From: Bacillus cereus
GTDB lineage: Bacteria > Bacillota > Bacilli > Bacillales > Bacillaceae_G
Length of the DNA: 64,000 nucleotides
Assembly (NCBI RefSeq): GCF_002584535.1
Contig: NZ_NUOT01000044.1
Location: 122,330 to 186,329, forward strand
Direction: 5' to 3'
Shown: in pieces, positions 1 to 64,000 of the stretch
Layout: each line of letters opens with the position of its first letter
Numbering within the stretch: position 1 is the stretch's first letter
Translations under genes and position numbers: made by a program
The notes under the pieces: generated by a model
Database searches by the model: none
What the model was told of the DNA's origin: nothing
Seen by the model: only the letters and a program-made list of their open reading frames with translations

Positions 1-365
1 ATGAAAGGGTAGCTGTTTTTATGGAAGAATTACAATTATTAATTCAGGAATTAAAGAATACATTCTCACTTTCATTTTTAGAATCATTTGCACATAGGGC
101 AGGAATGATTCGACATAAAAGAAAATGTAAAGCGCAGGATATCGTTTCTTTATGTGTCTTTTTAAGTAAAACAGTTGAAACAGAATCTTTCGCGAGGTTA
201 TTTCATCAAAATATTTGTTCAACTCCATCGATAGGAGAGGATTTCAAACGAATTCGAATCCTAGACTCTACTATGTTTCAACTTCCCCATCACTAATAAT
301 TTAAGTGTTAACAGGAAAAAAGAAGGTAAACCTAAAAGGTACAGAAAATACGAAACTCTCAAATC
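1..365 (+). mobile_element. Decayed IS4-family (IS231-like) transposase remnant
   Basis: An open stretch from 21 to 296 encodes the N-terminus of an IS4/IS231-type transposase, including the conserved RIRILDSTMFQ segment that carries the first catalytic Asp. It reaches that segment far too early: about 45 residues that IS231 proteins normally have between the N-terminal region and RIRILD appear to be missing. Reading stops just after FQLPHH. A second piece in another frame (about 298 to 360) reads as a short Lys/Arg-rich tail (KKEGKPKRYRKYETL) resembling an IS231 C-terminus. The central catalytic core is therefore gone and the element is dead. The left end is outside the window and I could not identify terminal inverted repeats. 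Family assignment rests on remembered IS231 sequences. Confidence 0.75.
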
Positions 366-464
366 AAGAGGATAGCTAAATAGTTACATTTTTTCATTTG
401 AATATCCCAACTTTTTATTTTCCATGTTATGATAGATATGTTAATGAATTGAAGGGGTGGTTTT

Positions 465-1481
465 ATGAAGTTTGGGAAAATGGGATTAGTTGTTGCGGCA
501 AGTTTAAGTCTTTTCGCTTTATCTGCGTGTGGAAAATCTGCAAAAGAAACAGTTGTTTCTTCAACAGAAAGCATTTTAAACGCAAAGCAAATGGAATCAA
601 GCAGTTCAATTTCTTTTAAATTCGATTCTAATGCGAAAGATATGAAAAGAGAAGATAAAGTGGCAATGGATATGTTAAAAAACATATCAGTTACAGTTGA
701 TTCAAAAACAGATAAAGATGCAAAAAAAGACGAAGTAACAATTGGTGCAAAGGTTAAAACAGATGCAATGAAAATGGATATATCGATTCCAATGTTTATG
801 GATGAAGGGAAAGAGGCTTTATATGTAAAAGCGAATAATGTAAAATCACTATTACAATTAGCTGGCGTTCCTGGTGATAGTTTTTCTACTCTAGAAGGAA
901 AAGTTATCAAAATGGATATGAAAGATTTAGGAGAAGTAGATACAAAAGAATCTGCGAAAATCCAAGAGAAAGTACAAAAATCGTTATTAGATGCAATCAA
1001 AGCGCTTCCTGAAGACAAATTTACAAACGAAAAAGATGTATACACTGTGAAATTAACAGGTAAAGATTTAAAAACAGTGATTGAAAAGCTATTTGATGAA
1101 ATTTCTACAATGAAAAACTTCACTGGAACAAAACAAGAAATTGCAGACTTTAAGAAAGAATTGAAAGATGCAAATCTTGATAAATCTTCTATTTCTTTAA
1201 TTTATACAATGGATGGAAAAACAATTAAAAAACAGGATGCAGCAATTCATGTCGAAGCAAAAAATCCTGAGAACGAAAAAGAAACAATTAAATTTGATAT
1301 GAATATTAAATCTGATATCAAATCGATCGATAAACCAATCAAATTCACATTCGATACTTCTGAAAAGAACATTGTTCCAATGGATGAGTTACAAAAAATG
1401 ATTGGTGAATTTATGAATCAATCCATGAGTGGCGGGAAAGTAACTCCTGTTCAACCAGCTCCAACGGAACCTGCAGCATAA
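465..1481 (+). CDS. Secreted lipoprotein, LolA-like / DUF6612-like, function unknown
   Basis: A 338-residue protein with a lipoprotein signal peptide (lipobox LSAC at residues 19-22), so the mature protein should be anchored on the outer face of the membrane by a lipidated Cys. The rest is Lys-rich with alternating beta-type segments, and ends in a Pro-rich tail (PVQPAPTEPAA). This pattern resembles LolA-fold lipoproteins of Bacillus (DUF6612-type), but I could not confirm the family. The ATG follows the RBS GAAGGGG with good spacing. It is monocistronic and followed by a strong terminator at 1521. No substrate can be inferred from sequence. Confidence 0.75.
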   Translation: MKFGKMGLVVAASLSLFALSACGKSAKETVVSSTESILNAKQMESSSSISFKFDSNAKDMKREDKVAMDMLKNISVTVDSKTDKDAKKDEVTIGAKVKTDAMKMDISIPMFMDEGKEALYVKANNVKSLLQLAGVPGDSFSTLEGKVIKMDMKDLGEVDTKESAKIQEKVQKSLLDAIKALPEDKFTNEKDVYTVKLTGKDLKTVIEKLFDEISTMKNFTGTKQEIADFKKELKDANLDKSSISLIYTMDGKTIKKQDAAIHVEAKNPENEKETIKFDMNIKSDIKSIDKPIKFTFDTSEKNIVPMDELQKMIGEFMNQSMSGGKVTPVQPAPTEPAA

Positions 1482-1520
1482 AAAATCCTTAAGGGGCATA
1501 GCTATCAAGTTAACAAAAAT

Positions 1521-1555
1521 AAACCAGATGCTGAAAAGCATCTGGTTTATTTTTG
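1521..1555 (+). terminator. Rho-independent terminator of the lipoprotein gene
   Basis: A 12-bp perfect stem (AAACCAGATGCT / AGCATCTGGTTT) with a GAAA tetraloop, followed by ATTTTT. Confidence 0.9.
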
Positions 1556-1768
1556 CCTGAGTGTGTAGAAAAAGTCGTAGTTAGTTTAAATGAGTTAAAT
1601 GAACAATACGATTTTTTCATTGAGACATTAGAAAGAGAAGAATTATATGAATTTATTGTAGAAGTAGAAGAAGACATAACCGAAGAATGGAGAGAGTGGC
1701 AAGGTTCACTTTATCAACAGGATGCCTTGCATCTTTCCCTCGAATGTAGTACATTAATTTTAGTTTAA
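1553..1768 (+). CDS. Doubtful 71-residue reading frame, possible gene fragment
   Basis: An open frame from a TTG inside the upstream terminator to just before the asnS leader. It reads as an acidic, Glu-rich peptide (FIETLEREELYEFIVEVEED). There is no credible RBS, because the bases in front of the TTG are the terminator stem. The last 20 codons overlap the predicted asnS promoter (TTGCAT at 1727, TACATT at 1750). The acidic N-terminal part looks protein-like, so this could be a truncated remnant of a longer gene. I do not recognise the family. Confidence 0.2.
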   Translation: MPECVEKVVVSLNELNEQYDFFIETLEREELYEFIVEVEEDITEEWREWQGSLYQQDALHLSLECSTLILV

Positions 1769-2044
1769 CAAAACGAAAAACGATGATAAGGAAAAGTAGT
1801 ATATACTATAATCCAAAGCGAGTCAGGGACGGTGAGAGCCTGATGAGGCGGTATATGTGAAGAACACCTTGGAGTTGCTAACCGAAATTGAAACTTGTAT
1901 TCAAGAGTAGACTTAGACGGGAATCCGGCCTGTTACAAACCGGGAAGTATGTAAATACATACGAGTTAAAGTTGGTCTTTATGACAAATTGGGTGGTACC
2001 GCGAAGTTTAACCTTTCGTCCCTTTATGGATGAAAGGTTTTTTT
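1727..2044 (+). promoter_or_regulatory. asnS promoter and T-box leader with Asn (AAC) specifier
   Basis: The leader lies between a plausible sigma-A promoter (TTGCAT at 1727-1732, 17 bp, TACATT at 1750-1755) and asnS. Stem I ends in the conserved pattern of codon followed by ACC: the specifier AAC is at 1863-1865, followed by ACC. The T-box motif GGGTGGTACCGCG is at 1991-2003. It is followed by the intrinsic terminator at about 2010-2044, with arms AACCTTTCGTCC and GGATGAAAGGTT and a T-run. Established T-box logic: uncharged tRNA-Asn pairs with AAC and the T-box bulge, stabilises the antiterminator and turns on asnS. The specifier agrees with the gene downstream, which supports the reading. 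Confidence 0.93.
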
Positions 2045-2078
2045 GTATTCAAATATATCAGAAAAGGAGAATTTCACT

Positions 2079-3470
2079 ATGGAAAACACATTAGTAAAAA
2101 GTCTGTATAGAGATACAGATAAATACGCAGGTCAAACAGTACAAGTATCAGGGTGGATTCGTAACTTACGTGATTCAAAAGCATTTGGTTTCATCGAATT
2201 AAACGACGGTAGCTTCTTCAAAAGCGTTCAAATCGTTTTCGATACAGAATTAGATAACTTCAAAGAAATTGCGAAACTTCCACTTAGCTCTTCAGTTAAA
2301 GTAGAGGGTAAAGTAATTGCAACACCTGGAGCAAAGCAACCATTTGAAATTAAAGCAGAAAAAATTGATATCGAGGGCTTATCAGATTCTGATTACCCAC
2401 TTCAAAAGAAGCGTCACACGTTTGAATACTTACGTACAATCGCTCACTTACGTCCAAGAACAAATGCATTCTCTGCAACGTTCCGCGTGCGTTCTATCGC
2501 AGCGTTTGCGATTCACCAATTCTTCCAAGAGCGTGGATTCGTACACGTTCATACACCAATTATCACGGGTAGTGATACAGAAGGTGCAGGCGAAATGTTC
2601 CGCGTAACAACGCAAGATTTAAACAATGTACCTAAAGGTGAAGACGGACAAGTTGACGAATCAAAAGACTTCTTCGGTAAAGAAACAAACTTAACGGTAA
2701 GTGGACAGCTGAATGCTGAAGCTTATGCATTAGCGTTCCGTGATGTATACACATTCGGACCTACATTCCGTGCTGAAAACTCAAACACAACTCGTCATGC
2801 AGCTGAGTTCTGGATGGTTGAGCCTGAGATTGCATTCGCTGAATTAGGTGATGTAATGAACCTTACAGAAGATATGCTGAAATATGCAATGAAATACGTA
2901 TTAGAGCATGCACCAGAAGAAATGGAATTCTTCAACAGCTTTGTTGATAAAACAGTTCTTGAGCGCATGAACAACGTAATCAACTCTGACTTTGGCCGCA
3001 TCACATACACAGAAGCAATTAAAGTACTTCAAGAATCAGGTGCTGACTTCAAATACCCAGTAGAATGGGGCATTGACTTACAAACAGAGCACGAAAGATA
3101 CTTATCAGAAGAAATCTTTAAACGCCCTGTATTCGTAACTGATTATCCGAAAGACATTAAAGCATTCTACATGCGCTTGAACGAAGATGGAAAAACAGTA
3201 GCTGCTACCGACCTTCTCGTTCCTGGCATCGGCGAATTAATCGGTGGAAGTCAACGTGAAGAAAGAATGGATGTTTTAACAGACAGAATTAAAGAATTAG
3301 GCATGAACGAAGAAGACTACTGGTGGTACTTAGAACTTAGAAAATACGGCGGTACAAAACACGCTGGATTCGGCCTTGGTTTCGAGCGCTTCCTAATGTA
3401 CATCACTGGCATGGCTAACATTCGTGACGTCATTCCATTCCCAAGAACTCCAGGTTCTTCGGAGTTTTAA
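2079..3470 (+). CDS. asnS: Asparaginyl-tRNA synthetase
   Basis: A 463-residue class IIb aminoacyl-tRNA synthetase that charges tRNA-Asn with asparagine in the cytoplasm. An N-terminal OB-fold anticodon-binding domain ([14 protein letters not shown], about residues 19-32) precedes the class II catalytic core. Motif 2 includes [21 protein letters not shown] and motif 3 includes the [15 protein letters not shown] region near the C-terminus. The start chosen is the ATG at 2079, eight bases after AAAGGAGA; a TTG at 2043 in the same frame lies in the leader terminator and is rejected. The length is normal for the family. It is controlled by the Asn T-box leader upstream and ends at a terminator at 3482. 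Confidence 0.97.
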
Positions 3471-3481
3471 TATAACAAAAA

Positions 3482-3508
3482 AGTGAGAGCAATTGCTCTC
3501 GCTTTTTT
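3482..3508 (+). terminator. asnS terminator
   Basis: Perfect palindromic stem (GAGAGCAATTGCTCTC core) followed by seven or more T. Confidence 0.9.
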
Positions 3509-3654
3509 TATTTAGAAGAGGATGGAAGTAGATTCGAAATCTTATCAAGTATTTTGAGCTAGGATAAAAAATGTTGTTCATAGTTCTCTTTCCATTTCAT
3601 ATATAGTAAAACGAATGAATCATTTATGGAAATTGGGAGAGGGGTTTTGGGAAA

Positions 3655-4566
3655 ATGGGGGTAATTAATAGGTGTGCAGAGTGGACAGTGCGTGACAAGT
3701 ATGTAGTCATCACGGGAGCGACAAGTGGGATTGGGCTAGCGGCGGCTAAGGTACTTGCGGAACGCGGTGCAAAGCTAGGGATTATTGCACGAAACGAAGC
3801 GAAAGCAAATGATATTGTGACTCAAATTAAGGGTTCAACGAATGGTAATGCAGTGGTAGATATATTTCTAGCTGATATGGCTTCTCAGAAGTCAATACAT
3901 CAAGTAGCTACTGACATTCTAGAGAAGTGCCCTAGAATAGATATATTAGTTAATAATGCTGGTGCTTTATTTCAAACAAGGCAAATTACGGAGGACGGCT
4001 TGGAGATGACCTGGGCGGTTAATCATTTAGCTCCATTCCTACTTACTAATTTGCTACTTGGCCGTTTAAAGGAAAGTGCCCCCGCTCGCGTTATCACTAC
4101 CGCATCTCATGGTCACAAAATGGCTAAAAAAGGAATCGATTTTAATGATTTAGATGCAGAAAAACTTTATCGTGGTGTTAAGAAATTAATGGGGGGTCCT
4201 ACGATGCGTTATGGGCAAACCAAATTAGCTAACATCTTATTTACCTCTGAGTTGGCACGGCGACTAGAGGGGACAGGTGTCATAGCTTCCTGCTTCGATC
4301 CAGGACTTGTAGCCACGAATTTCAACCAGGATAATGGTCTCGCGGCTCGCTTAACTATGGCAGTAATGAAACCTTTCTCTCGCACACCTGAGGAAGGGGC
4401 TGAAACTTTAGTATGGCTAGCAGAAACAACTGACATTATCGATCATAGTGGTTATTATTATGCTAATGGGCAAGTGGAAAGGCCATCTGAGGTTGCATTG
4501 GATATGGATGCCGCAAAGCGTCTATGGGATATTAGTGAAGAGCAAACTCATCTCTTAGGAAAGTAA
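3655..4566 (+). CDS. Short-chain dehydrogenase/reductase (retinol dehydrogenase-like)
   Basis: A 303-residue classical/extended SDR. The NAD(P)-binding glycine motif TGATSGIG is at residues 20-27, the NNAG structural motif at 100-103, a catalytic Ser in VITTASHG near 151, and the active-site Tyr and Lys in YGQTK at 186-190. It resembles the WW-oxidoreductase/retinol dehydrogenase subgroup; the substrate is unknown. The ATG follows GGGAGAGGGG. The gene stands alone between asnS and the yuzL-like gene. Its codon use looks somewhat richer in CTA, GGG and GCG than its neighbours by eye, which may mean it was acquired or inserted; that was not computed. No clear terminator follows. Confidence 0.88.
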   Translation: MGVINRCAEWTVRDKYVVITGATSGIGLAAAKVLAERGAKLGIIARNEAKANDIVTQIKGSTNGNAVVDIFLADMASQKSIHQVATDILEKCPRIDILVNNAGALFQTRQITEDGLEMTWAVNHLAPFLLTNLLLGRLKESAPARVITTASHGHKMAKKGIDFNDLDAEKLYRGVKKLMGGPTMRYGQTKLANILFTSELARRLEGTGVIASCFDPGLVATNFNQDNGLAARLTMAVMKPFSRTPEEGAETLVWLAETTDIIDHSGYYYANGQVERPSEVALDMDAAKRLWDISEEQTHLLGK

Positions 4567-4695
4567 AATTAGCGTTAATAGAAGTGAAAGTGTAAGAGTG
4601 ACTTTATACGGATTGGATCGGCAGTATATATTTTGATTGTTATGCTGTATAGTTTCTTGCCTCTAAGTAAAAAGTAACGCGAAGGGGTGAATAAA

Positions 4696-4830
4696 ATGGG
4701 CAGAAAAGTAAAAAAAGATCCTTCTAGAGCAAGTCTTGGTTCCTCGCAAGTCGAAGGTCAAGGAACTACAACAAACGAAACGGGTTCTTTTAAAGTATCT
4801 TCATCAAATAAGAGACAAAAACGAAGCTAA
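4696..4830 (+). CDS. yuzL: Small basic YuzL-like protein
   Basis: A 44-residue protein (MGRKVKKDPSRASLGSSQ...) with a good RBS (AAGGGG) and followed at once by a terminator. The N-terminal K.DPS.A.LGS..VEGQG pattern matches my recollection of the YuzL family (PF14115), small Lys/Ser-rich proteins of Bacillus. Their function is not established, and some small proteins of this kind are spore-associated. No membrane segment is visible. Confidence 0.7.
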   Translation: MGRKVKKDPSRASLGSSQVEGQGTTTNETGSFKVSSSNKRQKRS

Positions 4831-4882
4831 ACATATATAAATAAGAGTAGTCATGTCGACTACTCTTATTTATATGTTTTTA
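4831..4882. terminator. Bidirectional terminator between yuzL-like gene and rnhC
   Basis: An 18-bp perfect stem (ATATAAATAAGAGTAGTC / GACTACTCTTATTTATAT) with a 5-nt loop. T-rich sequence follows on the plus strand, and A/T-rich sequence allows function on the minus strand. It separates converging genes. Confidence 0.88.
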
Positions 4883-4924
4883 TTTTGTTTAGTTCATTTA
4901 TATATTGTCGATACTGAAAAATAG

Positions 4925-5863
4925 CTATTTTTTCAATAAACGAAATGCTTTTTCTGTATTTGCAAAGTGAAGTTTCACAAACTCAGGAAGCCGTTCTTTT
5001 CCTAGCTTTTGAATTAATTTAACTGCAGCGATATCAACTTGCTTACCCGCTCCTTTTGGAAGTGGCATACCGGCTTTTTTGCTGAGCTCATCAAACTGCT
5101 TTACGAATGAGTAGCGAGCTAAAATAGAGGCTGCTGCAACTGCTAAATGAACACTTTCACCTTTAGTTGCGAAATACACGTTTTCACGCTGTACTTCTTT
5201 TTGTTTTGCTAAGTATTTGTAATATGTATCAGGCTGCGTGAATTGGTCAATTAAGATGCCTTCTGGTTTTGTAGGTGCAATCTTTGCTAGTAAATTTGTA
5301 AGAGCCTTATTGTGTAAGAGCGCTTTTAGTTTCCCCTGATTGTTTCCTTTTTCGAATAGTTCGTTATATTTTTCATTATGCAAAACGAGAGAACTATAAG
5401 GAACAACGTTAAGTAACTGTTTTGCAATTTCGGCAATTTGCGCATCATTTAAGTTTTTAGAGTCTTTTACACCAAGTTCTTTCAATAATGGAATTTGCTT
5501 TGCGTCTACATATACAGCAACAACTGTCATCGGTCCGAAGTAATCTCCAGTACCCACTTCATCAGATCCAGCTATAGACATTGTTCCAATGGAAGCGGGC
5601 GGGGCATAGCGGTGCGAATTTGTAGTTTTTTTACCAGAAGATTTCGGCACTTGAGAAACATTTTGCCAACGTGCAGCTTCTTCCTCTGCACGAGTACCTT
5701 GAAACATTACTTTGCCTGATTTATAGGCCGTAATTGTACAAGATGGAACTTTCGCCATAAAGATACCACCTTGCGGAACTTTTGGGGCAATTGCTTGTTT
5801 ATATTGTTGTTTCATATCCTCAATTATTGCAGGATTTGTTTGGATTACGATAGAATTTGACAA
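4925..5863 (-). CDS. rnhC: Ribonuclease HIII
   Basis: A 312-residue RNase HIII that cleaves the RNA strand of RNA-DNA hybrids. An N-terminal TBP-like substrate-binding domain (about residues 1-90) is followed by an RNase H fold beginning with AGSDEVGTGDYFGP, whose Asp and Glu start the catalytic DEDD-type set. The further acidic residues lie in VKDSKNL and ILIDQF. The start chosen is TTG at 5863, preceded eight bases earlier by AAGGAG; an upstream ATG would add about 26 residues without an RBS and is rejected. It is transcribed divergently from zapA, which is the conserved Bacillus arrangement. Confidence 0.94.
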   Translation of the reverse strand: MSNSIVIQTNPAIIEDMKQQYKQAIAPKVPQGGIFMAKVPSCTITAYKSGKVMFQGTRAEEEAARWQNVSQVPKSSGKKTTNSHRYAPPASIGTMSIAGSDEVGTGDYFGPMTVVAVYVDAKQIPLLKELGVKDSKNLNDAQIAEIAKQLLNVVPYSSLVLHNEKYNELFEKGNNQGKLKALLHNKALTNLLAKIAPTKPEGILIDQFTQPDTYYKYLAKQKEVQRENVYFATKGESVHLAVAAASILARYSFVKQFDELSKKAGMPLPKGAGKQVDIAAVKLIQKLGKERLPEFVKLHFANTEKAFRLLKK

Positions 5864-5987
5864 AGTAGTCGCTCCTTTTTCAATATTGTTATTTTTATCA
5901 TATCGGATTGTTCTTTCTGTTTCCATATTATGATGGTTCATGGTATGATAAACTTTAGGATTCTGTACGTGATTGGAGGCCGGTGAG

Positions 5988-6257
5988 TTGTCACAACAAA
6001 AGGGAAATAAAAGTCGAATTAATGTAGAAATCTATGGTCAGCAATATTCAGTTGTTGGCGATGAAAGTACAAGTCATATCCGCATGGTAGCAGCGATTGT
6101 GGATGATAAAATGCGCGAACTCAATGCCAAGAATCCTTCGCTTGATACGAGTAGACTAGCGGTATTGACGGCGGTAAACGTCATACACGATTATATAAAA
6201 TTAAAAGAAGAACATGAGAAACTAAAAGAAAGTATGACAAAAAAAGGAATGGAATAA
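5988..6257 (+). CDS. zapA: Cell division protein ZapA
   Basis: An 89-residue ZapA, a cytoplasmic FtsZ-bundling protein that promotes Z-ring assembly. The N-terminal beta-beta-alpha part ([17 protein letters not shown]) and long C-terminal coiled coil (residues about 55-85, rich in Glu/Lys) are typical. The start is TTG at 5988: GGAGG at 5975-5979 sits eight bases upstream. An in-frame upstream TTG at 5973 overlaps that RBS and is rejected. It is the first gene of zapA-cvpA and is divergent from rnhC. Confidence 0.94.
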
Positions 6258-6258
6258 C

Positions 6259-6798
6259 ATGATTGATATTATTATCATATTACTGCTTGTTATGGGATTT
6301 TTCCTCGGCTTAAGAAGAGGGTTTGTCCTACAACTTGTAAAGTTAACAAGCTTTATTATCGCATACCTTGTTGCATACTGGTACTGCAAAGATTTAGCGC
6401 CAGTACTTGAGAAATTTATTCCGTATCCATTCGATCAGAACGTATCTGTGCCAGAATGGATTGATGCAAATAATATCGAAGCAGTATTCTATCAAGCAAT
6501 TGCGTTCATTGTATTATTTATTATTACAAAAATCGCGCTTTCATTGCTTGGGAATTTGCTGAATATGTTTACAGAAATCCCAGTTATAAAACAGGTAAAT
6601 GCGTTTGCTGGAGCACTTCTTGGTTTCTTAGAAGTGTATATTATTCTGTTTGTCTTAATTATTATTGGAACTATTCTTCCGATTGAACAGGTACAAACGC
6701 CACTGCAAAAATCATCAATTAGCAAAATAATTGTAGACGATACACCGATTCTTTCTGAAAAGGTGAAGGAACTATGGCAGCCAGGTAGCAGAGTATAA
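6259..6798 (+). CDS. CvpA family membrane protein (YshB-like)
   Basis: A 179-residue integral membrane protein with four predicted transmembrane helices: residues about 2-20, 24-43, 78-100 and 113-137. It belongs to the CvpA family (colicin V production protein homologues), whose biochemical role in Firmicutes is unknown. It starts one base after the zapA stop and is almost certainly co-translated with it. A terminator follows directly. Confidence 0.88.
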   Translation: MIDIIIILLLVMGFFLGLRRGFVLQLVKLTSFIIAYLVAYWYCKDLAPVLEKFIPYPFDQNVSVPEWIDANNIEAVFYQAIAFIVLFIITKIALSLLGNLLNMFTEIPVIKQVNAFAGALLGFLEVYIILFVLIIIGTILPIEQVQTPLQKSSISKIIVDDTPILSEKVKELWQPGSRV

Positions 6799-6831
6799 CT
6801 TCTCTTTTTTCGGAAAGAGAAGTTTTTTTTC
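6797..6831 (+). terminator. Terminator after the zapA-cvpA pair
   Basis: Stem AACTTCTCTTT / AAAGAGAAGTT overlapping the stop codon of the CvpA-like gene, followed by an eight-T run. Confidence 0.88.
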
Positions 6832-6854
6832 TATGAAAGAAAGGCGGGGAAAGA

Positions 6855-8573
6855 ATGAAAGTAAATAAAAAACAAGTGATTAAATTATTGGAGACAATCG
6901 GCCTTTTTATGGAGCTTAAGGGCGAAAATCCATTTAAAATATCTGCATTTCGTAAAGCCGCAGCAGCATTAGAAAGCGATGATCGTAGTCTTTCTGAAAT
7001 TGAAGATTTCACAAAGATTCCGGGTATTGGAAAAGGAACAGCAGCGGTCATTCAAGAATATATTGAAGCTGGAACTTCAGAAGTATTAGAGGAGCTTGAA
7101 AAGGAAGTGCCAAGCAGTCTATTACCGTTATTAAAATTACCAGGGCTTGGTGGTAAAAAAGTAGCGAAGTTGTACAAAGAGCTTGGCGTTATTGATATGG
7201 AAACTTTGCAAAAGGCTTGTGAAGAAAATAAAGTACAGGCACTTGCGGGATTCGGTAAGAAAACAGAAGAGAAAATATTAGAAGCAATCGCTCAAGTAGG
7301 CTCTCGTCCAGAGCGATTACCGATTGCGATGGTCTTACCTATTGCCGGGGAAATAGAGAAGAAATTGTCGAATGTCCAGGAAATTGTTCGATTCTCTCGC
7401 GCTGGTAGCCTGCGCCGCGTTCGCGAAACGGTAAAAGATTTAGATTTTATTATCGCAACGGAAAATCCAGTAGCAGTACGTGAACATTTACTGCAATTTG
7501 ATAATATGATTGAAGTCATTGCGAGCGGTGATACAAAAGTATCCGTTCGTCTTCAATATGAATATGATATTTCAATTGATTTCCGTCTTGTAAAACCTGA
7601 AGAATTTATTACAACGCTTCATCATTTCACAGGTTCAAAAGATCATAACGTAAGAATGCGCCAAATTGCAAAAGATAAAGGTGAAAAGATTAGTGAGTAC
7701 GGTGTGGAAAATTTAGAGACAGGTGAAGTGAAGACGTTTGAAACAGAAGAAGCATTCTTTGCTCATTTTGGTCTACCATTTATTCCACCAGAAGTACGTG
7801 AAGATGGAAAAGAGCTTGAGTTGATTAAAGAATATCCAAATTTAATTCAGTTCTCTGATATACAAGGTGATTTACATATGCATACAACATGGAGTGACGG
7901 TGCTTTTTCAATTGAAGAAATGGTACAAGCATGCCGCGGGCGTGGGTATAAATTTATGGCAATTACGGATCATTCCCAATACTTGAAAGTAGCGAACGGT
8001 TTAACGAAAGAGCGTCTTCGTGAACAAGGAAAAGAGATTGAACGTATTAACGAAAAATACTCAGATATTACAATTTTACGCGGAATCGAAATGGATATTT
8101 TACCAGATGCAACGCTCGATTTTGATGATGAAGTATTAGCGGAGCTTGATTATGTCATTGGTGCAATCCATTCTAGCTTCTCACAAGACCGTGAAACAAT
8201 TATGAAACGCTTGCGTACAGCAATTGAAAATAAACATGTTACGATGATTGCCCACCCAACAGGTCGTCTTCTTGGACGCCGCGAAGGGTACGATGTAGAT
8301 ACAGATTTACTGATTGAACTCGCAAAAGAAACAGATACAATTTTAGAATTAAACGCGAATCCGAACCGCTTAGATTTAAGTGCGAAACTATTAAAGCAAG
8401 CACAAGATGCGGGCGTAAAAGTAGCGATCAATACTGATGCGCATACACTTGAAATGTTAGAAGATATGGAAACCGGTGTAGCGGCAGCTCGTAAAGGGTG
8501 GATTCAGAAAGATACCGTGATTAACACATGGGATATTGAACGTTTATTAGATTATATTAAACGGAATAAGTAA
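6855..8573 (+). CDS. polX: DNA polymerase/3'-5' exonuclease PolX
   Basis: A 572-residue family X polymerase with the bacterial PolX layout. Helix-hairpin-helix motifs (IPGIGKGTAAVI, residues about 56-68, and LPGLGGKKVAKL, about 95-107) come first. A Pol-beta nucleotidyltransferase core follows, with the metal-binding DLDFIIA at about 195-201. The C-terminal PHP domain starts at GDLHMHTTWSDG (about 336) and carries the His/Asp set for 3'-5' exonuclease and AP-endonuclease activity. Its role is gap filling in base excision repair. RBS GGCGGGG precedes the ATG. It sits upstream of mutS2 as in other Bacillus. Confidence 0.96.
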   Translation: MKVNKKQVIKLLETIGLFMELKGENPFKISAFRKAAAALESDDRSLSEIEDFTKIPGIGKGTAAVIQEYIEAGTSEVLEELEKEVPSSLLPLLKLPGLGGKKVAKLYKELGVIDMETLQKACEENKVQALAGFGKKTEEKILEAIAQVGSRPERLPIAMVLPIAGEIEKKLSNVQEIVRFSRAGSLRRVRETVKDLDFIIATENPVAVREHLLQFDNMIEVIASGDTKVSVRLQYEYDISIDFRLVKPEEFITTLHHFTGSKDHNVRMRQIAKDKGEKISEYGVENLETGEVKTFETEEAFFAHFGLPFIPPEVREDGKELELIKEYPNLIQFSDIQGDLHMHTTWSDGAFSIEEMVQACRGRGYKFMAITDHSQYLKVANGLTKERLREQGKEIERINEKYSDITILRGIEMDILPDATLDFDDEVLAELDYVIGAIHSSFSQDRETIMKRLRTAIENKHVTMIAHPTGRLLGRREGYDVDTDLLIELAKETDTILELNANPNRLDLSAKLLKQAQDAGVKVAINTDAHTLEMLEDMETGVAAARKGWIQKDTVINTWDIERLLDYIKRNK

Positions 8574-8594
8574 CACAAGGGGGACGTGCAACTT

Positions 8595-10955
8595 ATGTTA
8601 GAACGAACGTTGCGTGTATTAGAATATAACAAAGTAAAAGAACAATTACTTGAGCATGTTGCTTCTTCACTTGGTCGTGATAAAGTGAAGAGCCTCGTGC
8701 CAAGTACAGATTTTGAAGAAATTGTAGAAATGCAAGAAACAACAGATGAGGCAGCAAAAGTCATTCGCTTAAAAGGGCATGTACCGCTTGGCGGAATTTT
8801 TGATATTCGTCCGAATGTAAAACGTGCGAAAATTGGAAGTATGCTAAGCCCACATGAACTGCTCGATATCGCAAGCACGATGTATGGTAGCCGCCAAATG
8901 AAGCGGTTTATTGAAGATATGATCGATAATGGTGTAGAGCTTCCAATTTTAGAAACACATGTTGCGCAAATTGTGTCTGTATATGATTTAGAAAAGAAGA
9001 TCACAAACTGCATTGGGGATGGAGGAGAAGTAGTCGATAGCGCGAGTGATAAACTGCGCGGCATTCGTAACCAAATCCGCACTGCAGAAAGCCGTATTCG
9101 TGAGAAACTTGAAAATATGACGCGCTCTTCAAATGCCCAAAAGATGTTATCAGATGCAATCGTTACAATTCGTAATGATCGCTATGTAATTCCTGTGAAG
9201 CAAGAATACCGCGGTGTATATGGTGGTATTGTTCATGATCAATCTGCATCAGGACAAACGTTATTTATTGAGCCGCAAGTCATTGTGGAACTAAATAACG
9301 CATTGCAAGAAGCAAAAGTGAAAGAAAAACAAGAAGTAGAACGCATCTTAATGATGTTAACAGAAGAAGTAGCAGTCGAAGCTGATATTGTGTTAGCAAA
9401 TGTAGAGGTTATTGCAAATCTTGATTTCATTTTTGCAAAAGCTTTTTATGCAAAGCGTATTAAAGCAACAAAACCAATTGTAAATAATGAGCGTTATATG
9501 GATTTACGACAAGCCCGTCATCCACTTATCGATCCAAAAATCATTGTGCCGAATGATATCATGCTTGGTAAAGACTTCACAACAATCGTTATTACAGGTC
9601 CGAATACAGGTGGTAAGACAGTTACATTAAAAACAGTCGGCATTTGTGTATTAATGGCGCAATCTGGTCTTCATATTCCAGTATTAGACGAATCAGAGAT
9701 TTGTGTGTTTAAAAATATCTTTGCTGATATTGGTGATGAACAATCGATTGAACAAAGTTTAAGTACGTTCTCCTCTCATATGGTGAACATTGTAGATATA
9801 TTAGAAAAAGCTGATTTTGAAAGCTTAGTATTATTTGATGAATTAGGTGCTGGAACAGACCCACAAGAAGGAGCAGCACTTGCGATTTCTATTTTAGATG
9901 AGGTATATAACCGCGGAGCACGCGTTGTCGCAACGACGCATTATCCGGAGCTAAAAGCATATGGTTACAACCGTGAACAAGTTATTAATGCGAGTGTGGA
10001 GTTTGATGTAAACACACTAAGCCCAACTTATAAGTTATTAATTGGTGTACCAGGACGCAGTAACGCTTTTGAAATTTCAAAACGTCTTGGTTTATCTGAT
10101 CGAGTAATTGATCGTGCTCGTAATCATATTAGCACCGATACAAATAAAATCGAAAATATGATTGCGAAGCTAGAAGAAAGTCAAAAAAATGCAGAGCGCG
10201 AATGGACCGAAGCAGAAGAGCATCGTAAACAATCTGAAAAACTTCATCGTGAATTGCAACGTCAAATTATTGAATTTAACGATGAGCGTGATGAAAGATT
10301 ATTAAAGGCACAAAAAGAGGGCGAAGAAAAAGTAGAAGCTGCGAAAAAAGAAGCAGAAGGCATCATTCGTGAACTTCGTCAACTGCGTAAAGCACAGCTT
10401 GCAAACGTGAAAGATCATGAGCTTATCGAAGCGAAAAGTCGCCTAGAAGGTGCAGCGCCAGAGCTTGTGAAAAAACAAAAAGTAAAAGTGAAAAACACTG
10501 CGCCAAAACAACAATTACGAGCAGGCGATGAAGTAAAAGTATTAACGTTCGGGCAAAAAGGACAATTGCTGAAAAAAGTAAGTGATACGGAGTGGAACGT
10601 TCAAATTGGTATTCTGAAGATGAAAGTGAAAGAATCTAATATGGAGTATATTAATACGCCACAACCTGTTGAGAAAAAGGCAGTCGCGACTGTTAAGGGA
10701 AGAGACTATCAAGTTTCCTTAGAACTTGATCTTCGCGGTGAACGTTTTGAAAATGCAATGATACGTGTAGAAAAATATTTAGACGATGCACAGCTTGCAA
10801 ACTATCCACGCGTATCCATCATTCACGGAAAAGGAACAGGAGCACTTCGTCAAGGTGTACAAGATTACTTGAAAAAACATCGTGGTGTGAAAAACTTCCG
10901 CTATGGTGATATGGGCGAGGGAGGCCTCGGCGTAACAGTTGTCGAATTAAAATAA
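8595..10955 (+). CDS. mutS2: Endonuclease MutS2 / RqcU ribosome-collision ATPase
   Basis: A 786-residue MutS2 with a core and lever region and an ABC-type ATPase (Walker A GPNTGGKT near residue 335; Walker [14 protein letters not shown] near 414). A coiled-coil/KOW linker follows, then a C-terminal Smr domain ([11 protein letters not shown] and [13 protein letters not shown]). MutS2 was first linked to suppression of recombination. In B. subtilis it is now known to act on collided ribosomes, splitting them for quality control. The ATG at 8595 follows AAGGGGG; an in-frame upstream TTG-type start is rejected on spacing. Probably co-transcribed with polX. Confidence 0.95.
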
Positions 10956-10986
10956 GCACAAAACCAGGCAAAAGGGGTAAACCATT

Positions 10987-11079
10987 ATGTTTATGGACAA
11001 ACTTGCAAAAGTATTGTTAGCTTGTTGCGGCATGTTTTTGGTGATTGGAGTTATTTATTTAGTGTTTTTTGCGAAGTAA
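10987..11079 (+). CDS. 30-residue single-span membrane peptide downstream of mutS2
   Basis: A short frame (MFMDKLAKVLLACCG...VFFAK) with RBS AAAAGGGG seven bases before the ATG, and a terminator directly after the stop. A charged head of about seven residues is followed by one hydrophobic helix with two adjacent Cys, ending FFAK. The tight fit between mutS2 and the terminator suggests a real last cistron. Function unknown. Confidence 0.6.
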   Translation: MFMDKLAKVLLACCGMFLVIGVIYLVFFAK

Positions 11080-11084
11080 GGAAG

Positions 11085-11128
11085 CGTCAATCTCGGCATA
11101 AGTTAACGCCTGAGATTGACGTTTTTTC
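11085..11128 (+). terminator. Terminator of the polX-mutS2 unit
   Basis: Long stem CGTCAATCTCGGC / GCCTGAGATTGACG with one bulge and a 10-nt loop, then six T. Confidence 0.88.
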
Positions 11129-11163
11129 TTTTCGGATAATCTATAAGAAAAAAGGAATACGAC

Positions 11164-11853
11164 ATGAAAATTAACCAATTTATAAGCGAAGTATTATCCT
11201 GCTCAAGGCGAGAAACAGACCGCCTCATTAAAGCGGACCGCGTGGCAATTAACGGTGAGGTTTGTACGCACGGTGCGATTGTTACGGTGAACGATATTGT
11301 AACGATTGATGGTAAAACAATCGAGAAAGAAGATAAAGAAAAAATCTATATTGCCTTTCATAAACCAGTAGGGATCACTTGTACTGCTGCGGAACATATT
11401 GAAGGAAATATCATTGAGTACATCAATCATCCAGAGAGAATTTTTCCAGTTGGTCGCTTAGATAAAGCGTCGGAAGGATTGATTTTGCTAACAAACGATG
11501 GAGCGATTGCCAATCAAATTTTACACGGAGATCATGAGCATGAAAAAGAATATATTGTAACGGTTGATAAGCCATTTACAGATTGGTTTATTGATGGAAT
11601 GAGCCGTGGTGTGAAAATTAAAGATGGAATGACAAAACCATGTAAAGTAACCAGGGTAGATCACTCGACATTTCGAATTGTTTTAACGCAAGGAATGAAT
11701 AGACAAATTCGCCGAATGAGCCGTGTGTTTGGATATACAGTAACGAAGCTACAACGGGTACGAATTATGAATATTAAGCTTGCTGGATTAGAAGCTGGAA
11801 AGTGGCGAAATGTCACAGAGCAAGAGTTACAACAATTATTGAAGCAGCTATAG
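11164..11853 (+). CDS. rluF: RluF-type rRNA pseudouridine synthase
   Basis: A 229-residue enzyme of the RsuA/RluB/E/F family, which isomerises uridine to pseudouridine in rRNA. An N-terminal S4 RNA-binding domain (residues 1-60; SCSRRETDRLIKADRVAING) is followed by the catalytic domain. Its hallmark FPVGRLDKASEGLILLTNDG contains the catalytic Asp (about residue 101). GMNRQIRRM near residue 180 is the family's C-terminal motif. It looks most like RluF (23S U2604), but the target base is inferred. ATG at 11164; monocistronic with a terminator at 11863. Confidence 0.87.
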   Translation: MKINQFISEVLSCSRRETDRLIKADRVAINGEVCTHGAIVTVNDIVTIDGKTIEKEDKEKIYIAFHKPVGITCTAAEHIEGNIIEYINHPERIFPVGRLDKASEGLILLTNDGAIANQILHGDHEHEKEYIVTVDKPFTDWFIDGMSRGVKIKDGMTKPCKVTRVDHSTFRIVLTQGMNRQIRRMSRVFGYTVTKLQRVRIMNIKLAGLEAGKWRNVTEQELQQLLKQL

Positions 11854-11862
11854 CTGTTTCTC

Positions 11863-11902
11863 AGTTTTATTTTTTGTTAGAAAAAATAAAACTATTGTTT
11901 TT
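11863..11902 (+). terminator. Terminator after the pseudouridine synthase gene
   Basis: A 13-bp A/T-rich stem (AGTTTTATTTTTT / AAAAAATAAAACT) with a 5-nt loop, followed by ATTG and eight T. Confidence 0.75.
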
Positions 11903-12223
11903 TTTGAAAATAGCCCATATAATAAAAAACAACAAGATTCGACAATATATTTTGAAAAGTAATGATGAGGACATGAGTTATTTTTTACGATTCTCAGAGA
12001 GGGAAGCCTTAGGCTGTGAGCTTCCTAATACGAAAAGATACACTTACCACCTCTAAACTTCAAGAGTGAACTGCATCATGCATTGTAATTCTTGGCGGAT
12101 AAAACCGTTATTAATTTACACGAGCTATAAAATGAGTTTATTTTGTTATACATTCATTTTATTAGAATAAGGGTGGAACCACGATTTCAACACTCGTCCC
12201 TTTGTTAGGGACGGGTGTTTTTT
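11895..12223 (+). promoter_or_regulatory. brnQ promoter and T-box leader, specifier reads ACC (Thr)
   Basis: The promoter is TTGTTT (11895) - 17 bp - TATAAT (11918-11923). The leader has the Stem I signature AGAGAGGGAAGC...GCTTCC at about 11995-12025. The specifier segment on the 3' side reads ACC-ACC-TCT. Taking the triplet directly before the conserved ACCTCT gives ACC (12046-12048), a threonine codon. The T-box motif AAGGGTGGAACCACG is at 12169-12183. The terminator CACTCGTCCC / GGGACGGGTG with T-run lies at 12190-12223. T-box identity is certain; the Thr reading is by analogy with the asnS leader in this same window and with the T-box consensus. Confidence 0.88.
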
Positions 12224-12322
12224 GCGTTCTTTTATAAAGGAATTTGGATTGAAAGCGGAAATATAGCGGTTTTTTATTTCTGAATATTTAGTCTTTTATT
12301 ATTTTTTAGGAGGTAGAGAAAA

Positions 12323-13648
12323 ATGAAATCATCTTTAAAGTTATCTGAGATGTTTGCAATAAGTTTAATGTTATTTGCACTATTCTTCGGTGCGGGGAAT
12401 ATGATTTTTCCACCAGCGTTAGGACAAGGTGCTGGAACAGATGTATGGGTGGCTTTATTTGGTTTTGTTATTACAGGTGTAGGGCTTCCTTTACTAGGAG
12501 TCATTGTCATTGCTTTAAAAGGAGATATTAATAAACTCGCAGGTCGTGTGCATCCGTTGTTTGCACTTGTTTTCACAGTTGCGATTTATTTATGTTTAGG
12601 TGTGTTTGTAAGTGTACCGCGTACAGGAACTGTTGCTTATGAAATGGCGGTTACTCCATTTTTATCAAGTTCCGTAGTCAGTCAGGCATATCCACTTGTT
12701 ATCTTTACATTTATTTTCTTTGCAGTTACTTTCTATTTAGCGTTAAATCCTTCGAAATTAGTAGGACGTATTGGGAAAGTATTAACACCAATTTTATTAG
12801 CGGTTATTGCAATTATTGTCATCAAAGCATTGATTACACCGATGGGTGAGTTTGGAGCACCGACAGAAGCATATAAGGATCCGCTTTTCAAAGGATTTAT
12901 TGATGGATACTTAACATTAGACGGATTAGCAGCACTTGTCTTCGGAAATGTAGTTGTTAATGCTTTAAAAGGAAAAGGAATTACCAATAAGAAAAGTATT
13001 GCGAAAGTGACAATTTTTGCGGGGATGATTGCAGCATTTGGTTTACTTATTGTTTACCTAGCGCTTGCTTATCTTGGGGCTTCTAGTGTATCGCTTGGAA
13101 TGGGAGAAAACGGTGGTGTTATTTTAACAAATGTTGTGCATCATTTATTTGGTAGTTATGGCACTCTTCTACTGGGTGTAGCGATTGCAGCGGCATGTTT
13201 AACAACTTCGGTTGGAATCGTTGCAGCTTGCGGAGAGTTTTTCTCAGCATTACTACCAAAGCTGTCGTATCAAAAAGTTGTTTTCATCTTCTGCATGTTA
13301 GCATTTATGGTAGCAAACCTTGGTTTAACACAGCTAAATGCATTAGCGTTACCAATCTTAATCGCAATCTATCCAATTGGTATCGTATTAATCGTATTAT
13401 CACTAATTGAAAATTACATGCGTATCCCGCTAGCAATGTATGTGGGTGGAATTGTAGGGGCATTTGTTGTTAGTTTCTTCGATGGTTTAAATAATGCTCA
13501 GATTCAAATTGCAGCATTATCGCCTATGTTAGAAAAGATTCCATTTTACAATGTAGGAATCGGTTGGCTCTTACCAGGAATCATCGGTATGTTTGTTGGA
13601 TATATTATTTCTATTTTTCAGAAGCGGGAAGTTGTCGTAGAAAAATGA
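12323..13648 (+). CDS. brnQ: LIVCS-family branched-chain amino acid (or Thr) carrier, BrnQ-like
   Basis: A 441-residue carrier of the LIVCS family (BrnQ/BraB), with about 12 transmembrane helices and the family N-terminus (LFFGAGNMIFPPALGQ, residues about 17-32). These proteins import Leu, Ile and Val with Na+ or H+; some Bacillus relatives also move threonine. RBS AGGAGG is at 12309. The leader T-box appears to read threonine, so Thr may be a real substrate here or the signal for expression; this is inference. Terminator at 13655. Confidence 0.9.
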   Translation: MKSSLKLSEMFAISLMLFALFFGAGNMIFPPALGQGAGTDVWVALFGFVITGVGLPLLGVIVIALKGDINKLAGRVHPLFALVFTVAIYLCLGVFVSVPRTGTVAYEMAVTPFLSSSVVSQAYPLVIFTFIFFAVTFYLALNPSKLVGRIGKVLTPILLAVIAIIVIKALITPMGEFGAPTEAYKDPLFKGFIDGYLTLDGLAALVFGNVVVNALKGKGITNKKSIAKVTIFAGMIAAFGLLIVYLALAYLGASSVSLGMGENGGVILTNVVHHLFGSYGTLLLGVAIAAACLTTSVGIVAACGEFFSALLPKLSYQKVVFIFCMLAFMVANLGLTQLNALALPILIAIYPIGIVLIVLSLIENYMRIPLAMYVGGIVGAFVVSFFDGLNNAQIQIAALSPMLEKIPFYNVGIGWLLPGIIGMFVGYIISIFQKREVVVEK

Positions 13649-13654
13649 GGAAAA

Positions 13655-13683
13655 GAGACTTTCTTTGAAAGAAAGTCTTTTTT
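13655..13683 (+). terminator. brnQ terminator
   Basis: Stem AGACTTTC / GAAAGTCT with a short T/A loop, then TTTTTT. Confidence 0.85.
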
Positions 13684-13853
13684 GTAGAAATTAATATATT
13701 GGGAAATTTATCTAAATCTATTGTTTATTGATGAAGGGATTTTTAATCTAAAAAAGACTTCCATTTTATTACCCCTTGTTCGTAACACCTATCCAGTTTC
13801 ACCCACATAATATACTACTGTCGTTCAATAAAGTTTGAGGAGGATTATACCTT

Positions 13854-14441
13854 ATGAATAAAACGCCAATTGTTCTCCATGATGAGCCTTTTGTAGCCCA
13901 GTATGAACAAATAATTACACCAGCAGAATGCCAAGAGTTAATCGAGCTATCTAAAAAGCACATCCAACCCGCACAAGCCTATGGACATACAGGGGAAAGG
14001 AAATCAGATTTTACTTGGCTTCCACACTATTCACATGGGCTTGTTAGTAAAGTATCTGAACTTATTGCTACTGCTATGCCCTTGCCGCTTAATCACGCTG
14101 AGCCATTACAGGCAGCGAGATATGAAGTTGGAGGGAAATTTGATGCCCATATTGATTGTTATGGTACCTGGCACGAAGGTGGGAGGAACCAAGTTAAACA
14201 AGGGGGACAACGACTTTATACAGCTATTCTTTATTTGAATACAGTTGATGCAGGTGGAGAAACTTTTTTTCCCTCTCTGAATCTTACAGTTACTCCAAGT
14301 GAAGGGAAATTATTAGTTTTTGAAAATTGTAAAAGAGGGACAGATGAACCGCATCCACTTTCATTGCATGAAGGTTGCGCAGTACATGAAGGAGAAAAAT
14401 GGATTGCTACATTATGGTTTCGTGAAAAACCACAATATTAA
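13854..14441 (+). CDS. 2-oxoglutarate/Fe(II)-dependent oxygenase, prolyl 4-hydroxylase-like
   Basis: A 195-residue single-domain dioxygenase of the prolyl 4-hydroxylase (P4Hc) type. Fe ligands are visible as H99-x-D101 (DAHIDCYG) and a distal His in LHEGCAVHEGEKWIATLWF (residues about 171-189); K182 in that segment is the expected 2-oxoglutarate-binding Lys. GGETFFPSLNL (about 134-144) is the usual family motif. It differs clearly from the longer B. anthracis collagen-like P4H as I remember it, so it is a second paralogue. The substrate is unknown. RBS GAGGAGG; monocistronic. Confidence 0.88.
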   Translation: MNKTPIVLHDEPFVAQYEQIITPAECQELIELSKKHIQPAQAYGHTGERKSDFTWLPHYSHGLVSKVSELIATAMPLPLNHAEPLQAARYEVGGKFDAHIDCYGTWHEGGRNQVKQGGQRLYTAILYLNTVDAGGETFFPSLNLTVTPSEGKLLVFENCKRGTDEPHPLSLHEGCAVHEGEKWIATLWFREKPQY

Positions 14442-14634
14442 AAATTCATTATTGGGTTTTTGAGAGGAATGAAAATTCTTATTTATTCTTGTTTATGTAC
14501 AGTTTTTTTCTGTTGGACATTGCTCTAAGACTGATCTCTAGATAAGAGTCTTATCTTTTACATCTTATAAATATATAACGGTTGTCTTTGGTAACGAGTT
14601 GGTTGTACTCGCAAAGCAATAATATGGTATAGTG

Positions 14635-14666
14635 AAACGAGGCTGTTTTTTCCGTCTCGTTTTTTA
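14635..14666 (+). terminator. Weak terminator-like hairpin upstream of the rlmI-like gene
   Basis: A 7-bp stem (AAACGAG / CTCGTTT) with a 14-nt T-rich loop and a following T-run. It lies 195 bp after the oxygenase gene and 50 bp before the methyltransferase gene. It could end read-through from upstream or be an attenuator. The rest of the 275-bp gap (14442-14715) shows nothing else clear. Confidence 0.45.
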
Positions 14667-14715
14667 AATGCTTCCTAATAGGTAGAAAGCATTCAAATGG
14701 AAAGGAAGACATTAC

Positions 14716-15915
14716 ATGCGATCAGAAGTAATTGTAAAGATAAAACCGAAATTTATAAAAGAAATTAAAAGTGGCTACCCGCTTATTTTAAAAGATGCAA
14801 TTCAAAACTTAAATGATATACGAGAAGAGGGAACTATCATCAAAATTGTTGATGAGCAGAACCAATTTCTTGGTAAAGGATATTATGGAAAGCAAAATAA
14901 AGGATATGGCTGGATTTTAACAAGAAAAGAGCAAGAGCACATTGACCAAGCTTTCTTTGAAAGAAAAATCAAATCAGCGTTACATAAGAGAAAAGGTTTT
15001 TACAAATCGAATGATACAACAGCATTTCGTGTTGTAAACGGTGAAGGTGATGGTCTTGGCGGTTTAATCATTGATTATTACGATGGTTATTATGTAATCA
15101 GCTGGTATAGCGAAGGGGTTTATTCCTTTAAAAACGAAATCGTTGGAGCTCTTCAGAAAGTAGCAAACTTCAAAGGAATCTATCAGAAGAAGCGCTTTGA
15201 TACAAAAGGAAAATATATTGAAGACGATGATTTTGTTGCTGGAGAACGAGGTGAGTTCCCAATCATCGTAAAAGAGAACGGTGTAAACTTTGCGGTGTAT
15301 TTAAATGACGGAGCAATGGTAGGTGTATTTTTAGATCAGCGCAACGTTCGAAAACAAATTCGTGACACATATGCAAAAGGAAAAACAGTATTAAATATGT
15401 TCTCTTATACAGGAGCGTTTTCTGTATTCGCAGCACTTGGCGGAGCGACAAAAACAACAAGCGTTGACCTTGCGAATCGTAGCTTAAGTAAAACAATTGA
15501 GCAATTTAGCGTAAATGGCATTGACTATGAAGCGCAAGATATTATCGTAGAGGATGTATTCCATTACTTTAAATACGCAGCGAAGAAACAAATGAAGTTT
15601 GACATAGTTGTGCTAGATCCACCAAGCTTTGCACGCTCTAAAAAGTATACATTTAGTGCAGCGAAAGATTACAAAAACCTATTAAAAGAAACAATCACCA
15701 TTACAGAAAATAACGGTATTATCGTTGCTTCCACAAATTGTAGTACGTTCGATATGAAAAAGTTTAAAGGCTTTATCGACACAGCCTTTAAAGAAATGAA
15801 TGGTAAATATAAAATATTAGAAGAACATTCCTTGCCAGAAGATTTCCGTACGATTGATCAATTTAAAGAAGGTAATTACTTAAAAGTAGTTTTTATCGAA
15901 AAAATTAAAGGTTAG
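14716..15915 (+). CDS. rlmI: RlmI-like class I SAM-dependent rRNA (cytosine-C5) methyltransferase
   Basis: A 399-residue protein with the RlmI layout: N-terminal PUA RNA-binding domain (residues about 3-75), a central EEHEE-type domain, and a C-terminal Rossmann methyltransferase. The SAM-binding VLNMFSYTGAFSVFAA is at about 226-241, and the catalytic-region motif VLDPPSFARSK at about 299-309. E. coli RlmI makes m5C1962 of 23S rRNA; the B. subtilis homologue is YwbD. The target here is inferred. RBS AAAGGAAG precedes the ATG. The adjacent ywbE-like gene converges on the same terminator. Confidence 0.88.
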   Translation: MRSEVIVKIKPKFIKEIKSGYPLILKDAIQNLNDIREEGTIIKIVDEQNQFLGKGYYGKQNKGYGWILTRKEQEHIDQAFFERKIKSALHKRKGFYKSNDTTAFRVVNGEGDGLGGLIIDYYDGYYVISWYSEGVYSFKNEIVGALQKVANFKGIYQKKRFDTKGKYIEDDDFVAGERGEFPIIVKENGVNFAVYLNDGAMVGVFLDQRNVRKQIRDTYAKGKTVLNMFSYTGAFSVFAALGGATKTTSVDLANRSLSKTIEQFSVNGIDYEAQDIIVEDVFHYFKYAAKKQMKFDIVVLDPPSFARSKKYTFSAAKDYKNLLKETITITENNGIIVASTNCSTFDMKKFKGFIDTAFKEMNGKYKILEEHSLPEDFRTIDQFKEGNYLKVVFIEKIKG

Positions 15916-15922
15916 TGCAAAG

Positions 15923-15958
15923 AAAAATGAGCTCAATTTTACATGAGCTCATTTTTTT
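15923..15958. terminator. Bidirectional terminator between rlmI-like gene and ywbE
   Basis: Stem AAAATGAGCTCA / TGAGCTCATTTT with T-run on the plus strand and A-run on the left side serving the minus strand. Confidence 0.88.
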
Positions 15959-15960
15959 TA

Positions 15961-16152
15961 TTAAATAATATTTTGCACTCTGCCAACCTGTCCATCTTGC
16001 AATCGTACTTTAATGCCGTGTGGATGAGATGGTGAATTCGTTAAAATATCTTTGACAATTCCTCTTGTTAGCTTCCCAGTTCGTTGATCTTGCTTTAACA
16101 CAATATCAACTTCAAGGCCTGGTGAAATATTAGATCGTTTTTGTCCGTTCAT
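15961..16152 (-). CDS. ywbE: YwbE family small protein
   Basis: A 63-residue protein matching the YwbE/DUF2196 family (N-terminal ...NISPGLEVDIVLKQDQRTGKLTRG, C-terminal GIKVRLQDGQVGRV). The short beta-rich, KOW-like pattern suggests an RNA or nucleic-acid contact, but function is unknown. The ATG directly abuts the stop codon of the small gene upstream, so the two are translationally coupled. Confidence 0.85.
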   Translation of the reverse strand: MNGQKRSNISPGLEVDIVLKQDQRTGKLTRGIVKDILTNSPSHPHGIKVRLQDGQVGRVQNII

Positions 16153-16326
16153 TTACACACCTGTACGTCTACGTTGGTTATTTGGCTTTTTTGTTTGCTG
16201 GTTTTGTAATTTTTTTGTTGCTTGATTTTGGTTTTTCGCATTTGCGCCATTTCCATTCCCTTGCTTTTTCTTTGCAAGTTGTTCGCGCATTAAATCAGCT
16301 AAGCTTACTTTTTTATTTTCTGACAT
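16153..16326 (-). CDS. 57-residue basic Asn/Gln/Lys-rich protein upstream of ywbE
   Basis: A small frame (MSENKKVSLADLMREQL...RRRTGV) with RBS AAGGAG before the ATG and a stop that abuts the ywbE start. The first 19 residues look like an amphipathic helix; the rest is low-complexity and strongly basic (Lys/Arg, Asn/Gln), which suggests a disordered nucleic-acid-binding tail. I do not recognise the family. Coupling to ywbE and closeness to an rRNA methyltransferase hint at a ribosome-related role (inference). Confidence 0.8.
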   Translation of the reverse strand: MSENKKVSLADLMREQLAKKKQGNGNGANAKNQNQATKKLQNQQTKKPNNQRRRTGV

Positions 16327-16494
16327 GGTAAGTCTCCTTTATATTAAGTTAATTATAAACAATAGTAGTGAATTTCATCATAACATTGTTGTGAAAAGAA
16401 ATGAAGTCAGATTGAATTTTCATATAATTCTTTTCACCTTTATTGACTTCAGTTACAATTGAATTGTTAATGTTTGTAAAAAGGGGATAGAAGC

Positions 16495-17187
16495 ATGTCA
16501 AATCATATTTTATTAGTAGAAGATGACATTTCCATTCAAGAGATGGTTGAAACATATTTATTAAAAGAGGGCTTTCAAATAACAATCGCATCCGATGGAG
16601 AAGAAGGAGTTCTCGCGTTTCTAAAAGGCTCATTTGATTTAATCATTCTCGATATCATGATGCCAAAGTTAGACGGTTTAGAGGTTGTGAGAATCATTCG
16701 AGAAAAAAGTGCTGTTCCCATTCTAATGATGTCTGCGAAGGATACGGATGTAGACAAGGCGATCGGTTTAGGTCTTGGAGCAGATGACTACATTTGTAAG
16801 CCGTTCTCTATGATTGAATTGGCAGCCCGGGTAAAGGCAGGCATTAGAAGATCGACAAAGTATTCAGCCACGGAGCAGAAGGAAGAAATGATTGAGATTG
16901 GTGATTTGAAAATTGATCCGATCAACTTCACTGTGCAAAAAAAAGAAAAACAACTAAAACTTACTTTGAAAGAGTTTGAGATTTTAAAACTATTTGTAAA
17001 GAATCAAAAGCGTGTATTTACAAAAGCACAAATTTATAATCTGATTTGGAATGAAGAATATTATGGTGATGATAATGTGATTAATGTTCATATGCGACGT
17101 TTACGTGAAAAGATTGAAGATGATCCATCTAATCCGGAATATATTAAAACACTATGGGGCATTGGCTATAAGCTGGAAGTGATGTAG
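16495..17187 (+). CDS. OmpR-family response regulator (YcbL-like)
   Basis: A 230-residue response regulator. The receiver domain (residues 1-115) has acidic pocket ED at 9-10, phospho-acceptor Asp in LIILDIMMP (about 54) and the switch Lys in DDYICKPF. The C-terminal winged-helix DNA-binding domain (about 130-229) ends in VHMRRLREKIEDDP and GIGYKLEVM. RBS AAGGGG. It overlaps no gene but is two bases from the kinase. By gene order (RR-HK-ABC ATPase-permease) it matches the B. subtilis ycbLMNO type. The likely target is the ABC operon just downstream, preceded by three 11-bp repeats. Confidence 0.93.
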   Translation: MSNHILLVEDDISIQEMVETYLLKEGFQITIASDGEEGVLAFLKGSFDLIILDIMMPKLDGLEVVRIIREKSAVPILMMSAKDTDVDKAIGLGLGADDYICKPFSMIELAARVKAGIRRSTKYSATEQKEEMIEIGDLKIDPINFTVQKKEKQLKLTLKEFEILKLFVKNQKRVFTKAQIYNLIWNEEYYGDDNVINVHMRRLREKIEDDPSNPEYIKTLWGIGYKLEVM

Positions 17188-17188
17188 T

Positions 17189-18124
17189 ATGACAGCTCTT
17201 TTAATGATTGTTATCTGTGTATTATTGGGCGTTATTTATTTTCAATATAGAATTGGGAAAAGTAAGAGTGCAAATGTACACTATACATATGAAAAGTTAC
17301 AGGATATTGTAAAGCAACAAACAGGTGAAAAGTTATTGGTTATGACGGATGATCAAGAATTACAAAAATTATTAGTAGCAATTAATTATTTGTTAGATGC
17401 GAAACAGAAAACGAATGCAGATCATGCGAAGGTTGAAATTTCAATGAGAAAGATGTTATCTAACATTTCACATGATTTAAAAACGCCGCTTACTGTTATT
17501 CTTGGATATACAGAAATGTTAAATGTAGATAAAAAGATGAACGAAGAAGAACGACAAGTTTTGCTAGAAAAAGTGCATTTGAAAACGCTAGAAGTAATGG
17601 AACTTATTCATAAGTTTTTTGATTTAGCAAAGTTGGAATCTGGTGATAAAGCAATCGAAATGACAAAGGTGAATATGAATGAAGTGTGCCGAGAGAAAAT
17701 TTTATCCTTTTATGATTTAGTAACGACGAAAGGGTTTGAGGTACGGATTGATATACCAGAGAAGAATGTGTATGCACTTGGAAATGCTGAAGTATTAGGC
17801 CGAGTGTTAAATAATTTAATATCTAATGCGATTGCGTATGGATATGACGGAAAAACGCTTGGTATTACATTAAGAGAAGATGATAGGTGCGTGTATGTTG
17901 AAGTATGGGACCGCGGGAAAGGAATTGATGAATCTCATATTGATAAAGTATTTGAACGTATGTATACGCTAGAAGATTCAAGGAATCGATTATATCAAGG
18001 GAGCGGTCTTGGACTCACCATCACAAAGCGACTTGTAGAATCGTTAGGCGGCGAAATTCATCTTTCCAGTAAGCCATATGAGAAAACAGTATTTACAATT
18101 GTGCTGAAAAAGATCGAATTTTAG
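17189..18124 (+). CDS. Sensor histidine kinase (YcbM-like)
   Basis: A 311-residue membrane kinase. A single N-terminal transmembrane helix (residues 1-21) is followed by a short cytoplasmic linker. The HisKA domain has SNISHDLKTPLTVILGYTE (phospho-His about 97). The HATPase_c domain has N-box NNLISNAIAYG, G1 WDRGKGID and G2 GSGLGLTI. There is almost no extracellular sensor, so it may sense within the membrane or through the ABC transporter, as bacitracin-type systems do (inference). Starts two bases after the response regulator stop; terminator follows. Confidence 0.93.
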   Translation: MTALLMIVICVLLGVIYFQYRIGKSKSANVHYTYEKLQDIVKQQTGEKLLVMTDDQELQKLLVAINYLLDAKQKTNADHAKVEISMRKMLSNISHDLKTPLTVILGYTEMLNVDKKMNEEERQVLLEKVHLKTLEVMELIHKFFDLAKLESGDKAIEMTKVNMNEVCREKILSFYDLVTTKGFEVRIDIPEKNVYALGNAEVLGRVLNNLISNAIAYGYDGKTLGITLREDDRCVYVEVWDRGKGIDESHIDKVFERMYTLEDSRNRLYQGSGLGLTITKRLVESLGGEIHLSSKPYEKTVFTIVLKKIEF

Positions 18125-18157
18125 CTTGTAGAAAAGAGAATTCTACAAGCTTTTTTG
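18123..18157 (+). terminator. Terminator of the two-component operon
   Basis: An 11-bp stem AGCTTGTAGAA / TTCTACAAGCT with a 7-nt loop and six T. It separates regulator genes from the ABC operon. Confidence 0.9.
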
Positions 18158-18160
18158 ACT

Positions 18161-18193
18161 TAAGGAATTTGTAAGGAATGGGTAAGAAAAAAG
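18161..18193 (+). promoter_or_regulatory. Three 11-bp direct repeats upstream of the ABC operon
   Basis: TAAGGAATTTG (18161), TAAGGAATGGG (18172) and TAAGAAAAAAG (18183) are contiguous with exact 11-bp phase. They sit just upstream of a weak promoter region (TGATATACAT around 18208) for the ATPase gene at 18249. Such phased repeats are how OmpR-type regulators usually bind, so this is the likely operator of the adjacent response regulator. Confidence 0.65.
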
Positions 18194-18248
18194 AGACTTT
18201 CATTGACTATGATATACATATAAAGATGTGGCGAAAGGGGAAAATGAT

Positions 18249-19172
18249 ATGTCATATATATTAAAAACAAATAGGCTAACAAAAGTATTTCAAGGAAAAG
18301 AAGTAATTTCAGGGGTTAATATGCATGTGAAAAAAGGAGAAATCTACGGTTTTTTAGGACCGAATGGTGCTGGTAAAACAACGATTATGAAAATGATTAC
18401 TAATTTAATAAAACCGACGAGCGGAGATATTGAAATTTTTGGTGAGAAATTAACAGATACTTCTTATGAAGTGTTAAAACGAATGGGGACGATTATTGAA
18501 TATCCTATTTTCTATGAAAAATTAACAGCTCAGGAAAATTTATATCTTCATTGCGAATATATGGGTTACTACGATAAGAAGGGAATTGAGCACGCATTAA
18601 ACCTTGTTAATTTACACAACGTGGAGAATAAAAAAGTAAAAGATTTTTCACTGGGGATGAAACAAAGATTAGGAATTGCCAGAGCGATTCTGACAAAGCC
18701 AGAGCTATTAATTTTAGATGAGCCAATTAACGGCCTAGATCCAATCGGTATTAGAGAATTGCGCGACTTATTTAAAATGCTTTGCAAAGAATATGGAATT
18801 ACCTTGTTAATCTCTAGCCATATTTTAGGAGAAATGGAGCAAATGGCGGATACGATTGGCGTAATTCAAAATGGAAAATTGATAAAAGAAGTTTCAATGA
18901 AAAGTATTAATGGTAAACAAACGGAGTATATTGAAATTCACGTTCAAGATGTGAAACGAGCGGCTTATGTTTTAGAAAATAAACTCAGCATAACAAACTA
19001 CAAGATTATGAGTGAGAGTATTATTCGCGTGTATGAAATGACAGAAATGCAGCAGGCAATTTCGAAAACATTGATCGTGAATGATGTGGAAATTGAAAGC
19101 ATAAACAAAAAGCATAGTTCATTAGAAGAGTATTTCTTAAATCTTGTGAATGGAGAGGGAATCCATGCTTAA
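18249..19172 (+). CDS. BcrA/YcbN-like ABC transporter ATP-binding protein
   Basis: A 307-residue ABC ATPase of the bacitracin/lantibiotic export type. Walker A GPNGAGKTT is near residue 39, the Q-loop and IEYPIFYE near 85-92, signature SLGMKQRLGIARA near 134 and Walker B LLILDEPINGLDP near 153. A C-terminal extension of about 90 residues is typical of BcrA. The ATG at 18249 follows AAAGGGG; an upstream in-frame GTG/ATG-type start overlaps that RBS. It overlaps the first permease gene by 8 bp. It should energise the two permeases downstream; the exported compound is unknown (peptide antibiotic is the family default). Confidence 0.92.
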   Translation: MSYILKTNRLTKVFQGKEVISGVNMHVKKGEIYGFLGPNGAGKTTIMKMITNLIKPTSGDIEIFGEKLTDTSYEVLKRMGTIIEYPIFYEKLTAQENLYLHCEYMGYYDKKGIEHALNLVNLHNVENKKVKDFSLGMKQRLGIARAILTKPELLILDEPINGLDPIGIRELRDLFKMLCKEYGITLLISSHILGEMEQMADTIGVIQNGKLIKEVSMKSINGKQTEYIEIHVQDVKRAAYVLENKLSITNYKIMSESIIRVYEMTEMQQAISKTLIVNDVEIESINKKHSSLEEYFLNLVNGEGIHA

Positions 19173-19869
19173 ACTTATGAAACTAGAATGGAAAAAACAT
19201 CTCTTATCTCGTTATCTTAAAGGAATCGCAATTTGTATTGTATCAATTTTCGTTGCTACTGCTCTTATGGCATGGGGTTCTAAAGCTGAGGGTGAGCAAA
19301 TGTTTTCAGATTATGCGGGATTTATGTCTTTAACAAATATTTTTATTAGAACAACATTTATGATTTTTTCAGCTGTCATTTTATCGCGTTTAGTAATTGA
19401 TGAATACAAAAGTAAAACGATGCAATTATTGTTTAGCTATCCATTAGAGCGAAAAAAAATAATGCAAGCTAAGTTAGCGATTACCTTTGGATTTTGTTTT
19501 TTTACCATAATTCTTTCTACGTGTATCATCAATATATTAATTTTCTTTTTAAACCCAATTATAGTTTTTTTTGAAACACCTGTTACTATGGCACAAATTA
19601 TTGCTACCATTCCAGCTACTTTTCTTACTGCATTTATGATGGCTGGAATTAGTTTAGTTCCTTTATATTTTGGCATGAGGAAAAAGTCAACTCCTACAAC
19701 GATCACCTCGTCTATAGTAATTGGATTATTGATTAACTCAACTGTTACTAATGGGGAAGGACAGATTAGTTTGTTTGACTTCATTGTAGTACCGATTGCA
19801 CTTTGTCTACTAGGTCTTACAATTGGTTATCTGTCTTATCATAAAGTGAATAAAATGGATGTGGCTTAA
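19165..19869 (+). CDS. BcrB-like ABC-2 permease 1
   Basis: A 234-residue integral membrane protein with six predicted helices. It starts inside the end of the ATPase gene (ATG after GGAGAGGG), so it is translationally coupled. It shares with the second permease the segment LYFGMRKKSTPTTITSS (about residues 168-184), so the two are paralogues. It forms the membrane pathway of the BcrAB-type exporter. Its stop codon lies inside the start of a truncated DUF4097-like frame. Confidence 0.88.
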   Translation: MLKLMKLEWKKHLLSRYLKGIAICIVSIFVATALMAWGSKAEGEQMFSDYAGFMSLTNIFIRTTFMIFSAVILSRLVIDEYKSKTMQLLFSYPLERKKIMQAKLAITFGFCFFTIILSTCIINILIFFLNPIIVFFETPVTMAQIIATIPATFLTAFMMAGISLVPLYFGMRKKSTPTTITSSIVIGLLINSTVTNGEGQISLFDFIVVPIALCLLGLTIGYLSYHKVNKMDVA

Positions 19870-20116
19870 ATACAGATACAATCTTGAAGGAAAGTCATTA
19901 CTTGTAGAAACAAAATCAGGAGATATTGGTGTGTCTTATAAAGAAGCTCCAACTTCATTCCAGCTTGCTGCTAACAGAAACTCATCCGATATAGTAGTGA
20001 GTTTAAATGGATTTAAGAAAAGAACGAATACGGAAAAAACAAAAGAAGGTGTAATCGGTGATGCATCAAATAAGGCGGAGCTTTTAAGCGAAAAAGGCAC
20101 TATATATATCAAATAA
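19859..20116 (+). pseudogene. Truncated DUF4097-like beta-repeat protein (C-terminal piece)
   Basis: An 85-codon open frame whose translation (LEGKSLLVETKSGDIGVSYKE...) looks like the C-terminal beta-repeat of DUF4097 proteins, which normally run to roughly 250-300 residues and often sit in PadR/HAAS or bacitracin-type operons. Here the first two thirds and any RBS are missing: the frame emerges directly across the stop codon of the permease. A deletion that joined the permease end to the DUF4097 tail is the simplest explanation. It could still be translated from ATG 19859 by coupling, but that product would lack its normal N-terminus. Confidence 0.6.
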
Positions 20117-20139
20117 TAATCAGAAGAGGTGAATATATC

Positions 20140-20496
20140 ATGCGAAAAAAATCAACTCGTTCCATCAGTGACATATTTTCTATGCTGTTTTTTTACTGTA
20201 CGACGGGACTATTAAGCGTTATTGTTGTTCCAGTTTTGGCAACGATTGCGTACGGTTTCGGTTTTTGTACTGTACTTATATTGATTGCAGGTATTATTCG
20301 TTCTTTTGGAGCTACATGGGTACAAATGGATATTGGACCTGGTTTATCAATCCCTCAGGAGTGGAGTATGGTTTGGGCTCTGATTATAGGTGGAATCGTG
20401 GGAAGTATCGCCTATTTTAGTTGGAAGTATCTCCGTATTTATTTGAACTTTCTATCTAGAAGTTATCGTAAAGTATTACCAGTTAATGAACAATAA
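20140..20496 (+). CDS. Small membrane protein of the ABC exporter operon
   Basis: A 118-residue protein with a basic N-terminus and three hydrophobic helices (about residues 13-37, 38-60 and 78-98), followed by a basic cytoplasmic tail. RBS AGAGGTG. It resembles the membrane half of HAAS/DUF1700-type partner proteins often found with DUF4097 genes, but I cannot assign a family. It lies between the two permease genes and is probably an accessory subunit or a leftover partner of the truncated DUF4097 gene. Confidence 0.7.
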   Translation: MRKKSTRSISDIFSMLFFYCTTGLLSVIVVPVLATIAYGFGFCTVLILIAGIIRSFGATWVQMDIGPGLSIPQEWSMVWALIIGGIVGSIAYFSWKYLRIYLNFLSRSYRKVLPVNEQ

Positions 20497-20547
20497 AATC
20501 GAACAGGAGGATTTATTCACTATAACATATGAACTAGGGGGGATAAC

Positions 20548-21240
20548 ATGCTGCAACTTATAAAGCTAGAAATGAAGAAATGTAAGCTTGGGTGGTATAT
20601 GAAAGGTGCAATTATTGCAAATGTAGTGATGGTTGCGATGTTGTTTTTTGTAAGCTATGTGTCACAAATTGAAGGGGATGTAGAATTAGGAAATCCTCAA
20701 GGTATTCTTTTAATGGCGAGTGTAATGGTGAGAGGAACATTTATTGTCTTTGCAGGAGTACTAATTGCAAAATTAGTAATTGAAGAATATAAAAATAAAA
20801 CAATATTGCTCATGTTTTCGTATCCGATTAGTCGAAAAAAAATCATTGCAAGTAAGTTATTAATTACCGCAATATTAACATTCATAACAGTCTTACTATC
20901 TAACATTTTTATAGTAAGTGTCTTCTTTACATTAAATAGTTTTATGCTAGTTATTCCGAATACAATAACGATAGGTGAGTTAATTCAAGAAAGTATAAAA
21001 GCAATTCCTTTTGCTGTTGCAGCTGCAGGAGCAGGTTTAATTCCATTATATTTCGGTATGCGCAAATATTCTGTTCCAACAACGATTGTGTCGTCCTTAA
21101 TTGTTGTGATGATTGCATGTCAAAATCAGCCGGAGTTCTCATTAGCAACCTTTCTCCCGCTTCAATTCGCGCTTGCGGCTATTGGCATTGTGATTGCTTA
21201 TTATGGAATTAGAAATATTGAGAACGAAGATGCACTATAA
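20548..21240 (+). CDS. BcrB-like ABC-2 permease 2
   Basis: A 230-residue six-helix membrane protein paralogous to the permease at 19165 (shared LIPLYFGMRKYSVPTTIVSS region and N-terminal LIKLEMKKCKLGWYMKG). RBS AGGGGGG. With a single ATPase in the operon, the transporter may be a heterodimeric-permease ABC complex. The last gene of the operon; ends at a strong terminator. Confidence 0.88.
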   Translation: MLQLIKLEMKKCKLGWYMKGAIIANVVMVAMLFFVSYVSQIEGDVELGNPQGILLMASVMVRGTFIVFAGVLIAKLVIEEYKNKTILLMFSYPISRKKIIASKLLITAILTFITVLLSNIFIVSVFFTLNSFMLVIPNTITIGELIQESIKAIPFAVAAAGAGLIPLYFGMRKYSVPTTIVSSLIVVMIACQNQPEFSLATFLPLQFALAAIGIVIAYYGIRNIENEDAL

Positions 21241-21264
21241 AGTTTCACATGAAACAAGTGACAT

Positions 21265-21300
21265 AAAAAGACAAGGTGCTCAGCCACCTTGTCTTTTTAT
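21265..21300. terminator. Bidirectional terminator between permease 2 and the DinB-like gene
   Basis: A 14-bp perfect stem (AAAAAGACAAGGTG / CACCTTGTCTTTTT) with a 6-nt loop. It serves both converging genes. Confidence 0.9.
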
Positions 21301-21304
21301 GTCA

Positions 21305-21808
21305 TTACATTTTGGGAGTTTCCATTCCTGCAGCGGCCCATTCCTCTTTAGCTGGCCCATAAATACCTGGGACTTTTAATCCAGCTTGGCGCATTAAAAC
21401 AGTCATTTGACCGCGGTGGTGATTTTGATGATTAATGAGAGTCATCAAAAAAATAGAGTTTGGCATTGGACGCCCAAAGAAATCATTAATTGTTGTTAAA
21501 TCTTTATCAGTCCACTCTGTTTGGATTGCCTCTACAAAAGCCGTGTTTACTTTACGGTAACCTTCCGAAATTGCCTTCGCGGAAGTCGGTATAGGATAAT
21601 CATTTGCTTCTCCCTCAAATTGTAAGCCTGTTCCTGATAGCATGACTGGAATCGCAGTGACGATATGCCAAGCAACTCTACCTAAAGTCCAATGCCCAGG
21701 TGCAATCTCTTGTGCTAAAGATTCATCAGTTAATGCATCCAATACCTTTTGTGTAGAATCAGCCTCATATTTCCATGTTTTTAAAAAGCCTTCAATTGTT
21801 TGGTACAT
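21305..21808 (-). CDS. DinB/YfiT-like metal-dependent four-helix-bundle protein
   Basis: A 167-residue DinB superfamily protein. The three-His metal site is visible as a His in GRVAWHIV (about residue 48) and the pair in NHQNHHRGQMTVLMRQAGL (about 127-145). Family members are putative thiol-dependent S-transferases (bacillithiol-linked in Bacillus) or hydrolases; no substrate can be read here. RBS GGGGG before ATG 21808. Monocistronic. Confidence 0.87.
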   Translation of the reverse strand: MYQTIEGFLKTWKYEADSTQKVLDALTDESLAQEIAPGHWTLGRVAWHIVTAIPVMLSGTGLQFEGEANDYPIPTSAKAISEGYRKVNTAFVEAIQTEWTDKDLTTINDFFGRPMPNSIFLMTLINHQNHHRGQMTVLMRQAGLKVPGIYGPAKEEWAAAGMETPKM

Positions 21809-22121
21809 GTTATCCCCCCTATGGTTACATTCATAGGGTAAATTCGTGAAAGGATTCGTTTTTCCTTCTCTTATTTAATTTTCGATCCATACTACAATAT
21901 GTTTGGGAATATGTAAATTAGGGGGAATCTTCATTGTACTTCGTATATTAAGTGGGTAGAGAATGAGGCAAAGAGTGGTGATGAAGTAAAAGAAGTATCT
22001 TTTATATAATATACTATGATCGTATTATATTTGTTTTATAAGGCGTATGTTAATTTATGCCGCACTGAAATTTGCCATGACATAAAAAACGCAAGCTTCT
22101 AAATAAAAGAAGCTTGCATTT
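21809..22121. other. Intergenic region between the DinB-like gene and fpuB
   Basis: About 310 bp, A/T-rich. It contains the promoter side of the DinB-like gene and the fpuB terminator (22084-22124). I see no further gene. Confidence 0.6.
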
Positions 22122-22124
22122 TTA
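22084..22124 (-). terminator. Terminator of the fpuA-fpuB operon
   Basis: Read on the minus strand: stem GCAAGCTTC / GAAGCTTGC followed by GTTTTTT. Confidence 0.85.
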
Positions 22125-24158
22125 ACTAACATTCTTCCCGCTTTTTCTCATTAACCACAAGAAATAAGGAGCACCAAGGACAGCGACTACTAGCCCAGAA
22201 GGAATCTCTTTCGGATAGACAATGGTTCGTCCAAGTAAGTCAGCGATGCAAAGAAGGATAGCTCCAAATAGCGCTGAACAAACAAATAATTTTTGATGAT
22301 TCATCCCGACAACGATGCGCGCTAAGTGCGGTGCAACGAGTCCTAAGAAAGCGATTGTACCAACGGCAGCAATGTTCACTGAGGCGAGCAACGTTGCTAG
22401 GATAATAAGTGCGAAACGTGTTTTGTCTACACGTTGTCCAAGTCCTGTTGCTAAGTCATCTCCAAGTATGAGAACATCAAGCTGTTTCATTAAGAAGAAT
22501 ATCGTTGGTACGAGAATAAGAGAGGGATATAAAATTATATTTTCTAAGTGATTCCACCCTCTGGCATAGGTACTGCCTGATAACCAAGTTAATGCAGCAG
22601 CTACGTTCAAGTTTGCCCTCACGATAAAGATTTGAATAATGGCGGAACCGAGTGCTGATACGCCGATTCCAATTAATGCAAGGGCTGTTGGGTTAAATCC
22701 TGACTTCCATGAAAAGAAGAGGACAACTCCAACTGCAAATAGTCCACCAATGAATGCACCGATTGGTAAGAAAACTCCTGGAAGTGCAGGGAAGACATAC
22801 ATAATTGTTAAAGCACCGACACCTGCTCCAGATGAAATACCAATGATAGATGGATCCGCAAGCGGATTTCGTAGTATTCCTTGAAAGACTAGTCCGCTTA
22901 TGGCAAGGCATCCTCCGGCAACAGCAGCGACGAGCATCCTTGGTAAACGAAGGTTCATCATCATATTTTTATCAAATTGGGTCAGCTGCCCTGTTATTAC
23001 ATTGATTATGTTTTCGATATAAGCATTACTGCCAAGTGTAACGCCAAGTGCAACGGTTACAATACAAAGAACGATCGAAATGCAGATGACTTTTTTATAA
23101 GAGAAATATTTTGAGCTAGCACCGGCTGCGTTTGCTCCATTATCGCTCATATATTGTTTTGATTTCATCATGCGATAAACTAAGTAAATAAGCCACGGTG
23201 AACCAATTATTGCAGTAACAGCACCTACAGGAAGTTCAGCACCAGTTGGGTCTATTAATCTACCAACGACATCTGCTCCAAGTAATAAAATAGCTCCCCA
23301 TAAGAAAGAGGAGAGAAGCAACGGGAGATGTTGTCGATAGCCAATCAGACGCATTAGATGCGGTGCAACTAAGCCAACAAAACCAATTGGTCCAACAACT
23401 GTTACAACGACTGCTGTTAAAAAAATAGCTGCAATAAAAGCGATAAAACGCGTTACTTCTGTTTTTTCTCCAAGTGAAACAGCAACATCATCACCTAAAA
23501 GAAGCACATTTAGTTTACGTGACATAAACAGTACAACCAAAAAGGCACAAACAACAAATGGAGCCGCAAATTGAACACCATCCCAGTTATTTTGTACAAG
23601 TGATCCTGCCCCCCATAGGAATAGACCAGCTGTTTCGTTTTCATAAAAAAGCTGCATTGTTCCGGTAAAGGCAGAAAGCATTAGTGTCACAACCATACCA
23701 GCTAATGCCATGCGTAGGGGAGTTCCTTTTTTACCACCAGAAATACGATATACGCACAAAGCCGTTACCGCTCCTCCGATAAATGTAAAAAGGAGAGAGT
23801 GTACTTGTAAGTATTTCGGTAAAAAAATAGTGGCGGCGACTAGAAAGAAATACGCCCCTGAATGGATCCCCATTGTACTTGCTTCAGCCAGTGGATTTTT
23901 CGTTAAAGTTTGTAAAATAACCCCTGATACAGCTAGAGCACCACCAGCTAAAATAGCAATGGCAGCCCGTGGCAACCGCAGCATCATTAATGTTTGATGC
24001 TCAAGAGATTGATTTGGAGAAAAGAGAGCATCCATAATCATACTGTAAGAAATATTTGCTTGTCCCTGTCCGATATGAATAAAGAAAAGGAGGAGCAAGA
24101 GAGCTGCTCCTCCTCCGAATACAAGACTTGCTCGAAGTGTATGCTGTAAGTTATTCAT
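22122..24158 (-). CDS. fpuB: FpuB-like double-length iron-siderophore ABC permease
   Basis: A 678-residue fused permease consisting of two FecCD/BtuC domains (residues about 1-335 and 350-678), so one chain supplies both halves of the membrane channel, like FhuB of E. coli. Both halves carry the ATPase-coupling segment [16 protein letters not shown] / [16 protein letters not shown]. It lies directly downstream of the binding protein. From memory, B. anthracis fpuA-fpuB (petrobactin uptake) has this arrangement and these neighbours (acyl-CoA ligase, TetR, ETF). No ATPase gene is present here; in B. anthracis unlinked ATPases (FatE/FpuC/FpuD) serve it. Petrobactin as substrate is inferred. Confidence 0.85.
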
Positions 24159-24165
24159 TATGCAA

Positions 24166-25140
24166 TCACTTCTTCGCTGTCATTACATCTGCAACTTGTT
24201 TTGCTAATGATTTTGCAGATTCAGGGCCACCGAAGATCCAAGTGTCACCTTTTAATTTATACATTTTATTTTCTTTTTTGAATTTCAATTCTTCCCATGC
24301 TGGGTTCCCTTTTAGCTGTTTATCGAAAATGTTATCGTCATCAGCTACGATGTATAAGAAGTTTGCATCTTGTACACCTTGTAGTGCTTCTACAGTTGTT
24401 TGTTTGAAGCCGTCTGGTTCAGATTTACCAGGTTCAAATGCATTTGTTAAACCTAACTTTTTCGTAATTTGTACCGCTGTAGAATTGTCTGTTAACAGAC
24501 GGAATGTTGGAACATTTTTTGCTGTAAAGGATTGTGTCATTACGATGTTTTTATCTTTTAAGTTTGCTTTATCAATTTTTGCTTTTGCGTCAGCAAATGT
24601 TTTGTCCATATCTGCTAATACTTTTTTACCTTGCTCTTCTTTTCCAACTGCTTTTGCGATTTGCTTAAATGTTTCTGTCATTTCTGCAAAATGATCGTTA
24701 TTGCTTGTTGATGGGTCAAACATAATTGTTGGTGCAATTTGTTCTAACTCATTTTTAATCGCTTTACTACGGAATGAAGCTGTAATAATTAAATCCGGTT
24801 TTAAGCGGTTAATTTCTTCTAAGTTTGGTTGTTGACGTGTACCTACATCTACCACATCTTTATTTGGTTTTGTTTCTGTGTTTACCAATTTATTATAGTT
24901 CTTAATATCAGCCATCCCGACAGGTTGAACGCCAAGTGCTAATAAATCTTCCGCATATACCCACTCAAGCACAACAACTTTTTTTGCTGGTTTATCTAAC
25001 TTTGTTTCACCTTCAGCGTGTTTAATTGTAATCGCTTGTTTTTTGTCATCTGTTTTTGTTTCCTTTTTCTCTTCTTTTTGCTGTCCGCATCCGACAACGA
25101 ATAGAAGAATAACCATAAGAATGCTAACGACTTTTTTCAT
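24166..25140 (-). CDS. fpuA: FpuA-like siderophore-binding lipoprotein
   Basis: A 324-residue periplasmic-type binding protein (class III, FecB/TroA fold). The lipobox is VVGC with lipidated Cys18, and a Lys/Glu-rich linker runs to about residue 40. The two lobes follow, starting [22 protein letters not shown]. It matches my recollection of FpuA, the petrobactin receptor of B. anthracis. The start is ATG 25140, seven bases after GGGGG; a longer frame upstream has no RBS and crosses the promoter. A Fur-type box lies at 25194-25208, so iron repression is expected. It is the first gene of a two-gene operon with fpuB. Confidence 0.86.
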
Positions 25141-25193
25141 TTTTTTCCCCCAAAGAAAGTATTGTACGATGCGATAACCTGTGTAATTGAAAA

Positions 25194-25208
25194 AGATTAT
25201 CACTATCA
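25194..25208 (-). promoter_or_regulatory. Fur box upstream of fpuA
   Basis: On the minus strand TGATAGTGATAATCT matches the 7-1-7 Bacillus Fur consensus TGATAAT-N-ATTATCA at 11 of 14 defined positions. It lies about 54 bp upstream of the fpuA start. Confidence 0.75.
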
Positions 25209-25418
25209 ACACGGAAATCATACTATGAGGGGTTTAGAAGTGTCAATCTTTTTCTTTCTATTCTGACAAAAAATACTCTTTAGAACATTAGGGTATATTT
25301 TTTTTGCTATAAAGCTTTTAAAATATGAATTTCTAAGAAAAACAGGAGAAGTATAAGGAATGGGACGACATTATTCTGTGTGTTGTGGAATAGTTGATCA
25401 AAAGTCAGAATATTATGA

Positions 25419-25475
25419 TTGTAACGCAATTATGACTGTAATATAATGAAAACAATCATCATGAATGGACATTCA
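25419..25475 (+). promoter_or_regulatory. fadD promoter with FadR-type operator
   Basis: Sigma-A promoter TTGTAA (25419) - 17 bp - TATAAT (25442-25447), followed by the inverted repeat TGAATGGACATTCA at 25462-25475, near the expected transcription start. The half-sites TGAATG/CATTCA match the B. subtilis FadR operator core (TGAATGAMTANTCATTCA), with a shortened centre. The rest of the gap from 25209 to 25418 shows nothing else clear. Confidence 0.75.
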
Positions 25476-25510
25476 TTTTATTCGTGTAAGAACAGGAAGG
25501 AGGAATGAGG

Positions 25511-27196
25511 ATGGAAAAACCTTGGTTACAAATTTATCCTGAGGAAATTCCACACACAATTTCTTACGATATTAGGCCGCTCCATGTATATTTACAAGAG
25601 ATGTCTTCTCGGTATCCAGAAAAGAAAGCGCTTCATTTTTTAGGGAAGGATATTACATTTTCAGAGCTGAGTCGTAAGGTGAATCAATTTGCAAATTATC
25701 TTCGTAAGCTTGGTGTGAAAAAAGGTGACCGAGTTGCGATTATGTTACCCAATTGCCCGCAAGCTGTGATCGGATATTATGGTACGTTACTTGTAGGTGG
25801 TATAGTGGTACAAACAAATCCCCTGTATACGGAGAGGGAGTTAGAATATCAACTCCATGATTCTGGAGCGAAGGTTATTCTTTGTGTTGACCTAGTCTTT
25901 CCGAAAGTCACCAATGTTCAGCCTGCTACAAAGGTGGAGCACGTTATTGTAACCCGCATTGCAGATTTTTTACCGTTTCCCAAAAACTTACTTTATCCCT
26001 TCGTACAAAAGAAGCAAACGAATCTTGTTGTGAAAGTAACGGAAAGTGATACGATTCATGTTTGGAAATCGATAGAAAAAGAAAGTGATGAAATGGTAGA
26101 AGTGCCGTGTGACCCTGAAAGTGATTTAGCACTCTTACAATATACGGGAGGTACGACAGGTTTTCCGAAAGGAGTTATGTTAACGCATAAAAATCTTGTA
26201 TCAAATACACTGATGGGTGTCCATTGGTTATATAACTGTATAGAAGGAGAAGAAGTTATTCTTGGTGTCCTTCCGTTTTTCCATGTGTATGGGATGACAG
26301 CTGTAATGAATTTAGCCATTATGCAAGGGTATAAAATGGTGCTAGTTCCGAAGTTTGATATGAAAATGGTGTTTGAAGCAATTAAAAAACATAAAGTTAC
26401 ACTATTTCCAGGGGCTCCGACAATTTATATTGCCCTTTTAAATAGCCCACTTCTTAAGGAATATGATATTTCTTCCATTCGTGCTTGTATTAGTGGTTCT
26501 GCACCGCTTCCAGTAGAGGTGCAAGAGAAATTTGAGAGGGTTACAGGAGGGAAGTTAGTAGAAGGGTATGGGCTCACAGAATCATCTCCAGTCACACATG
26601 GCAATTTCTTATGGGAGAAGCGTGTACCGGGAAGTATTGGTGTTCCGTGGCCAGATACGGAAGCACGCATTATGTCGCTTGAAACAGGAGAATATTTACC
26701 AGCAGGTGAGATTGGTGAAATTGTAGTGAAGGGCCCGCAAGTTATGAAAGGGTACTGGAATAAGCCTGAGGAAACAGCGGCGGTATTACAGGATGGGTGG
26801 TTACACACAGGTGACGTTGGCTATATGGACGAAGATGGATTTTTCTATGTGAAGGATCGCAAAAAAGACATGATTGTTGCCAGCGGTTTCAATGTTTATC
26901 CGCGCGAAGTGGAAGAAGTATTATATGAGCATGAAAAGGTGCAAGAAGTGATTACGATTGGTGTCCCAGATCCATATCGAGGGGAGACTGTGAAAGCTTT
27001 TGTTGTGCTAAAAGAAGGGGAAGTTTGTTCTGAAGAAGAGTTAGATCAGTTTGCTCGTAAATATTTGGCTGCTTATAAAGTTCCAAAAGTATATGAGTTT
27101 CGAAGTGAGTTACCAAAAACAACAGTAGGAAAGATTTTACGCCGTGTCCTTATAGATGAAGAACAAAAGAAGAAAGAGGACGAGAAGACGGGCTAA
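25511..27196 (+). CDS. fadD: Long-chain fatty acid-CoA ligase
   Basis: A 561-residue AMP-forming acyl-CoA synthetase (LcfA/FadD type), which activates long-chain fatty acids with ATP and CoA as the entry step of beta-oxidation. The P-loop-like motif YTGGTTGFPKG is at about 212-222, and the adenylate motif VEGYGLTESSPVTHG at about 349. LHTGDVGYMDEDGFFYVKDRKKDMI holds the hinge, and the catalytic Lys is in KTTVGKILRR near the end. The start is ATG 25511, eight bases after AGGAGG; the ATG at 25505 is too close to that RBS. Regulated by FadR through the upstream box. Confidence 0.94.
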   Translation: MEKPWLQIYPEEIPHTISYDIRPLHVYLQEMSSRYPEKKALHFLGKDITFSELSRKVNQFANYLRKLGVKKGDRVAIMLPNCPQAVIGYYGTLLVGGIVVQTNPLYTERELEYQLHDSGAKVILCVDLVFPKVTNVQPATKVEHVIVTRIADFLPFPKNLLYPFVQKKQTNLVVKVTESDTIHVWKSIEKESDEMVEVPCDPESDLALLQYTGGTTGFPKGVMLTHKNLVSNTLMGVHWLYNCIEGEEVILGVLPFFHVYGMTAVMNLAIMQGYKMVLVPKFDMKMVFEAIKKHKVTLFPGAPTIYIALLNSPLLKEYDISSIRACISGSAPLPVEVQEKFERVTGGKLVEGYGLTESSPVTHGNFLWEKRVPGSIGVPWPDTEARIMSLETGEYLPAGEIGEIVVKGPQVMKGYWNKPEETAAVLQDGWLHTGDVGYMDEDGFFYVKDRKKDMIVASGFNVYPREVEEVLYEHEKVQEVITIGVPDPYRGETVKAFVVLKEGEVCSEEELDQFARKYLAAYKVPKVYEFRSELPKTTVGKILRRVLIDEEQKKKEDEKTG

Positions 27197-27222
27197 GGCC
27201 CTTTCTTTTTTGAAATATAGGA

Positions 27223-27276
27223 TTGACAATTTTTTAAATAGTCAGTATTATTGAGATGTGAATGATTATTCATTCA
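27223..27276 (+). promoter_or_regulatory. fadR promoter and near-perfect FadR operator
   Basis: TTGACA (27223-27228) - 17 bp - TATTAT (27246-27251) is a near-consensus sigma-A promoter. The operator TGAATGATTATTCATTCA at 27259-27276 is an 18-bp palindrome over the start site. It matches the known B. subtilis FadR consensus except at the M position. This implies autoregulation of fadR and joint control of fadB and the ETF genes. Confidence 0.88.
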
Positions 27277-27306
27277 GTCATTCATCTTCTTGAAGGAGAC
27301 AGTAAA

Positions 27307-28682
<1,376 letters not shown>

Positions 28683-28760
28683 TTCAAATTATTTTTTAAC
28701 ATAAATTAACAGAATATTAAAATTGATGGAATCTTTCTGAAAAACAAGGGGGTAAATGGA

Positions 28761-29534
28761 ATGAACATCTACGTACTCATGAAACGAACATTTGATACAG
28801 AAGAGAAAATTGTAATTAAAAACGGTGCAATTTATGATGGCGAAGCGGAATTCATCATCAACCCTTACGATGAATATGCGATTGAAGAAGCGATTCAAGT
28901 GAGAGACGCACAAGGTGGGGAAATTACGGTTGTAACAGTTGGCGGCGAAGACAGTGAAAAAGAACTTCGTACTGCGCTAGCGATGGGCTGTGATAAAGCG
29001 GTATTAATCAATATTGAAGATGATGTTGAGAATGGTGACCAATTTACAACAGCAAAAGTGCTTGCTGAATATTTAAAAGATAAAGAAGTAGATTTAATTT
29101 TAGGTGGAAATGTAGCGATTGATGGTGCATCTGGACAAGTTGGACCACGCGTAGCGGATGCACTAAATATTCCATATGTAACTACAATTACAAAGCTTGA
29201 AATTAACGGCACAAGCGTGAAAATTGAGCGCGATGTTGAAGGGGATACGGAAGTGATTGAAACATCGCTACCACTTTTAGTAACAGCGCAACAAGGTTTA
29301 AATGAACCGCGTTATCCATCGCTTCCAGGTATTATGAAAGCGAAGAAAAAGCCGCTTGAAGAACTAGAATTAGATGATTTAGATTTAGAGGAAGATGATG
29401 TAGAAGCAAAAACAAAAACAATCGAAATCTATTTGCCTCCTAAGAAAGATGCTGGAAAAGTGTTACAAGGCGAGCTGCAAGATCAAGTAAAAGAACTTGT
29501 ATCGTTGCTCCATACAGAAGCGAAAGTAATCTAA
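28761..29534 (+). CDS. etfB: Electron transfer flavoprotein beta subunit
   Basis: A 257-residue EtfB. With EtfA it forms the FAD/AMP heterodimer that takes electrons from acyl-CoA dehydrogenases. Typical segments are MNIYVLMKRTFDTEEKIV at the start, GGNVAIDGASGQVGPRVADALNIPYVTTI (AMP-binding ETF signature region, about 113-141) and EPRYPSLPGIMKAKKKPLE. RBS AAGGGGG. Part of the fadR-fadB-etfB-etfA unit. Confidence 0.95.
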   Translation: MNIYVLMKRTFDTEEKIVIKNGAIYDGEAEFIINPYDEYAIEEAIQVRDAQGGEITVVTVGGEDSEKELRTALAMGCDKAVLINIEDDVENGDQFTTAKVLAEYLKDKEVDLILGGNVAIDGASGQVGPRVADALNIPYVTTITKLEINGTSVKIERDVEGDTEVIETSLPLLVTAQQGLNEPRYPSLPGIMKAKKKPLEELELDDLDLEEDDVEAKTKTIEIYLPPKKDAGKVLQGELQDQVKELVSLLHTEAKVI

Positions 29535-29570
29535 TAAAATACGAAATTATATATGCAGGAGGGAAAATCT

Positions 29571-30548
29571 ATGGCTCGTAAAGTATTAGTAATGGGTGAA
29601 GTTCGTGACGGATCACTACGTAACGTTTCGTTTGAAGCGGTAGCAGCAGCGAAAACAATTGCAGAAGGCGGTGAAGTGGTTGGCCTTCTAATTGGAGAAA
29701 GCGTTGCATCATTTGCAAATGAATTGATTCATTACGGTGCAGATCGCGTTGTGACAGTTGAAAACGAAAAGTTAAAATCATATACATCTGATGGCTATGC
29801 ACAAGCATTTTTAGCTGTGTATGACGAAGAGAAGCCAGAAGGTATTGTCTTTGGACATACAGCACTTGGCAAAGATTTATCACCAAAGTTAGCTGCTAAA
29901 CTTGAAGCTGGCCTTGTTTCTGATGTAACTGCATTAGAAGTTACAGGTGGAAATGTTGTCTTCACACGCCCAATTTATTCTGGTAAAGCGTTTGAGAAAA
30001 AGATTGTAACAGATGGCATTCTATTTGCGACAGTTCGTCCAAATAACATTACGCCACTTGAAAAAGATGAAGCGCGTACAGGTGATGTGTCTTCTATTAC
30101 AGTTGATGTGAAAGATTTACGTACAATCATTCAAGATGTTGTGCGTAAAACAGCAGAAGGTGTAGACCTTTCAGAAGCGAAAGTTATTATTGCTGGCGGA
30201 CGCGGAGTGAAAAGTGAAGACGGTTTTAAACCGTTAAAAGAATTAGCAGACGTACTAGGTGGCGCTGTTGGGGCATCACGTGGTGCTTGTGATGCAGAGT
30301 ATTGCGATTACTCATTACAAATTGGACAAACAGGTAAAGTGGTTACGCCAGACTTATATATTGCATGCGGTATTTCTGGTGCGATTCAGCATTTAGCAGG
30401 TATGTCTAATTCAAAAGTAATTGTTGCAATTAATAAAGATCCAGAAGCAAGTATTTTCAAAGTAGCTGATTATGGTATTGTTGGCGACTTATTCGAAGTG
30501 GTTCCTTTATTAACAGAAGAGTTTAAAAAGTTAAAAGTACATTCTTAA
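29571..30548 (+). CDS. etfA: Electron transfer flavoprotein alpha subunit
   Basis: A 325-residue EtfA. The N-terminal Rossmann-like domain is followed by the FAD-binding C-terminal domain with IAGGRGVKSEDGFKPLKELADVLGGAVGASRGACD (about 203-237) and YIACGISGAIQHLAGM. The start is ATG 29571 after GGAGGG; an upstream in-frame start lies before that RBS. It follows etfB by 36 bp and ends the fatty acid operon at a terminator. Confidence 0.95.
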   Translation: MARKVLVMGEVRDGSLRNVSFEAVAAAKTIAEGGEVVGLLIGESVASFANELIHYGADRVVTVENEKLKSYTSDGYAQAFLAVYDEEKPEGIVFGHTALGKDLSPKLAAKLEAGLVSDVTALEVTGGNVVFTRPIYSGKAFEKKIVTDGILFATVRPNNITPLEKDEARTGDVSSITVDVKDLRTIIQDVVRKTAEGVDLSEAKVIIAGGRGVKSEDGFKPLKELADVLGGAVGASRGACDAEYCDYSLQIGQTGKVVTPDLYIACGISGAIQHLAGMSNSKVIVAINKDPEASIFKVADYGIVGDLFEVVPLLTEEFKKLKVHS

Positions 30549-30592
30549 TTTGAGTAACCCTTGAGTTCCAAGTGAAATACCCCTATATATAG

Positions 30593-30625
30593 AAAAGCGA
30601 GAGGTCCCCTGCCTCTCGTTTTTTA
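30593..30625 (+). terminator. Terminator after etfA
   Basis: Stem GCGAGAGG / CCTCTCGT with a 7-nt loop and following T-run. Confidence 0.85.
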
Positions 30626-30757
30626 GCATATACCTTATATTTTTGTATAGTATAAAGGTACATTTTTTTGTTACAATACATAACGATACATAATATTCGC
30701 CACGTATATAAGTTAGTGATATACTTTTGGTAGAATACACTTGAAGGAGGAAATAAA

Positions 30758-31072
30758 ATGGCAATTGTAAACGCAACTGACCAAAACTTCGCAGCTGAAA
30801 CAAGCGAAGGTATTGTATTATTAGATTTCTGGGCACCATGGTGTGGCCCTTGTAAAATGATCGCTCCTGTACTAGAGGAAATCGATGCAGAATTAAGCGA
30901 TAAAGTAAAAGTCGTAAAAGTAGACGTTGATGAAAACCAAGAAACTGCTCGTCAATTTGAAGTAATGAGCATTCCATCTCTTTTCGTATTAAAAGATGGT
31001 AAAGTGGTTGACCAAGCGTTAGGATACAAACCAAAAGAAGCGTTAGTAGAATTAGTTTCTAAACACTTCTAA
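30758..31072 (+). CDS. trxA: Thioredoxin
   Basis: A 104-residue thioredoxin, the main cytoplasmic protein-disulfide reductant. The active site WCGPC is in DFWAPWCGPCKMIAP (about residues 23-37), and the cis-Pro in SIPSLFVLKDGK (about 73-84). RBS GAAGGAGG. It is a single gene with its own terminator at 31079. Confidence 0.97.
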   Translation: MAIVNATDQNFAAETSEGIVLLDFWAPWCGPCKMIAPVLEEIDAELSDKVKVVKVDVDENQETARQFEVMSIPSLFVLKDGKVVDQALGYKPKEALVELVSKHF

Positions 31073-31078
31073 TTTGTA

Positions 31079-31108
31079 AAGTCCAGCATAAATGCTGGGC
31101 TTTTTTTA
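31079..31108 (+). terminator. trxA terminator
   Basis: Stem CCAGCAT / ATGCTGG with an A-rich loop and seven T. Confidence 0.9.
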
Positions 31109-31157
31109 TTGGTTCAAATTACCACCTGAAAATATGACAACGGATACAATATTTATG

Positions 31158-31215
31158 TTGACACTTATCGTAAGCGCTCTTATAATCAATCTGACGACAA
31201 TGAAAATCACTATCA
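31158..31215 (+). promoter_or_regulatory. Consensus promoter and Fur box of the iron-linked lipoprotein
   Basis: TTGACA (31158-31163) - 17 bp - TATAAT (31181-31186) is a perfect sigma-A promoter. TGAAAATCACTATCA at 31201-31215 matches the Fur 7-1-7 consensus at 12 of 14 defined positions and lies in the early transcribed region, a normal site for Fur repression. Confidence 0.8.
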
Positions 31216-31241
31216 CTTAAGGGCGTAGGGGGAAGTAATCC

Positions 31242-32414
31242 ATGACATTAAAGTTAAAAATATTATCTGCAGCAGCAGTAGCATCTCTTCTTTTTGCAGG
31301 CTGTGCGAAAGAGGAAACAAAAAAGTCTGAAGCACAAGATAAAAAAACAGAACAATCTGTTAAAAAAGAAGAGACAAAACAACAAGAAGTAGATTTTGTA
31401 CAAGCTTACAAAGATGGAGTAGCTGAACTTGAAAAAGCGAAAGATGGCAAAGAGGTTGACTTCGATAAAGTAACAAAGTTATATAAAGATAAATTACAAT
31501 CTCTTGTTCAAAAGTGTGATGGTGAATTTAATGAACAAATCGATCAAACAATTACAGCTGCATTAGAAGCTGGGAAAAAGAAAGAAATGGAACCTATGGT
31601 TGTAAAACAACTATTTGATAAATTAATGCAAAAAGAGTTTTTCCAATCGATGCGCCACGAATTTAAAGAAATTGATACAAACTGGGGCAAAAAAGATGTT
31701 GTGAAAAAAGAAATGGATGAAGCTCTAGCTTTTTATAAAGGTGTAGAAGGTACAGTTGGGAAACGTGATACGGCATACGGTACACAAATGGCTTCTCAAA
31801 TTAAAGGCGGCTTTGATGAAATGACAGCTGCAATTGAAAAGGATGACAAACTTGCATTTGCGCTTGGAAAACAAGTTGTAGATAAAACGTTAATGAAAAC
31901 GTTCTATTTTGCAACAGGTGCAGTGCCGAATGGTTATGCTACAAAAATGGTAGAAGAAGTAAAGAAAGATGAGAAAAAAGCTAAAATTGAACAAGCAGAA
32001 GGATGGGCATTTTATCAAGCAATTTATCCGTATATGAAAAAAGCAGCTCCTGAAGATGCAGACTTTATCTTAAGGCAGTTTGATTTAAAAACTGATGTGA
32101 AAACAGTTGATGCAAAAGCGGTAAATCAAGCGTTTGTACGTGGATTTGCAAAAGTTGCATTAGGTGAGTATAAAGAAAGCCAAGAGAATTTTGGAAAAGA
32201 TAAAGGTCCTATTACAGCATTAGAAGGTGCGTTATTCATTAATATCATTGAAAATGATTTGAAAACAGTACTTGGCGAACAGCAAACAGTAGAATTAACA
32301 AAAACAGCTCAATCTTATTTAGAAGCAGTAAAAGCGAAGAAGAAAGAAGATGCTGATAAATTGTTACCACAACTTGAGGCTGCGTTAAATAAAGCTGTTG
32401 AAGCAGCGAAATAA
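31242..32414 (+). CDS. Iron-regulated lipoprotein, helical repeat, related to the FTR1-partner protein
   Basis: A 390-residue lipoprotein (lipobox FAGC, Cys21) with a Lys/Glu-rich linker to about residue 48 and an all-helical mature part. Residues about 72-195 align by eye with most of the protein at 36613, encoded just before the FTR1 permease. The shared features are the VDFDKVTKLY / ANFNEAKKAY segment, then F.EIDTN / F.DYDTN, then ALAFYKGVEGTVGKRD / AFATYEALSPVVGERN. A similar EGWAFYQAIYPYMKK near residue 253 suggests an internal repeat. The family is not recognised; it is not a typical EfeO. The Fur box and this similarity suggest a surface iron-binding partner (inference). Confidence 0.72.
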   Translation: MTLKLKILSAAAVASLLFAGCAKEETKKSEAQDKKTEQSVKKEETKQQEVDFVQAYKDGVAELEKAKDGKEVDFDKVTKLYKDKLQSLVQKCDGEFNEQIDQTITAALEAGKKKEMEPMVVKQLFDKLMQKEFFQSMRHEFKEIDTNWGKKDVVKKEMDEALAFYKGVEGTVGKRDTAYGTQMASQIKGGFDEMTAAIEKDDKLAFALGKQVVDKTLMKTFYFATGAVPNGYATKMVEEVKKDEKKAKIEQAEGWAFYQAIYPYMKKAAPEDADFILRQFDLKTDVKTVDAKAVNQAFVRGFAKVALGEYKESQENFGKDKGPITALEGALFINIIENDLKTVLGEQQTVELTKTAQSYLEAVKAKKKEDADKLLPQLEAALNKAVEAAK

Positions 32415-32500
32415 TTTGCTCATACGTATGTCTTTTTGAAGAAACCTTGTCTTGACAGGGTTTCTTCTTTTACATAGTGTGGTAGAGGGTGGTGAAATGA

Positions 32501-33448
32501 ATGAAAGTATTAATTACTGGAGGAGCAGGGTTTATCGGAAGCCATCTTGCTTTGAAATTGTTAGGACAAGGAAAGCAAGTTGTACTACTTGATAATTTCC
32601 ACTCCTATTATGCAAAATCAAGAAAACAGTTTCAGCTTGAACAAGTGCAGCGATATGGAACTGTCCCATTTTACGAGTGCGATATTTTGCATAAAGAAGA
32701 TGTGAAAGCTGTTATGCAGCAAGAAAAGGTTGATGCAGTAATTCATCTAGCTGGATTTCCAGGGGTGAGACCGTCGTTGAAGATGCCAGGTGCTTATGTT
32801 GATATTAATATAAAAGGGACGAGTAATGTATTAACATGTGCAGGAGAAGAAAATATAAAACATGTCATCGTGGCATCCTCTTCTTCTGTGTACGGAGAGA
32901 AAATGGGAATGCCTTTGCAGGAGGAAATGGCCAATGGTCGAGTTTTATCTCCTTATGCAGCATCAAAATACGGAGCGGAATCGCTTTGTCATGCTTATCA
33001 ATATATGTATGGGTTTCAACTAAATATTTTACGTTTCTTTACTGTATATGGTCCATGGGGGCGTCCTGATATGGCAATAGCGAGCTTTATTCGAAAATTG
33101 CTAAATGGAGAAGAAATTGTTGTATACGGAAAGGGAACAGGCCGAGATTACACGTACATTGATGATATTACGGAAGGAATTGCTCTTACGTTAGAGTCGA
33201 ATAGAAGTGATGTGTACAATCTAGGGTCGAATGAACCGATTTTAATGACAGAATTACTTGCGCAGTTAGAGAAGCATTTCCCATTGATGCGTGTAAGGAG
33301 AGAGGCGCATCGTAAAGGGGATGTGACATCGACATGGGCTGATATTTCAAAGGCGAAAGAACAGCTAGGATATGAGCCGCGTGTATCTTTTGCAGAAGGG
33401 TTGGAGCGAACGATTGCTTGGGCGAAACAATATCCGGATACTGTTTAA
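32501..33448 (+). CDS. NAD-dependent nucleotide-sugar epimerase
   Basis: A 315-residue extended SDR of the GalE / UDP-glucuronate 4-epimerase type. NAD-binding GGAGFIGSHL is at residues 7-16; the catalytic Tyr/Lys motif YAASKYGAE follows a Ser run in VASSSSVYGE. FTVYGPWGRPDMAIASFI is typical of UDP-sugar 4-epimerases. It should make the activated sugar for the glycosyltransferases downstream. The GTG/ATG region has RBS GAGGGTGG; ATG 32501. The next gene overlaps its end. Confidence 0.88.
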   Translation: MKVLITGGAGFIGSHLALKLLGQGKQVVLLDNFHSYYAKSRKQFQLEQVQRYGTVPFYECDILHKEDVKAVMQQEKVDAVIHLAGFPGVRPSLKMPGAYVDINIKGTSNVLTCAGEENIKHVIVASSSSVYGEKMGMPLQEEMANGRVLSPYAASKYGAESLCHAYQYMYGFQLNILRFFTVYGPWGRPDMAIASFIRKLLNGEEIVVYGKGTGRDYTYIDDITEGIALTLESNRSDVYNLGSNEPILMTELLAQLEKHFPLMRVRREAHRKGDVTSTWADISKAKEQLGYEPRVSFAEGLERTIAWAKQYPDTV

Positions 33449-34343
33449 TCTTTGTGGTATTTTTTTGTTATGTGTTTTCTTTGTCATATCGTGGAAATCG
33501 TTTGAAGCGTCTTCTTTGTGGAAACAACTATATGGATTATGGAAACATCCTGATGCGGTAGTGCTTCTTATCATGATATATGGTGTTGCATTTTTCTTTC
33601 GTGCTTATGCATGGAAGTTATATCTTCACCATCATATTACAATGAAAGAGTCTTTATATGGATTGTTTTATAGTTTGTTTATTAATCATGTTTCTCCTTT
33701 GAAAGTAGGGGACGCTATTCGCATTGCGATTATTACAAAAGAAAAGAAAGTGACATTAGGAGAAGCGACACAATCAGTTGTTGTGCTCCGTATATTAGAT
33801 TTGCTTATCCTTGGTATATTTGGAGCCGTAGGGATGTTTATACTGTGGGGGGATATTTTGTTAAATGCTCCCGTTATCCTTGCTTGTATATGTATTGGAA
33901 TTGGTATGTTGTTTCTTGTGCATAAGAAAGCACCGCAATTTGTAGAGAATCAGTGGAAGCAATTAAAGGCAGGTTTGTTTACAATACAAGGGATCATCAT
34001 TATCTTGCTGATTGTAATAAGCTGGATTTGCGAAGCTTTTGTTATATATGAAATTGCGAGTTCTCTTACATTTATACAAGCGATTTGGGTCAATAGCGTG
34101 ACCATCGCGGGGCAAGTATTTCAATTAACGCCAGGCGGTATTGGGACATATGAAACGGTGATGACGTTTGCGTTAAGAGCGCTTGGGATAGAATCGGTCG
34201 AGGCGTATGAATGGTCATTAATGAGTCATGGATTTAAGTTTATATTTTCTTATGGTGTGGGCGCACTTTTACTCGTTTTATACCCAATGGAATTGCGCTC
34301 ACTTGTTAGTCAGAAGGGGGAAAACATCCGGTGGAAGAAGTGA
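33414..34343 (+). CDS. LPG-synthase TM-type (UPF0104/YbhN) flippase-like membrane protein
   Basis: About 309 residues with eight or nine transmembrane helices and the UPF0104 hallmark segments SLFINHVSPLKVGDAIRI (about 85-102) and AGQVFQLTPGGIGTYETV. The family includes the flippase domain of MprF and glycolipid-linked proteins of archaea and bacteria. The start is uncertain: TTG 33414 has GGAG seven bases upstream and is preferred; ATG 33372 would add 14 residues with a weak RBS. Both overlap the epimerase end, implying translational coupling. Probable role: lipid or lipid-linked sugar transfer across the membrane (inference). Confidence 0.82.
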   Translation: MLGRNNIRILFNLCGIFLLCVFFVISWKSFEASSLWKQLYGLWKHPDAVVLLIMIYGVAFFFRAYAWKLYLHHHITMKESLYGLFYSLFINHVSPLKVGDAIRIAIITKEKKVTLGEATQSVVVLRILDLLILGIFGAVGMFILWGDILLNAPVILACICIGIGMLFLVHKKAPQFVENQWKQLKAGLFTIQGIIIILLIVISWICEAFVIYEIASSLTFIQAIWVNSVTIAGQVFQLTPGGIGTYETVMTFALRALGIESVEAYEWSLMSHGFKFIFSYGVGALLLVLYPMELRSLVSQKGENIRWKK

Positions 34344-35806
34344 AAAAGGCATCAAAATTTGAAAAGGTAGCGGCCCGCTGCTGGAACTTGCTGAATGAAG
34401 GGAAACCATTTACACCGATTTTTGTATTCGGCACATTTTTATTGTTTTCCATCTCGCAGTTTGGACAACCTGGTTTTATTCCAGCATTTTTTAGCAGTTT
34501 TATCCTCATTGTACCTTTACTTGTTTTATATTATTTGTTTGATTTTCCATTGTTTTTACGAAATTATTTATGGTTTCCGTTTATCGCCTATTTAATTGTA
34601 TTTAAGGTGGTTCATTTACCATTATTCTTTTTGGCATTGGGATTATATTTCTTCTTTACAATTTTATTTTGGGGAACATTATATTATCATCTGCGGATTG
34701 GGACATCATGGTTGAACTTTACACGATTTTGGAAACTTGTGTTAAAAAATAGTGATTCTACAAGTGGGAATGCACAAGAACAAATGCCAAAGTTTTTACT
34801 ATTACTTTCGCTTTGGTATTACTACTACGAGTTCTTCCGAGAAGACGGTACATTTAGTGGTGTAGATTGGAAAACGCTTCTTATATTTTACGGTGCTCTT
34901 CTCGTATATACACTTATATTACATCGTAATTTATTTGATTGGCAGCCGAAAGCAATTCCTACTTATACGCAAAATATGCCTGAGAATGAAAAGGCATTAA
35001 ATGAAAAAGTAGTCGTGATTGTAATTGACGGTATGCGAAAAGATCGTTTTGAGGCGGCGCATACACCGTATTTAGATTCACTTCGAAAACAAGGGACCGA
35101 GTTTTTAAATATGGAAACGGTATATCCAGCTCGTACGGTTGTATGTTTCTCCTCTATGTTTACAGGAACGTATCCATTTGAGCATGGTATTAAATCGAAT
35201 ATGGTTTGGAAGCATGGAGTGAATGTAGAGAGTATTTTTGATTCTCTTCGTAAAGTAGATAAAACAGGGAAAATGTTGGCGGTTGCGCATCTAGTCGATG
35301 CATTTGGCGATGATGTGGAAACATTTACGGCTGTAATGAAAAATGATGTTGTTGACTCGAAAATTATGGAGAAAGCAAGAAAGGTTATGGATGAACAAGA
35401 TCCTGATTTATTTATCGTCCAGCTAATTTCTACAGATCAAACAGGTCATAGCCGCGGCGTGTTATATGATGAATATTTACAAAAGATTCATGAAGCAGAT
35501 CAGCATGTGAAGCGGTTTATTGAGCATTTAGAGAAAACAGGAAAAGCAGAAAATACGACGTTCATTATTTGCGCAGACCATGGGCAAGCGGATGGAATTG
35601 GTGGTCATGGTCATTTAGACGAGGGCGAGCGGTTTGTACCATTCTTTATGTACGGTCCTCATATTGCTCAAGGTATAAAAGTAGAAGAGAAGAAAAGTCT
35701 TGTTTCTATAGCACCTACAATTGCATACTTGTTAGGAGCGCCGTATCCATCCCATAGTCGTGGACCTGTATTAGTAGAAGCGTTAAAGGAGCAGGAACAG
35801 AAATGA
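34331..35806 (+). CDS. Membrane-anchored phosphodiesterase of the alkaline phosphatase superfamily
   Basis: A 491-residue protein with about five N-terminal transmembrane helices (to residue about 200) and a C-terminal type I phosphodiesterase/nucleotide pyrophosphatase domain. Metal and nucleophile motifs are VVIVIDGMRKDRFE (about 223-236) with the nucleophile Thr in YPARTVVCFSSMFTG, and ICADHGQADGIGGHGHL toward the end. This fold removes phospho-groups, as in GPI- or lipid-glycan assembly. The GTG start follows AAGGGGG and overlaps the preceding gene by 13 bp. It overlaps the next gene by 4 bp, so all are coupled. Confidence 0.85.
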   Translation: MEEVKKASKFEKVAARCWNLLNEGKPFTPIFVFGTFLLFSISQFGQPGFIPAFFSSFILIVPLLVLYYLFDFPLFLRNYLWFPFIAYLIVFKVVHLPLFFLALGLYFFFTILFWGTLYYHLRIGTSWLNFTRFWKLVLKNSDSTSGNAQEQMPKFLLLLSLWYYYYEFFREDGTFSGVDWKTLLIFYGALLVYTLILHRNLFDWQPKAIPTYTQNMPENEKALNEKVVVIVIDGMRKDRFEAAHTPYLDSLRKQGTEFLNMETVYPARTVVCFSSMFTGTYPFEHGIKSNMVWKHGVNVESIFDSLRKVDKTGKMLAVAHLVDAFGDDVETFTAVMKNDVVDSKIMEKARKVMDEQDPDLFIVQLISTDQTGHSRGVLYDEYLQKIHEADQHVKRFIEHLEKTGKAENTTFIICADHGQADGIGGHGHLDEGERFVPFFMYGPHIAQGIKVEEKKSLVSIAPTIAYLLGAPYPSHSRGPVLVEALKEQEQK

Positions 35807-36549
35807 AAGTAATTGTTTTTATACCAGCCTTAAATGAAGAGGATTCTATTGCGCATGTCATTCAAAAGGTGCCGCGTCATTTTCACCCAAATGTAACGGT
35901 AGAAGTACTTGTCATCGATGATGGATCAACGGATCGGACCGTAGCTGTTGCAAAAGAAGCGGGGGCGGAACATATCGTTTCTTTTGCAAAAAACGGCGGA
36001 CTTGGTGCAGCTGTCCGAGCAGGTTTGCAGGAGAGTTATCGACTTGGTGCTGATATTAGTGTAATGATTGATGCTGATGATGAATACCCAGCTGATGAAA
36101 TTCCGAATGTACTGGAGCCTATTTTTGCAGGAGAAGCAGATTATACGATGGGTTCTCGTTTTCGCGGAACAATTCGAGGAATGAGATTACATCGACGTCT
36201 TGGGAATTACTGCTTTACGATGTTGCAATGTTTGTTACTAAGGAAGTGGATTCGAGATGGGCAATCCGGTATGCGAGCCTTTTCTAGACAAGCAATGGAG
36301 CATGGAGAAATTATTCACGATTATAACTATGCTCAAGTTATTACTTTGAATTTAGTACGAAAAGGGTTTCGAGTACAGGAAGTTCCGATTACGTATAAAG
36401 TGCGAGAAACAGGAGAGTCGTTCATCTCTTTTCGGAAGTATATGACGCGTGTATTTCCAGCGATTTGGAAAGAAATGGCGCGTCCGGTAGAGAAAGTTAC
36501 GATTGACTATGCTGCACATGTATTAATTGAAGATAAGAAATGCTCATAA
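35803..36549 (+). CDS. GT2 glycosyltransferase, dolichyl-phosphate-sugar synthase-like
   Basis: A 248-residue family 2 glycosyltransferase. The N-terminal GT-A fold shows VFIPALNEEDSI (residues 4-15), VLVIDDGSTDRT (35-46), GGLGAAVRAG and the metal-binding MIDADDEYP (about 88-96). RDGQSGMRAFSR is the usual acceptor-side motif. There is no obvious C-terminal membrane domain, as in DPM1. It would make a polyprenyl-phosphate sugar, the donor type used by GT-C enzymes such as the one at 38341 (inference). ATG overlaps the preceding stop (ATGA). Confidence 0.87.
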   Translation: MKVIVFIPALNEEDSIAHVIQKVPRHFHPNVTVEVLVIDDGSTDRTVAVAKEAGAEHIVSFAKNGGLGAAVRAGLQESYRLGADISVMIDADDEYPADEIPNVLEPIFAGEADYTMGSRFRGTIRGMRLHRRLGNYCFTMLQCLLLRKWIRDGQSGMRAFSRQAMEHGEIIHDYNYAQVITLNLVRKGFRVQEVPITYKVRETGESFISFRKYMTRVFPAIWKEMARPVEKVTIDYAAHVLIEDKKCS

Positions 36550-36577
36550 CGGGCCTTTCTTATCTTGACAATAAAAA

Positions 36578-36592
36578 TGATAATAATTATCA
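36578..36592 (+). promoter_or_regulatory. Perfect Fur box upstream of the FTR1 operon
   Basis: TGATAATAATTATCA is an exact match to the Bacillus Fur 7-1-7 consensus (TGATAAT-N-ATTATCA), extended by AA and TT on the flanks. It lies 20 bp before the start of the FTR1-partner gene and just after the GT2 gene. TTGACA at 36565 would be the -35 hexamer. Confidence 0.92.
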
Positions 36593-36612
36593 TTAACTCG
36601 GGAGGAACTTTC

Positions 36613-37368
36613 GTGAAAAAAATCATTACATCATTATTTGTTAGTATTTTCTTAATATTCTCAATTCAAACAAGTGCGTTTGCTTATTCGTATGGAAATC
36701 CGAACGAAGAAAAAGTTGCTGAAGCATATAAACAAATGGTTACAAAGCTAGATGAAAATCCGGCAAACTTTAATGAAGCGAAAAAAGCATATGAAAATGT
36801 ACAAGAAGAAATTGATCAGCACATGGGAAAAGAACCTTCTAAAGCAATGATGAAGGACTTTGATAAACAAAATAAAGAAGATATTATTGCTGATATGCAA
36901 AAAATTCTTGCGCTTAATATTAATCGTCGTTTAACAAATGTTGATGAGAAATTTAAAGACTATGATACAAACAAGCGTTTATTAGCAAAAGCATTCGCTA
37001 CATATGAAGCGTTATCGCCAGTTGTTGGTGAACGAAATAAAGAGTTAGATACAAAGGTAAAGGATGAATTTAATAAAGCATTAGATTCATTAGGAAACCC
37101 AGGATTATTTGGAGTAGGTCAAAAGGAAGCAAATCATGATGCTTTCAAGAAAAGTAAAGATGTGATTTTAACAAGTTTACAAAAAGAGTTTAAAATTAAA
37201 GATTTTAAAGTGGGGCACTTTGATGCGAGCGGAAAAGAAGAAGCTTCAGAGAACACAGGTAAAACAGAATGGACAGATTTAAGTAACTTGAAAAACTGGG
37301 CTCCAATTGTAGTCATTGTACTTATACTTGTTGGGGTCATTGTATATGCTGTGAGAAAACGTAAGTAA
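36613..37368 (+). CDS. Secreted, C-terminally anchored partner of the FTR1 permease
   Basis: A 251-residue surface protein. A Sec signal peptide (residues 1-24, cleavage about SAFA-YS) is followed by an all-helical domain (about 30-210), a short linker and a C-terminal membrane anchor (WAPIVVIVLILVGVIVYAV) with a basic tail. The helical domain aligns by eye with the lipoprotein at 31242. The start is GTG 36613, eight bases after GGGAGG. It lies directly upstream of the FTR1 permease under a perfect Fur box, so an iron-capturing extracytoplasmic partner of the permease is likely. It lacks features I associate with EfeO. Family not recognised. Confidence 0.78.
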   Translation: MKKIITSLFVSIFLIFSIQTSAFAYSYGNPNEEKVAEAYKQMVTKLDENPANFNEAKKAYENVQEEIDQHMGKEPSKAMMKDFDKQNKEDIIADMQKILALNINRRLTNVDEKFKDYDTNKRLLAKAFATYEALSPVVGERNKELDTKVKDEFNKALDSLGNPGLFGVGQKEANHDAFKKSKDVILTSLQKEFKIKDFKVGHFDASGKEEASENTGKTEWTDLSNLKNWAPIVVIVLILVGVIVYAVRKRK

Positions 37369-37386
37369 GGATGAGGAGGAAGAGCG

Positions 37387-38292
37387 ATGCAGCTTCAGGC
37401 ATTTCTCATTACATTTCGTGAAGTATTAGAAGCGTTGCTTATTGTTGGGATTATTACAACATATTTAAAGCGTACAGATAGTAAGCAGTTTGTGAAATAT
37501 GTTTGGTTAGGAGCAGGGCTTGCGGTTGTAGCGAGTTATATTGTCGCTCTTGTCTTCCAAGTTGTGTTTACTGGTTTTGCTGCTATGGGTAGCGAAATGT
37601 ATTTGAAGATATCTATTATTTTTATTTCGGCCATTTTACTTACACAAATGGTATTTTGGATGGCGGAACATAGTAAAAATATGCAAGCAAATATGGAAAA
37701 TAAAATGAGTAAGTATATTACAACTGGAAACATAATTGGAATGGTCGTGCATTCGTTTCTTGTTGTACTTCGAGAAGGTGTTGAAACAGTATTTTTCTTC
37801 GCGGCTATTACAGGTGGAAATATTGGAGCGGCGATGCAAGGCTGGGGAGCTATTACAGGCTTGCTCGTTGCAGCTGGTGTTAGTTACCTATTCTTTAAAG
37901 GGACGATGCGTATTTCACTTAAAGTATTCTTTAAAGTAACAGGCGCATTTATCGTTTTAATTGCAGCTGGTCTTCTTGTACAGGGTGTTGCCATGCTTCA
38001 GGATTTAAAAATACTCGGCAGCGTTATGCCACATGTATACGATATTACATGGTTATTACCAGAACATCCAATTGATTATGCTCACTATTTGCGTGACCAT
38101 GGTACTGCACCACTTCTTTCCGGTGATATTGGTATTTTCTTGAAAGCCTTTTTAGGATATTCATCGATGCCATCTCTTGAAGAGGTGCTCGTGTATATTG
38201 GATATTTTGTTGTGTTATATATGTTAATCATCTTTAAAAAACCTGTTAAAAAAAAGCAAGCAGTGATCGAAGAAAATAAATCAGTAAGCTAA
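37387..38292 (+). CDS. FTR1-family iron permease
   Basis: A 301-residue FTR1/EfeU-type permease with seven predicted helices. Both REXXE iron-binding motifs are visible: FREVLEAL at residues 10-17 and LREGVETV near 124-131. FTR1 permeases import iron, usually with an oxidase or an EfeO/P19-like partner. Here the only adjacent partner is the anchored helical protein upstream, under the perfect Fur box. RBS GAGGAGG. Terminator directly after. Confidence 0.92.
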   Translation: MQLQAFLITFREVLEALLIVGIITTYLKRTDSKQFVKYVWLGAGLAVVASYIVALVFQVVFTGFAAMGSEMYLKISIIFISAILLTQMVFWMAEHSKNMQANMENKMSKYITTGNIIGMVVHSFLVVLREGVETVFFFAAITGGNIGAAMQGWGAITGLLVAAGVSYLFFKGTMRISLKVFFKVTGAFIVLIAAGLLVQGVAMLQDLKILGSVMPHVYDITWLLPEHPIDYAHYLRDHGTAPLLSGDIGIFLKAFLGYSSMPSLEEVLVYIGYFVVLYMLIIFKKPVKKKQAVIEENKSVS

Positions 38293-38323
38293 AAAGTACA
38301 AGGAGTTTTCCTTGTACTTTTTT
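38292..38323 (+). terminator. Terminator of the FTR1 operon
   Basis: Stem AAAGTACAAGGA / CCTTGTACTTT with a short T-rich loop and T-run. The next gene's RBS starts only a few bases later. Confidence 0.88.
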
Positions 38324-38340
38324 TGCAGAAAGGAAATATG

Positions 38341-39750
38341 ATGAAACAAATATTACGTATATGGGCAGTTATCCTGTTTACTAGTGCGATTTGTATTCGA
38401 TTTTTCTATGTGAGCCCGTTTGCGGCGACATGGGACGAAGTCGATTTTACGCTTGCATTAAAGCAATACGACATATTAGCGATGCAGCCCCATTTTCCAG
38501 GTTATCCTTTTTTTATTTTAGGGGGAATGATAACGCATGTTTTTATAGAAAACCCTGTGCAATCGTTAGGGGTTTTTAATGCCATCATGGCACTCGGCGC
38601 AGCTTTTCCGATGTATTGGCTTGCGCGCCATTATGTAAGTAAAACGGGCGCTCTTATTGTTGTAGCTGTTTTACAAACGAGCGGTTATTTCTCTCTTTTA
38701 GTAACGCAGCCTATGTCAGAGGGCGCAGCATTAGCAATCGTATGGTGGTATATATGGAGTATAGAACGGGCTTTTCGTACAAAGAATTTTCAAGCTCAAT
38801 TTTGGCCAGTCATCTTTTTTGCGCTATTAATGGGTATACGCTTATCATATGCACCATTTGGGATAGCACTTGTTTTGTTATTATGGCAGCAATGGCATGA
38901 AGAAAAATGGCGGTTTATAATCTTATTTTGTACAACTTTTCTGTCACAGCTAGTTTGGGTTTGTGCTCTTATTTGGAACATTGGTGGAATAACGGGATTG
39001 TGGAAAATTTCTTTCGGATTTGTAGAAGGCCATTTTACTGAGTGGGGCGGAGCGGTTACAGAAACGGGTGAACCACTTATTTCACGTCTCTTCCGTTTAT
39101 TTTCCGAAAACATTGTTTTTGCAGGAATAGGTATACACTCCTACTATCTGACAGGTTTCTTTCTTTTCTTTTTGTTTCTATTTGTTTTACAATGGAAGAA
39201 CATACGTTACTATCCAAAGGCTTTAATCGCTATTGGAAGTTTTTATTTTCTTTGGAATTTACTTGGACAAAATATTGATAAACCGCGTCATTCTTATCCG
39301 ATTGTAGCGATGTTCCTTTGCGTACTTGCTATTTCGTGGTTGAAAAAACATCGTGGTATTGTATTGCTGTTATTTGCAACAAGCCAATTTATAGTGAGTA
39401 TACCGCTTATGAAAGAACAACAAGTGGAGGTACCGGCCACGTATCAGCTTGCATCCTATTTAGAGGGCAAAGAGCAGCCATTTATTGTATACACGTGGGA
39501 AGAGACGAGGGTTATGGAATACTTGCAGATGCCATATGAACATAAACGTTTCTACACATATGACTATTTTTTACAGGACAAAAAATATCATAAAAATGAT
39601 ACGATATATGTTACAAATCATCTTATTGAAGGATTCCAAAAGCAAGGGATCGATATAAAAGGACGGATGGAACAAGTAGCTGTCTTTCGTTCTAATCCAT
39701 TATTTGATCCTATTTATCATAAAATAGTGTTATATAAGTGGAAAAAATGA
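38341..39750 (+). CDS. GT-C fold membrane glycosyltransferase (GT39-like)
   Basis: A 469-residue polytopic protein with about ten helices. The first extracytoplasmic loop carries the acidic pair of GT-C enzymes in ATWDEVDFTLAL (about residues 30-41), followed by PHFPGYPFFILGG. Such enzymes move a sugar from a polyprenyl-phosphate donor to a target outside the membrane, which would fit the DPM1-like GT2 at 35803. The start is ATG 38341 after GAAAGGA; ATG 38338 is possible. It follows the FTR1 terminator closely, so expression needs read-through or its own promoter. Confidence 0.78.
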   Translation: MKQILRIWAVILFTSAICIRFFYVSPFAATWDEVDFTLALKQYDILAMQPHFPGYPFFILGGMITHVFIENPVQSLGVFNAIMALGAAFPMYWLARHYVSKTGALIVVAVLQTSGYFSLLVTQPMSEGAALAIVWWYIWSIERAFRTKNFQAQFWPVIFFALLMGIRLSYAPFGIALVLLLWQQWHEEKWRFIILFCTTFLSQLVWVCALIWNIGGITGLWKISFGFVEGHFTEWGGAVTETGEPLISRLFRLFSENIVFAGIGIHSYYLTGFFLFFLFLFVLQWKNIRYYPKALIAIGSFYFLWNLLGQNIDKPRHSYPIVAMFLCVLAISWLKKHRGIVLLLFATSQFIVSIPLMKEQQVEVPATYQLASYLEGKEQPFIVYTWEETRVMEYLQMPYEHKRFYTYDYFLQDKKYHKNDTIYVTNHLIEGFQKQGIDIKGRMEQVAVFRSNPLFDPIYHKIVLYKWKK

Positions 39751-39765
39751 GAGAGGAGAAAGCGA

Positions 39766-41550
39766 GTGCACGAGCATTTAAAAGAAAAATTAGCGATTTT
39801 ACCAGATCAACCAGGTTGTTACTTAATGAAAGATAGGCAAGGAACAGTTATATATGTCGGGAAGGCAAAGGTGCTCAAAAATCGTGTGCGCTCGTATTTT
39901 ACTGGATCACATGATGGAAAGACACTCCGTCTTGTTGGAGAAATTGTTGATTTTGAATATATTGTTACCTCCTCGAATTTGGAGGCGCTCATTTTAGAAT
40001 TAAATTTAATTAAAAAATATGATCCAAAATATAATATTCAATTAAAGGACGATAAAACATATCCATTTATTAAAATTACAGCTGAAAAACAGCCACGTTT
40101 GCTTATTACGAGAAATGTAAAAAAGGATAAAGGGAAGTATTTTGGTCCGTATCCAAATGCGCAGTCAGCTCATGAAACGAAAAAGCTGTTAGACCGCATG
40201 TATCCGCTCCGTAAGTGCGCAAACATGCCGGATAAAGTTTGTTTATATTATCATATGGGACAATGTTTAGCACCTTGTGTAAAAGAGGTAACCGATGAAC
40301 AAAATCAAGAAATTGTTGATGAAATTGTTAAGTTTTTAAACGGTGGACATAAAGAAGTTCGTTCAGAATTGGAAAAGAAAATGTATGAAGCATCGGAAAA
40401 ATTAGAGTTTGAACGTGCAAAAGAATTAAGAGATCAAATTGCCCATATGGATGCGATTATGGAAAAACAGAAGATGATTATGAGCGACTTAGTTGACCGT
40501 GATGTGTTTGGTTATGCGGTTGATAAAGGTTGGATGTGCGTGCAAGTTTTCTTTGTTCGAAAAGGTAAGTTAATAGAGCGCGATGTCTCTATGTTTCCAA
40601 TTTATGATGAGCCTGAAGAAGGATTTTTAACATTTATCGGTCAATTTTATGAACAAAACAATCATTTTAAACCAAAAGAAATTGTAGTACCAGGAAGTAT
40701 TGATCCTGAATTAGTAGAGCGTTTTTTAGAGGTGGATGTAACGCAGCCGAAACGCGGAAAGAAAAAAGAACTCGTTGAATTAGCAAATAAGAATGCGAAA
40801 ATTGCTTTAGGAGAGAAGTTTTATTTAATTGAGCGTGATGAAGAGCGGACGATTAAAGCGGTTGAAAATTTAGGTAAGAAACTTGATATTGAAACGCCGT
40901 ATCGTATTGAAGCATTTGATAACTCAAATATCCAAGGGACGAATCCAGTTTCAGCAATGATTGTCTTTATTGATGGAAAACCAACGAAAAAAGAGTATCG
41001 AAAATATAAGATAAAGACAGTTCAAGGGCCAGATGATTATGAATCGATGCGAGAGGTTGTACGCCGCCGATATACTCGTGCATTGAAAGAGAATTTACCA
41101 CTACCGGATTTAATTGTGATTGATGGTGGGAAAGGACATCTTGCAGCTGCTAGTGATGTGCTTGAAAATGAACTTGGATTATATATCCCAATGGCTGGAC
41201 TTGTTAAGGATGATAAGCACCGTACATCGCACTTAATAATTGGTGACCCTCCTGAACCTGTTATCCTTGAAAGGAATAACCAAGAATTTTATTTATTACA
41301 GCGTATTCAAGATGAAGTACACCGATTTGCGATTACGTTCCATCGTCAGCTTCACGGGAAATCTGTTATCCAATCTGCCTTAGATGGGATTCCTGGAGTA
41401 GGAGAAAAACGGAAAAAGGTATTGTTAAAACATTTTGGTTCGTTAAAAAAAATGAAAGAAGCTACTGTGACAGAATTTGTCGAAGCCGGAATGCCGCAAA
41501 ATGTTGCAGAAACCATTTATTCCTATTTAACAAATAAGAAGACGTTGTAG
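39766..41550 (+). CDS. uvrC: Excinuclease ABC subunit C
   Basis: A 594-residue UvrC, which makes the 3' and 5' incisions in nucleotide excision repair. The GIY-YIG domain begins [20 protein letters not shown] (residues about 16-35). A UvrB-interacting UVR segment follows near 200-235. The RNase H-like 5' nuclease domain has [11 protein letters not shown] and [10 protein letters not shown]-terminal helix-hairpin-helix motifs ([13 protein letters not shown]) complete it. GTG start after GAGAGGAG. The neighbours trxA (upstream) and sdh (downstream) match Bacillus order. Confidence 0.96.
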
Positions 41551-41621
41551 TTTACAATGTCTTCTATTGTTTGATATAATTTCAGAAGATTAAAAATGAT
41601 TAAAAGTGAATGAATATACAA

Positions 41622-41660
41622 AAATAAAAAAGTCAACTAAACTTATATGTCTAGTTGACT
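41622..41660 (-). terminator. yslB terminator (minus strand)
   Basis: On the minus strand: stem AGTCAACTA / TAGTTGACT followed by TTTTTTATTTT. Confidence 0.85.
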
Positions 41661-41673
41661 GTTAATGTGGATT

Positions 41674-42123
41674 CTACACTTCAACAGGATCTTTTACGTC
41701 CCATTTTACAAGGAATGTGATTGAATCCGAACGTTTTTTTTGCTCTTCATATGACTCTGCAACAACATTTCGTTGCTTTTGAATTTGTTCTGCAACAAAT
41801 CCAGTTTCTAATTGGTAGGAAGAATGTCTACTTTGCTTTTGACGCTCTGCAATGAGCGGGCTTGTTAGTTGAAAATGCATTTCGCGACGTTTATGCTCGA
41901 TAATGTTCAAACGGCCCCAGCCAGCTTTTTCAAAAAAGTGAATGACTTCTTCAATTGTCTCTAGCGGATATTTTCGTGCTAGGTTTCTACCAGCCCAGTA
42001 TAAAATGTCATCTAATTCTTTTCCAATTAAGTCAGGTAGTACTTCTTCACGCAGCAGTTCATAAGCGAAGGCGTTCAATGAAACATCTTCTAAAGATGCT
42101 ATATCAATTGTATTTTTGCTCAC
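41674..42123 (-). CDS. yslB: YslB family protein (DUF2507)
   Basis: A 149-residue cytoplasmic protein of the YslB/DUF2507 family (V4R-like fold), with YELLREEVLPDLIGKELDDILYWAGRNLARKYPL (about 22-56) as its recognisable core. Function unknown. Its place between uvrC and sdhC, on the opposite strand, is the usual Bacillus arrangement. RBS AGAGGGG. Confidence 0.87.
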   Translation of the reverse strand: MSKNTIDIASLEDVSLNAFAYELLREEVLPDLIGKELDDILYWAGRNLARKYPLETIEEVIHFFEKAGWGRLNIIEHKRREMHFQLTSPLIAERQKQSRHSSYQLETGFVAEQIQKQRNVVAESYEEQKKRSDSITFLVKWDVKDPVEV

Positions 42124-42228
42124 AATATTCCCCTCTTTCTATAGAAATTATTATATAACATTTCCCATTTATAAAAACAGAACTTTCTTTGAGAAAATCT
42201 GAATATATAGGAAGAAAAAAAGAATCGG

Positions 42229-42300
42229 CAAATTATATGCAAATTATGTACAAATTATGTATACGTTTTCTTGACGCTTCGACAAAAATAGGAGTAAAAT
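42229..42300 (+). promoter_or_regulatory. sdhCAB promoter with three tandem 11-bp repeats
   Basis: CAAATTATATG (42229), CAAATTATGTA (42240) and CAAATTATGTA (42251) are contiguous, one helical turn apart. Ten bases later comes a promoter TTGACG (42271-42276) - 18 bp - TAAAAT (42295-42300). Phased repeats right upstream of the -35 suggest binding of a regulator; the identity is unknown. The 5' leader to sdhC is about 130 nt. Confidence 0.7.
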
Positions 42301-42434
42301 GAATTTGGTATCAAATTATGCTGAAATATTTCGAATAATTTTTTCAGTTTTTCTTATAGCAATAGTGAAAAAACATTATTGTTATAAACTAATCTGAAAG
42401 CAGCAGTTAAACATTCAAGGGGGGTAATGGGGAC

Positions 42435-43061
42435 ATGAAAGGCCGCGAGTATACGTTTCGCAAGTGGCACTCATTAATGGGAGTCATCCCGGTTGGTGTC
42501 TTTTTGACGCAACATTTAGTAGTAAACAATTTTGCAACAAGAGGAGCAGAGGCTTTTAACAAAGCTGCTCATTTTATGGAGCTCCTTCCATTCCGGTATG
42601 CGCTAGAAATTTTTGTCATCTTTTTACCGATACTGTACCATGCTATATATGGATTATATATTGCATTTACAGCTAAGAACAATGCGACATCTTATAGTTA
42701 TTTCCGTAACTGGATGTTCGTTTTCCAACGAATTTCAGGTATCATCACGCTGATTTTCATAGCTTGGCACGTTTGGCAAACTCGTATTCAAGCAGCATTA
42801 GGAGAACAGGTAAATTATGATATGATGGCAGATATTTTAGGCAATCCAGCTATGTTTGGCTTCTATTTAGTTGGTGTTGTATCAACAATTTTCCACTTTG
42901 CAAATGGACTATGGACATTCTGCATTAGCTGGGGAATTACAGTATCGCCACGTTCACAACGTATCTCTACTTATGTAACATTAGCTATTTTCTTAGGTTT
43001 ATCTTATGTAGGTGTGAGTGCATTATTAGCGTTCATCGATCCACAGCTAGCAAATCAGTAA
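42435..43061 (+). CDS. sdhC: Succinate dehydrogenase cytochrome b558 subunit
   Basis: A 208-residue membrane anchor of complex II with five helices. His residues in HSLMGVIPVGVFLTQHLVVN, LPILYHAIYG, IAWHVWQ and STIFHFANG are the expected ligands of the two b hemes in the Bacillus-type subunit. It anchors SdhA and SdhB and passes electrons to menaquinone. RBS AAGGGGGG. First gene of the operon. Confidence 0.95.
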   Translation: MKGREYTFRKWHSLMGVIPVGVFLTQHLVVNNFATRGAEAFNKAAHFMELLPFRYALEIFVIFLPILYHAIYGLYIAFTAKNNATSYSYFRNWMFVFQRISGIITLIFIAWHVWQTRIQAALGEQVNYDMMADILGNPAMFGFYLVGVVSTIFHFANGLWTFCISWGITVSPRSQRISTYVTLAIFLGLSYVGVSALLAFIDPQLANQ

Positions 43062-43074
43062 GGAGTGGGAGAGC

Positions 43075-44868
43075 ATGAAAGGGAAACTTATAGTAGTCGG
43101 TGGTGGATTAGCCGGCTTAATGGCAACGATTAAGGCAGCAGAAGCAGGAGTAAACGTGGAACTGTTCTCTTTAGTACCAGTAAAACGTTCGCATTCTGTA
43201 TGTGCACAAGGTGGTATTAACGGTGCCGTAAATACAAAAGGTGAAGGGGATTCCCCGTGGATCCACTTTGACGATACAATTTATGGTGGTGACTTCCTAG
43301 CGAACCAACCACCAGTTAAAGCAATGTGTGAAGCAGCACCTGGTATTATTCATTTAATGGACCGTATGGGTGTTATGTTTAACCGCACAGAAGAAGGACT
43401 TCTTGATTTCCGCCGCTTTGGAGGAACACAACATCACCGTACAGCATTCGCCGGTGCAACAACTGGTCAACAATTATTGTACGCATTAGATGAGCAAGTA
43501 CGTCGTCATGAAGTAGCAGGACTTGTAACAAAATATGAGGGTTGGGATTTCTTACGAGCTGTTATCGATGATGAAGGTGTATGCCGCGGAATCGTTGCAC
43601 AAGACTTACAAACTATGGAAATTAAAAGTTTCCGAGCTGATGCTGTGATTATGGCAACAGGGGGCCCTGGTATCATCTTTGGAAAATCAACAAACTCTAT
43701 TATCAACACAGGTACAGCAGCATCTGCTGTATATCAACAAGGTGCATATTATGCGAATGGTGAGTTCATTCAAATTCACCCAACAGCAATTCCTGGGGAC
43801 GATAAGTTACGTCTAATGAGCGAATCTGCACGCGGTGAAGGTGGACGCGTTTGGACGTATAAAGACGGTAAGCCTTGGTACTTCTTAGAAGAGAAATACC
43901 CTGCATACGGAAATCTTGTGCCTCGTGATATCGCAACGCGTGAAATTTTTGACGTGTGTGTTGAGCAAAAACTAGGTATTAATGGTGAAAACATGGTATA
44001 TCTAGATCTTTCTCATAAAGATCCGAAAGAACTAGATATTAAACTTGGTGGAATTATTGAAATCTATGAAAAGTTCACAGGTGATGATCCTCGTAAACTA
44101 CCGATGAAAATCTTCCCAGCTGTTCATTATTCAATGGGCGGACTATGGGTTGATTATAAGCAAATGACAAGTATTCCAGGTTTATTTGCAGCAGGTGAGT
44201 GTGATTACTCTATGCACGGTGGTAACCGATTAGGTGCGAACTCATTATTATCAGCGATTTATGGCGGTATGGTAGCAGGACCAAACGCGATTGAATATAT
44301 GAAAGGTCTTTCAAAGTCATCTGATGCTGTTTCATCAGCTACTTATGAGCAAAATGAGCTAATCGAAACAGAGAAATTTAACAATATTTTAGCGTTAGAT
44401 GGTAATGAAAATGCATATGTTCTGCATAAAGAGCTTGGAGAATGGATGACAGATAACGTAACAGTAGTTCGTGAAAATAAAAAGCTATTAGAAACAGATG
44501 CGAAAATCGTAGAGTTAATGGAGCGTTATAAGCGCATTAACATTAATGATACAGCAAAATGGAGTAACCAAGGTGCTTCGTTTACACGCCAACTGGCAAA
44601 CATGTTTGAATTAGCTCGTGTTATTACAATTGGTGCATATAACCGTAATGAAAGCCGCGGTGCACATTATAAACCAGAATTCCCAAATCGTGATGATGCG
44701 AACTTCTTAAAAACGACAATGGCGAAGTTTGAAGGAGAAGGAAATGCACCAGCATTCCATTACGAAGACGTTGATGTTTCATTAATCAAACCACGTAAGC
44801 GTGACTATTCTTCCAAACATGATGTAGCTGCTAAGGGTGAAGAGAAGGGGGATAAACAACATGTCTGA
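43075..44868 (+). CDS. sdhA: Succinate dehydrogenase flavoprotein subunit
   Basis: A 597-residue SdhA that oxidises succinate to fumarate. FAD-binding VVGGGLAGLMATIKAAEAGV is at residues 5-24. The flavinylation His lies in KRSHSVCAQGGINGAVN (about 38-54). The active-site segment includes HPTAIPGD and SARGEGGRVW, and the C-terminal domain has the NRNESRGAHYKPEFP pattern. RBS GGAGTGGGAG. Its last 8 bp overlap sdhB. Confidence 0.96.
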   Translation: MKGKLIVVGGGLAGLMATIKAAEAGVNVELFSLVPVKRSHSVCAQGGINGAVNTKGEGDSPWIHFDDTIYGGDFLANQPPVKAMCEAAPGIIHLMDRMGVMFNRTEEGLLDFRRFGGTQHHRTAFAGATTGQQLLYALDEQVRRHEVAGLVTKYEGWDFLRAVIDDEGVCRGIVAQDLQTMEIKSFRADAVIMATGGPGIIFGKSTNSIINTGTAASAVYQQGAYYANGEFIQIHPTAIPGDDKLRLMSESARGEGGRVWTYKDGKPWYFLEEKYPAYGNLVPRDIATREIFDVCVEQKLGINGENMVYLDLSHKDPKELDIKLGGIIEIYEKFTGDDPRKLPMKIFPAVHYSMGGLWVDYKQMTSIPGLFAAGECDYSMHGGNRLGANSLLSAIYGGMVAGPNAIEYMKGLSKSSDAVSSATYEQNELIETEKFNNILALDGNENAYVLHKELGEWMTDNVTVVRENKKLLETDAKIVELMERYKRININDTAKWSNQGASFTRQLANMFELARVITIGAYNRNESRGAHYKPEFPNRDDANFLKTTMAKFEGEGNAPAFHYEDVDVSLIKPRKRDYSSKHDVAAKGEEKGDKQHV

Positions 44869-45622
44869 GAAAACAATCCGCCTCATCATTACACGGCAAG
44901 ATGGACCAGATGCGCAACCGTTTGATCAGGAGTTTGAAATTCCATATCGTCCAAATATGAATATTATTTCGGCTCTTATGGAAATTCGCCGTAATCCTGT
45001 CGATTCAAAAGGAAACCATACAACTCCTGTTGCGTGGGATATGAACTGTTTAGAAGAAGTATGTGGTGCTTGTTCTATGGTAATTAACGGTAAACCGCGT
45101 CAATCATGTACAGCGCTTATCGATAAATTAGAACAACCAGTTCGTATCAAACCGATGAAGACATTCCCGGTAGTGCGTGATTTACAAGTTGATCGTAGCC
45201 GTATGTTTGATGCTTTAAAACGTGTGAAAGCTTGGGTTCCAATTGATGGTACGTATGACTTAGGACCAGGACCAAGAATGCCAGAGAAAAAGCGTCAATG
45301 GGCATATGAACTTTCAAAATGTATGACATGTGGTGTTTGCTTAGAATCATGTCCGAACGTAAACAGTAAATCTGACTTTATCGGACCAGCACCGCTTTCA
45401 CAAGCTCGCTTGTTCAATTCACATCCAACTGGTGAAATGCATAAAGCAGAACGCTTACGTGCAATTATGGGTGATGGCGGCCTTGCGAACTGTGGTAACT
45501 CACAAAACTGTGTGCAATCATGTCCGAAAGGTATTCCATTAACAACTTCAATTGCAGCATTAAACCGTGATACAACAATTCAGTCGTTTAAAGACTTCTT
45601 TGGTAGCGACAATAACTATTAA
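44861..45622 (+). CDS. sdhB: Succinate dehydrogenase iron-sulfur subunit
   Basis: A 253-residue SdhB with all three clusters recognisable: [2Fe-2S] in CLEEVCGACSMVINGK, [4Fe-4S] in CMTCGVCLESCP and [3Fe-4S] with the Cys of CGNSQNCVQSCPKG. The start is ATG 44861 after AAGGGGG, overlapping sdhA by 8 bp; an upstream in-frame start is rejected because it precedes this RBS. Links SdhA to SdhC. Confidence 0.96.
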   Translation: MSEKTIRLIITRQDGPDAQPFDQEFEIPYRPNMNIISALMEIRRNPVDSKGNHTTPVAWDMNCLEEVCGACSMVINGKPRQSCTALIDKLEQPVRIKPMKTFPVVRDLQVDRSRMFDALKRVKAWVPIDGTYDLGPGPRMPEKKRQWAYELSKCMTCGVCLESCPNVNSKSDFIGPAPLSQARLFNSHPTGEMHKAERLRAIMGDGGLANCGNSQNCVQSCPKGIPLTTSIAALNRDTTIQSFKDFFGSDNNY

Positions 45623-45623
45623 T

Positions 45624-45658
45624 AAATATTGCCTCTTCGAATCGAAGAGGCAATATTT
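45624..45658 (+). terminator. sdh operon hairpin/terminator
   Basis: A 16-bp perfect stem (AAATATTGCCTCTTCG / CGAAGAGGCAATATTT) with a 3-nt loop right after sdhB; no long T-run, so it may also protect the 3' end. Confidence 0.75.
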
Positions 45659-45897
45659 ATATAAAGTATAAATTGAAAACAAATATTAGACCTTTCTTTT
45701 AGGAGAGAGAGGACCCAATCATGCATAGAAGCGATTTGGATTGAAAAATGGATGATGGCTTTTTTGTTATTTATAGCAGCGACTGATATGTTGGAAGATC
45801 AAAACGAATATATATGAATTTGTATCGTTTTAATTTTTTGTTTATTCTGAAATATGTTGTGTTACTTATTAGAATAAAAGAAAAAGGAGAGAAAGGC

Positions 45898-46344
45898 ATG
45901 AAGAAGATTTCTTACATTGAAGGTTTTGAGAAATGGGAACAGGATTTTTCATTTTATATTCCTATTAAAGTTCGTTTTTGTGAAACAGATATGTTTGGAC
46001 ATATGAATAATGGCGTTGCTTTTACATATTTTGAAGAAGCACGTATCGAGTTTTTTAAAGAGCTTGGTTTTATGCAAGAATGGACACATGAAGCATCAGA
46101 AACAATGATTGTTGTCGCTGATTTACAATGTAATTTCTTGAAACAAATTTTCTTCGATGAACATTTAAAGGTATATATAAAAGCTGAAACAGTTGGGAAT
46201 TCTTCGTTAGATTTACACTATATGGTAAAAAATGAAGCGGGAGAAGTTTGTTTGGTAGGGCGCGGGGCAATGGTGCAAGCCTCAAAGAAAACGGGAAAAG
46301 GGATGCCTTGGCCCCAAGAATGGAAACAAAAGTTACTACAATAA
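45898..46344 (+). CDS. 4HBT-family acyl-CoA thioesterase (YsmA-like)
   Basis: A 148-residue hotdog-fold thioesterase. The N-terminal active-site segment CETDMFGHMNNGVAFTYFEEARIEFF (about residues 26-51) carries the family's Asp and the HxNN element. It hydrolyses an acyl-CoA; the substrate is unknown. Position after sdhCAB equals ysmA of B. subtilis. The start is ATG 45898 after GGAGAGAAAGG; an upstream in-frame ATG at 45814 has no RBS. Confidence 0.86.
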   Translation: MKKISYIEGFEKWEQDFSFYIPIKVRFCETDMFGHMNNGVAFTYFEEARIEFFKELGFMQEWTHEASETMIVVADLQCNFLKQIFFDEHLKVYIKAETVGNSSLDLHYMVKNEAGEVCLVGRGAMVQASKKTGKGMPWPQEWKQKLLQ

Positions 46345-46413
46345 AGTGAGATGTGAATTGAGTAGACACATATAAAAATAATAATGCTGGCGGGGGATGT
46401 ATGAAAAGAAATA

Positions 46414-46460
46414 AAAGTAGAAAACATATTATATTTGGTCAATATGTTTTCTACTTTATT
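46414..46460. terminator. Bidirectional terminator between thioesterase and carboxypeptidase genes
   Basis: A 17-bp perfect stem (AAAGTAGAAAACATATT / AATATGTTTTCTACTTT) with a 10-nt loop, T-run on the right and A/T-rich sequence on the left. Confidence 0.87.
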
Positions 46461-46488
46461 TTTTACGTCTTGATAAGAGGAAAATCTC

Positions 46489-47268
46489 TTATTTTTTTGC
46501 ACCCATGGCCTCTTCTAATGTTAGGTGATGTTTATGTAAGTAAGTAGCATATGGCTTCCCTACATAGCGAAGATGCCACGGTTCATATGAATATTCCGTT
46601 ATATCTGTTTTATCTTCTAAATAGCGAATGACGAAGCCAAATTCATGGGCATGTGCTGCCACCCATTTTCCTTCCTCAGTTTCACCGAAAATAGGTTCTA
46701 ATTGATAACTTGCAGACTTAGAACTAATGTCCATTGCAAGTCCTGTTTGATGTTCGCTTGTTCCAGGAACTGCGCTAACTGAGTCTGCCTCAGCTTTTCC
46801 TTGACGTTTTATGTACATATTATGTAATGACTGTTGGCGCTTATAAGAACGATAACCTGATACAGCAGTAAGCTCTAGTCCTTGTTGCTTTGCTGCATGG
46901 AACATTTTTTCCAGAGCTGCCGCAGCATCTTTACGAAGCAATGTTTTTTCTTTGTCTTTTGGATATGCAAATGAAACATCCGGTTTTGTGAGATCATCTG
47001 GCGTATAACCATCTGGTAATTTGCGGTGTTTATTTACTAAAACAAGTGGTGAATCTGGATTTGTAACAAGAGAAAAATCCTCATCTATTTTTTTAGCAGT
47101 ATGAGTTGCTTTTGGAAATACTGGAATCTCTTCTTTTGGGTGTTCAATATGTTTTTGTGTTTCGACAGCTTTCGCATCATTTTGTAGTGGAGATTTTGAG
47201 CTGAAATAAGCGAAGGATGTGATACCGATTACAATCGTAGTGGCAGAAATAACAATTACTTTCTTCAT
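46489..47268 (-). CDS. M15B D-Ala-D-Ala carboxypeptidase (VanY/LdcB-like)
   Basis: A 259-residue secreted or membrane-anchored zinc peptidase that trims the terminal residue of peptidoglycan stem peptides. An N-terminal signal/anchor (residues 1-24) is followed by a linker and the VanY domain. The motifs are SGYRSYKRQQSLHNMY, the zinc site GTSEHQTGLAMDIS (His and Asp), and EPWHLRYVG with the third ligand His and catalytic Glu. Single gene; ATG 47268 with weak upstream RBS. DD- versus LD-specificity cannot be told from sequence alone. Confidence 0.9.
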   Translation of the reverse strand: MKKVIVISATTIVIGITSFAYFSSKSPLQNDAKAVETQKHIEHPKEEIPVFPKATHTAKKIDEDFSLVTNPDSPLVLVNKHRKLPDGYTPDDLTKPDVSFAYPKDKEKTLLRKDAAAALEKMFHAAKQQGLELTAVSGYRSYKRQQSLHNMYIKRQGKAEADSVSAVPGTSEHQTGLAMDISSKSASYQLEPIFGETEEGKWVAAHAHEFGFVIRYLEDKTDITEYSYEPWHLRYVGKPYATYLHKHHLTLEEAMGAKK

Positions 47269-47641
47269 AACGCTGTGTAATTTCAGTCCTTTCTTATAAT
47301 TTGTTTCGCATGTTAATTATAAGTCTAATTTCTATAAAAAGAAATATAAGAGTCGTAAAGTAATAGAATTGCAAAGAATTTGTCAAATAATGTGTGGTTT
47401 TGTTGAATTATATTTATATACATACAAATGGAAAAGATAATCCTGTTCCTTTTTTTTGAATAAAGAGAGGCGTTCGAACATGGATAGAAGCAATCAGTGA
47501 CCTTTTTAGTATCAGGTCAAGTGAAAACAAAATGAATATAAATTTAAAATAGAAGTTAAGAAAGGAATAAAATAAAAGGATGGCATAAGCCACCCTTTTA
47601 TCCCGCTATTCGCGGGCAGTAGAACCTTATTGATGGAAGGT
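47269..47641. other. Intergenic region between the carboxypeptidase and acid phosphatase genes
   Basis: About 370 bp. It holds the carboxypeptidase upstream region, a short sequence at about 47464-47498 that resembles one at 45703-45740, and a hairpin-rich repeat-like segment at 47573-47641. No convincing gene. Confidence 0.6.
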
Positions 47642-47645
47642 TCAT
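47573..47645 (-). repeat. Triple-hairpin intergenic repeat-like element / terminator
   Basis: On the minus strand, directly after the acid phosphatase stop, three hairpins follow each other: GAACCTT...AAGGTTC, CCCGCGAATAGCGGG, and AAAAGGGTGGC...GCCATCCTTTT followed by A/T-rich sequence. The CCCGC-TATTCGCGGGCAGTAGAACC segment resembles intergenic repeats I remember from many B. cereus group genomes (bcr-type), so it is probably a dispersed repeat that also ends transcription. Copy number could not be checked. Confidence 0.55.
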
Positions 47646-48469
47646 TTTACTTCAAATGATTTTAAGTTATCGCGACGAATTTTATCTTTTTCTGCATCAG
47701 ATTTTTTGAAGTTATAATCATATAGAGCACCTTCCCAATCACCATACATTGGATTAGGGAAAATGATAAATTTTTCGCCAAATTGTGCTTTTGTTTCTTC
47801 AACTGTTTGATTGCGATCTTTTACAGATTTTCCATCAAATCCAGTGAAGTCAGATAAATTATCACCGAAGAATAGAACGATATCGTGCGATTGTGAAACA
47901 AGTTCACGACGTTTTTCTTTCCCTTTTTCTTTCGGATCTTGTAGTAAAATATGTTCTTTTGTTGCTTGTGGAGCACCAACGCGCTCAAGGTTTTTAATTG
48001 TTGCATCTAATTGATTTGTCTTACGGTTTGAAATGTAATAAATGTCTACACCTTTAGACTCTGCATATTTTAAGAAATCAATTGCGCCGGGAAGAGCTTC
48101 TGCTTCCGCTTTATTAATCCACTCATCCCATTTATAAGGATAGCCTTTTCCTTCTTTCACAGTCATTGCTTGGTGAGGGCTGTTATCTAAAACAGTTTCA
48201 TCTAAATCTAGTACAATTGCTGGCTTTTTGCTTGTGCCTTTTGCAAGAGCCGCATCAAGCTTTAATTGTCCAATGTTATAGCCTTGATAATACAATGCTT
48301 TCGTCTCACCGGCTGTTTGGAACCATAAATCAGCCATTAGCTGCTGGTCTGTTAATTTTACGTTTTCTTCTTTGGCCACAGTTTTCTCAGCTGTTCCTGA
48401 ACATGCTACAAGCGATGTAGATAGAATGGCTACAGATAATAATGTGGTAATGCCTCTTTTCATCTTCAT
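47642..48469 (-). CDS. Lipoprotein e(P4)-family 5'-nucleotidase / class C acid phosphatase
   Basis: A 275-residue surface lipoprotein (lipobox LVAC, about residues 20-23) of the HAD-type class C acid phosphatase family. The catalytic DLDETVLDNSP is at about 88-98, the second motif in IYYISNRKTNQ and the acidic motif in VLFFGDNLSDFTGFD. It removes phosphate from nucleotides or phospho-compounds outside the membrane. RBS AAGGAGG before ATG 48469. Followed by the hairpin element at 47573. Confidence 0.92.
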   Translation of the reverse strand: MKMKRGITTLLSVAILSTSLVACSGTAEKTVAKEENVKLTDQQLMADLWFQTAGETKALYYQGYNIGQLKLDAALAKGTSKKPAIVLDLDETVLDNSPHQAMTVKEGKGYPYKWDEWINKAEAEALPGAIDFLKYAESKGVDIYYISNRKTNQLDATIKNLERVGAPQATKEHILLQDPKEKGKEKRRELVSQSHDIVLFFGDNLSDFTGFDGKSVKDRNQTVEETKAQFGEKFIIFPNPMYGDWEGALYDYNFKKSDAEKDKIRRDNLKSFEVK

Positions 48470-48771
48470 ATGTATCCTCCTTGATGTAAATAAATCATTT
48501 AATATTATATATTAAAATATAATGTTATTTATAGGTTTTTTTATGCATTTTTGCATATTGCCCTTTGGGTATATGGCAGTATGCCCTATTTCGATATAAT
48601 AAGTAAGAAATGTTTTTTGATTTACAATTTTAACTAAATAAAACAAATGGTGGGTAGGACAGGGAGTATCATATACGAGAAGTAAAATTATCTGTGTTAC
48701 TATATTTCACTCTGAATAATCATAATGTTTAGAAGAGAGTAAGGATAATAGAGAAGGGGAGGATGTATACT
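48470..48771. other. Divergent promoter region with repeat motif
   Basis: About 300 bp between two divergent genes. TATAAT lies at 48595-48600. Just upstream, GCATATTGCCC (48553) and GCAGTATGCCC (48576) form a direct repeat, 23 bp apart, and the first copy also forms an imperfect palindrome with GGGTATATGGC. This looks like an operator. No RNA gene or small CDS seen. Confidence 0.5.
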
Positions 48772-49656
48772 TTGAGTTTACAAATACAAAACTTAACGAA
48801 AATATTTGGTGAATCAAAAGCGGTCAATCAATTACAAATTTCATTACCAAAAGGTGAAGTGTTAGGGCTACTTGGCCGGAATGGTGCAGGAAAAACAACA
48901 ACAATTAAAATGCTCCTCGGTTTATTAACTCCTAATGAAGGGTCGATTACATGGGAGGGAAAAATGATTTCTGAAAGTGATGTAACGATTGGATATCTTC
49001 CAGAAGAAAGAGGACTATATACAAAAAGTAGAGTTATAGATCAACTTCGCTATTTTGGAAGATTAGAAGGAATGACGAAGAAAGAAGTGGACCGTGCGAT
49101 TGATCAATGGTTAGAAAAACTAGCAATCCCGGAATATAAATATAAAACAGCAGGGGAGCTTTCAAAGGGAAATCAGCAAAAAATCCAATTAATTGCGGCG
49201 CTTATTCATGACCCAGAGCTTCTGATTTTAGATGAGCCATTTAGTGGGCTAGATCCGGTGAATGCTGGTATGTTAGCAAATATTATTGAAGAACAAGTAC
49301 AAAGCGGGAAAACAATTATTTTATCAAGTCATCGAATGGAACAAGTGGAGACGTTTTGCCAGCATGTATGCATTTTGAAAAAAGGAGAAGCAGTTGTAAA
49401 AGGAAAACTAAGCGACATTAAGCAAGAATACGGTTTTCGCAATTTAACAATTGAAGATGCGGTAGAAAATGAACGAGCATTACAAGCCTTACATATTTCG
49501 TATGAAAAACAACAAGGACTACTTTATATGAAAGTTCATGATGATGCAGAAGCCTTAACGATTTTAAAAAAATTACAGGAACAAGGTATAAGCTTAAGAC
49601 AATTTAAAATGTTAGAGCCAACGCTAAACGAAATATTTGTGGAAAGGGCGAAATAA
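48772..49656 (+). CDS. NatA-like ABC transporter ATP-binding protein
   Basis: A 294-residue ABC ATPase. Walker A GRNGAGKTTT is near residue 37, signature LSKGNQQKIQ near 134 and Walker B LLILDEPFSGLDP near 153; a C-terminal extension of about 75 residues follows. This is the type that pairs with NatB-like ABC-2 permeases (Na+ or drug export). The start is TTG 48772, nine bases after GGGGAGG; the ATG at 48763 abuts that RBS and is rejected. Two bases separate it from the permease gene. Confidence 0.9.
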   Translation: MSLQIQNLTKIFGESKAVNQLQISLPKGEVLGLLGRNGAGKTTTIKMLLGLLTPNEGSITWEGKMISESDVTIGYLPEERGLYTKSRVIDQLRYFGRLEGMTKKEVDRAIDQWLEKLAIPEYKYKTAGELSKGNQQKIQLIAALIHDPELLILDEPFSGLDPVNAGMLANIIEEQVQSGKTIILSSHRMEQVETFCQHVCILKKGEAVVKGKLSDIKQEYGFRNLTIEDAVENERALQALHISYEKQQGLLYMKVHDDAEALTILKKLQEQGISLRQFKMLEPTLNEIFVERAK

Positions 49657-49658
49657 CA

Positions 49659-50879
49659 ATGCGTAAATTTTCTCATGTATTTTCATTTTATTTCAGGGAA
49701 TCATTTCTATCTAAAAAATCATTGATTACGAGTGCGATTTTATTTTTAGTTGTATTTGGTTTAGTAGCTTTTACTCACTTTACTTCTGATAAGGATAAAG
49801 GGAAAGATAAAATTGCAGTGGTAACAGAAAGTACCACTTATAAAGTGCAAGAAAGTGATATGAATAAATTACTTCCATCAGCTAAAGTAACTGTGGCACA
49901 GAAAGATGAATTTAATGCACTACGTAAGCAGGTGGAAGAAGGGGACTTAGATGGTCTATTCCATATTAAAGAAAAGAATGGCATTCCAGAAGTTACTTAT
50001 TTGTATAGTGGCTTTCCCAGCGATTCAACAGCTACATTGATGGCAAGTTATTTAAAGGAACAATACACGGCGGTAATGATTGAAAAGAATAATATATCTC
50101 CAGAAGTAGCAAGACAATTACAGATGGCGATTCCTATGAAGCAAGAGGCAATAAAAGATCGAGCATCCTCCTTTGGTATTGGCTATGCATTTTCGTTTGC
50201 GTTGTATATGTTTATTATTTCGTTTGGAAATGCGATTGGGATAACAATTGCATCTGAAAAAGCATCACGTGTTATGGAACTTATGCTTCCAAAAGTAAAA
50301 CCGCTTACGATGATGTATGCGAAAATTTTAGCGGTTGTAGCTACAGCTTTATTACAAATTGCTGTACTTGCTTGTGGGTTTATCATCCCGTATTTATTAG
50401 GATGGATTGATTTAAATAATGCTTCAATATTTGGACTGTCTTTAGATTTTTCAACTTTAGATACATTAGTTATCAGTATGTTTATTATCTACTTTATTAC
50501 AGGATATTTACTATATGCGATGTTATATGCAGCGGCTGGAGCAGTTGTATCTAAGTTAGAAGATTTACAATCAGTGGCATTGCCGATTACATTTTTAGGT
50601 ATGGGGGCATTCTTCATTAGTATGAAGTCACTATTTGATCCAAATAGTACACTGGTTGTAATTAGTTCCTATGTTCCATTCTTTACACCAATGGTTACAT
50701 TCTCACGTGTTGTTGCTGGTGAAGCAGGCGCTGTAGAGATTAGCGTTACATTAGTAATTTTAGTGGTAACGATTTTAATCATCAATTGGATTGCAAGTCG
50801 TATTTTCGTCAATGGTGTTATGAATTACTCTGATAAAGTGAAATTCAAAGATTTAGCTAAATTTATTAAGCGTCAATAA
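49659..50879 (+). CDS. NatB-like ABC-2 permease
   Basis: A 406-residue permease with one N-terminal helix (about 23-41), a large extracytoplasmic loop (about 42-165), and five or six further helices. This is the NatB/YhaP layout. It includes GIGYAFSFALYMFIISFGNAIG and ASEKASRVMELMLPKVKP. With the NatA-like ATPase it should form an efflux pump; the substrate is unknown. Followed by a terminator. Confidence 0.9.
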   Translation: MRKFSHVFSFYFRESFLSKKSLITSAILFLVVFGLVAFTHFTSDKDKGKDKIAVVTESTTYKVQESDMNKLLPSAKVTVAQKDEFNALRKQVEEGDLDGLFHIKEKNGIPEVTYLYSGFPSDSTATLMASYLKEQYTAVMIEKNNISPEVARQLQMAIPMKQEAIKDRASSFGIGYAFSFALYMFIISFGNAIGITIASEKASRVMELMLPKVKPLTMMYAKILAVVATALLQIAVLACGFIIPYLLGWIDLNNASIFGLSLDFSTLDTLVISMFIIYFITGYLLYAMLYAAAGAVVSKLEDLQSVALPITFLGMGAFFISMKSLFDPNSTLVVISSYVPFFTPMVTFSRVVAGEAGAVEISVTLVILVVTILIINWIASRIFVNGVMNYSDKVKFKDLAKFIKRQ

Positions 50880-50883
50880 ACAT

Positions 50884-50920
50884 AAAAGCATGATTTTCTA
50901 AGGGAATCATGCTTTTTCTT
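50884..50920 (+). terminator. Terminator after the NatAB-like operon
   Basis: Stem AAAAGCATGATT / AATCATGCTTTTT with a 9-nt loop. Confidence 0.87.
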
Positions 50921-50996
50921 TATGCGTAAACAAGAAATAGTATATAATAGTATGTAGCGTCTTTTGACAGAATGAACGTAAAGGAGGGGCGTGCAG

Positions 50997-51428
50997 ATGG
51001 GAATTAGTAGCCGTTTTACAGTAGGTGTTCATATGTTAACGTTACTTGCGATAGATCGAAACTCTCGCTGTACCTCTGAATGGATTGCTGGTAGTGTGAA
51101 TACAAATCCAGTTGTGATTCGCCGCATTACGGGAATGTTGAAGAGAGCGGGCCTTGTTGATGTACAAGCTGGAAAAGGTGGAATGTCACTTGCTCGTGAT
51201 TTAGATGAAATTACATTACTTGATGTATATAAAGCAGTGGAAGTAGTAGAAGAAGGACATCTATTTTCTTTCCATGAGAATCCCAACATAGAATGTCCAG
51301 TAGGAGCTAATATTCAATCCGTACTAGAGATTATATTAATGCAAGCGCAAGAAGCAATGGAAAATGTGCTTGCGAATGTAACAGTTCAGCAGCTTGTTAC
51401 AAATTTACAATCAAAAATTCAGAAATAA
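50997..51428 (+). CDS. Rrf2-family transcriptional regulator (YwnA-like)
   Basis: A 143-residue Rrf2 regulator with an N-terminal winged HTH (SSRFTVGVHMLTLLAID...VIRRITGMLKRAGLVD). It has one Cys, in PNIECPVG (about residue 98), and lacks the three-Cys cluster of Fe-S Rrf2 proteins such as NsrR, so it may respond to a thiol signal or none. The start is ATG 50997, nine bases after AGGAGG; GTG 50991 is too close. Its target is unknown; the aquaporin gene and NatAB operon are the neighbours. Confidence 0.88.
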   Translation: MGISSRFTVGVHMLTLLAIDRNSRCTSEWIAGSVNTNPVVIRRITGMLKRAGLVDVQAGKGGMSLARDLDEITLLDVYKAVEVVEEGHLFSFHENPNIECPVGANIQSVLEIILMQAQEAMENVLANVTVQQLVTNLQSKIQK

Positions 51429-51456
51429 AAAAGCGAGCCCAATATAAGCGGGCTCG
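51426..51456. terminator. Bidirectional terminator between rrf2 and aqpZ genes
   Basis: Stem AGCGAGCCC / GGGCTCGCT with a 9-nt loop, A-run on the left and T-rich sequence on the right. Confidence 0.87.
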
Positions 51457-51485
51457 CTTCTTTACTTTCAGAAAGAACGAAAATT

Positions 51486-52151
51486 CTATTTTTCAGTATT
51501 TAGTACAAATTTCCCTACAATGGCAGCAACGATACCACCAACAATTGGAGCAACAATAAATACCCATAATTGAGATACAGCTTCTCCGCCAGCAAATAAA
51601 GCTGGTGCTAGGCTACGTGCTGGGTTAACAGAAGTTCCTGTTAATGGAATACCTAATAAGTGAACCAATACTAGTGTAAAACCAATTACTAATCCAGCTA
51701 ATTGTGCATTACCCTTTTTACCTGTTACTGCAATAATTACTAAAATAAAGACGAATGTTAATATAAATTCAACTAAGAAAGAACCTGACAAGCCAAGATT
51801 TCCAAAGCTATTTTGTCCTAAGTTATCTAAAGACATATTAGAAGATTTTAAAATAGTCACTAACGTTGCAGTTCCTAGTAAACCACCTAAAATTTGAGCT
51901 AATAAGTAACAAGCAAGTTCCATAGCGCTCATTCGTTTGTTTACAAACATGGCAATTGATACTGCTGGGTTTACATGACATCCAGAAATTGTTCCAATGC
52001 TATATGCCATAGCAACAATTGACAACCCGAAAGCCATTGCAATTCCTAAAGTTCCAATTCCTTCAATTCCGCCGCCTAAAACAGCTGTTCCGGTTCCGAA
52101 TAATACAAGTACAAATGTACCAATAAATTCAGCAATCCCTTTTTTTAACAT
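51486..52151 (-). CDS. aqpZ: MIP-family aquaporin (AqpZ-like)
   Basis: A 221-residue six-helix channel. The two NPA half-helix motifs are SGCHVNPAVSIA (about residues 59-70) and GTSVNPARSLAPALF (about 176-190). Short loops and length fit a water channel rather than a glycerol facilitator (GlpF), which is longer. RBS GAGGAGG before ATG 52151; an upstream in-frame start overlaps it. Monocistronic. Confidence 0.9.
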   Translation of the reverse strand: MLKKGIAEFIGTFVLVLFGTGTAVLGGGIEGIGTLGIAMAFGLSIVAMAYSIGTISGCHVNPAVSIAMFVNKRMSAMELACYLLAQILGGLLGTATLVTILKSSNMSLDNLGQNSFGNLGLSGSFLVEFILTFVFILVIIAVTGKKGNAQLAGLVIGFTLVLVHLLGIPLTGTSVNPARSLAPALFAGGEAVSQLWVFIVAPIVGGIVAAIVGKFVLNTEK

Positions 52152-52541
52152 AATTTTCCTCCTCGCATACACATGAATCGTATTATAACATAAAATTAGG
52201 TGGATTTAAGTATAAATGGAAAATATAATATTATTCTGATAAATAAAATACGGAAGAATTATACAATTTTAATCAAATAAACAATACGATACTTAAAGAA
52301 TAATCATGTGTTTTATTTATGCGATGTTTACATTTGTTATACTGTTTTTCTTTGTTTAGCCACCGGAACAGACCGATTCAAAATTCAATCTACAACCTCC
52401 ATTATTTTTCGATTATAAAAAGGGGTGCTTGCAATAAAGCGCTCCTTTTTTATAGATTTTAATGTTATTTTTGATAAAATATAGTTAAGTTGGAATATTC
52501 TGAAAAGATAGATAAATAATTTAGTATAAGGGAAGAGGCTC
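52152..52541. other. Intergenic region between aqpZ and the YesMN-like genes
   Basis: About 390 bp, divergent. It contains an isolated plus-strand terminator-like hairpin at 52417-52453 with no gene before it. Candidate promoter elements TTTATG (about 52317) and TATACT (about 52339) lie upstream. A short leader or small RNA is possible. Confidence 0.5.
52417..52453 (+). terminator. Orphan terminator-like hairpin upstream of the sensor kinase
   Basis: Stem AAAAAGGGGTGC / GCGCTCCTTTTTT (12 bp, two G-U pairs) with a 10-nt loop and T-run; no CDS precedes it on this strand. Confidence 0.65.
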
Positions 52542-54236
52542 ATGACAAAATTTAGACTATGGGGATTGCTGCAACAAATTCGAACAAGCCTTCGTTTGAA
52601 GTTATTAACGTGTTTTTTAGTTGTTGCACTTATTCCGCTCATGTTGTTTAGCTGGATGTCATATGAAAAGTCATCCAATCTTGTAAATGCACAGTTTGGG
52701 GATTATGGAAAGTTTGCTATATCGCAGCTTCAAGCTCAAATTGAATTAACATTAAGCCATATGCATTTAATTGCTAGTGATATTCAAGAATATTTATCAG
52801 ATCCGACGTTAATTGTTTTAAAAAAAGAAGCACCAAAATCGTATTCGGAATTTATTATTGAGAAGAATTTTGAAAGGTTTTTAGAAGCGCATAAAACAGC
52901 ACAAACAAAGGGAATCTTTTTGATTACACCTAGTGGTTATTACTATGGAGATCGGTATTTAGATGTGCAGAAACTAAAACAAGAAAAATTTTGGGAAGGA
53001 CAAGGGGATTTATCACAAGGGTATTGGAATGGGATTTATGTTTCGAATCATTACTCAATAGCTGATAAAAACAAAGTAATTGGATTACTTGTTCCAATCC
53101 AAACAGGTAGTTTGAAAGATAGCCGGATATTAGTGGAAACAGATGCGACGGATTTATTTAAGTTTATTGATTCATTAGAAACGGATTTGCATGCACTGAT
53201 TACCATTCGTGATGAAAAAAAACAGGTGATTTACACAACGGATGAAGATTATAAAAAAAACAAGGCTGATATCATTTGGGAAAAGCCAATTCCATCAAAT
53301 AAATGGAGTCTAGAAATTATTATTCCAGAAAAAGAATTTTATCAATCCTCTACAATTATTTTGTTTGTTACATTAATTGGAATTATTGTATCGCTATGCC
53401 TAGCTTTTATGTTGGCATTTTTAATTTCAGCTAAGCTAACGGAAAATGTCACGAATTTGGATTATGCAATATCTCAAGTAAGTAAAGGAGATTTTTATAC
53501 AAATATACCAGTAAATTCACAAGATGAAGTAGGGAATTTAACTGTGAATTTTAATAAAATGGTTGTCAAAATTAAATCGTTAGTAGAAGAAATATATGAG
53601 AAGGAAAAGTTGAAAAAAGAAGCTGAGCTTAAGGCAATTCATTATCAAATTAATCCGCACTTGCTATTTAATACATTAAATTCGATTCAATGGAAAGCGA
53701 AGCTTCAGGGGGCAAATGATATAAGTGAAATGATTTATCATCTTGTTGCTGTGCTAGAAGGAAATTTAAACTTTGCGAACGAACTTGTCACACTCCACAA
53801 TGAACTGACTATTATAGAACATTATTTAAAGGTGCAGGAAATTCGATTTGGAAATTATTTCTCTTATACGCAAGATGTCTCATCTTCTATAAAAGGGGAA
53901 CAGATTCCAAGAATGTCGCTACAACCTATATTTGAAAACATATTTTTTCATGCTTTCGATGATGGACAAGGAGCTATTACATTATCGGCATTTGAAAAGG
54001 AGAATGGTGACTTATGTATACATATTACCGATGATGGTCGTGGTATTTCTGATAGGCGAAAACCGGATTTATTACAAGAGCCATCTGTAGAACAAAAAGG
54101 GGGGCTTGGATTATATAATATCGATCAAAAATTCAAATTGCATTTTGGGATAGAGTACGGATTAACGATTCAATCAGAAGAAAAGAAGGGGACTATAGTT
54201 CAGATTCTTTGGCCAAAGGGAGGGATACAGAAATGA
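52542..54236 (+). CDS. YesM-like sensor histidine kinase
   Basis: A 564-residue membrane kinase of the LytS/YesM class. Two transmembrane helices (about residues 22-42 and 270-296) flank an extracellular Cache-like sensor. A HAMP domain and the HisKA-type IHYQINPHLLFNTLNSIQ (about 366-383) follow, then an HATPase with ITDDGRGISD and GGLGLYNI. In B. subtilis such kinases sense extracellular oligosaccharides or their binding proteins. Coupled with the response regulator through an ATGA overlap. Confidence 0.92.
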   Translation: MTKFRLWGLLQQIRTSLRLKLLTCFLVVALIPLMLFSWMSYEKSSNLVNAQFGDYGKFAISQLQAQIELTLSHMHLIASDIQEYLSDPTLIVLKKEAPKSYSEFIIEKNFERFLEAHKTAQTKGIFLITPSGYYYGDRYLDVQKLKQEKFWEGQGDLSQGYWNGIYVSNHYSIADKNKVIGLLVPIQTGSLKDSRILVETDATDLFKFIDSLETDLHALITIRDEKKQVIYTTDEDYKKNKADIIWEKPIPSNKWSLEIIIPEKEFYQSSTIILFVTLIGIIVSLCLAFMLAFLISAKLTENVTNLDYAISQVSKGDFYTNIPVNSQDEVGNLTVNFNKMVVKIKSLVEEIYEKEKLKKEAELKAIHYQINPHLLFNTLNSIQWKAKLQGANDISEMIYHLVAVLEGNLNFANELVTLHNELTIIEHYLKVQEIRFGNYFSYTQDVSSSIKGEQIPRMSLQPIFENIFFHAFDDGQGAITLSAFEKENGDLCIHITDDGRGISDRRKPDLLQEPSVEQKGGLGLYNIDQKFKLHFGIEYGLTIQSEEKKGTIVQILWPKGGIQK

Positions 54237-55399
54237 AACGCATTAAAGTGCTTATTGCGGATGACGAGACGATTGTTCGAAGGGGCTTGAAAATGGCGAT
54301 AGATTGGTCAGCATATAATATGGAAGTAGTAGCGGATGTACCAAATGGTGAGAGAGGATGGGAGGAGTTTGTACAACATGAGCCAGAAGTGGTGATTACA
54401 GATATTGTCATGCCTGTTATAAATGGAATTGAATTTGTGAAAAAGATTAAACAACATGCGCCGAAAACAAAGGTATTATTATTAAGTTGTCATCGTGATT
54501 TTGAATATGCACAGGAAGGGATTAAATTAGGGGTTTTAGGTTATTTATTGAAAACATCGTTTCATGACGAGGAGCTGGATCAATATTTACGAGAATTTCA
54601 AAAAGATTTAACAGTCCATAGGGAAGAAGAAGTGATTGAACAGCAAAAATCTCTCTTTTATGAAGATTTTTTTCAATGGTTATGTGGTTTTCAAAATCAG
54701 TTCCAAGAGATACTTGTGGATTTATTTCATAATGAATGGAAATGGATGAACGATGGGTATTATGCCTGTTTTATAAGATCAGAATCGAGATTACATTTCA
54801 TATTACAAGAGCTGGATCAAAAGTTATCAAATCCACATGTGAAGATATTATGTGGAAAGGATCAATGTTTCTTATTTCTTAATGAAAAATATAAGGGAAT
54901 GATGGAACAAATGTTTATGGATGTAAAGAGTAAATATGAAGAGCTATATTGGATTACGTCGGGGGAGCTGTTCAGCACTGGGCAATGGATGGATTCAGTT
55001 AAATCGATGAAGCAATTTGCAGAACTTGAGATTAAGTATAAAGTAACGATTAACAATTGGCCAAAAACAATTAAAGAGGCTATTTTGTATACAATGAATC
55101 ATTTATCAGAGCCAATTGTTGTTTCAGAAGTGGCGGAGATGGTAGGGCTAAGCAGAAGTCATTTTAGTATGCTTTTTAAAAAGATAATAGGTGAAAGTTT
55201 TCATTCTTTTACAGAACGAAGAAAACTTGAACTTGCCATGCAAATGCTTCAAACAACCTCACTTACGATTCAAGAGGTAGCGGAGCATATCGGCATTTCA
55301 AATAGTAAATATTTTAGTAAATGGTTTAAAAAGTGTACAGGAACAACACCATCAGAATATCGAGACAAACAATGTGAAACTTTATATAAAACAAATTGA
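54233..55399 (+). CDS. YesN-like AraC-type response regulator
   Basis: A 388-residue response regulator. The receiver domain (1-120) has phospho-acceptor Asp in VVITDIVMPVING. A middle region of unknown fold is followed by two C-terminal AraC-type HTH motifs (VSEVAEMVGLSRSHFSMLFKK and IQEVAEHIGISNSKYFSKWFKK, near 295-375). The start is ATG 54233, overlapping the kinase stop, after AAAGGGAGGG. Probably activates the ABC-lacZ operon that starts at 55553. Confidence 0.93.
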   Translation: MKRIKVLIADDETIVRRGLKMAIDWSAYNMEVVADVPNGERGWEEFVQHEPEVVITDIVMPVINGIEFVKKIKQHAPKTKVLLLSCHRDFEYAQEGIKLGVLGYLLKTSFHDEELDQYLREFQKDLTVHREEEVIEQQKSLFYEDFFQWLCGFQNQFQEILVDLFHNEWKWMNDGYYACFIRSESRLHFILQELDQKLSNPHVKILCGKDQCFLFLNEKYKGMMEQMFMDVKSKYEELYWITSGELFSTGQWMDSVKSMKQFAELEIKYKVTINNWPKTIKEAILYTMNHLSEPIVVSEVAEMVGLSRSHFSMLFKKIIGESFHSFTERRKLELAMQMLQTTSLTIQEVAEHIGISNSKYFSKWFKKCTGTTPSEYRDKQCETLYKTN

Positions 55400-55417
55400 C
55401 ACCATACTTTTGTTGAA

Positions 55418-55495
55418 CGAACAATTTGATAACAAAAATCGAACAAATCGATGTTTTTAACCGCTTTCATAAAAGGTAAAATGAAAGCGGTTAAA
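55418..55495 (+). promoter_or_regulatory. Candidate regulator site and cre-like inverted repeat upstream of the sugar operon
   Basis: CGAACAATTTG (55418) and CGAACAAATCG (55440) are direct repeats two helical turns apart, as AraC-type regulators use. Then TTTAACCGCTTTCAT (55456-55470) and ATGAAAGCGGTTAAA (55481-55495) form a 15-bp inverted repeat with a 10-bp spacer. Each arm resembles the CcpA cre consensus (TGWAANCGNTNWCA). Carbon catabolite repression is expected; an attenuator hairpin is an alternative. Confidence 0.6.
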
Positions 55496-55552
55496 TTATT
55501 TGTTCTGAAAAATCGGAAATTAAAACTTTTTTGGAGAAGGGGAGTGTAAGTA

Positions 55553-56836
55553 GTGAAAAAAATGGTACATGTATGTCTTAGTTTTATGCTCGTACTTATA
55601 GTATTTTTAGCTGGTTGTAGCTCAAATGAGACCACAAGTAAAAAATCATCAAAGGATGATGAAAAGAAACAAACATCGAGTGATGGAACAGTATTACGAT
55701 TTGCAACTTGGGATGCTGGAAAAAATTTAAAGATTCAGCAGCAAATTGCAAAGAAATTTGAAGAGAAGAATCCGGGAGTCAAAGTACAGGTGGAGGCTTA
55801 TGGCGATGGCTTTGATCAAAAGCTTGCAGCATCTTTCGGAGCGAAAAATCCACCAGATGTTATGTATATGTGGAATTTCCCAGCTTATTATAAATCTCTT
55901 GAACCTTTAGATGAACTTGCAAAGAAAGATCCGGATATGAAATTAGATGATTTTTATCAAGGGCTATTTAACTACTCTAGTATTGACGGGAAATTATATG
56001 GTATGCCAGCAGGATTTACAACACGGGTTATATATTACAATAAAAAGTTATTTGATAAAGCGAATATTCCATATCCGAAAGATGGTTGGACTTGGGATGA
56101 GTTTGTAGACACTGCGAAAAAGTTAACAGATGCAAGCAATAAACAATATGGATTTGCTTTAAGACCTGAGCCAGATACGTATGATTTACAAGGGTTTATT
56201 TGGAGTAACGGTAGTAGTTTTGTAAGTGAAGATGGAAAACAAATAAAAGGACATATGAACAGTACAGAAACAATTGAAGTTATGAAATCTTTCCAAAGTA
56301 TGCTAAAGGATAAAACGGCTGTATTAGTAGGTGGAAAAAACCAACAGAGCGGTGACGATATTTTTAAAGCTGGGAAGTTAGCAATGTGGGAGAGCGGAAT
56401 CTGGCCATTAGAAGGGTTTAAAGAGGCAAAAATTGATTTTGGTACAGTAGAACCTCCTACATTTAAAGGAAAACCTGTGAAGGGGCTTGTTGCTACATCA
56501 GCTGTTTCGATTGCAAAAGATGCAAAACATAAAGAGTTAGCTTGGGAGTTTGTTAAGTTTTATTCTTCACCAGAAGCGATTAAAATGCGAACTTCTGATT
56601 TACCGGTTCGAATTAGTGTTGTAAAAGAATTGAAGAAAGAAGAAGAGACGAATATTAAACCGTTCTACACAATGCTAGAACGTTCAACAAATACACCAGC
56701 ATTTTTACTTAATCCAAAATGGGATGAAGTAAACCGGAATTTATCAGCGGCAATTAATGCAATTATGCTTGGACAAGATCCAGAGAAATTATTAAATAAA
56801 GCGGTTCAAGATTCAGAGAAGTATATGGATAAATAA
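55553..56836 (+). CDS. Sugar ABC transporter substrate-binding lipoprotein
   Basis: A 427-residue family 1 binding protein (lipobox LAGC, Cys about 22) with a Ser/Lys linker and two-lobed MalE-like fold (LRFATWDAGKNLKIQQQIAKKFEEKNPGV...). It captures an oligosaccharide outside the membrane for the two permeases downstream. The GTG start is used with GGAGAAGGGGAG further upstream. First gene of the operon after the regulatory region. Confidence 0.93.
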   Translation: MKKMVHVCLSFMLVLIVFLAGCSSNETTSKKSSKDDEKKQTSSDGTVLRFATWDAGKNLKIQQQIAKKFEEKNPGVKVQVEAYGDGFDQKLAASFGAKNPPDVMYMWNFPAYYKSLEPLDELAKKDPDMKLDDFYQGLFNYSSIDGKLYGMPAGFTTRVIYYNKKLFDKANIPYPKDGWTWDEFVDTAKKLTDASNKQYGFALRPEPDTYDLQGFIWSNGSSFVSEDGKQIKGHMNSTETIEVMKSFQSMLKDKTAVLVGGKNQQSGDDIFKAGKLAMWESGIWPLEGFKEAKIDFGTVEPPTFKGKPVKGLVATSAVSIAKDAKHKELAWEFVKFYSSPEAIKMRTSDLPVRISVVKELKKEEETNIKPFYTMLERSTNTPAFLLNPKWDEVNRNLSAAINAIMLGQDPEKLLNKAVQDSEKYMDK

Positions 56837-56858
56837 TTGTAAAAGCAAAGAGGTGTGG

Positions 56859-57803
56859 ATGGTGAAATATGGAGTATCTATAGAGAGTGAAACGAATATA
56901 GCTGTTAGAAAAAAGAAAATGAAATGGGAGAAACTCGTTCCTTACGCATTTATATTTCCGTGGGTATTTGGCTTTATAGCCTTTACCCTTGGTCCTCTTT
57001 TATTTTCACTGTTTATTAGTTTTTTTGACTGGCCGCTTATTGGAGAAGTTCAATTTATTGGATTAAAAAACTATCAAGATATGTTTCTAAATGATCCGAT
57101 GTTTTGGAATTCGCTATGGATTACAGTGAAATTTGCAGCATTATTTGTTCCATTTAATTTAATCATTGCTCTATTTTTAGCGATTTTGCTGAATCAAAAG
57201 GTAAAAGGACATGCGTTTTTTCGAACATTTTTCTATTTGCCAAGCGTTATTTCTGGTGTGGCTTTAGCGATGATTTGGGCATGGGTATATAACGGAGAGT
57301 ATGGTATTTTGAATTATTTTCTATCGCTTGTGGGTATAAAAGGACCAAATTGGTTAAGTGATCCGAACTGGTCACTCATTGCGATGGTAATTGCTAGTTT
57401 ATGGGGACAAGGCACGCTTATGCTCATCTTTTTAGCTGGATTAAAAAATATTCCGCAAAACTTGTATGAGGCTGCTTCCATTGATGGAGCTGGAAAAGTG
57501 CAGCAATTTTTCAAAATTACATTGCCGATGTTAACGCCGACAATTTTATTTAATTTAATTACAACAATTATCGGTGCGTTTCAACAATTAACATTAGCGC
57601 TTGTATTAACCGGCGGAGGTCCATTAAAGTCCACCTATTTTTACGCGATGTATGTATATGAAAATGCATTTAAGTATTTTAAAATGGGCTATTCATCAGC
57701 GAATGCTTGGTTTATGTTTTTAATCATTTTAGGGTTAACATTACTTGTTTTTAAATCATCAGCAGCGTGGGTTTATTACGAAAATGAGATGAAGTCAAAG
57801 TAG
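56859..57803 (+). CDS. Sugar ABC transporter permease (MalF-type)
   Basis: A 314-residue permease with six helices. The EAA loop reads LYEAASIDGAGKVQQFFKITLPMLTP (about 207-232), the site that contacts the ATPase. The start is ATG 56859 with AAAGAGG; GTG 56862 and GTG 56853 are alternatives. No ATPase gene lies in the operon; in B. subtilis a shared ATPase (MsmX) serves such importers. Confidence 0.92.
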   Translation: MVKYGVSIESETNIAVRKKKMKWEKLVPYAFIFPWVFGFIAFTLGPLLFSLFISFFDWPLIGEVQFIGLKNYQDMFLNDPMFWNSLWITVKFAALFVPFNLIIALFLAILLNQKVKGHAFFRTFFYLPSVISGVALAMIWAWVYNGEYGILNYFLSLVGIKGPNWLSDPNWSLIAMVIASLWGQGTLMLIFLAGLKNIPQNLYEAASIDGAGKVQQFFKITLPMLTPTILFNLITTIIGAFQQLTLALVLTGGGPLKSTYFYAMYVYENAFKYFKMGYSSANAWFMFLIILGLTLLVFKSSAAWVYYENEMKSK

Positions 57804-57826
57804 AAAATGAATAAGGAGGATACGGT

Positions 57827-58654
57827 GTGAGAACGAAGAAGCGCATATATCGAATTGTAGTGTACGCACTATTAATAGGCTTTTCTATTTTATTTTTATT
57901 GCCCTTCTTTTGGATGATTACAACATCTGTGAAATCACCAGAAGAATTATATTTATATCCACCAAAGTGGATTCCATCTGAGTTTAAATTTAGTAATTTT
58001 GCAAAGGCGTGGACAAGTCAACCATTTAATACTTTTTTATGGAATTCAATTGTTGTAACAGTGCTTTCTACAATCGGGCAGTTAATATCATCTTCTTTAG
58101 TAGCGTATGGTTTTGCGCGTTTTAAATTTAAAGGGCGGGATATTTTGTTCATGATTGTACTAGCAACGATGATGATTCCGTGGGAAGTAACGATGATTCC
58201 GCTTTATATGGAATTTAATGCTCTAGGCTGGATTAATACGTTAAAACCTTTAATTATTCCATCTTGGTTTGGCGGTGCGTTTTTTATCTTTTTAATGAGA
58301 CAATTTATTATGTCTGTTCCGAAGGAGCTAGATGAGGCTGCAAGGATGGATGGTGCGAACGCATTTCAAGTTTACTACCGTATTTATTTACCGATTATGA
58401 AACCGATTTTAATTCTAGTTGCTGTTTTTAATATTTTAGGATGTTGGAACGATTATCTAGGACCGCTTATTTTCCTAAATGATCAAAGCAAATATACATT
58501 AACGCTAGGCTTAGCGCAGTTTAAAGGTATGTTTGGCGTTGATATGGAAGGGATTATGGCGGTGACATTGTTAATTAGTATTGTACCTCTTGCGCTCTTC
58601 TTTTTTGCACAGCGATATATTGTGGAAGAGTCGGGACATACAGGTCTTAAATGA
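57827..58654 (+). CDS. Sugar ABC transporter permease (MalG-type)
   Basis: A 275-residue permease with six helices and EAA loop LDEAARMDGANAFQVYYRIYLPIMKP (about 167-192). GTG start after AAGGAGG. It pairs with the MalF-type permease to form the channel. Confidence 0.92.
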   Translation: MRTKKRIYRIVVYALLIGFSILFLLPFFWMITTSVKSPEELYLYPPKWIPSEFKFSNFAKAWTSQPFNTFLWNSIVVTVLSTIGQLISSSLVAYGFARFKFKGRDILFMIVLATMMIPWEVTMIPLYMEFNALGWINTLKPLIIPSWFGGAFFIFLMRQFIMSVPKELDEAARMDGANAFQVYYRIYLPIMKPILILVAVFNILGCWNDYLGPLIFLNDQSKYTLTLGLAQFKGMFGVDMEGIMAVTLLISIVPLALFFFAQRYIVEESGHTGLK

Positions 58655-58673
58655 TAGAGTGTAGAAATGGTGA

Positions 58674-61790
<3,117 letters not shown>

Positions 61791-61841
61791 ATTACAAGAG
61801 GGCTCTTCTATTGGTGGGGCTCTTTCCTAGGGGGGATATAA

Positions 61842-63563
61842 ATGTTTGATTTACAACAAGTTCCATTTAGCCGGTATGGTTCTTTTTTAGTGATTTCTTT
61901 AAACTATGATAACGGATTACTGATTCGAAATATTCGCGGTGGTGACGATGATTTTGGTGAAGTGTTTAAAATAGAGGTATTAAATCGGAAAGGACAGGTT
62001 ATACCATGTGAAACGAAGATGTCGCCATCTTTACTAACACTTCAGACTGCAGAAGGTGATGTGAAGATTTGTTTTTCTCATTCTGATACAATTCGCTTTT
62101 CTTCGGATCGATTGCATCTACGTTTTATTGGGATTACAAGTTCGTATGATTACTGTATTCCAAGCGAACAAGGTGGATGGGAAATTAATAGCTTTTCAAA
62201 AGAAATGAGATTTCATTTATCTGCTATAGAAGGGGTTATGCATATGGATGCCCCGTTTGAGGAGCTTCGTTGTAAACATATTATTGTTGATATTTGTGCG
62301 CAAGATGAAAAATCAGGGATTGATGTGGAACTAACAGAATATAAAACAGTATTACAGAAGCCGAAGGAGACGAAGACATTCACAGAGGCAGTAGATGCTA
62401 CTGAGATGAATTTTGTAAATTGGTTACGCCATACATTGGCTGTCCCGAAAGACTTATTGAAAGGGAGAGAGTTAGCGGCTTATATTACATGGTCTTGTAT
62501 GGTAGAAGCGGAAGGGTATTTGCCGCGAAAAGCGATGTATATGTCAAAAAACTGGATGACGAATATATGGAGCTGGGATCATTGTTTTAATGCGATGGCA
62601 TTAGCGATGCATCAACCGACAGTGGCGTGGGATCAATTTATGATTTTCTTCGATAAGCAAGATGCGTGTGGTGTATTACCAGATTATATTAACGATAAAA
62701 GTGGGCTGTGGAATTGTTGTAAACCACCTATTCATGGGTGGACGCTGAAATGGATGATGGAACATGCAGATTTTATAACAGAAGAGCATTTACAAGAAGT
62801 GTATGAACCGTTATGCAAATGGACAGATTGGTGGTTTACATATCGAGATGATGATGGGGATGGGATTCCTCAATATAATCATGGGAATGATAGTGGTTGG
62901 GATAATAGTACGATTTTTCACCGCGGTGCTCCTATTGAGAGTCCAGACTTAAGCTCATTTCTTATTTTACAAATGGAAGTATTAGCGGAGGTTGCGGAGA
63001 AACTTGGGCTTGAGGAAGAGGCAAAGCAATGGGGAGAGCGAGCAAATACAACGCTTAATCGTATGATTCAACATTGTTGGAGAGAAAACCGTTTTATTGC
63101 CCCGCAATCTGGGAATCATTCATATGAAGTATCAGATAGTCTCGTGTTATATATCCCCCTCATTTTAGGAAAAAGGTTACCTAAAGAAATTATTGAAAGC
63201 TTACTTACAGAATTGAAAAAAGAAAATCACTTTTTGACAAAACATGGATTTGCTACAGAGAGTATAAGAAGTCCCTATTATCGAGATGATGGATATTGGC
63301 GCGGACCAATTTGGGCACCGACAACATTTATTATGACTGAGGCTTTACAAGCAGTTGATCAAAATGAGTTTGCGAAGGATATTGCCTCTCGTTTTTGTAT
63401 GATGGCAAATAAAAGTGGGATGGCTGAAAATTTTCATGCACAAACCGGGCAAGGATTGCGTGATTTAGCGTTTACATGGACTTCTAGTGTGTTCCTTATT
63501 TTAGCAAATAAGTATTTGTTAACACGAAAAGAAAGTATGCTTCATCAAAAAGCGACAAGATGA
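61842..63563 (+). CDS. GH63/MGH1-like glycoside hydrolase
   Basis: A 573-residue protein with an N-terminal beta-sandwich (about 1-190) and an (alpha/alpha)6 barrel (about 195-560) of the clan GH-G type (GH63 C-terminal / mannosylglycerate hydrolase-like). WSWDHCFNAMALAM, DGDGIPQYNHGNDSGWDNST (carrying the candidate catalytic acid Asp) and YWRGPIWAPTTFIMTEAL are typical. No signal peptide, so it is cytoplasmic and should act on the imported sugar after or before LacZ. RBS AGGGGGG. Last gene of the operon. Confidence 0.84.
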   Translation: MFDLQQVPFSRYGSFLVISLNYDNGLLIRNIRGGDDDFGEVFKIEVLNRKGQVIPCETKMSPSLLTLQTAEGDVKICFSHSDTIRFSSDRLHLRFIGITSSYDYCIPSEQGGWEINSFSKEMRFHLSAIEGVMHMDAPFEELRCKHIIVDICAQDEKSGIDVELTEYKTVLQKPKETKTFTEAVDATEMNFVNWLRHTLAVPKDLLKGRELAAYITWSCMVEAEGYLPRKAMYMSKNWMTNIWSWDHCFNAMALAMHQPTVAWDQFMIFFDKQDACGVLPDYINDKSGLWNCCKPPIHGWTLKWMMEHADFITEEHLQEVYEPLCKWTDWWFTYRDDDGDGIPQYNHGNDSGWDNSTIFHRGAPIESPDLSSFLILQMEVLAEVAEKLGLEEEAKQWGERANTTLNRMIQHCWRENRFIAPQSGNHSYEVSDSLVLYIPLILGKRLPKEIIESLLTELKKENHFLTKHGFATESIRSPYYRDDGYWRGPIWAPTTFIMTEALQAVDQNEFAKDIASRFCMMANKSGMAENFHAQTGQGLRDLAFTWTSSVFLILANKYLLTRKESMLHQKATR

Positions 63564-63566
63564 AAG

Positions 63567-63598
63567 AAAGGCACCGAATTGGGCACCGGTGCCTTTTA
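63567..63598. terminator. Bidirectional terminator of the sugar operon and PspC-like gene
   Basis: Stem AAAGGCACCG / CGGTGCCTTT with an 11-nt loop and T/A-rich flanks on both sides. Confidence 0.87.
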
Positions 63599-63781
63599 GT
63601 AAGAACGTGGCATAAGCAATAAACAAACAAGGTAAGCTAAAAAACCTGTACCGAAGCATAGAATCGCAATCACCCAAAGTATGCGAATCATACTAGCGCT
63701 TATATCGAAATATTCTCCTAAACCACCGCATACACCAAATAACATTTTATCAGTTTCAGATCTACGTAACTTTTTTTCCAT
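63596..63781 (-). CDS. PspC-domain small membrane protein
   Basis: A 61-residue PspC-domain protein. A short basic head (KKLRRSETDKM) leads into LFGVCGGLGEYFDISASMIRILWVIA and a second hydrophobic segment (CFGTGFLAYLVCLLLMP). Such small proteins are linked to membrane stress responses; this one lacks the longer C-terminal domain. The start is ATG 63781 after AAGGAGAGG. Confidence 0.85.
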   Translation of the reverse strand: MEKKLRRSETDKMLFGVCGGLGEYFDISASMIRILWVIAILCFGTGFLAYLVCLLLMPRSY

Positions 63782-63885
63782 TATAAAATCCTCTCCTTTT
63801 TTAATCACCATGTTATTTGTTATGCAATGATGATTCTTTATACTTTTATCTTACATGGAAAAGAATATGGAAACTATCGAATTAT

Positions 63886-63917
63886 ATTACATTTTTATGG
63901 TGGGAGATTACATTTTT
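63886..63917 (+). repeat. Two 11-bp repeats 21 bp apart upstream of the PspC-like gene
   Basis: ATTACATTTTT occurs at 63886-63896 and 63907-63917, exactly two helical turns apart, about 105-135 bp upstream of the minus-strand PspC-like start. Possible regulator site. Confidence 0.4.
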
Positions 63918-63935
63918 GTAAGGCATTTTTGATGG

Positions 63936-63985
63936 TTATGCACCTAAAAGAAAGGGGGAAAACAAACCTCTATTTAGGTGCATAA
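63936..63985. repeat. 13-bp perfect inverted repeat
   Basis: TTATGCACCTAAA (63936-63948) and TTTAGGTGCATAA (63973-63985) are perfect inverted arms around a 24-nt loop holding GGGGG and CCTC. There is no T-run, so it is not a normal terminator. It could be the end of a small repeat element or a structured leader of the next gene outside the window. Confidence 0.6.
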
Positions 63986-64000
63986 TGTTCTTATTTTCGA

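What the first reader, a model, noticed from the sequence alone, without database searches (positions are those of the whole stretch)
31158..38323. Two related Fur-boxed surface proteins plus an FTR1 permease interleaved with a membrane-glycan gene cluster
Seen: the lipoprotein at 31242 and the anchored protein at 36613 share aligned segments over about 120 residues (F-D/N-x-x-K-x-Y start, F-x-[ED]-x-DTN, AFxxYxxxxxxVGxR), and each has a Fur box. The second is next to an FTR1 permease with both REXXE motifs. Between and after them lie an epimerase, a UPF0104 protein, a membrane phosphodiesterase, a GT2 and a GT-C enzyme. Known: FTR1 permeases need an extracytoplasmic partner, usually EfeO, P19 or an oxidase. 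Inference: this is a distinct FTR1 partner family, present in two versions, possibly working with or modified by a lipid-linked glycan.
Basis: partly seen in the sequence, partly recalled or inferred. Interest (0 to 1): 0.72.

Follow-up and report, generated by a model that had tools for sequence, protein, structure and literature searches.

The report
Iron-capture proteins tied to glycan pathway
A block of genes in this Bacillus-type genome pairs two iron-starvation surface proteins and an iron channel with a sugar-attachment pathway, and comparisons across many bacteria suggest that the parts work together as one iron-capture system.

Summary
The lipoprotein (31242-32414) and anchored protein (36613-37368) are homologous helical "FEA" proteins (profile-profile Prob 85-90%, E 1e-6 to 6e-6; reversed or shuffled controls 0.5% or less). 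The lipoprotein matches NCBIfam "FEA1-related lipoprotein" below its cut-off. Fur boxes precede both (14/14; 12/14) and recur upstream of orthologues (64 of 66; 51 of 62).

The glycan genes are not bystanders. In 249 genomes of the order of Ectobacillus, the anchored protein and membrane phosphodiesterase occur in the same 67, through at least 17 gains or losses. In the one lineage where the cluster is split, both halves remain and the detached glycan operon has its own Fur box. In two other Bacillota the FEA and glycan genes sit in Fur-boxed operons with a ferric ABC transporter in place of FTR1. Aeromonas caviae links FTR1, FEA and GT-C.

Best reading: a Fur-controlled ferric-iron capture module, FEA proteins plus a dedicated lipid-carrier glycosylation pathway, feeding whichever permease is present. 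FEA and FTR1 co-diverge as a cognate pair (partial r 0.92). Functional coupling is well supported; iron binding and the glycan's target are inferred. Not ordinary EfeO. New variant of a known kind.

The parts
31158..31186 (+). sigma-A-type promoter of the lipoprotein gene (TTGACA-17-TATAAT)
   Evidence: 12 of 12 consensus positions
31201..31215 (+). Fur box, 12 of 14 (TGAAAATCACTATCA)
   Evidence: 12/14 or better upstream of 51 of 62 orthologues
31242..32414 (+). FEA_lipo: lipoprotein (lipobox LFAGC) with, probably, two FEA-type helical repeats
   Evidence: NF038033 E 1.9e-10, below cut-off; profile match to FEA_anch; lipobox pattern in 57 of 58 homologues; all-helical model, mean pLDDT 74
32438..32467 (+). 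intrinsic-terminator-like hairpin after FEA_lipo
   Evidence: 13-pair stem plus T run; terminator-like site after 46 of 62 FEA_lipo homologues
32501..33448 (+). NAD-dependent sugar-nucleotide epimerase (GalE/LegB-like)
   Evidence: PF01370 E 1.6e-57; GalE model below cut-off
33372..34343 (+). UPF0104 / LPG_synthase_TM flippase-like membrane protein (true start probably later than 33372)
   Evidence: PF03706 E 5.1e-31
34331..35806 (+). membrane-anchored type I phosphodiesterase (alkaline-phosphatase superfamily)
   Evidence: PF01663 E 6.8e-33; same 67 of 249 genomes as FEA_anch
35803..36549 (+). GT2, polyprenyl-phosphate-sugar synthase type (AglJ/PgfS/PpgS-like)
   Evidence: PF00535 E 8.7e-23; AglJ 1.3e-32, PgfS 1.3e-19, PpgS 1.2e-19, all below cut-off
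36565..36593 (+). sigma-A-type promoter of FEA_anch, overlapped by the Fur box
   Evidence: 11 of 12 consensus positions
36578..36592 (+). Fur box, perfect 7-1-7 (TGATAATAATTATCA)
   Evidence: 12/14 or better upstream of 64 of 66 orthologues
36613..37368 (+). FEA_anch: FEA-domain protein with signal peptide (mature N-terminus probably YSYG) and C-terminal membrane anchor, both read from the sequence
   Evidence: YSY in 61 of 62 homologues, hydrophobic C-terminal segment in 62 of 62
37387..38292 (+). FTR1-family iron permease, two REXXE motifs
   Evidence: PF03239 E 6.7e-37; EfeU model below its cut-off; co-diverges with FEA_anch, partial r 0.92
38291..38325 (+). terminator-like hairpin after FTR1
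   Evidence: read from the sequence (not listed by the scan); terminator-like site after 55 of 66 FTR1 homologues
38338..39750 (+). GT-C-type integral-membrane glycosyltransferase (PMT_2-like)
   Evidence: PF13231 E 4.7e-4, below cut-off; homologue next to FEA in Aeromonas caviae and in the same cluster in L215 and L216

Best explanation
The locus encodes one Fur-controlled iron-acquisition system made of three modules. (1) Two secreted FEA proteins, a two-repeat lipoprotein and a one-domain membrane-anchored protein, capture iron, most likely Fe(III), outside the membrane. (2) A dedicated lipid-carrier glycosylation pathway: the epimerase makes the sugar nucleotide, the GT2 loads the sugar onto undecaprenyl phosphate, the UPF0104 protein flips it, the GT-C transfers it outside the membrane, and the phosphodiesterase edits or recycles a phosphodiester. 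It matures the system, most likely by glycosylating the FEA proteins, the secreted non-transporter proteins common to the arrangements seen. (3) A permease takes the iron in: FTR1 here, paired specifically with the anchored FEA protein; a FutA/FbpA-type ABC transporter in two other genomes. Shown by computation: homology of the FEA proteins, Fur boxes, co-inheritance, FEA-FTR1 co-divergence, permease swap. Inferred: iron binding, Fe(III) preference, glycan acceptor, role of each glycan enzyme.
For: Same 67 of 249 genomes for FEA_anch and phosphodiesterase; presence changes at least 17 times on a uvrC tree of 140 genomes. GT-C is in those 67 plus 2 genomes with a broken GT-C and no other island gene detected nearby. 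In G101 and G207 the iron genes and GT-C lie about 470 and 380 kb from the other glycan genes, all are kept, and the glycan operon has its own 13/14 Fur box 45 nt upstream (0.05 or fewer such sites expected per locus). In L215 and L216 FEA and glycan genes lie in Fur-boxed, co-directional operons with a binding-protein-dependent ABC transporter; the L215 binding protein matches proteins named as iron-binding at E down to 7.4e-102; no FTR1 was found in L216's genome. Aeromonas caviae: FTR1, FEA and GT-C within 4.3 kb. FEA_anch-FTR1 partial r 0.92, 0 of 2000 permutations as high.
Against: No residue-level iron site was identified and no structural match was significant. PF07692 (Fea1) matched in 0 of 6 genomes. 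In the window a strong terminator-like hairpin separates the Fur-boxed lipoprotein gene from the glycan genes, and linked loci have no Fur box directly before them (epimerase 2 of 56, both from the split lineage). Because the genes are adjacent in 64 of 66 loci, one transfer or deletion can move them together, so co-occurrence overstates independence. In 3 of the 67 genomes the phosphodiesterase match holds stop codons (G121 many; G065 and G048 one each) while FEA_anch remains. FEA_anch-phosphodiesterase co-divergence is weak (r 0.23), and even weak correlations were rarely reached by permutation, so the permutation test does not discriminate. The Aeromonas FEA lacks the linker that would be the obvious O-glycosylation site. 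The epimerase was not detected in 8 of 66 islands. L216 also has two 13/14 Fur-like sites away from island promoters.
Confidence: 0.6

Rival explanations
1. The glycan is not put on the FEA proteins but on a lipid or wall polymer made under iron starvation; the FEA proteins read, bind or are retained by that polymer, or the polymer itself collects Fe(III).
For: The module contains a membrane phosphodiesterase, which I would not expect in simple protein O-glycosylation; the Aeromonas FEA protein has no linker or anchor yet keeps the GT-C; S+T is only about 20% in FEA linkers.
Against: None of the eight genes looks like a polymerase, ligase or exporter; the GT2 resembles single-sugar polyprenyl-phosphate synthases; a GT-C/GT2/epimerase trio resembles (recalled) the streptococcal Pgf protein-glycosylation set.
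Confidence: 0.3
2. The glycan pathway is functionally unrelated and the island persists only as a block that is gained and lost together.
For: The genes are in one locus in 64 of 66 cases examined, so one event changes all; FEA_anch and phosphodiesterase distances correlate weakly.
Against: Both halves are kept after splitting in one lineage, with a Fur box on each; FEA, GT2, phosphodiesterase and GT-C stay together while the permease changes; FEA-GT-C linkage recurs in a gammaproteobacterium.
Confidence: 0.1
3. The two surface proteins are ordinary EfeO/EfeM (M75) proteins, so this is a divergent EfeUO system.
For: 6 of 27 anchored proteins touch PF09375 at E<=0.1, best 5.4e-4; the anchored model's top Foldseek hit is EfeM 7q1g (prob 0.95 but E 0.29); hhalign with M75 Prob 46%, E 2e-4 over 37 columns, against 5.2% or less for reversed or shuffled M75.
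Against: GEEDRY-type motif 0 of 62 and 0 of 58 against 20 of 20 M75 domains, and no conserved aligned HXXE; the window proteins do not match PF09375 at E<=1; M75 is found in 30 of 249 genomes and overlaps FEA in 3 (8.1 expected, P 0.017 without tree correction).
Confidence: 0.06
4. The FEA proteins bind another ligand (for example heme or a siderophore) rather than inorganic iron.
For: No ligand site is established; the models are generic helical bundles.
Against: The linked transporters are of kinds known for inorganic iron: FTR1 in the order of Ectobacillus and in Aeromonas, a FutA/FbpA-like transporter in L215.
Confidence: 0.1

Closest known systems
EfeUO(B) / FepABC (FTR1 with EfeO/EfeM M75 protein and DyP peroxidase)
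   Same: FTR1-family permease with two REXXE motifs and a dedicated secreted helical partner; FTR1 lies near the M75 gene in 20 of 20 M75 loci examined, of 30 M75 genes found, as near FEA here.
   Different: FEA stands in place of M75 (no GEEDRY-type motif); none of the eight genes is a DyP peroxidase; a lipid-carrier glycan module is co-inherited instead.
Chlamydomonas FEA1 / Ostreococcus Fea1 / diatom ISIP2a (phytotransferrin) proteins
   Same: Iron-starvation surface proteins with repeated Fea1 domains, suggested to concentrate iron at the surface (PMC4855317 and PMC7676907, passages); algal FEA1 is N-glycosylated (PMC8098128, part 1 of 3). FEA_lipo matches NCBIfam 'FEA1-related lipoprotein' below cut-off.
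   Different: Pfam Fea1 PF07692 matched in 0 of 6 genomes; bacterial; works with FTR1 or an ABC transporter; a glycan pathway sits in the same locus. No algal sequence was compared directly.
P19-cFtr1 / FetMP / FtrABCD systems
   Same: FTR1-family permease with a non-EfeO extracytoplasmic partner (PMC9174327, passages).
   Different: Those partners are P19-type or cupredoxin proteins (recalled in part); FEA is a helical family with a glycan module.
FbpABC/FutABC ferric ABC transporters
   Same: In L215 and L216 such a transporter occupies the permease place beside FEA and glycan genes.
   Different: Classical Fbp/Fut loci are not known to me to carry FEA proteins or glycan genes (recalled).
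Streptococcal Pgf protein O-glycosylation (PgfS, PgfE, PgfM)
   Same: Epimerase, GT2 and GT-C trio (recalled); the window's GT2 matches the PgfS model at E 1.3e-19, below cut-off.
   Different: Pgf targets adhesins (recalled) and is not an iron system; the phosphodiesterase and UPF0104 protein are extra.

Membership tests
EfeO/EfeM (M75, imelysin) | match of the window proteins to PF09375 | tested here: not met
   No match at E<=1. Among 27 anchored homologues 6 match at E<=0.1, best 5.4e-4; their scores against the cut-off were not shown.
EfeO/EfeM (M75, imelysin) | HXXE and GEEDRY metal-site motifs (PMC9174327, passages) | tested here: not met
   GEEDRY-type motif 20 of 20 M75, 0 of 62 FEA_anch, 0 of 58 FEA_lipo. 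HXXE strings occur in 43 of 62 and 35 of 58, but in FEA_lipo no His column is conserved in more than half; in FEA_anch the conserved His lies after the domain.
EfeO/EfeM (M75, imelysin) | bilobal double four-helix-bundle fold | tested here: inconclusive
FEA1 family | match to NCBIfam NF038033 FEA1-related lipoprotein at its cut-off | tested here: not met
   40 bits, E 1.9e-10 against a cut-off of 250 bits; 30 of 33 homologues match at E<=0.001, best 3.1e-14: related, not an equivalog.
FEA1 family | match to Pfam PF07692 (Fea1) | tested here: not met
   0 of 6 genomes at E<=10; not in the lists, nor among the 25 of 26 families shown.
FEA1 family | repeated Fea1-type domains | tested here: inconclusive
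   FEA_anch aligns to two places of the lipoprotein profile (Prob 90.5% and 41%).
FTR1/EfeU permease | PF03239 match above cut-off and two REXXE motifs | tested here: met
   127.8 bits against cut-off 25.3; REVLE and REGVE; two REXXE in 66 of 66 homologues.
Fur regulon | 7-1-7 Fur box at the promoter, conserved in orthologues | tested here: met
   FEA_anch 64 of 66, FEA_lipo 51 of 62 at 12/14 or better. One search, with mechanically chosen starts: 56 of 62 and 43 of 58, against 3 of 716 other ORF upstreams.
Fur regulon | derepression by iron limitation | not testable with these tools
   No expression data at hand.
Lipid-carrier protein glycosylation (Pgf-like) | polyprenyl-phosphate-sugar GT2, GT-C and sugar epimerase together | tested here: met
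   for the window (NCBIfam matches below cut-offs; GT-C match weak); order conserved in most loci.
Lipid-carrier protein glycosylation (Pgf-like) | a protein acceptor carries the sugar | not testable with these tools
   Needs mass spectrometry.
FbpABC/FutABC (in L215, L216) | ferric-binding SBP with two-domain permease and ATPase | tested here: met
   L215 SBP: best PDB match 6g7n (E 1.7e-102, named only as a solute-binding protein), then 2pt1 'Iron transport protein' (7.4e-102) and 2voz 'periplasmic iron-binding protein' (1.7e-89). NCBIfam's nearest models are 2-aminoethylphosphonate ones, below cut-off. BPD_transp_1 and ABC_tran for L215. L216's SBP was not compared with the PDB.

The most novel reading that the evidence does not exclude
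A glycan-dependent ferric-iron capture module, independent of the transporter and reaching beyond one phylum: FEA proteins with a nearly invariant N-terminal Tyr-Ser-Tyr, matured by their own undecaprenyl-phosphate-sugar pathway, collect Fe(III) at the cell surface and hand it to FTR1 or to a ferric ABC importer. The sugar (or a phospho-sugar trimmed by the phosphodiesterase) would be part of the iron site, playing the part that carbonate plays in phytotransferrin, so that bacterial FEA proteins would be glyco-iron-receptors and a bacterial counterpart of algal FEA1.
Probability: 0.2. Interest if true: 0.88.

Novelty: new variant of a known kind. Interest (0 to 1): 0.75.

Why it matters
FTR1 permeases are widespread but often lack EfeO; this supplies a second, Fur-boxed partner family with cognate co-divergence. 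It also links iron acquisition to a dedicated glycosylation pathway, which makes a sharp prediction: sugar-enzyme mutants should be iron-uptake mutants. The permease swap suggests that the FEA and glycan set is the conserved core, so the role of FEA1-type proteins, debated in algae, could be tested in tractable bacteria.

Tried and rejected
Ordinary EfeO: rejected on motifs and lack of a match of the window proteins, though a faint relation remains. Solved-structure sequence searches gave nothing relevant for either protein. Foldseek and VIA found only helical-bundle-level matches; imelysin-type chains appear among them but do not stand out. The PHROGs scan gave only weak hits. Chance co-location was tested by genome split, permease swap and tree contrasts and disfavoured; the tree contrasts follow from the identical sets and cannot separate block transfer from functional coupling.

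Apparent 11/14 Fur matches near the epimerase start in 14 loci were rejected: 12 begin at the coding start itself, 1 lies 187 nt and 1 lies 80 nt upstream; a further listed site in L074 is a coordinate artefact. Weak hits in G399 and G313 (L213, L214, L217, L218) showed no other island gene and were dropped. NF038033 hits in G442, G354, G268 and G539 cover only model positions 4-86 and were dropped as probable signal-peptide matches. EfeO-FEA complementarity is only suggestive: overlap 3 of 30, P 0.017 without tree correction; with the tree 0 same against 4.1 opposite of 17 pairs, median p 0.125. Plasmid records: FEA_anch found in 1 of 72,556, the Aeromonas one; FEA_lipo in none. In Aeromonas only 6 kb on either side of the match was read, so other glycan genes elsewhere are not excluded.

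Limits: no B. cereus-group genome was available to me (one search found 2 loci, both Ectobacillus), so conservation within that group was not tested. The uvrC tree used 140 of 249 genomes (65 of 67 with FEA, 75 of 182 without) by a quick method, and the 75 were taken from the part of the list shown, which favours uvrC like the window's. Of the 67 genomes 66 were examined as longer loci; G004 only as a short one. FEA_lipo was not detected by tblastn in 4 of 60 loci (L066, L068, L074, L081), L081 being cut by a contig end. Outside the order FEA_anch is rare in the phylum sample: of 348 genomes 7 match, 3 of them already in the order set, 2 strong others (G299, G436) and 2 weak. Papers: no report of this cluster was seen in searches of an open-licence library only; most papers were seen as listings and abstract starts, passages in PMC7676907, PMC4855317 and PMC9174327, and part 1 of 3 of PMC8098128.


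Full report
1. What is there. The window (probably Bacillus cereus group, an inference; no genome is held for it) has, between trxA (30758-31072) and uvrC (39766-41550), eight co-directional genes: FEA_lipo, epimerase, UPF0104 flippase-like protein, membrane phosphodiesterase, GT2, FEA_anch, FTR1 and GT-C. FEA_lipo has a lipobox; FEA_anch has a signal peptide and a C-terminal hydrophobic anchor, read from the sequence. Promoters and Fur boxes precede FEA_lipo (12/14, 31201-31215) and FEA_anch (14/14, 36578-36592). A strong terminator-like hairpin follows FEA_lipo, and one can be read after FTR1.

2. The two surface proteins are related. Pairwise BLASTP is marginal (E 0.015), as is hhalign with 6 against 3 sequences (Prob 33%, E 4.5e-4). 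With 63 and 59 sequences hhalign gives Prob 90.5%, E 1.3e-6, with a second alignment of FEA_anch to a later part of FEA_lipo (Prob 41%, E 2.8e-4), so FEA_lipo probably carries two repeats. After trimming, Prob 85%, E 5.9e-6; the reversed and four column-shuffled lipoprotein profiles give 0.5% or less. FEA_lipo matches NCBIfam NF038033 'FEA1-related lipoprotein' (E 1.9e-10, below cut-off; 30 of 33 homologues match at E<=0.001). Pfam Fea1 PF07692 matched in 0 of 6 genomes. AlphaFold2 models, made from three-sequence alignments, are all-helical (mean pLDDT 74 and 73) with no significant structural match.

3. A faint tie to EfeO. 6 of 27 anchored homologues touch the M75 model at E<=0.1 (best 5.4e-4); hhalign with 20 M75 domains gives Prob 46%, E 2e-4 over 37 columns, against 5.2% or less for reversed or shuffled M75; EfeM is the top but non-significant Foldseek hit. 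The M75 GEEDRY-type motif is absent (0 of 62, 0 of 58, against 20 of 20). So remote common ancestry is possible, but these are not ordinary EfeO proteins. FTR1 lies near the M75 gene in 20 of 20 loci fetched, of 30 found, and M75 and FEA coexist in only 3 genomes (30 with M75, 67 with FEA, of 249): FEA looks like a stand-in for EfeO beside FTR1, though the tree-corrected test is not significant (median p 0.125).

4. The island is conserved and co-inherited. In Ectobacillus (L001, L002) the whole trx-to-uvrC order is kept. A profile search found FEA_anch in 67 of 249 genomes of the order of Ectobacillus; 58 of 60 further loci fetched have glycan genes in the same locus, as have 4 of 4 fetched later (L105-L108), so 64 of 66 with L001 and L002. 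The phosphodiesterase (E<=1e-60) occurs in the same 67 genomes; 3 of these matches hold stop codons (G121, G065, G048). GT-C is in those 67 plus G064 and G189, where GT-C is broken and no other island gene was found nearby. On a uvrC tree of 140 genomes presence changes at least 17 times on well-supported branches (24 on the best tree), and the two genes agree in 17 of 17 independent contrasts, as identical sets must. Because the genes are usually adjacent, this alone could reflect block transfer. The epimerase was not detected in 8 of 66 islands (L052, L055, L056, L073, L077, L079, L105, L107).

5. Natural experiments that separate the parts. (a) In G101 and G207, close relatives and hence one event, FEA_lipo, FEA_anch, FTR1 and GT-C lie about 470 and 380 kb away while epimerase, flippase, phosphodiesterase and GT2 stay between trx and uvrC; nothing was lost, and the detached glycan operon has a 13/14 Fur box 45 nt upstream, next to a promoter-like sequence. 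It is the only site of 12/14 or better in either 19-kb locus; 0.05 or fewer of 13/14 are expected. (b) In two other Bacillota, G299 (L215) and G436 (L216), FEA, two-repeat FEA proteins, epimerase, flippase, phosphodiesterase (53-55% identical to the window's), GT2 (62%) and GT-C are together, but in place of FTR1 there is a binding-protein-dependent ABC transporter. The L215 binding protein's best PDB matches are 6g7n (E 1.7e-102, named only as a solute-binding protein) and 2pt1, 'Iron transport protein' (7.4e-102), followed by other iron-binding proteins; its nearest NCBIfam models, below cut-off, are 2-aminoethylphosphonate ones. L216 has a 13/14 Fur box in the promoter region of the epimerase-led operon (epimerase, flippase, phosphodiesterase, GT2, FEA, two two-repeat FEA genes, GT-C) and a 14/14 box before the transporter. 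L215 has a 13/14 box before the transporter, followed by transporter, flippase, phosphodiesterase, GT2 and FEA genes in one direction with gaps of 74 nt or less; its epimerase and GT-C lie upstream. Expected by chance are 0.02-0.03 sites of 13/14 per locus, but L216 also has two 13/14 sites away from island promoters, at 2670 and inside the phosphodiesterase gene at 7755. No FTR1 was found in G436; G299 has one elsewhere. (c) Aeromonas caviae has a multiheme cytochrome, FTR1, an amine-oxidase/UDP-galactopyranose-mutase-like flavoprotein, FEA and GT-C in a row. So FEA plus glycan enzymes looks like the core and the permease interchangeable.

6. Regulation. Fur boxes of 12/14 or better precede FEA_anch in 64 of 66 loci and FEA_lipo in 51 of 62, but flippase 0 of 63, phosphodiesterase 0 of 65, GT2 0 of 66, FTR1 0 of 66, GT-C 1 of 66, trx 0 of 49, uvrC 0 of 59, epimerase 2 of 56 (the split lineage). 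With mechanically chosen start codons the figures were 56 of 62 and 43 of 58, against 3 of 716 other ORF upstreams. In the linked layout the glycan genes may be reached by read-through from FEA_lipo; a terminator-like site is found after 46 of 62 FEA_lipo genes, so this is not certain.

7. Who pairs with whom. Pairwise distances, corrected for uvrC, correlate at 0.92 for FEA_anch with FTR1 (0 of 2000 permutations as high), 0.5-0.7 among epimerase, flippase, phosphodiesterase and GT-C, 0.48 for FEA_anch with GT-C, 0.34 with FEA_lipo and 0.23 with the phosphodiesterase (51 genomes, 60). Permutation rarely reached even the weak values (at most 9 of 2000), so the sizes matter, not the significance. 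The 0.92 reflects two types of FEA_anch and FTR1 that change together. FEA_anch and FTR1 are thus a cognate pair; FEA_lipo evolves more independently; GT-C belongs with the glycan set.

8. Mechanism. Shown by computation: homology, Fur sites, co-inheritance, cognate pairing and permease swap. Inferred from family knowledge: GT2 makes a polyprenyl-phosphate sugar, UPF0104 flips it, GT-C uses it outside, and the FEA proteins are the likely acceptors. S+T content is about 0.2 in FEA linkers against 0.1 in domains (59 anchored and 57 lipoproteins), compatible with O-glycosylation but no proof; Aeromonas FEA lacks the linker, so the site may be in the domain, where Y-S-Y after the signal peptide is nearly invariant (61 of 62, plus L100, L215 and L216). 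The phosphodiesterase's substrate is unknown.

9. Novelty. FTR1 with a secreted partner is a known kind; FEA1-type proteins are known in algae, where FEA1 is N-glycosylated and proposed to concentrate iron (PMC8098128 part 1 of 3; PMC7676907 and PMC4855317 passages). A Fur-controlled bacterial FEA system tied to a lipid-carrier glycan pathway and able to change permease was not seen in the searches made (open-licence library only). I rate it a new variant of a known kind.

Noticed in passing
L215:2452-10910 and L216:5220-17602: FEA and glycan genes beside a ferric-type ABC transporter instead of FTR1, with Fur boxes; L216 has two two-repeat FEA proteins side by side.
   Followed up: yes
L100 (NZ_AP026896.1:3030019-3042270): Aeromonas caviae record listed as a plasmid is 4.94 Mb, so probably a mislabelled chromosome; a multiheme cytochrome and a UDP-galactopyranose-mutase-like flavoprotein lie beside FTR1 and FEA.
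   Followed up: partly
L075:8467-12226: Enlarged versions: an 810-aa FEA_lipo and a 404-aa FEA_anch, possibly with extra repeats, in a rearranged island.
   Followed up: no
L101 (G064), L102 (G189), L105 (G121): Decaying islands: only a broken GT-C was found in the first two; the third has a broken phosphodiesterase and no detected epimerase but FEA_anch and FTR1 present.
   Followed up: partly
L033-L092, FEA_lipo and FEA_anch/FTR1 genes: Two subfamilies of FEA_lipo (about 50-65% and 27-36% identical to the window's) and two of FEA_anch plus FTR1; FEA_anch and FTR1 change type together, FEA_lipo separately.
   Followed up: partly
L066, L068, L074 upstream of the island: No FEA_lipo was detected by tblastn; a more diverged copy may be present.
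   Followed up: no
L216:2670-2684: A 13/14 Fur-like site near a ferritin-like gene (2966-3451, named by eye), outside the island.
   Followed up: no
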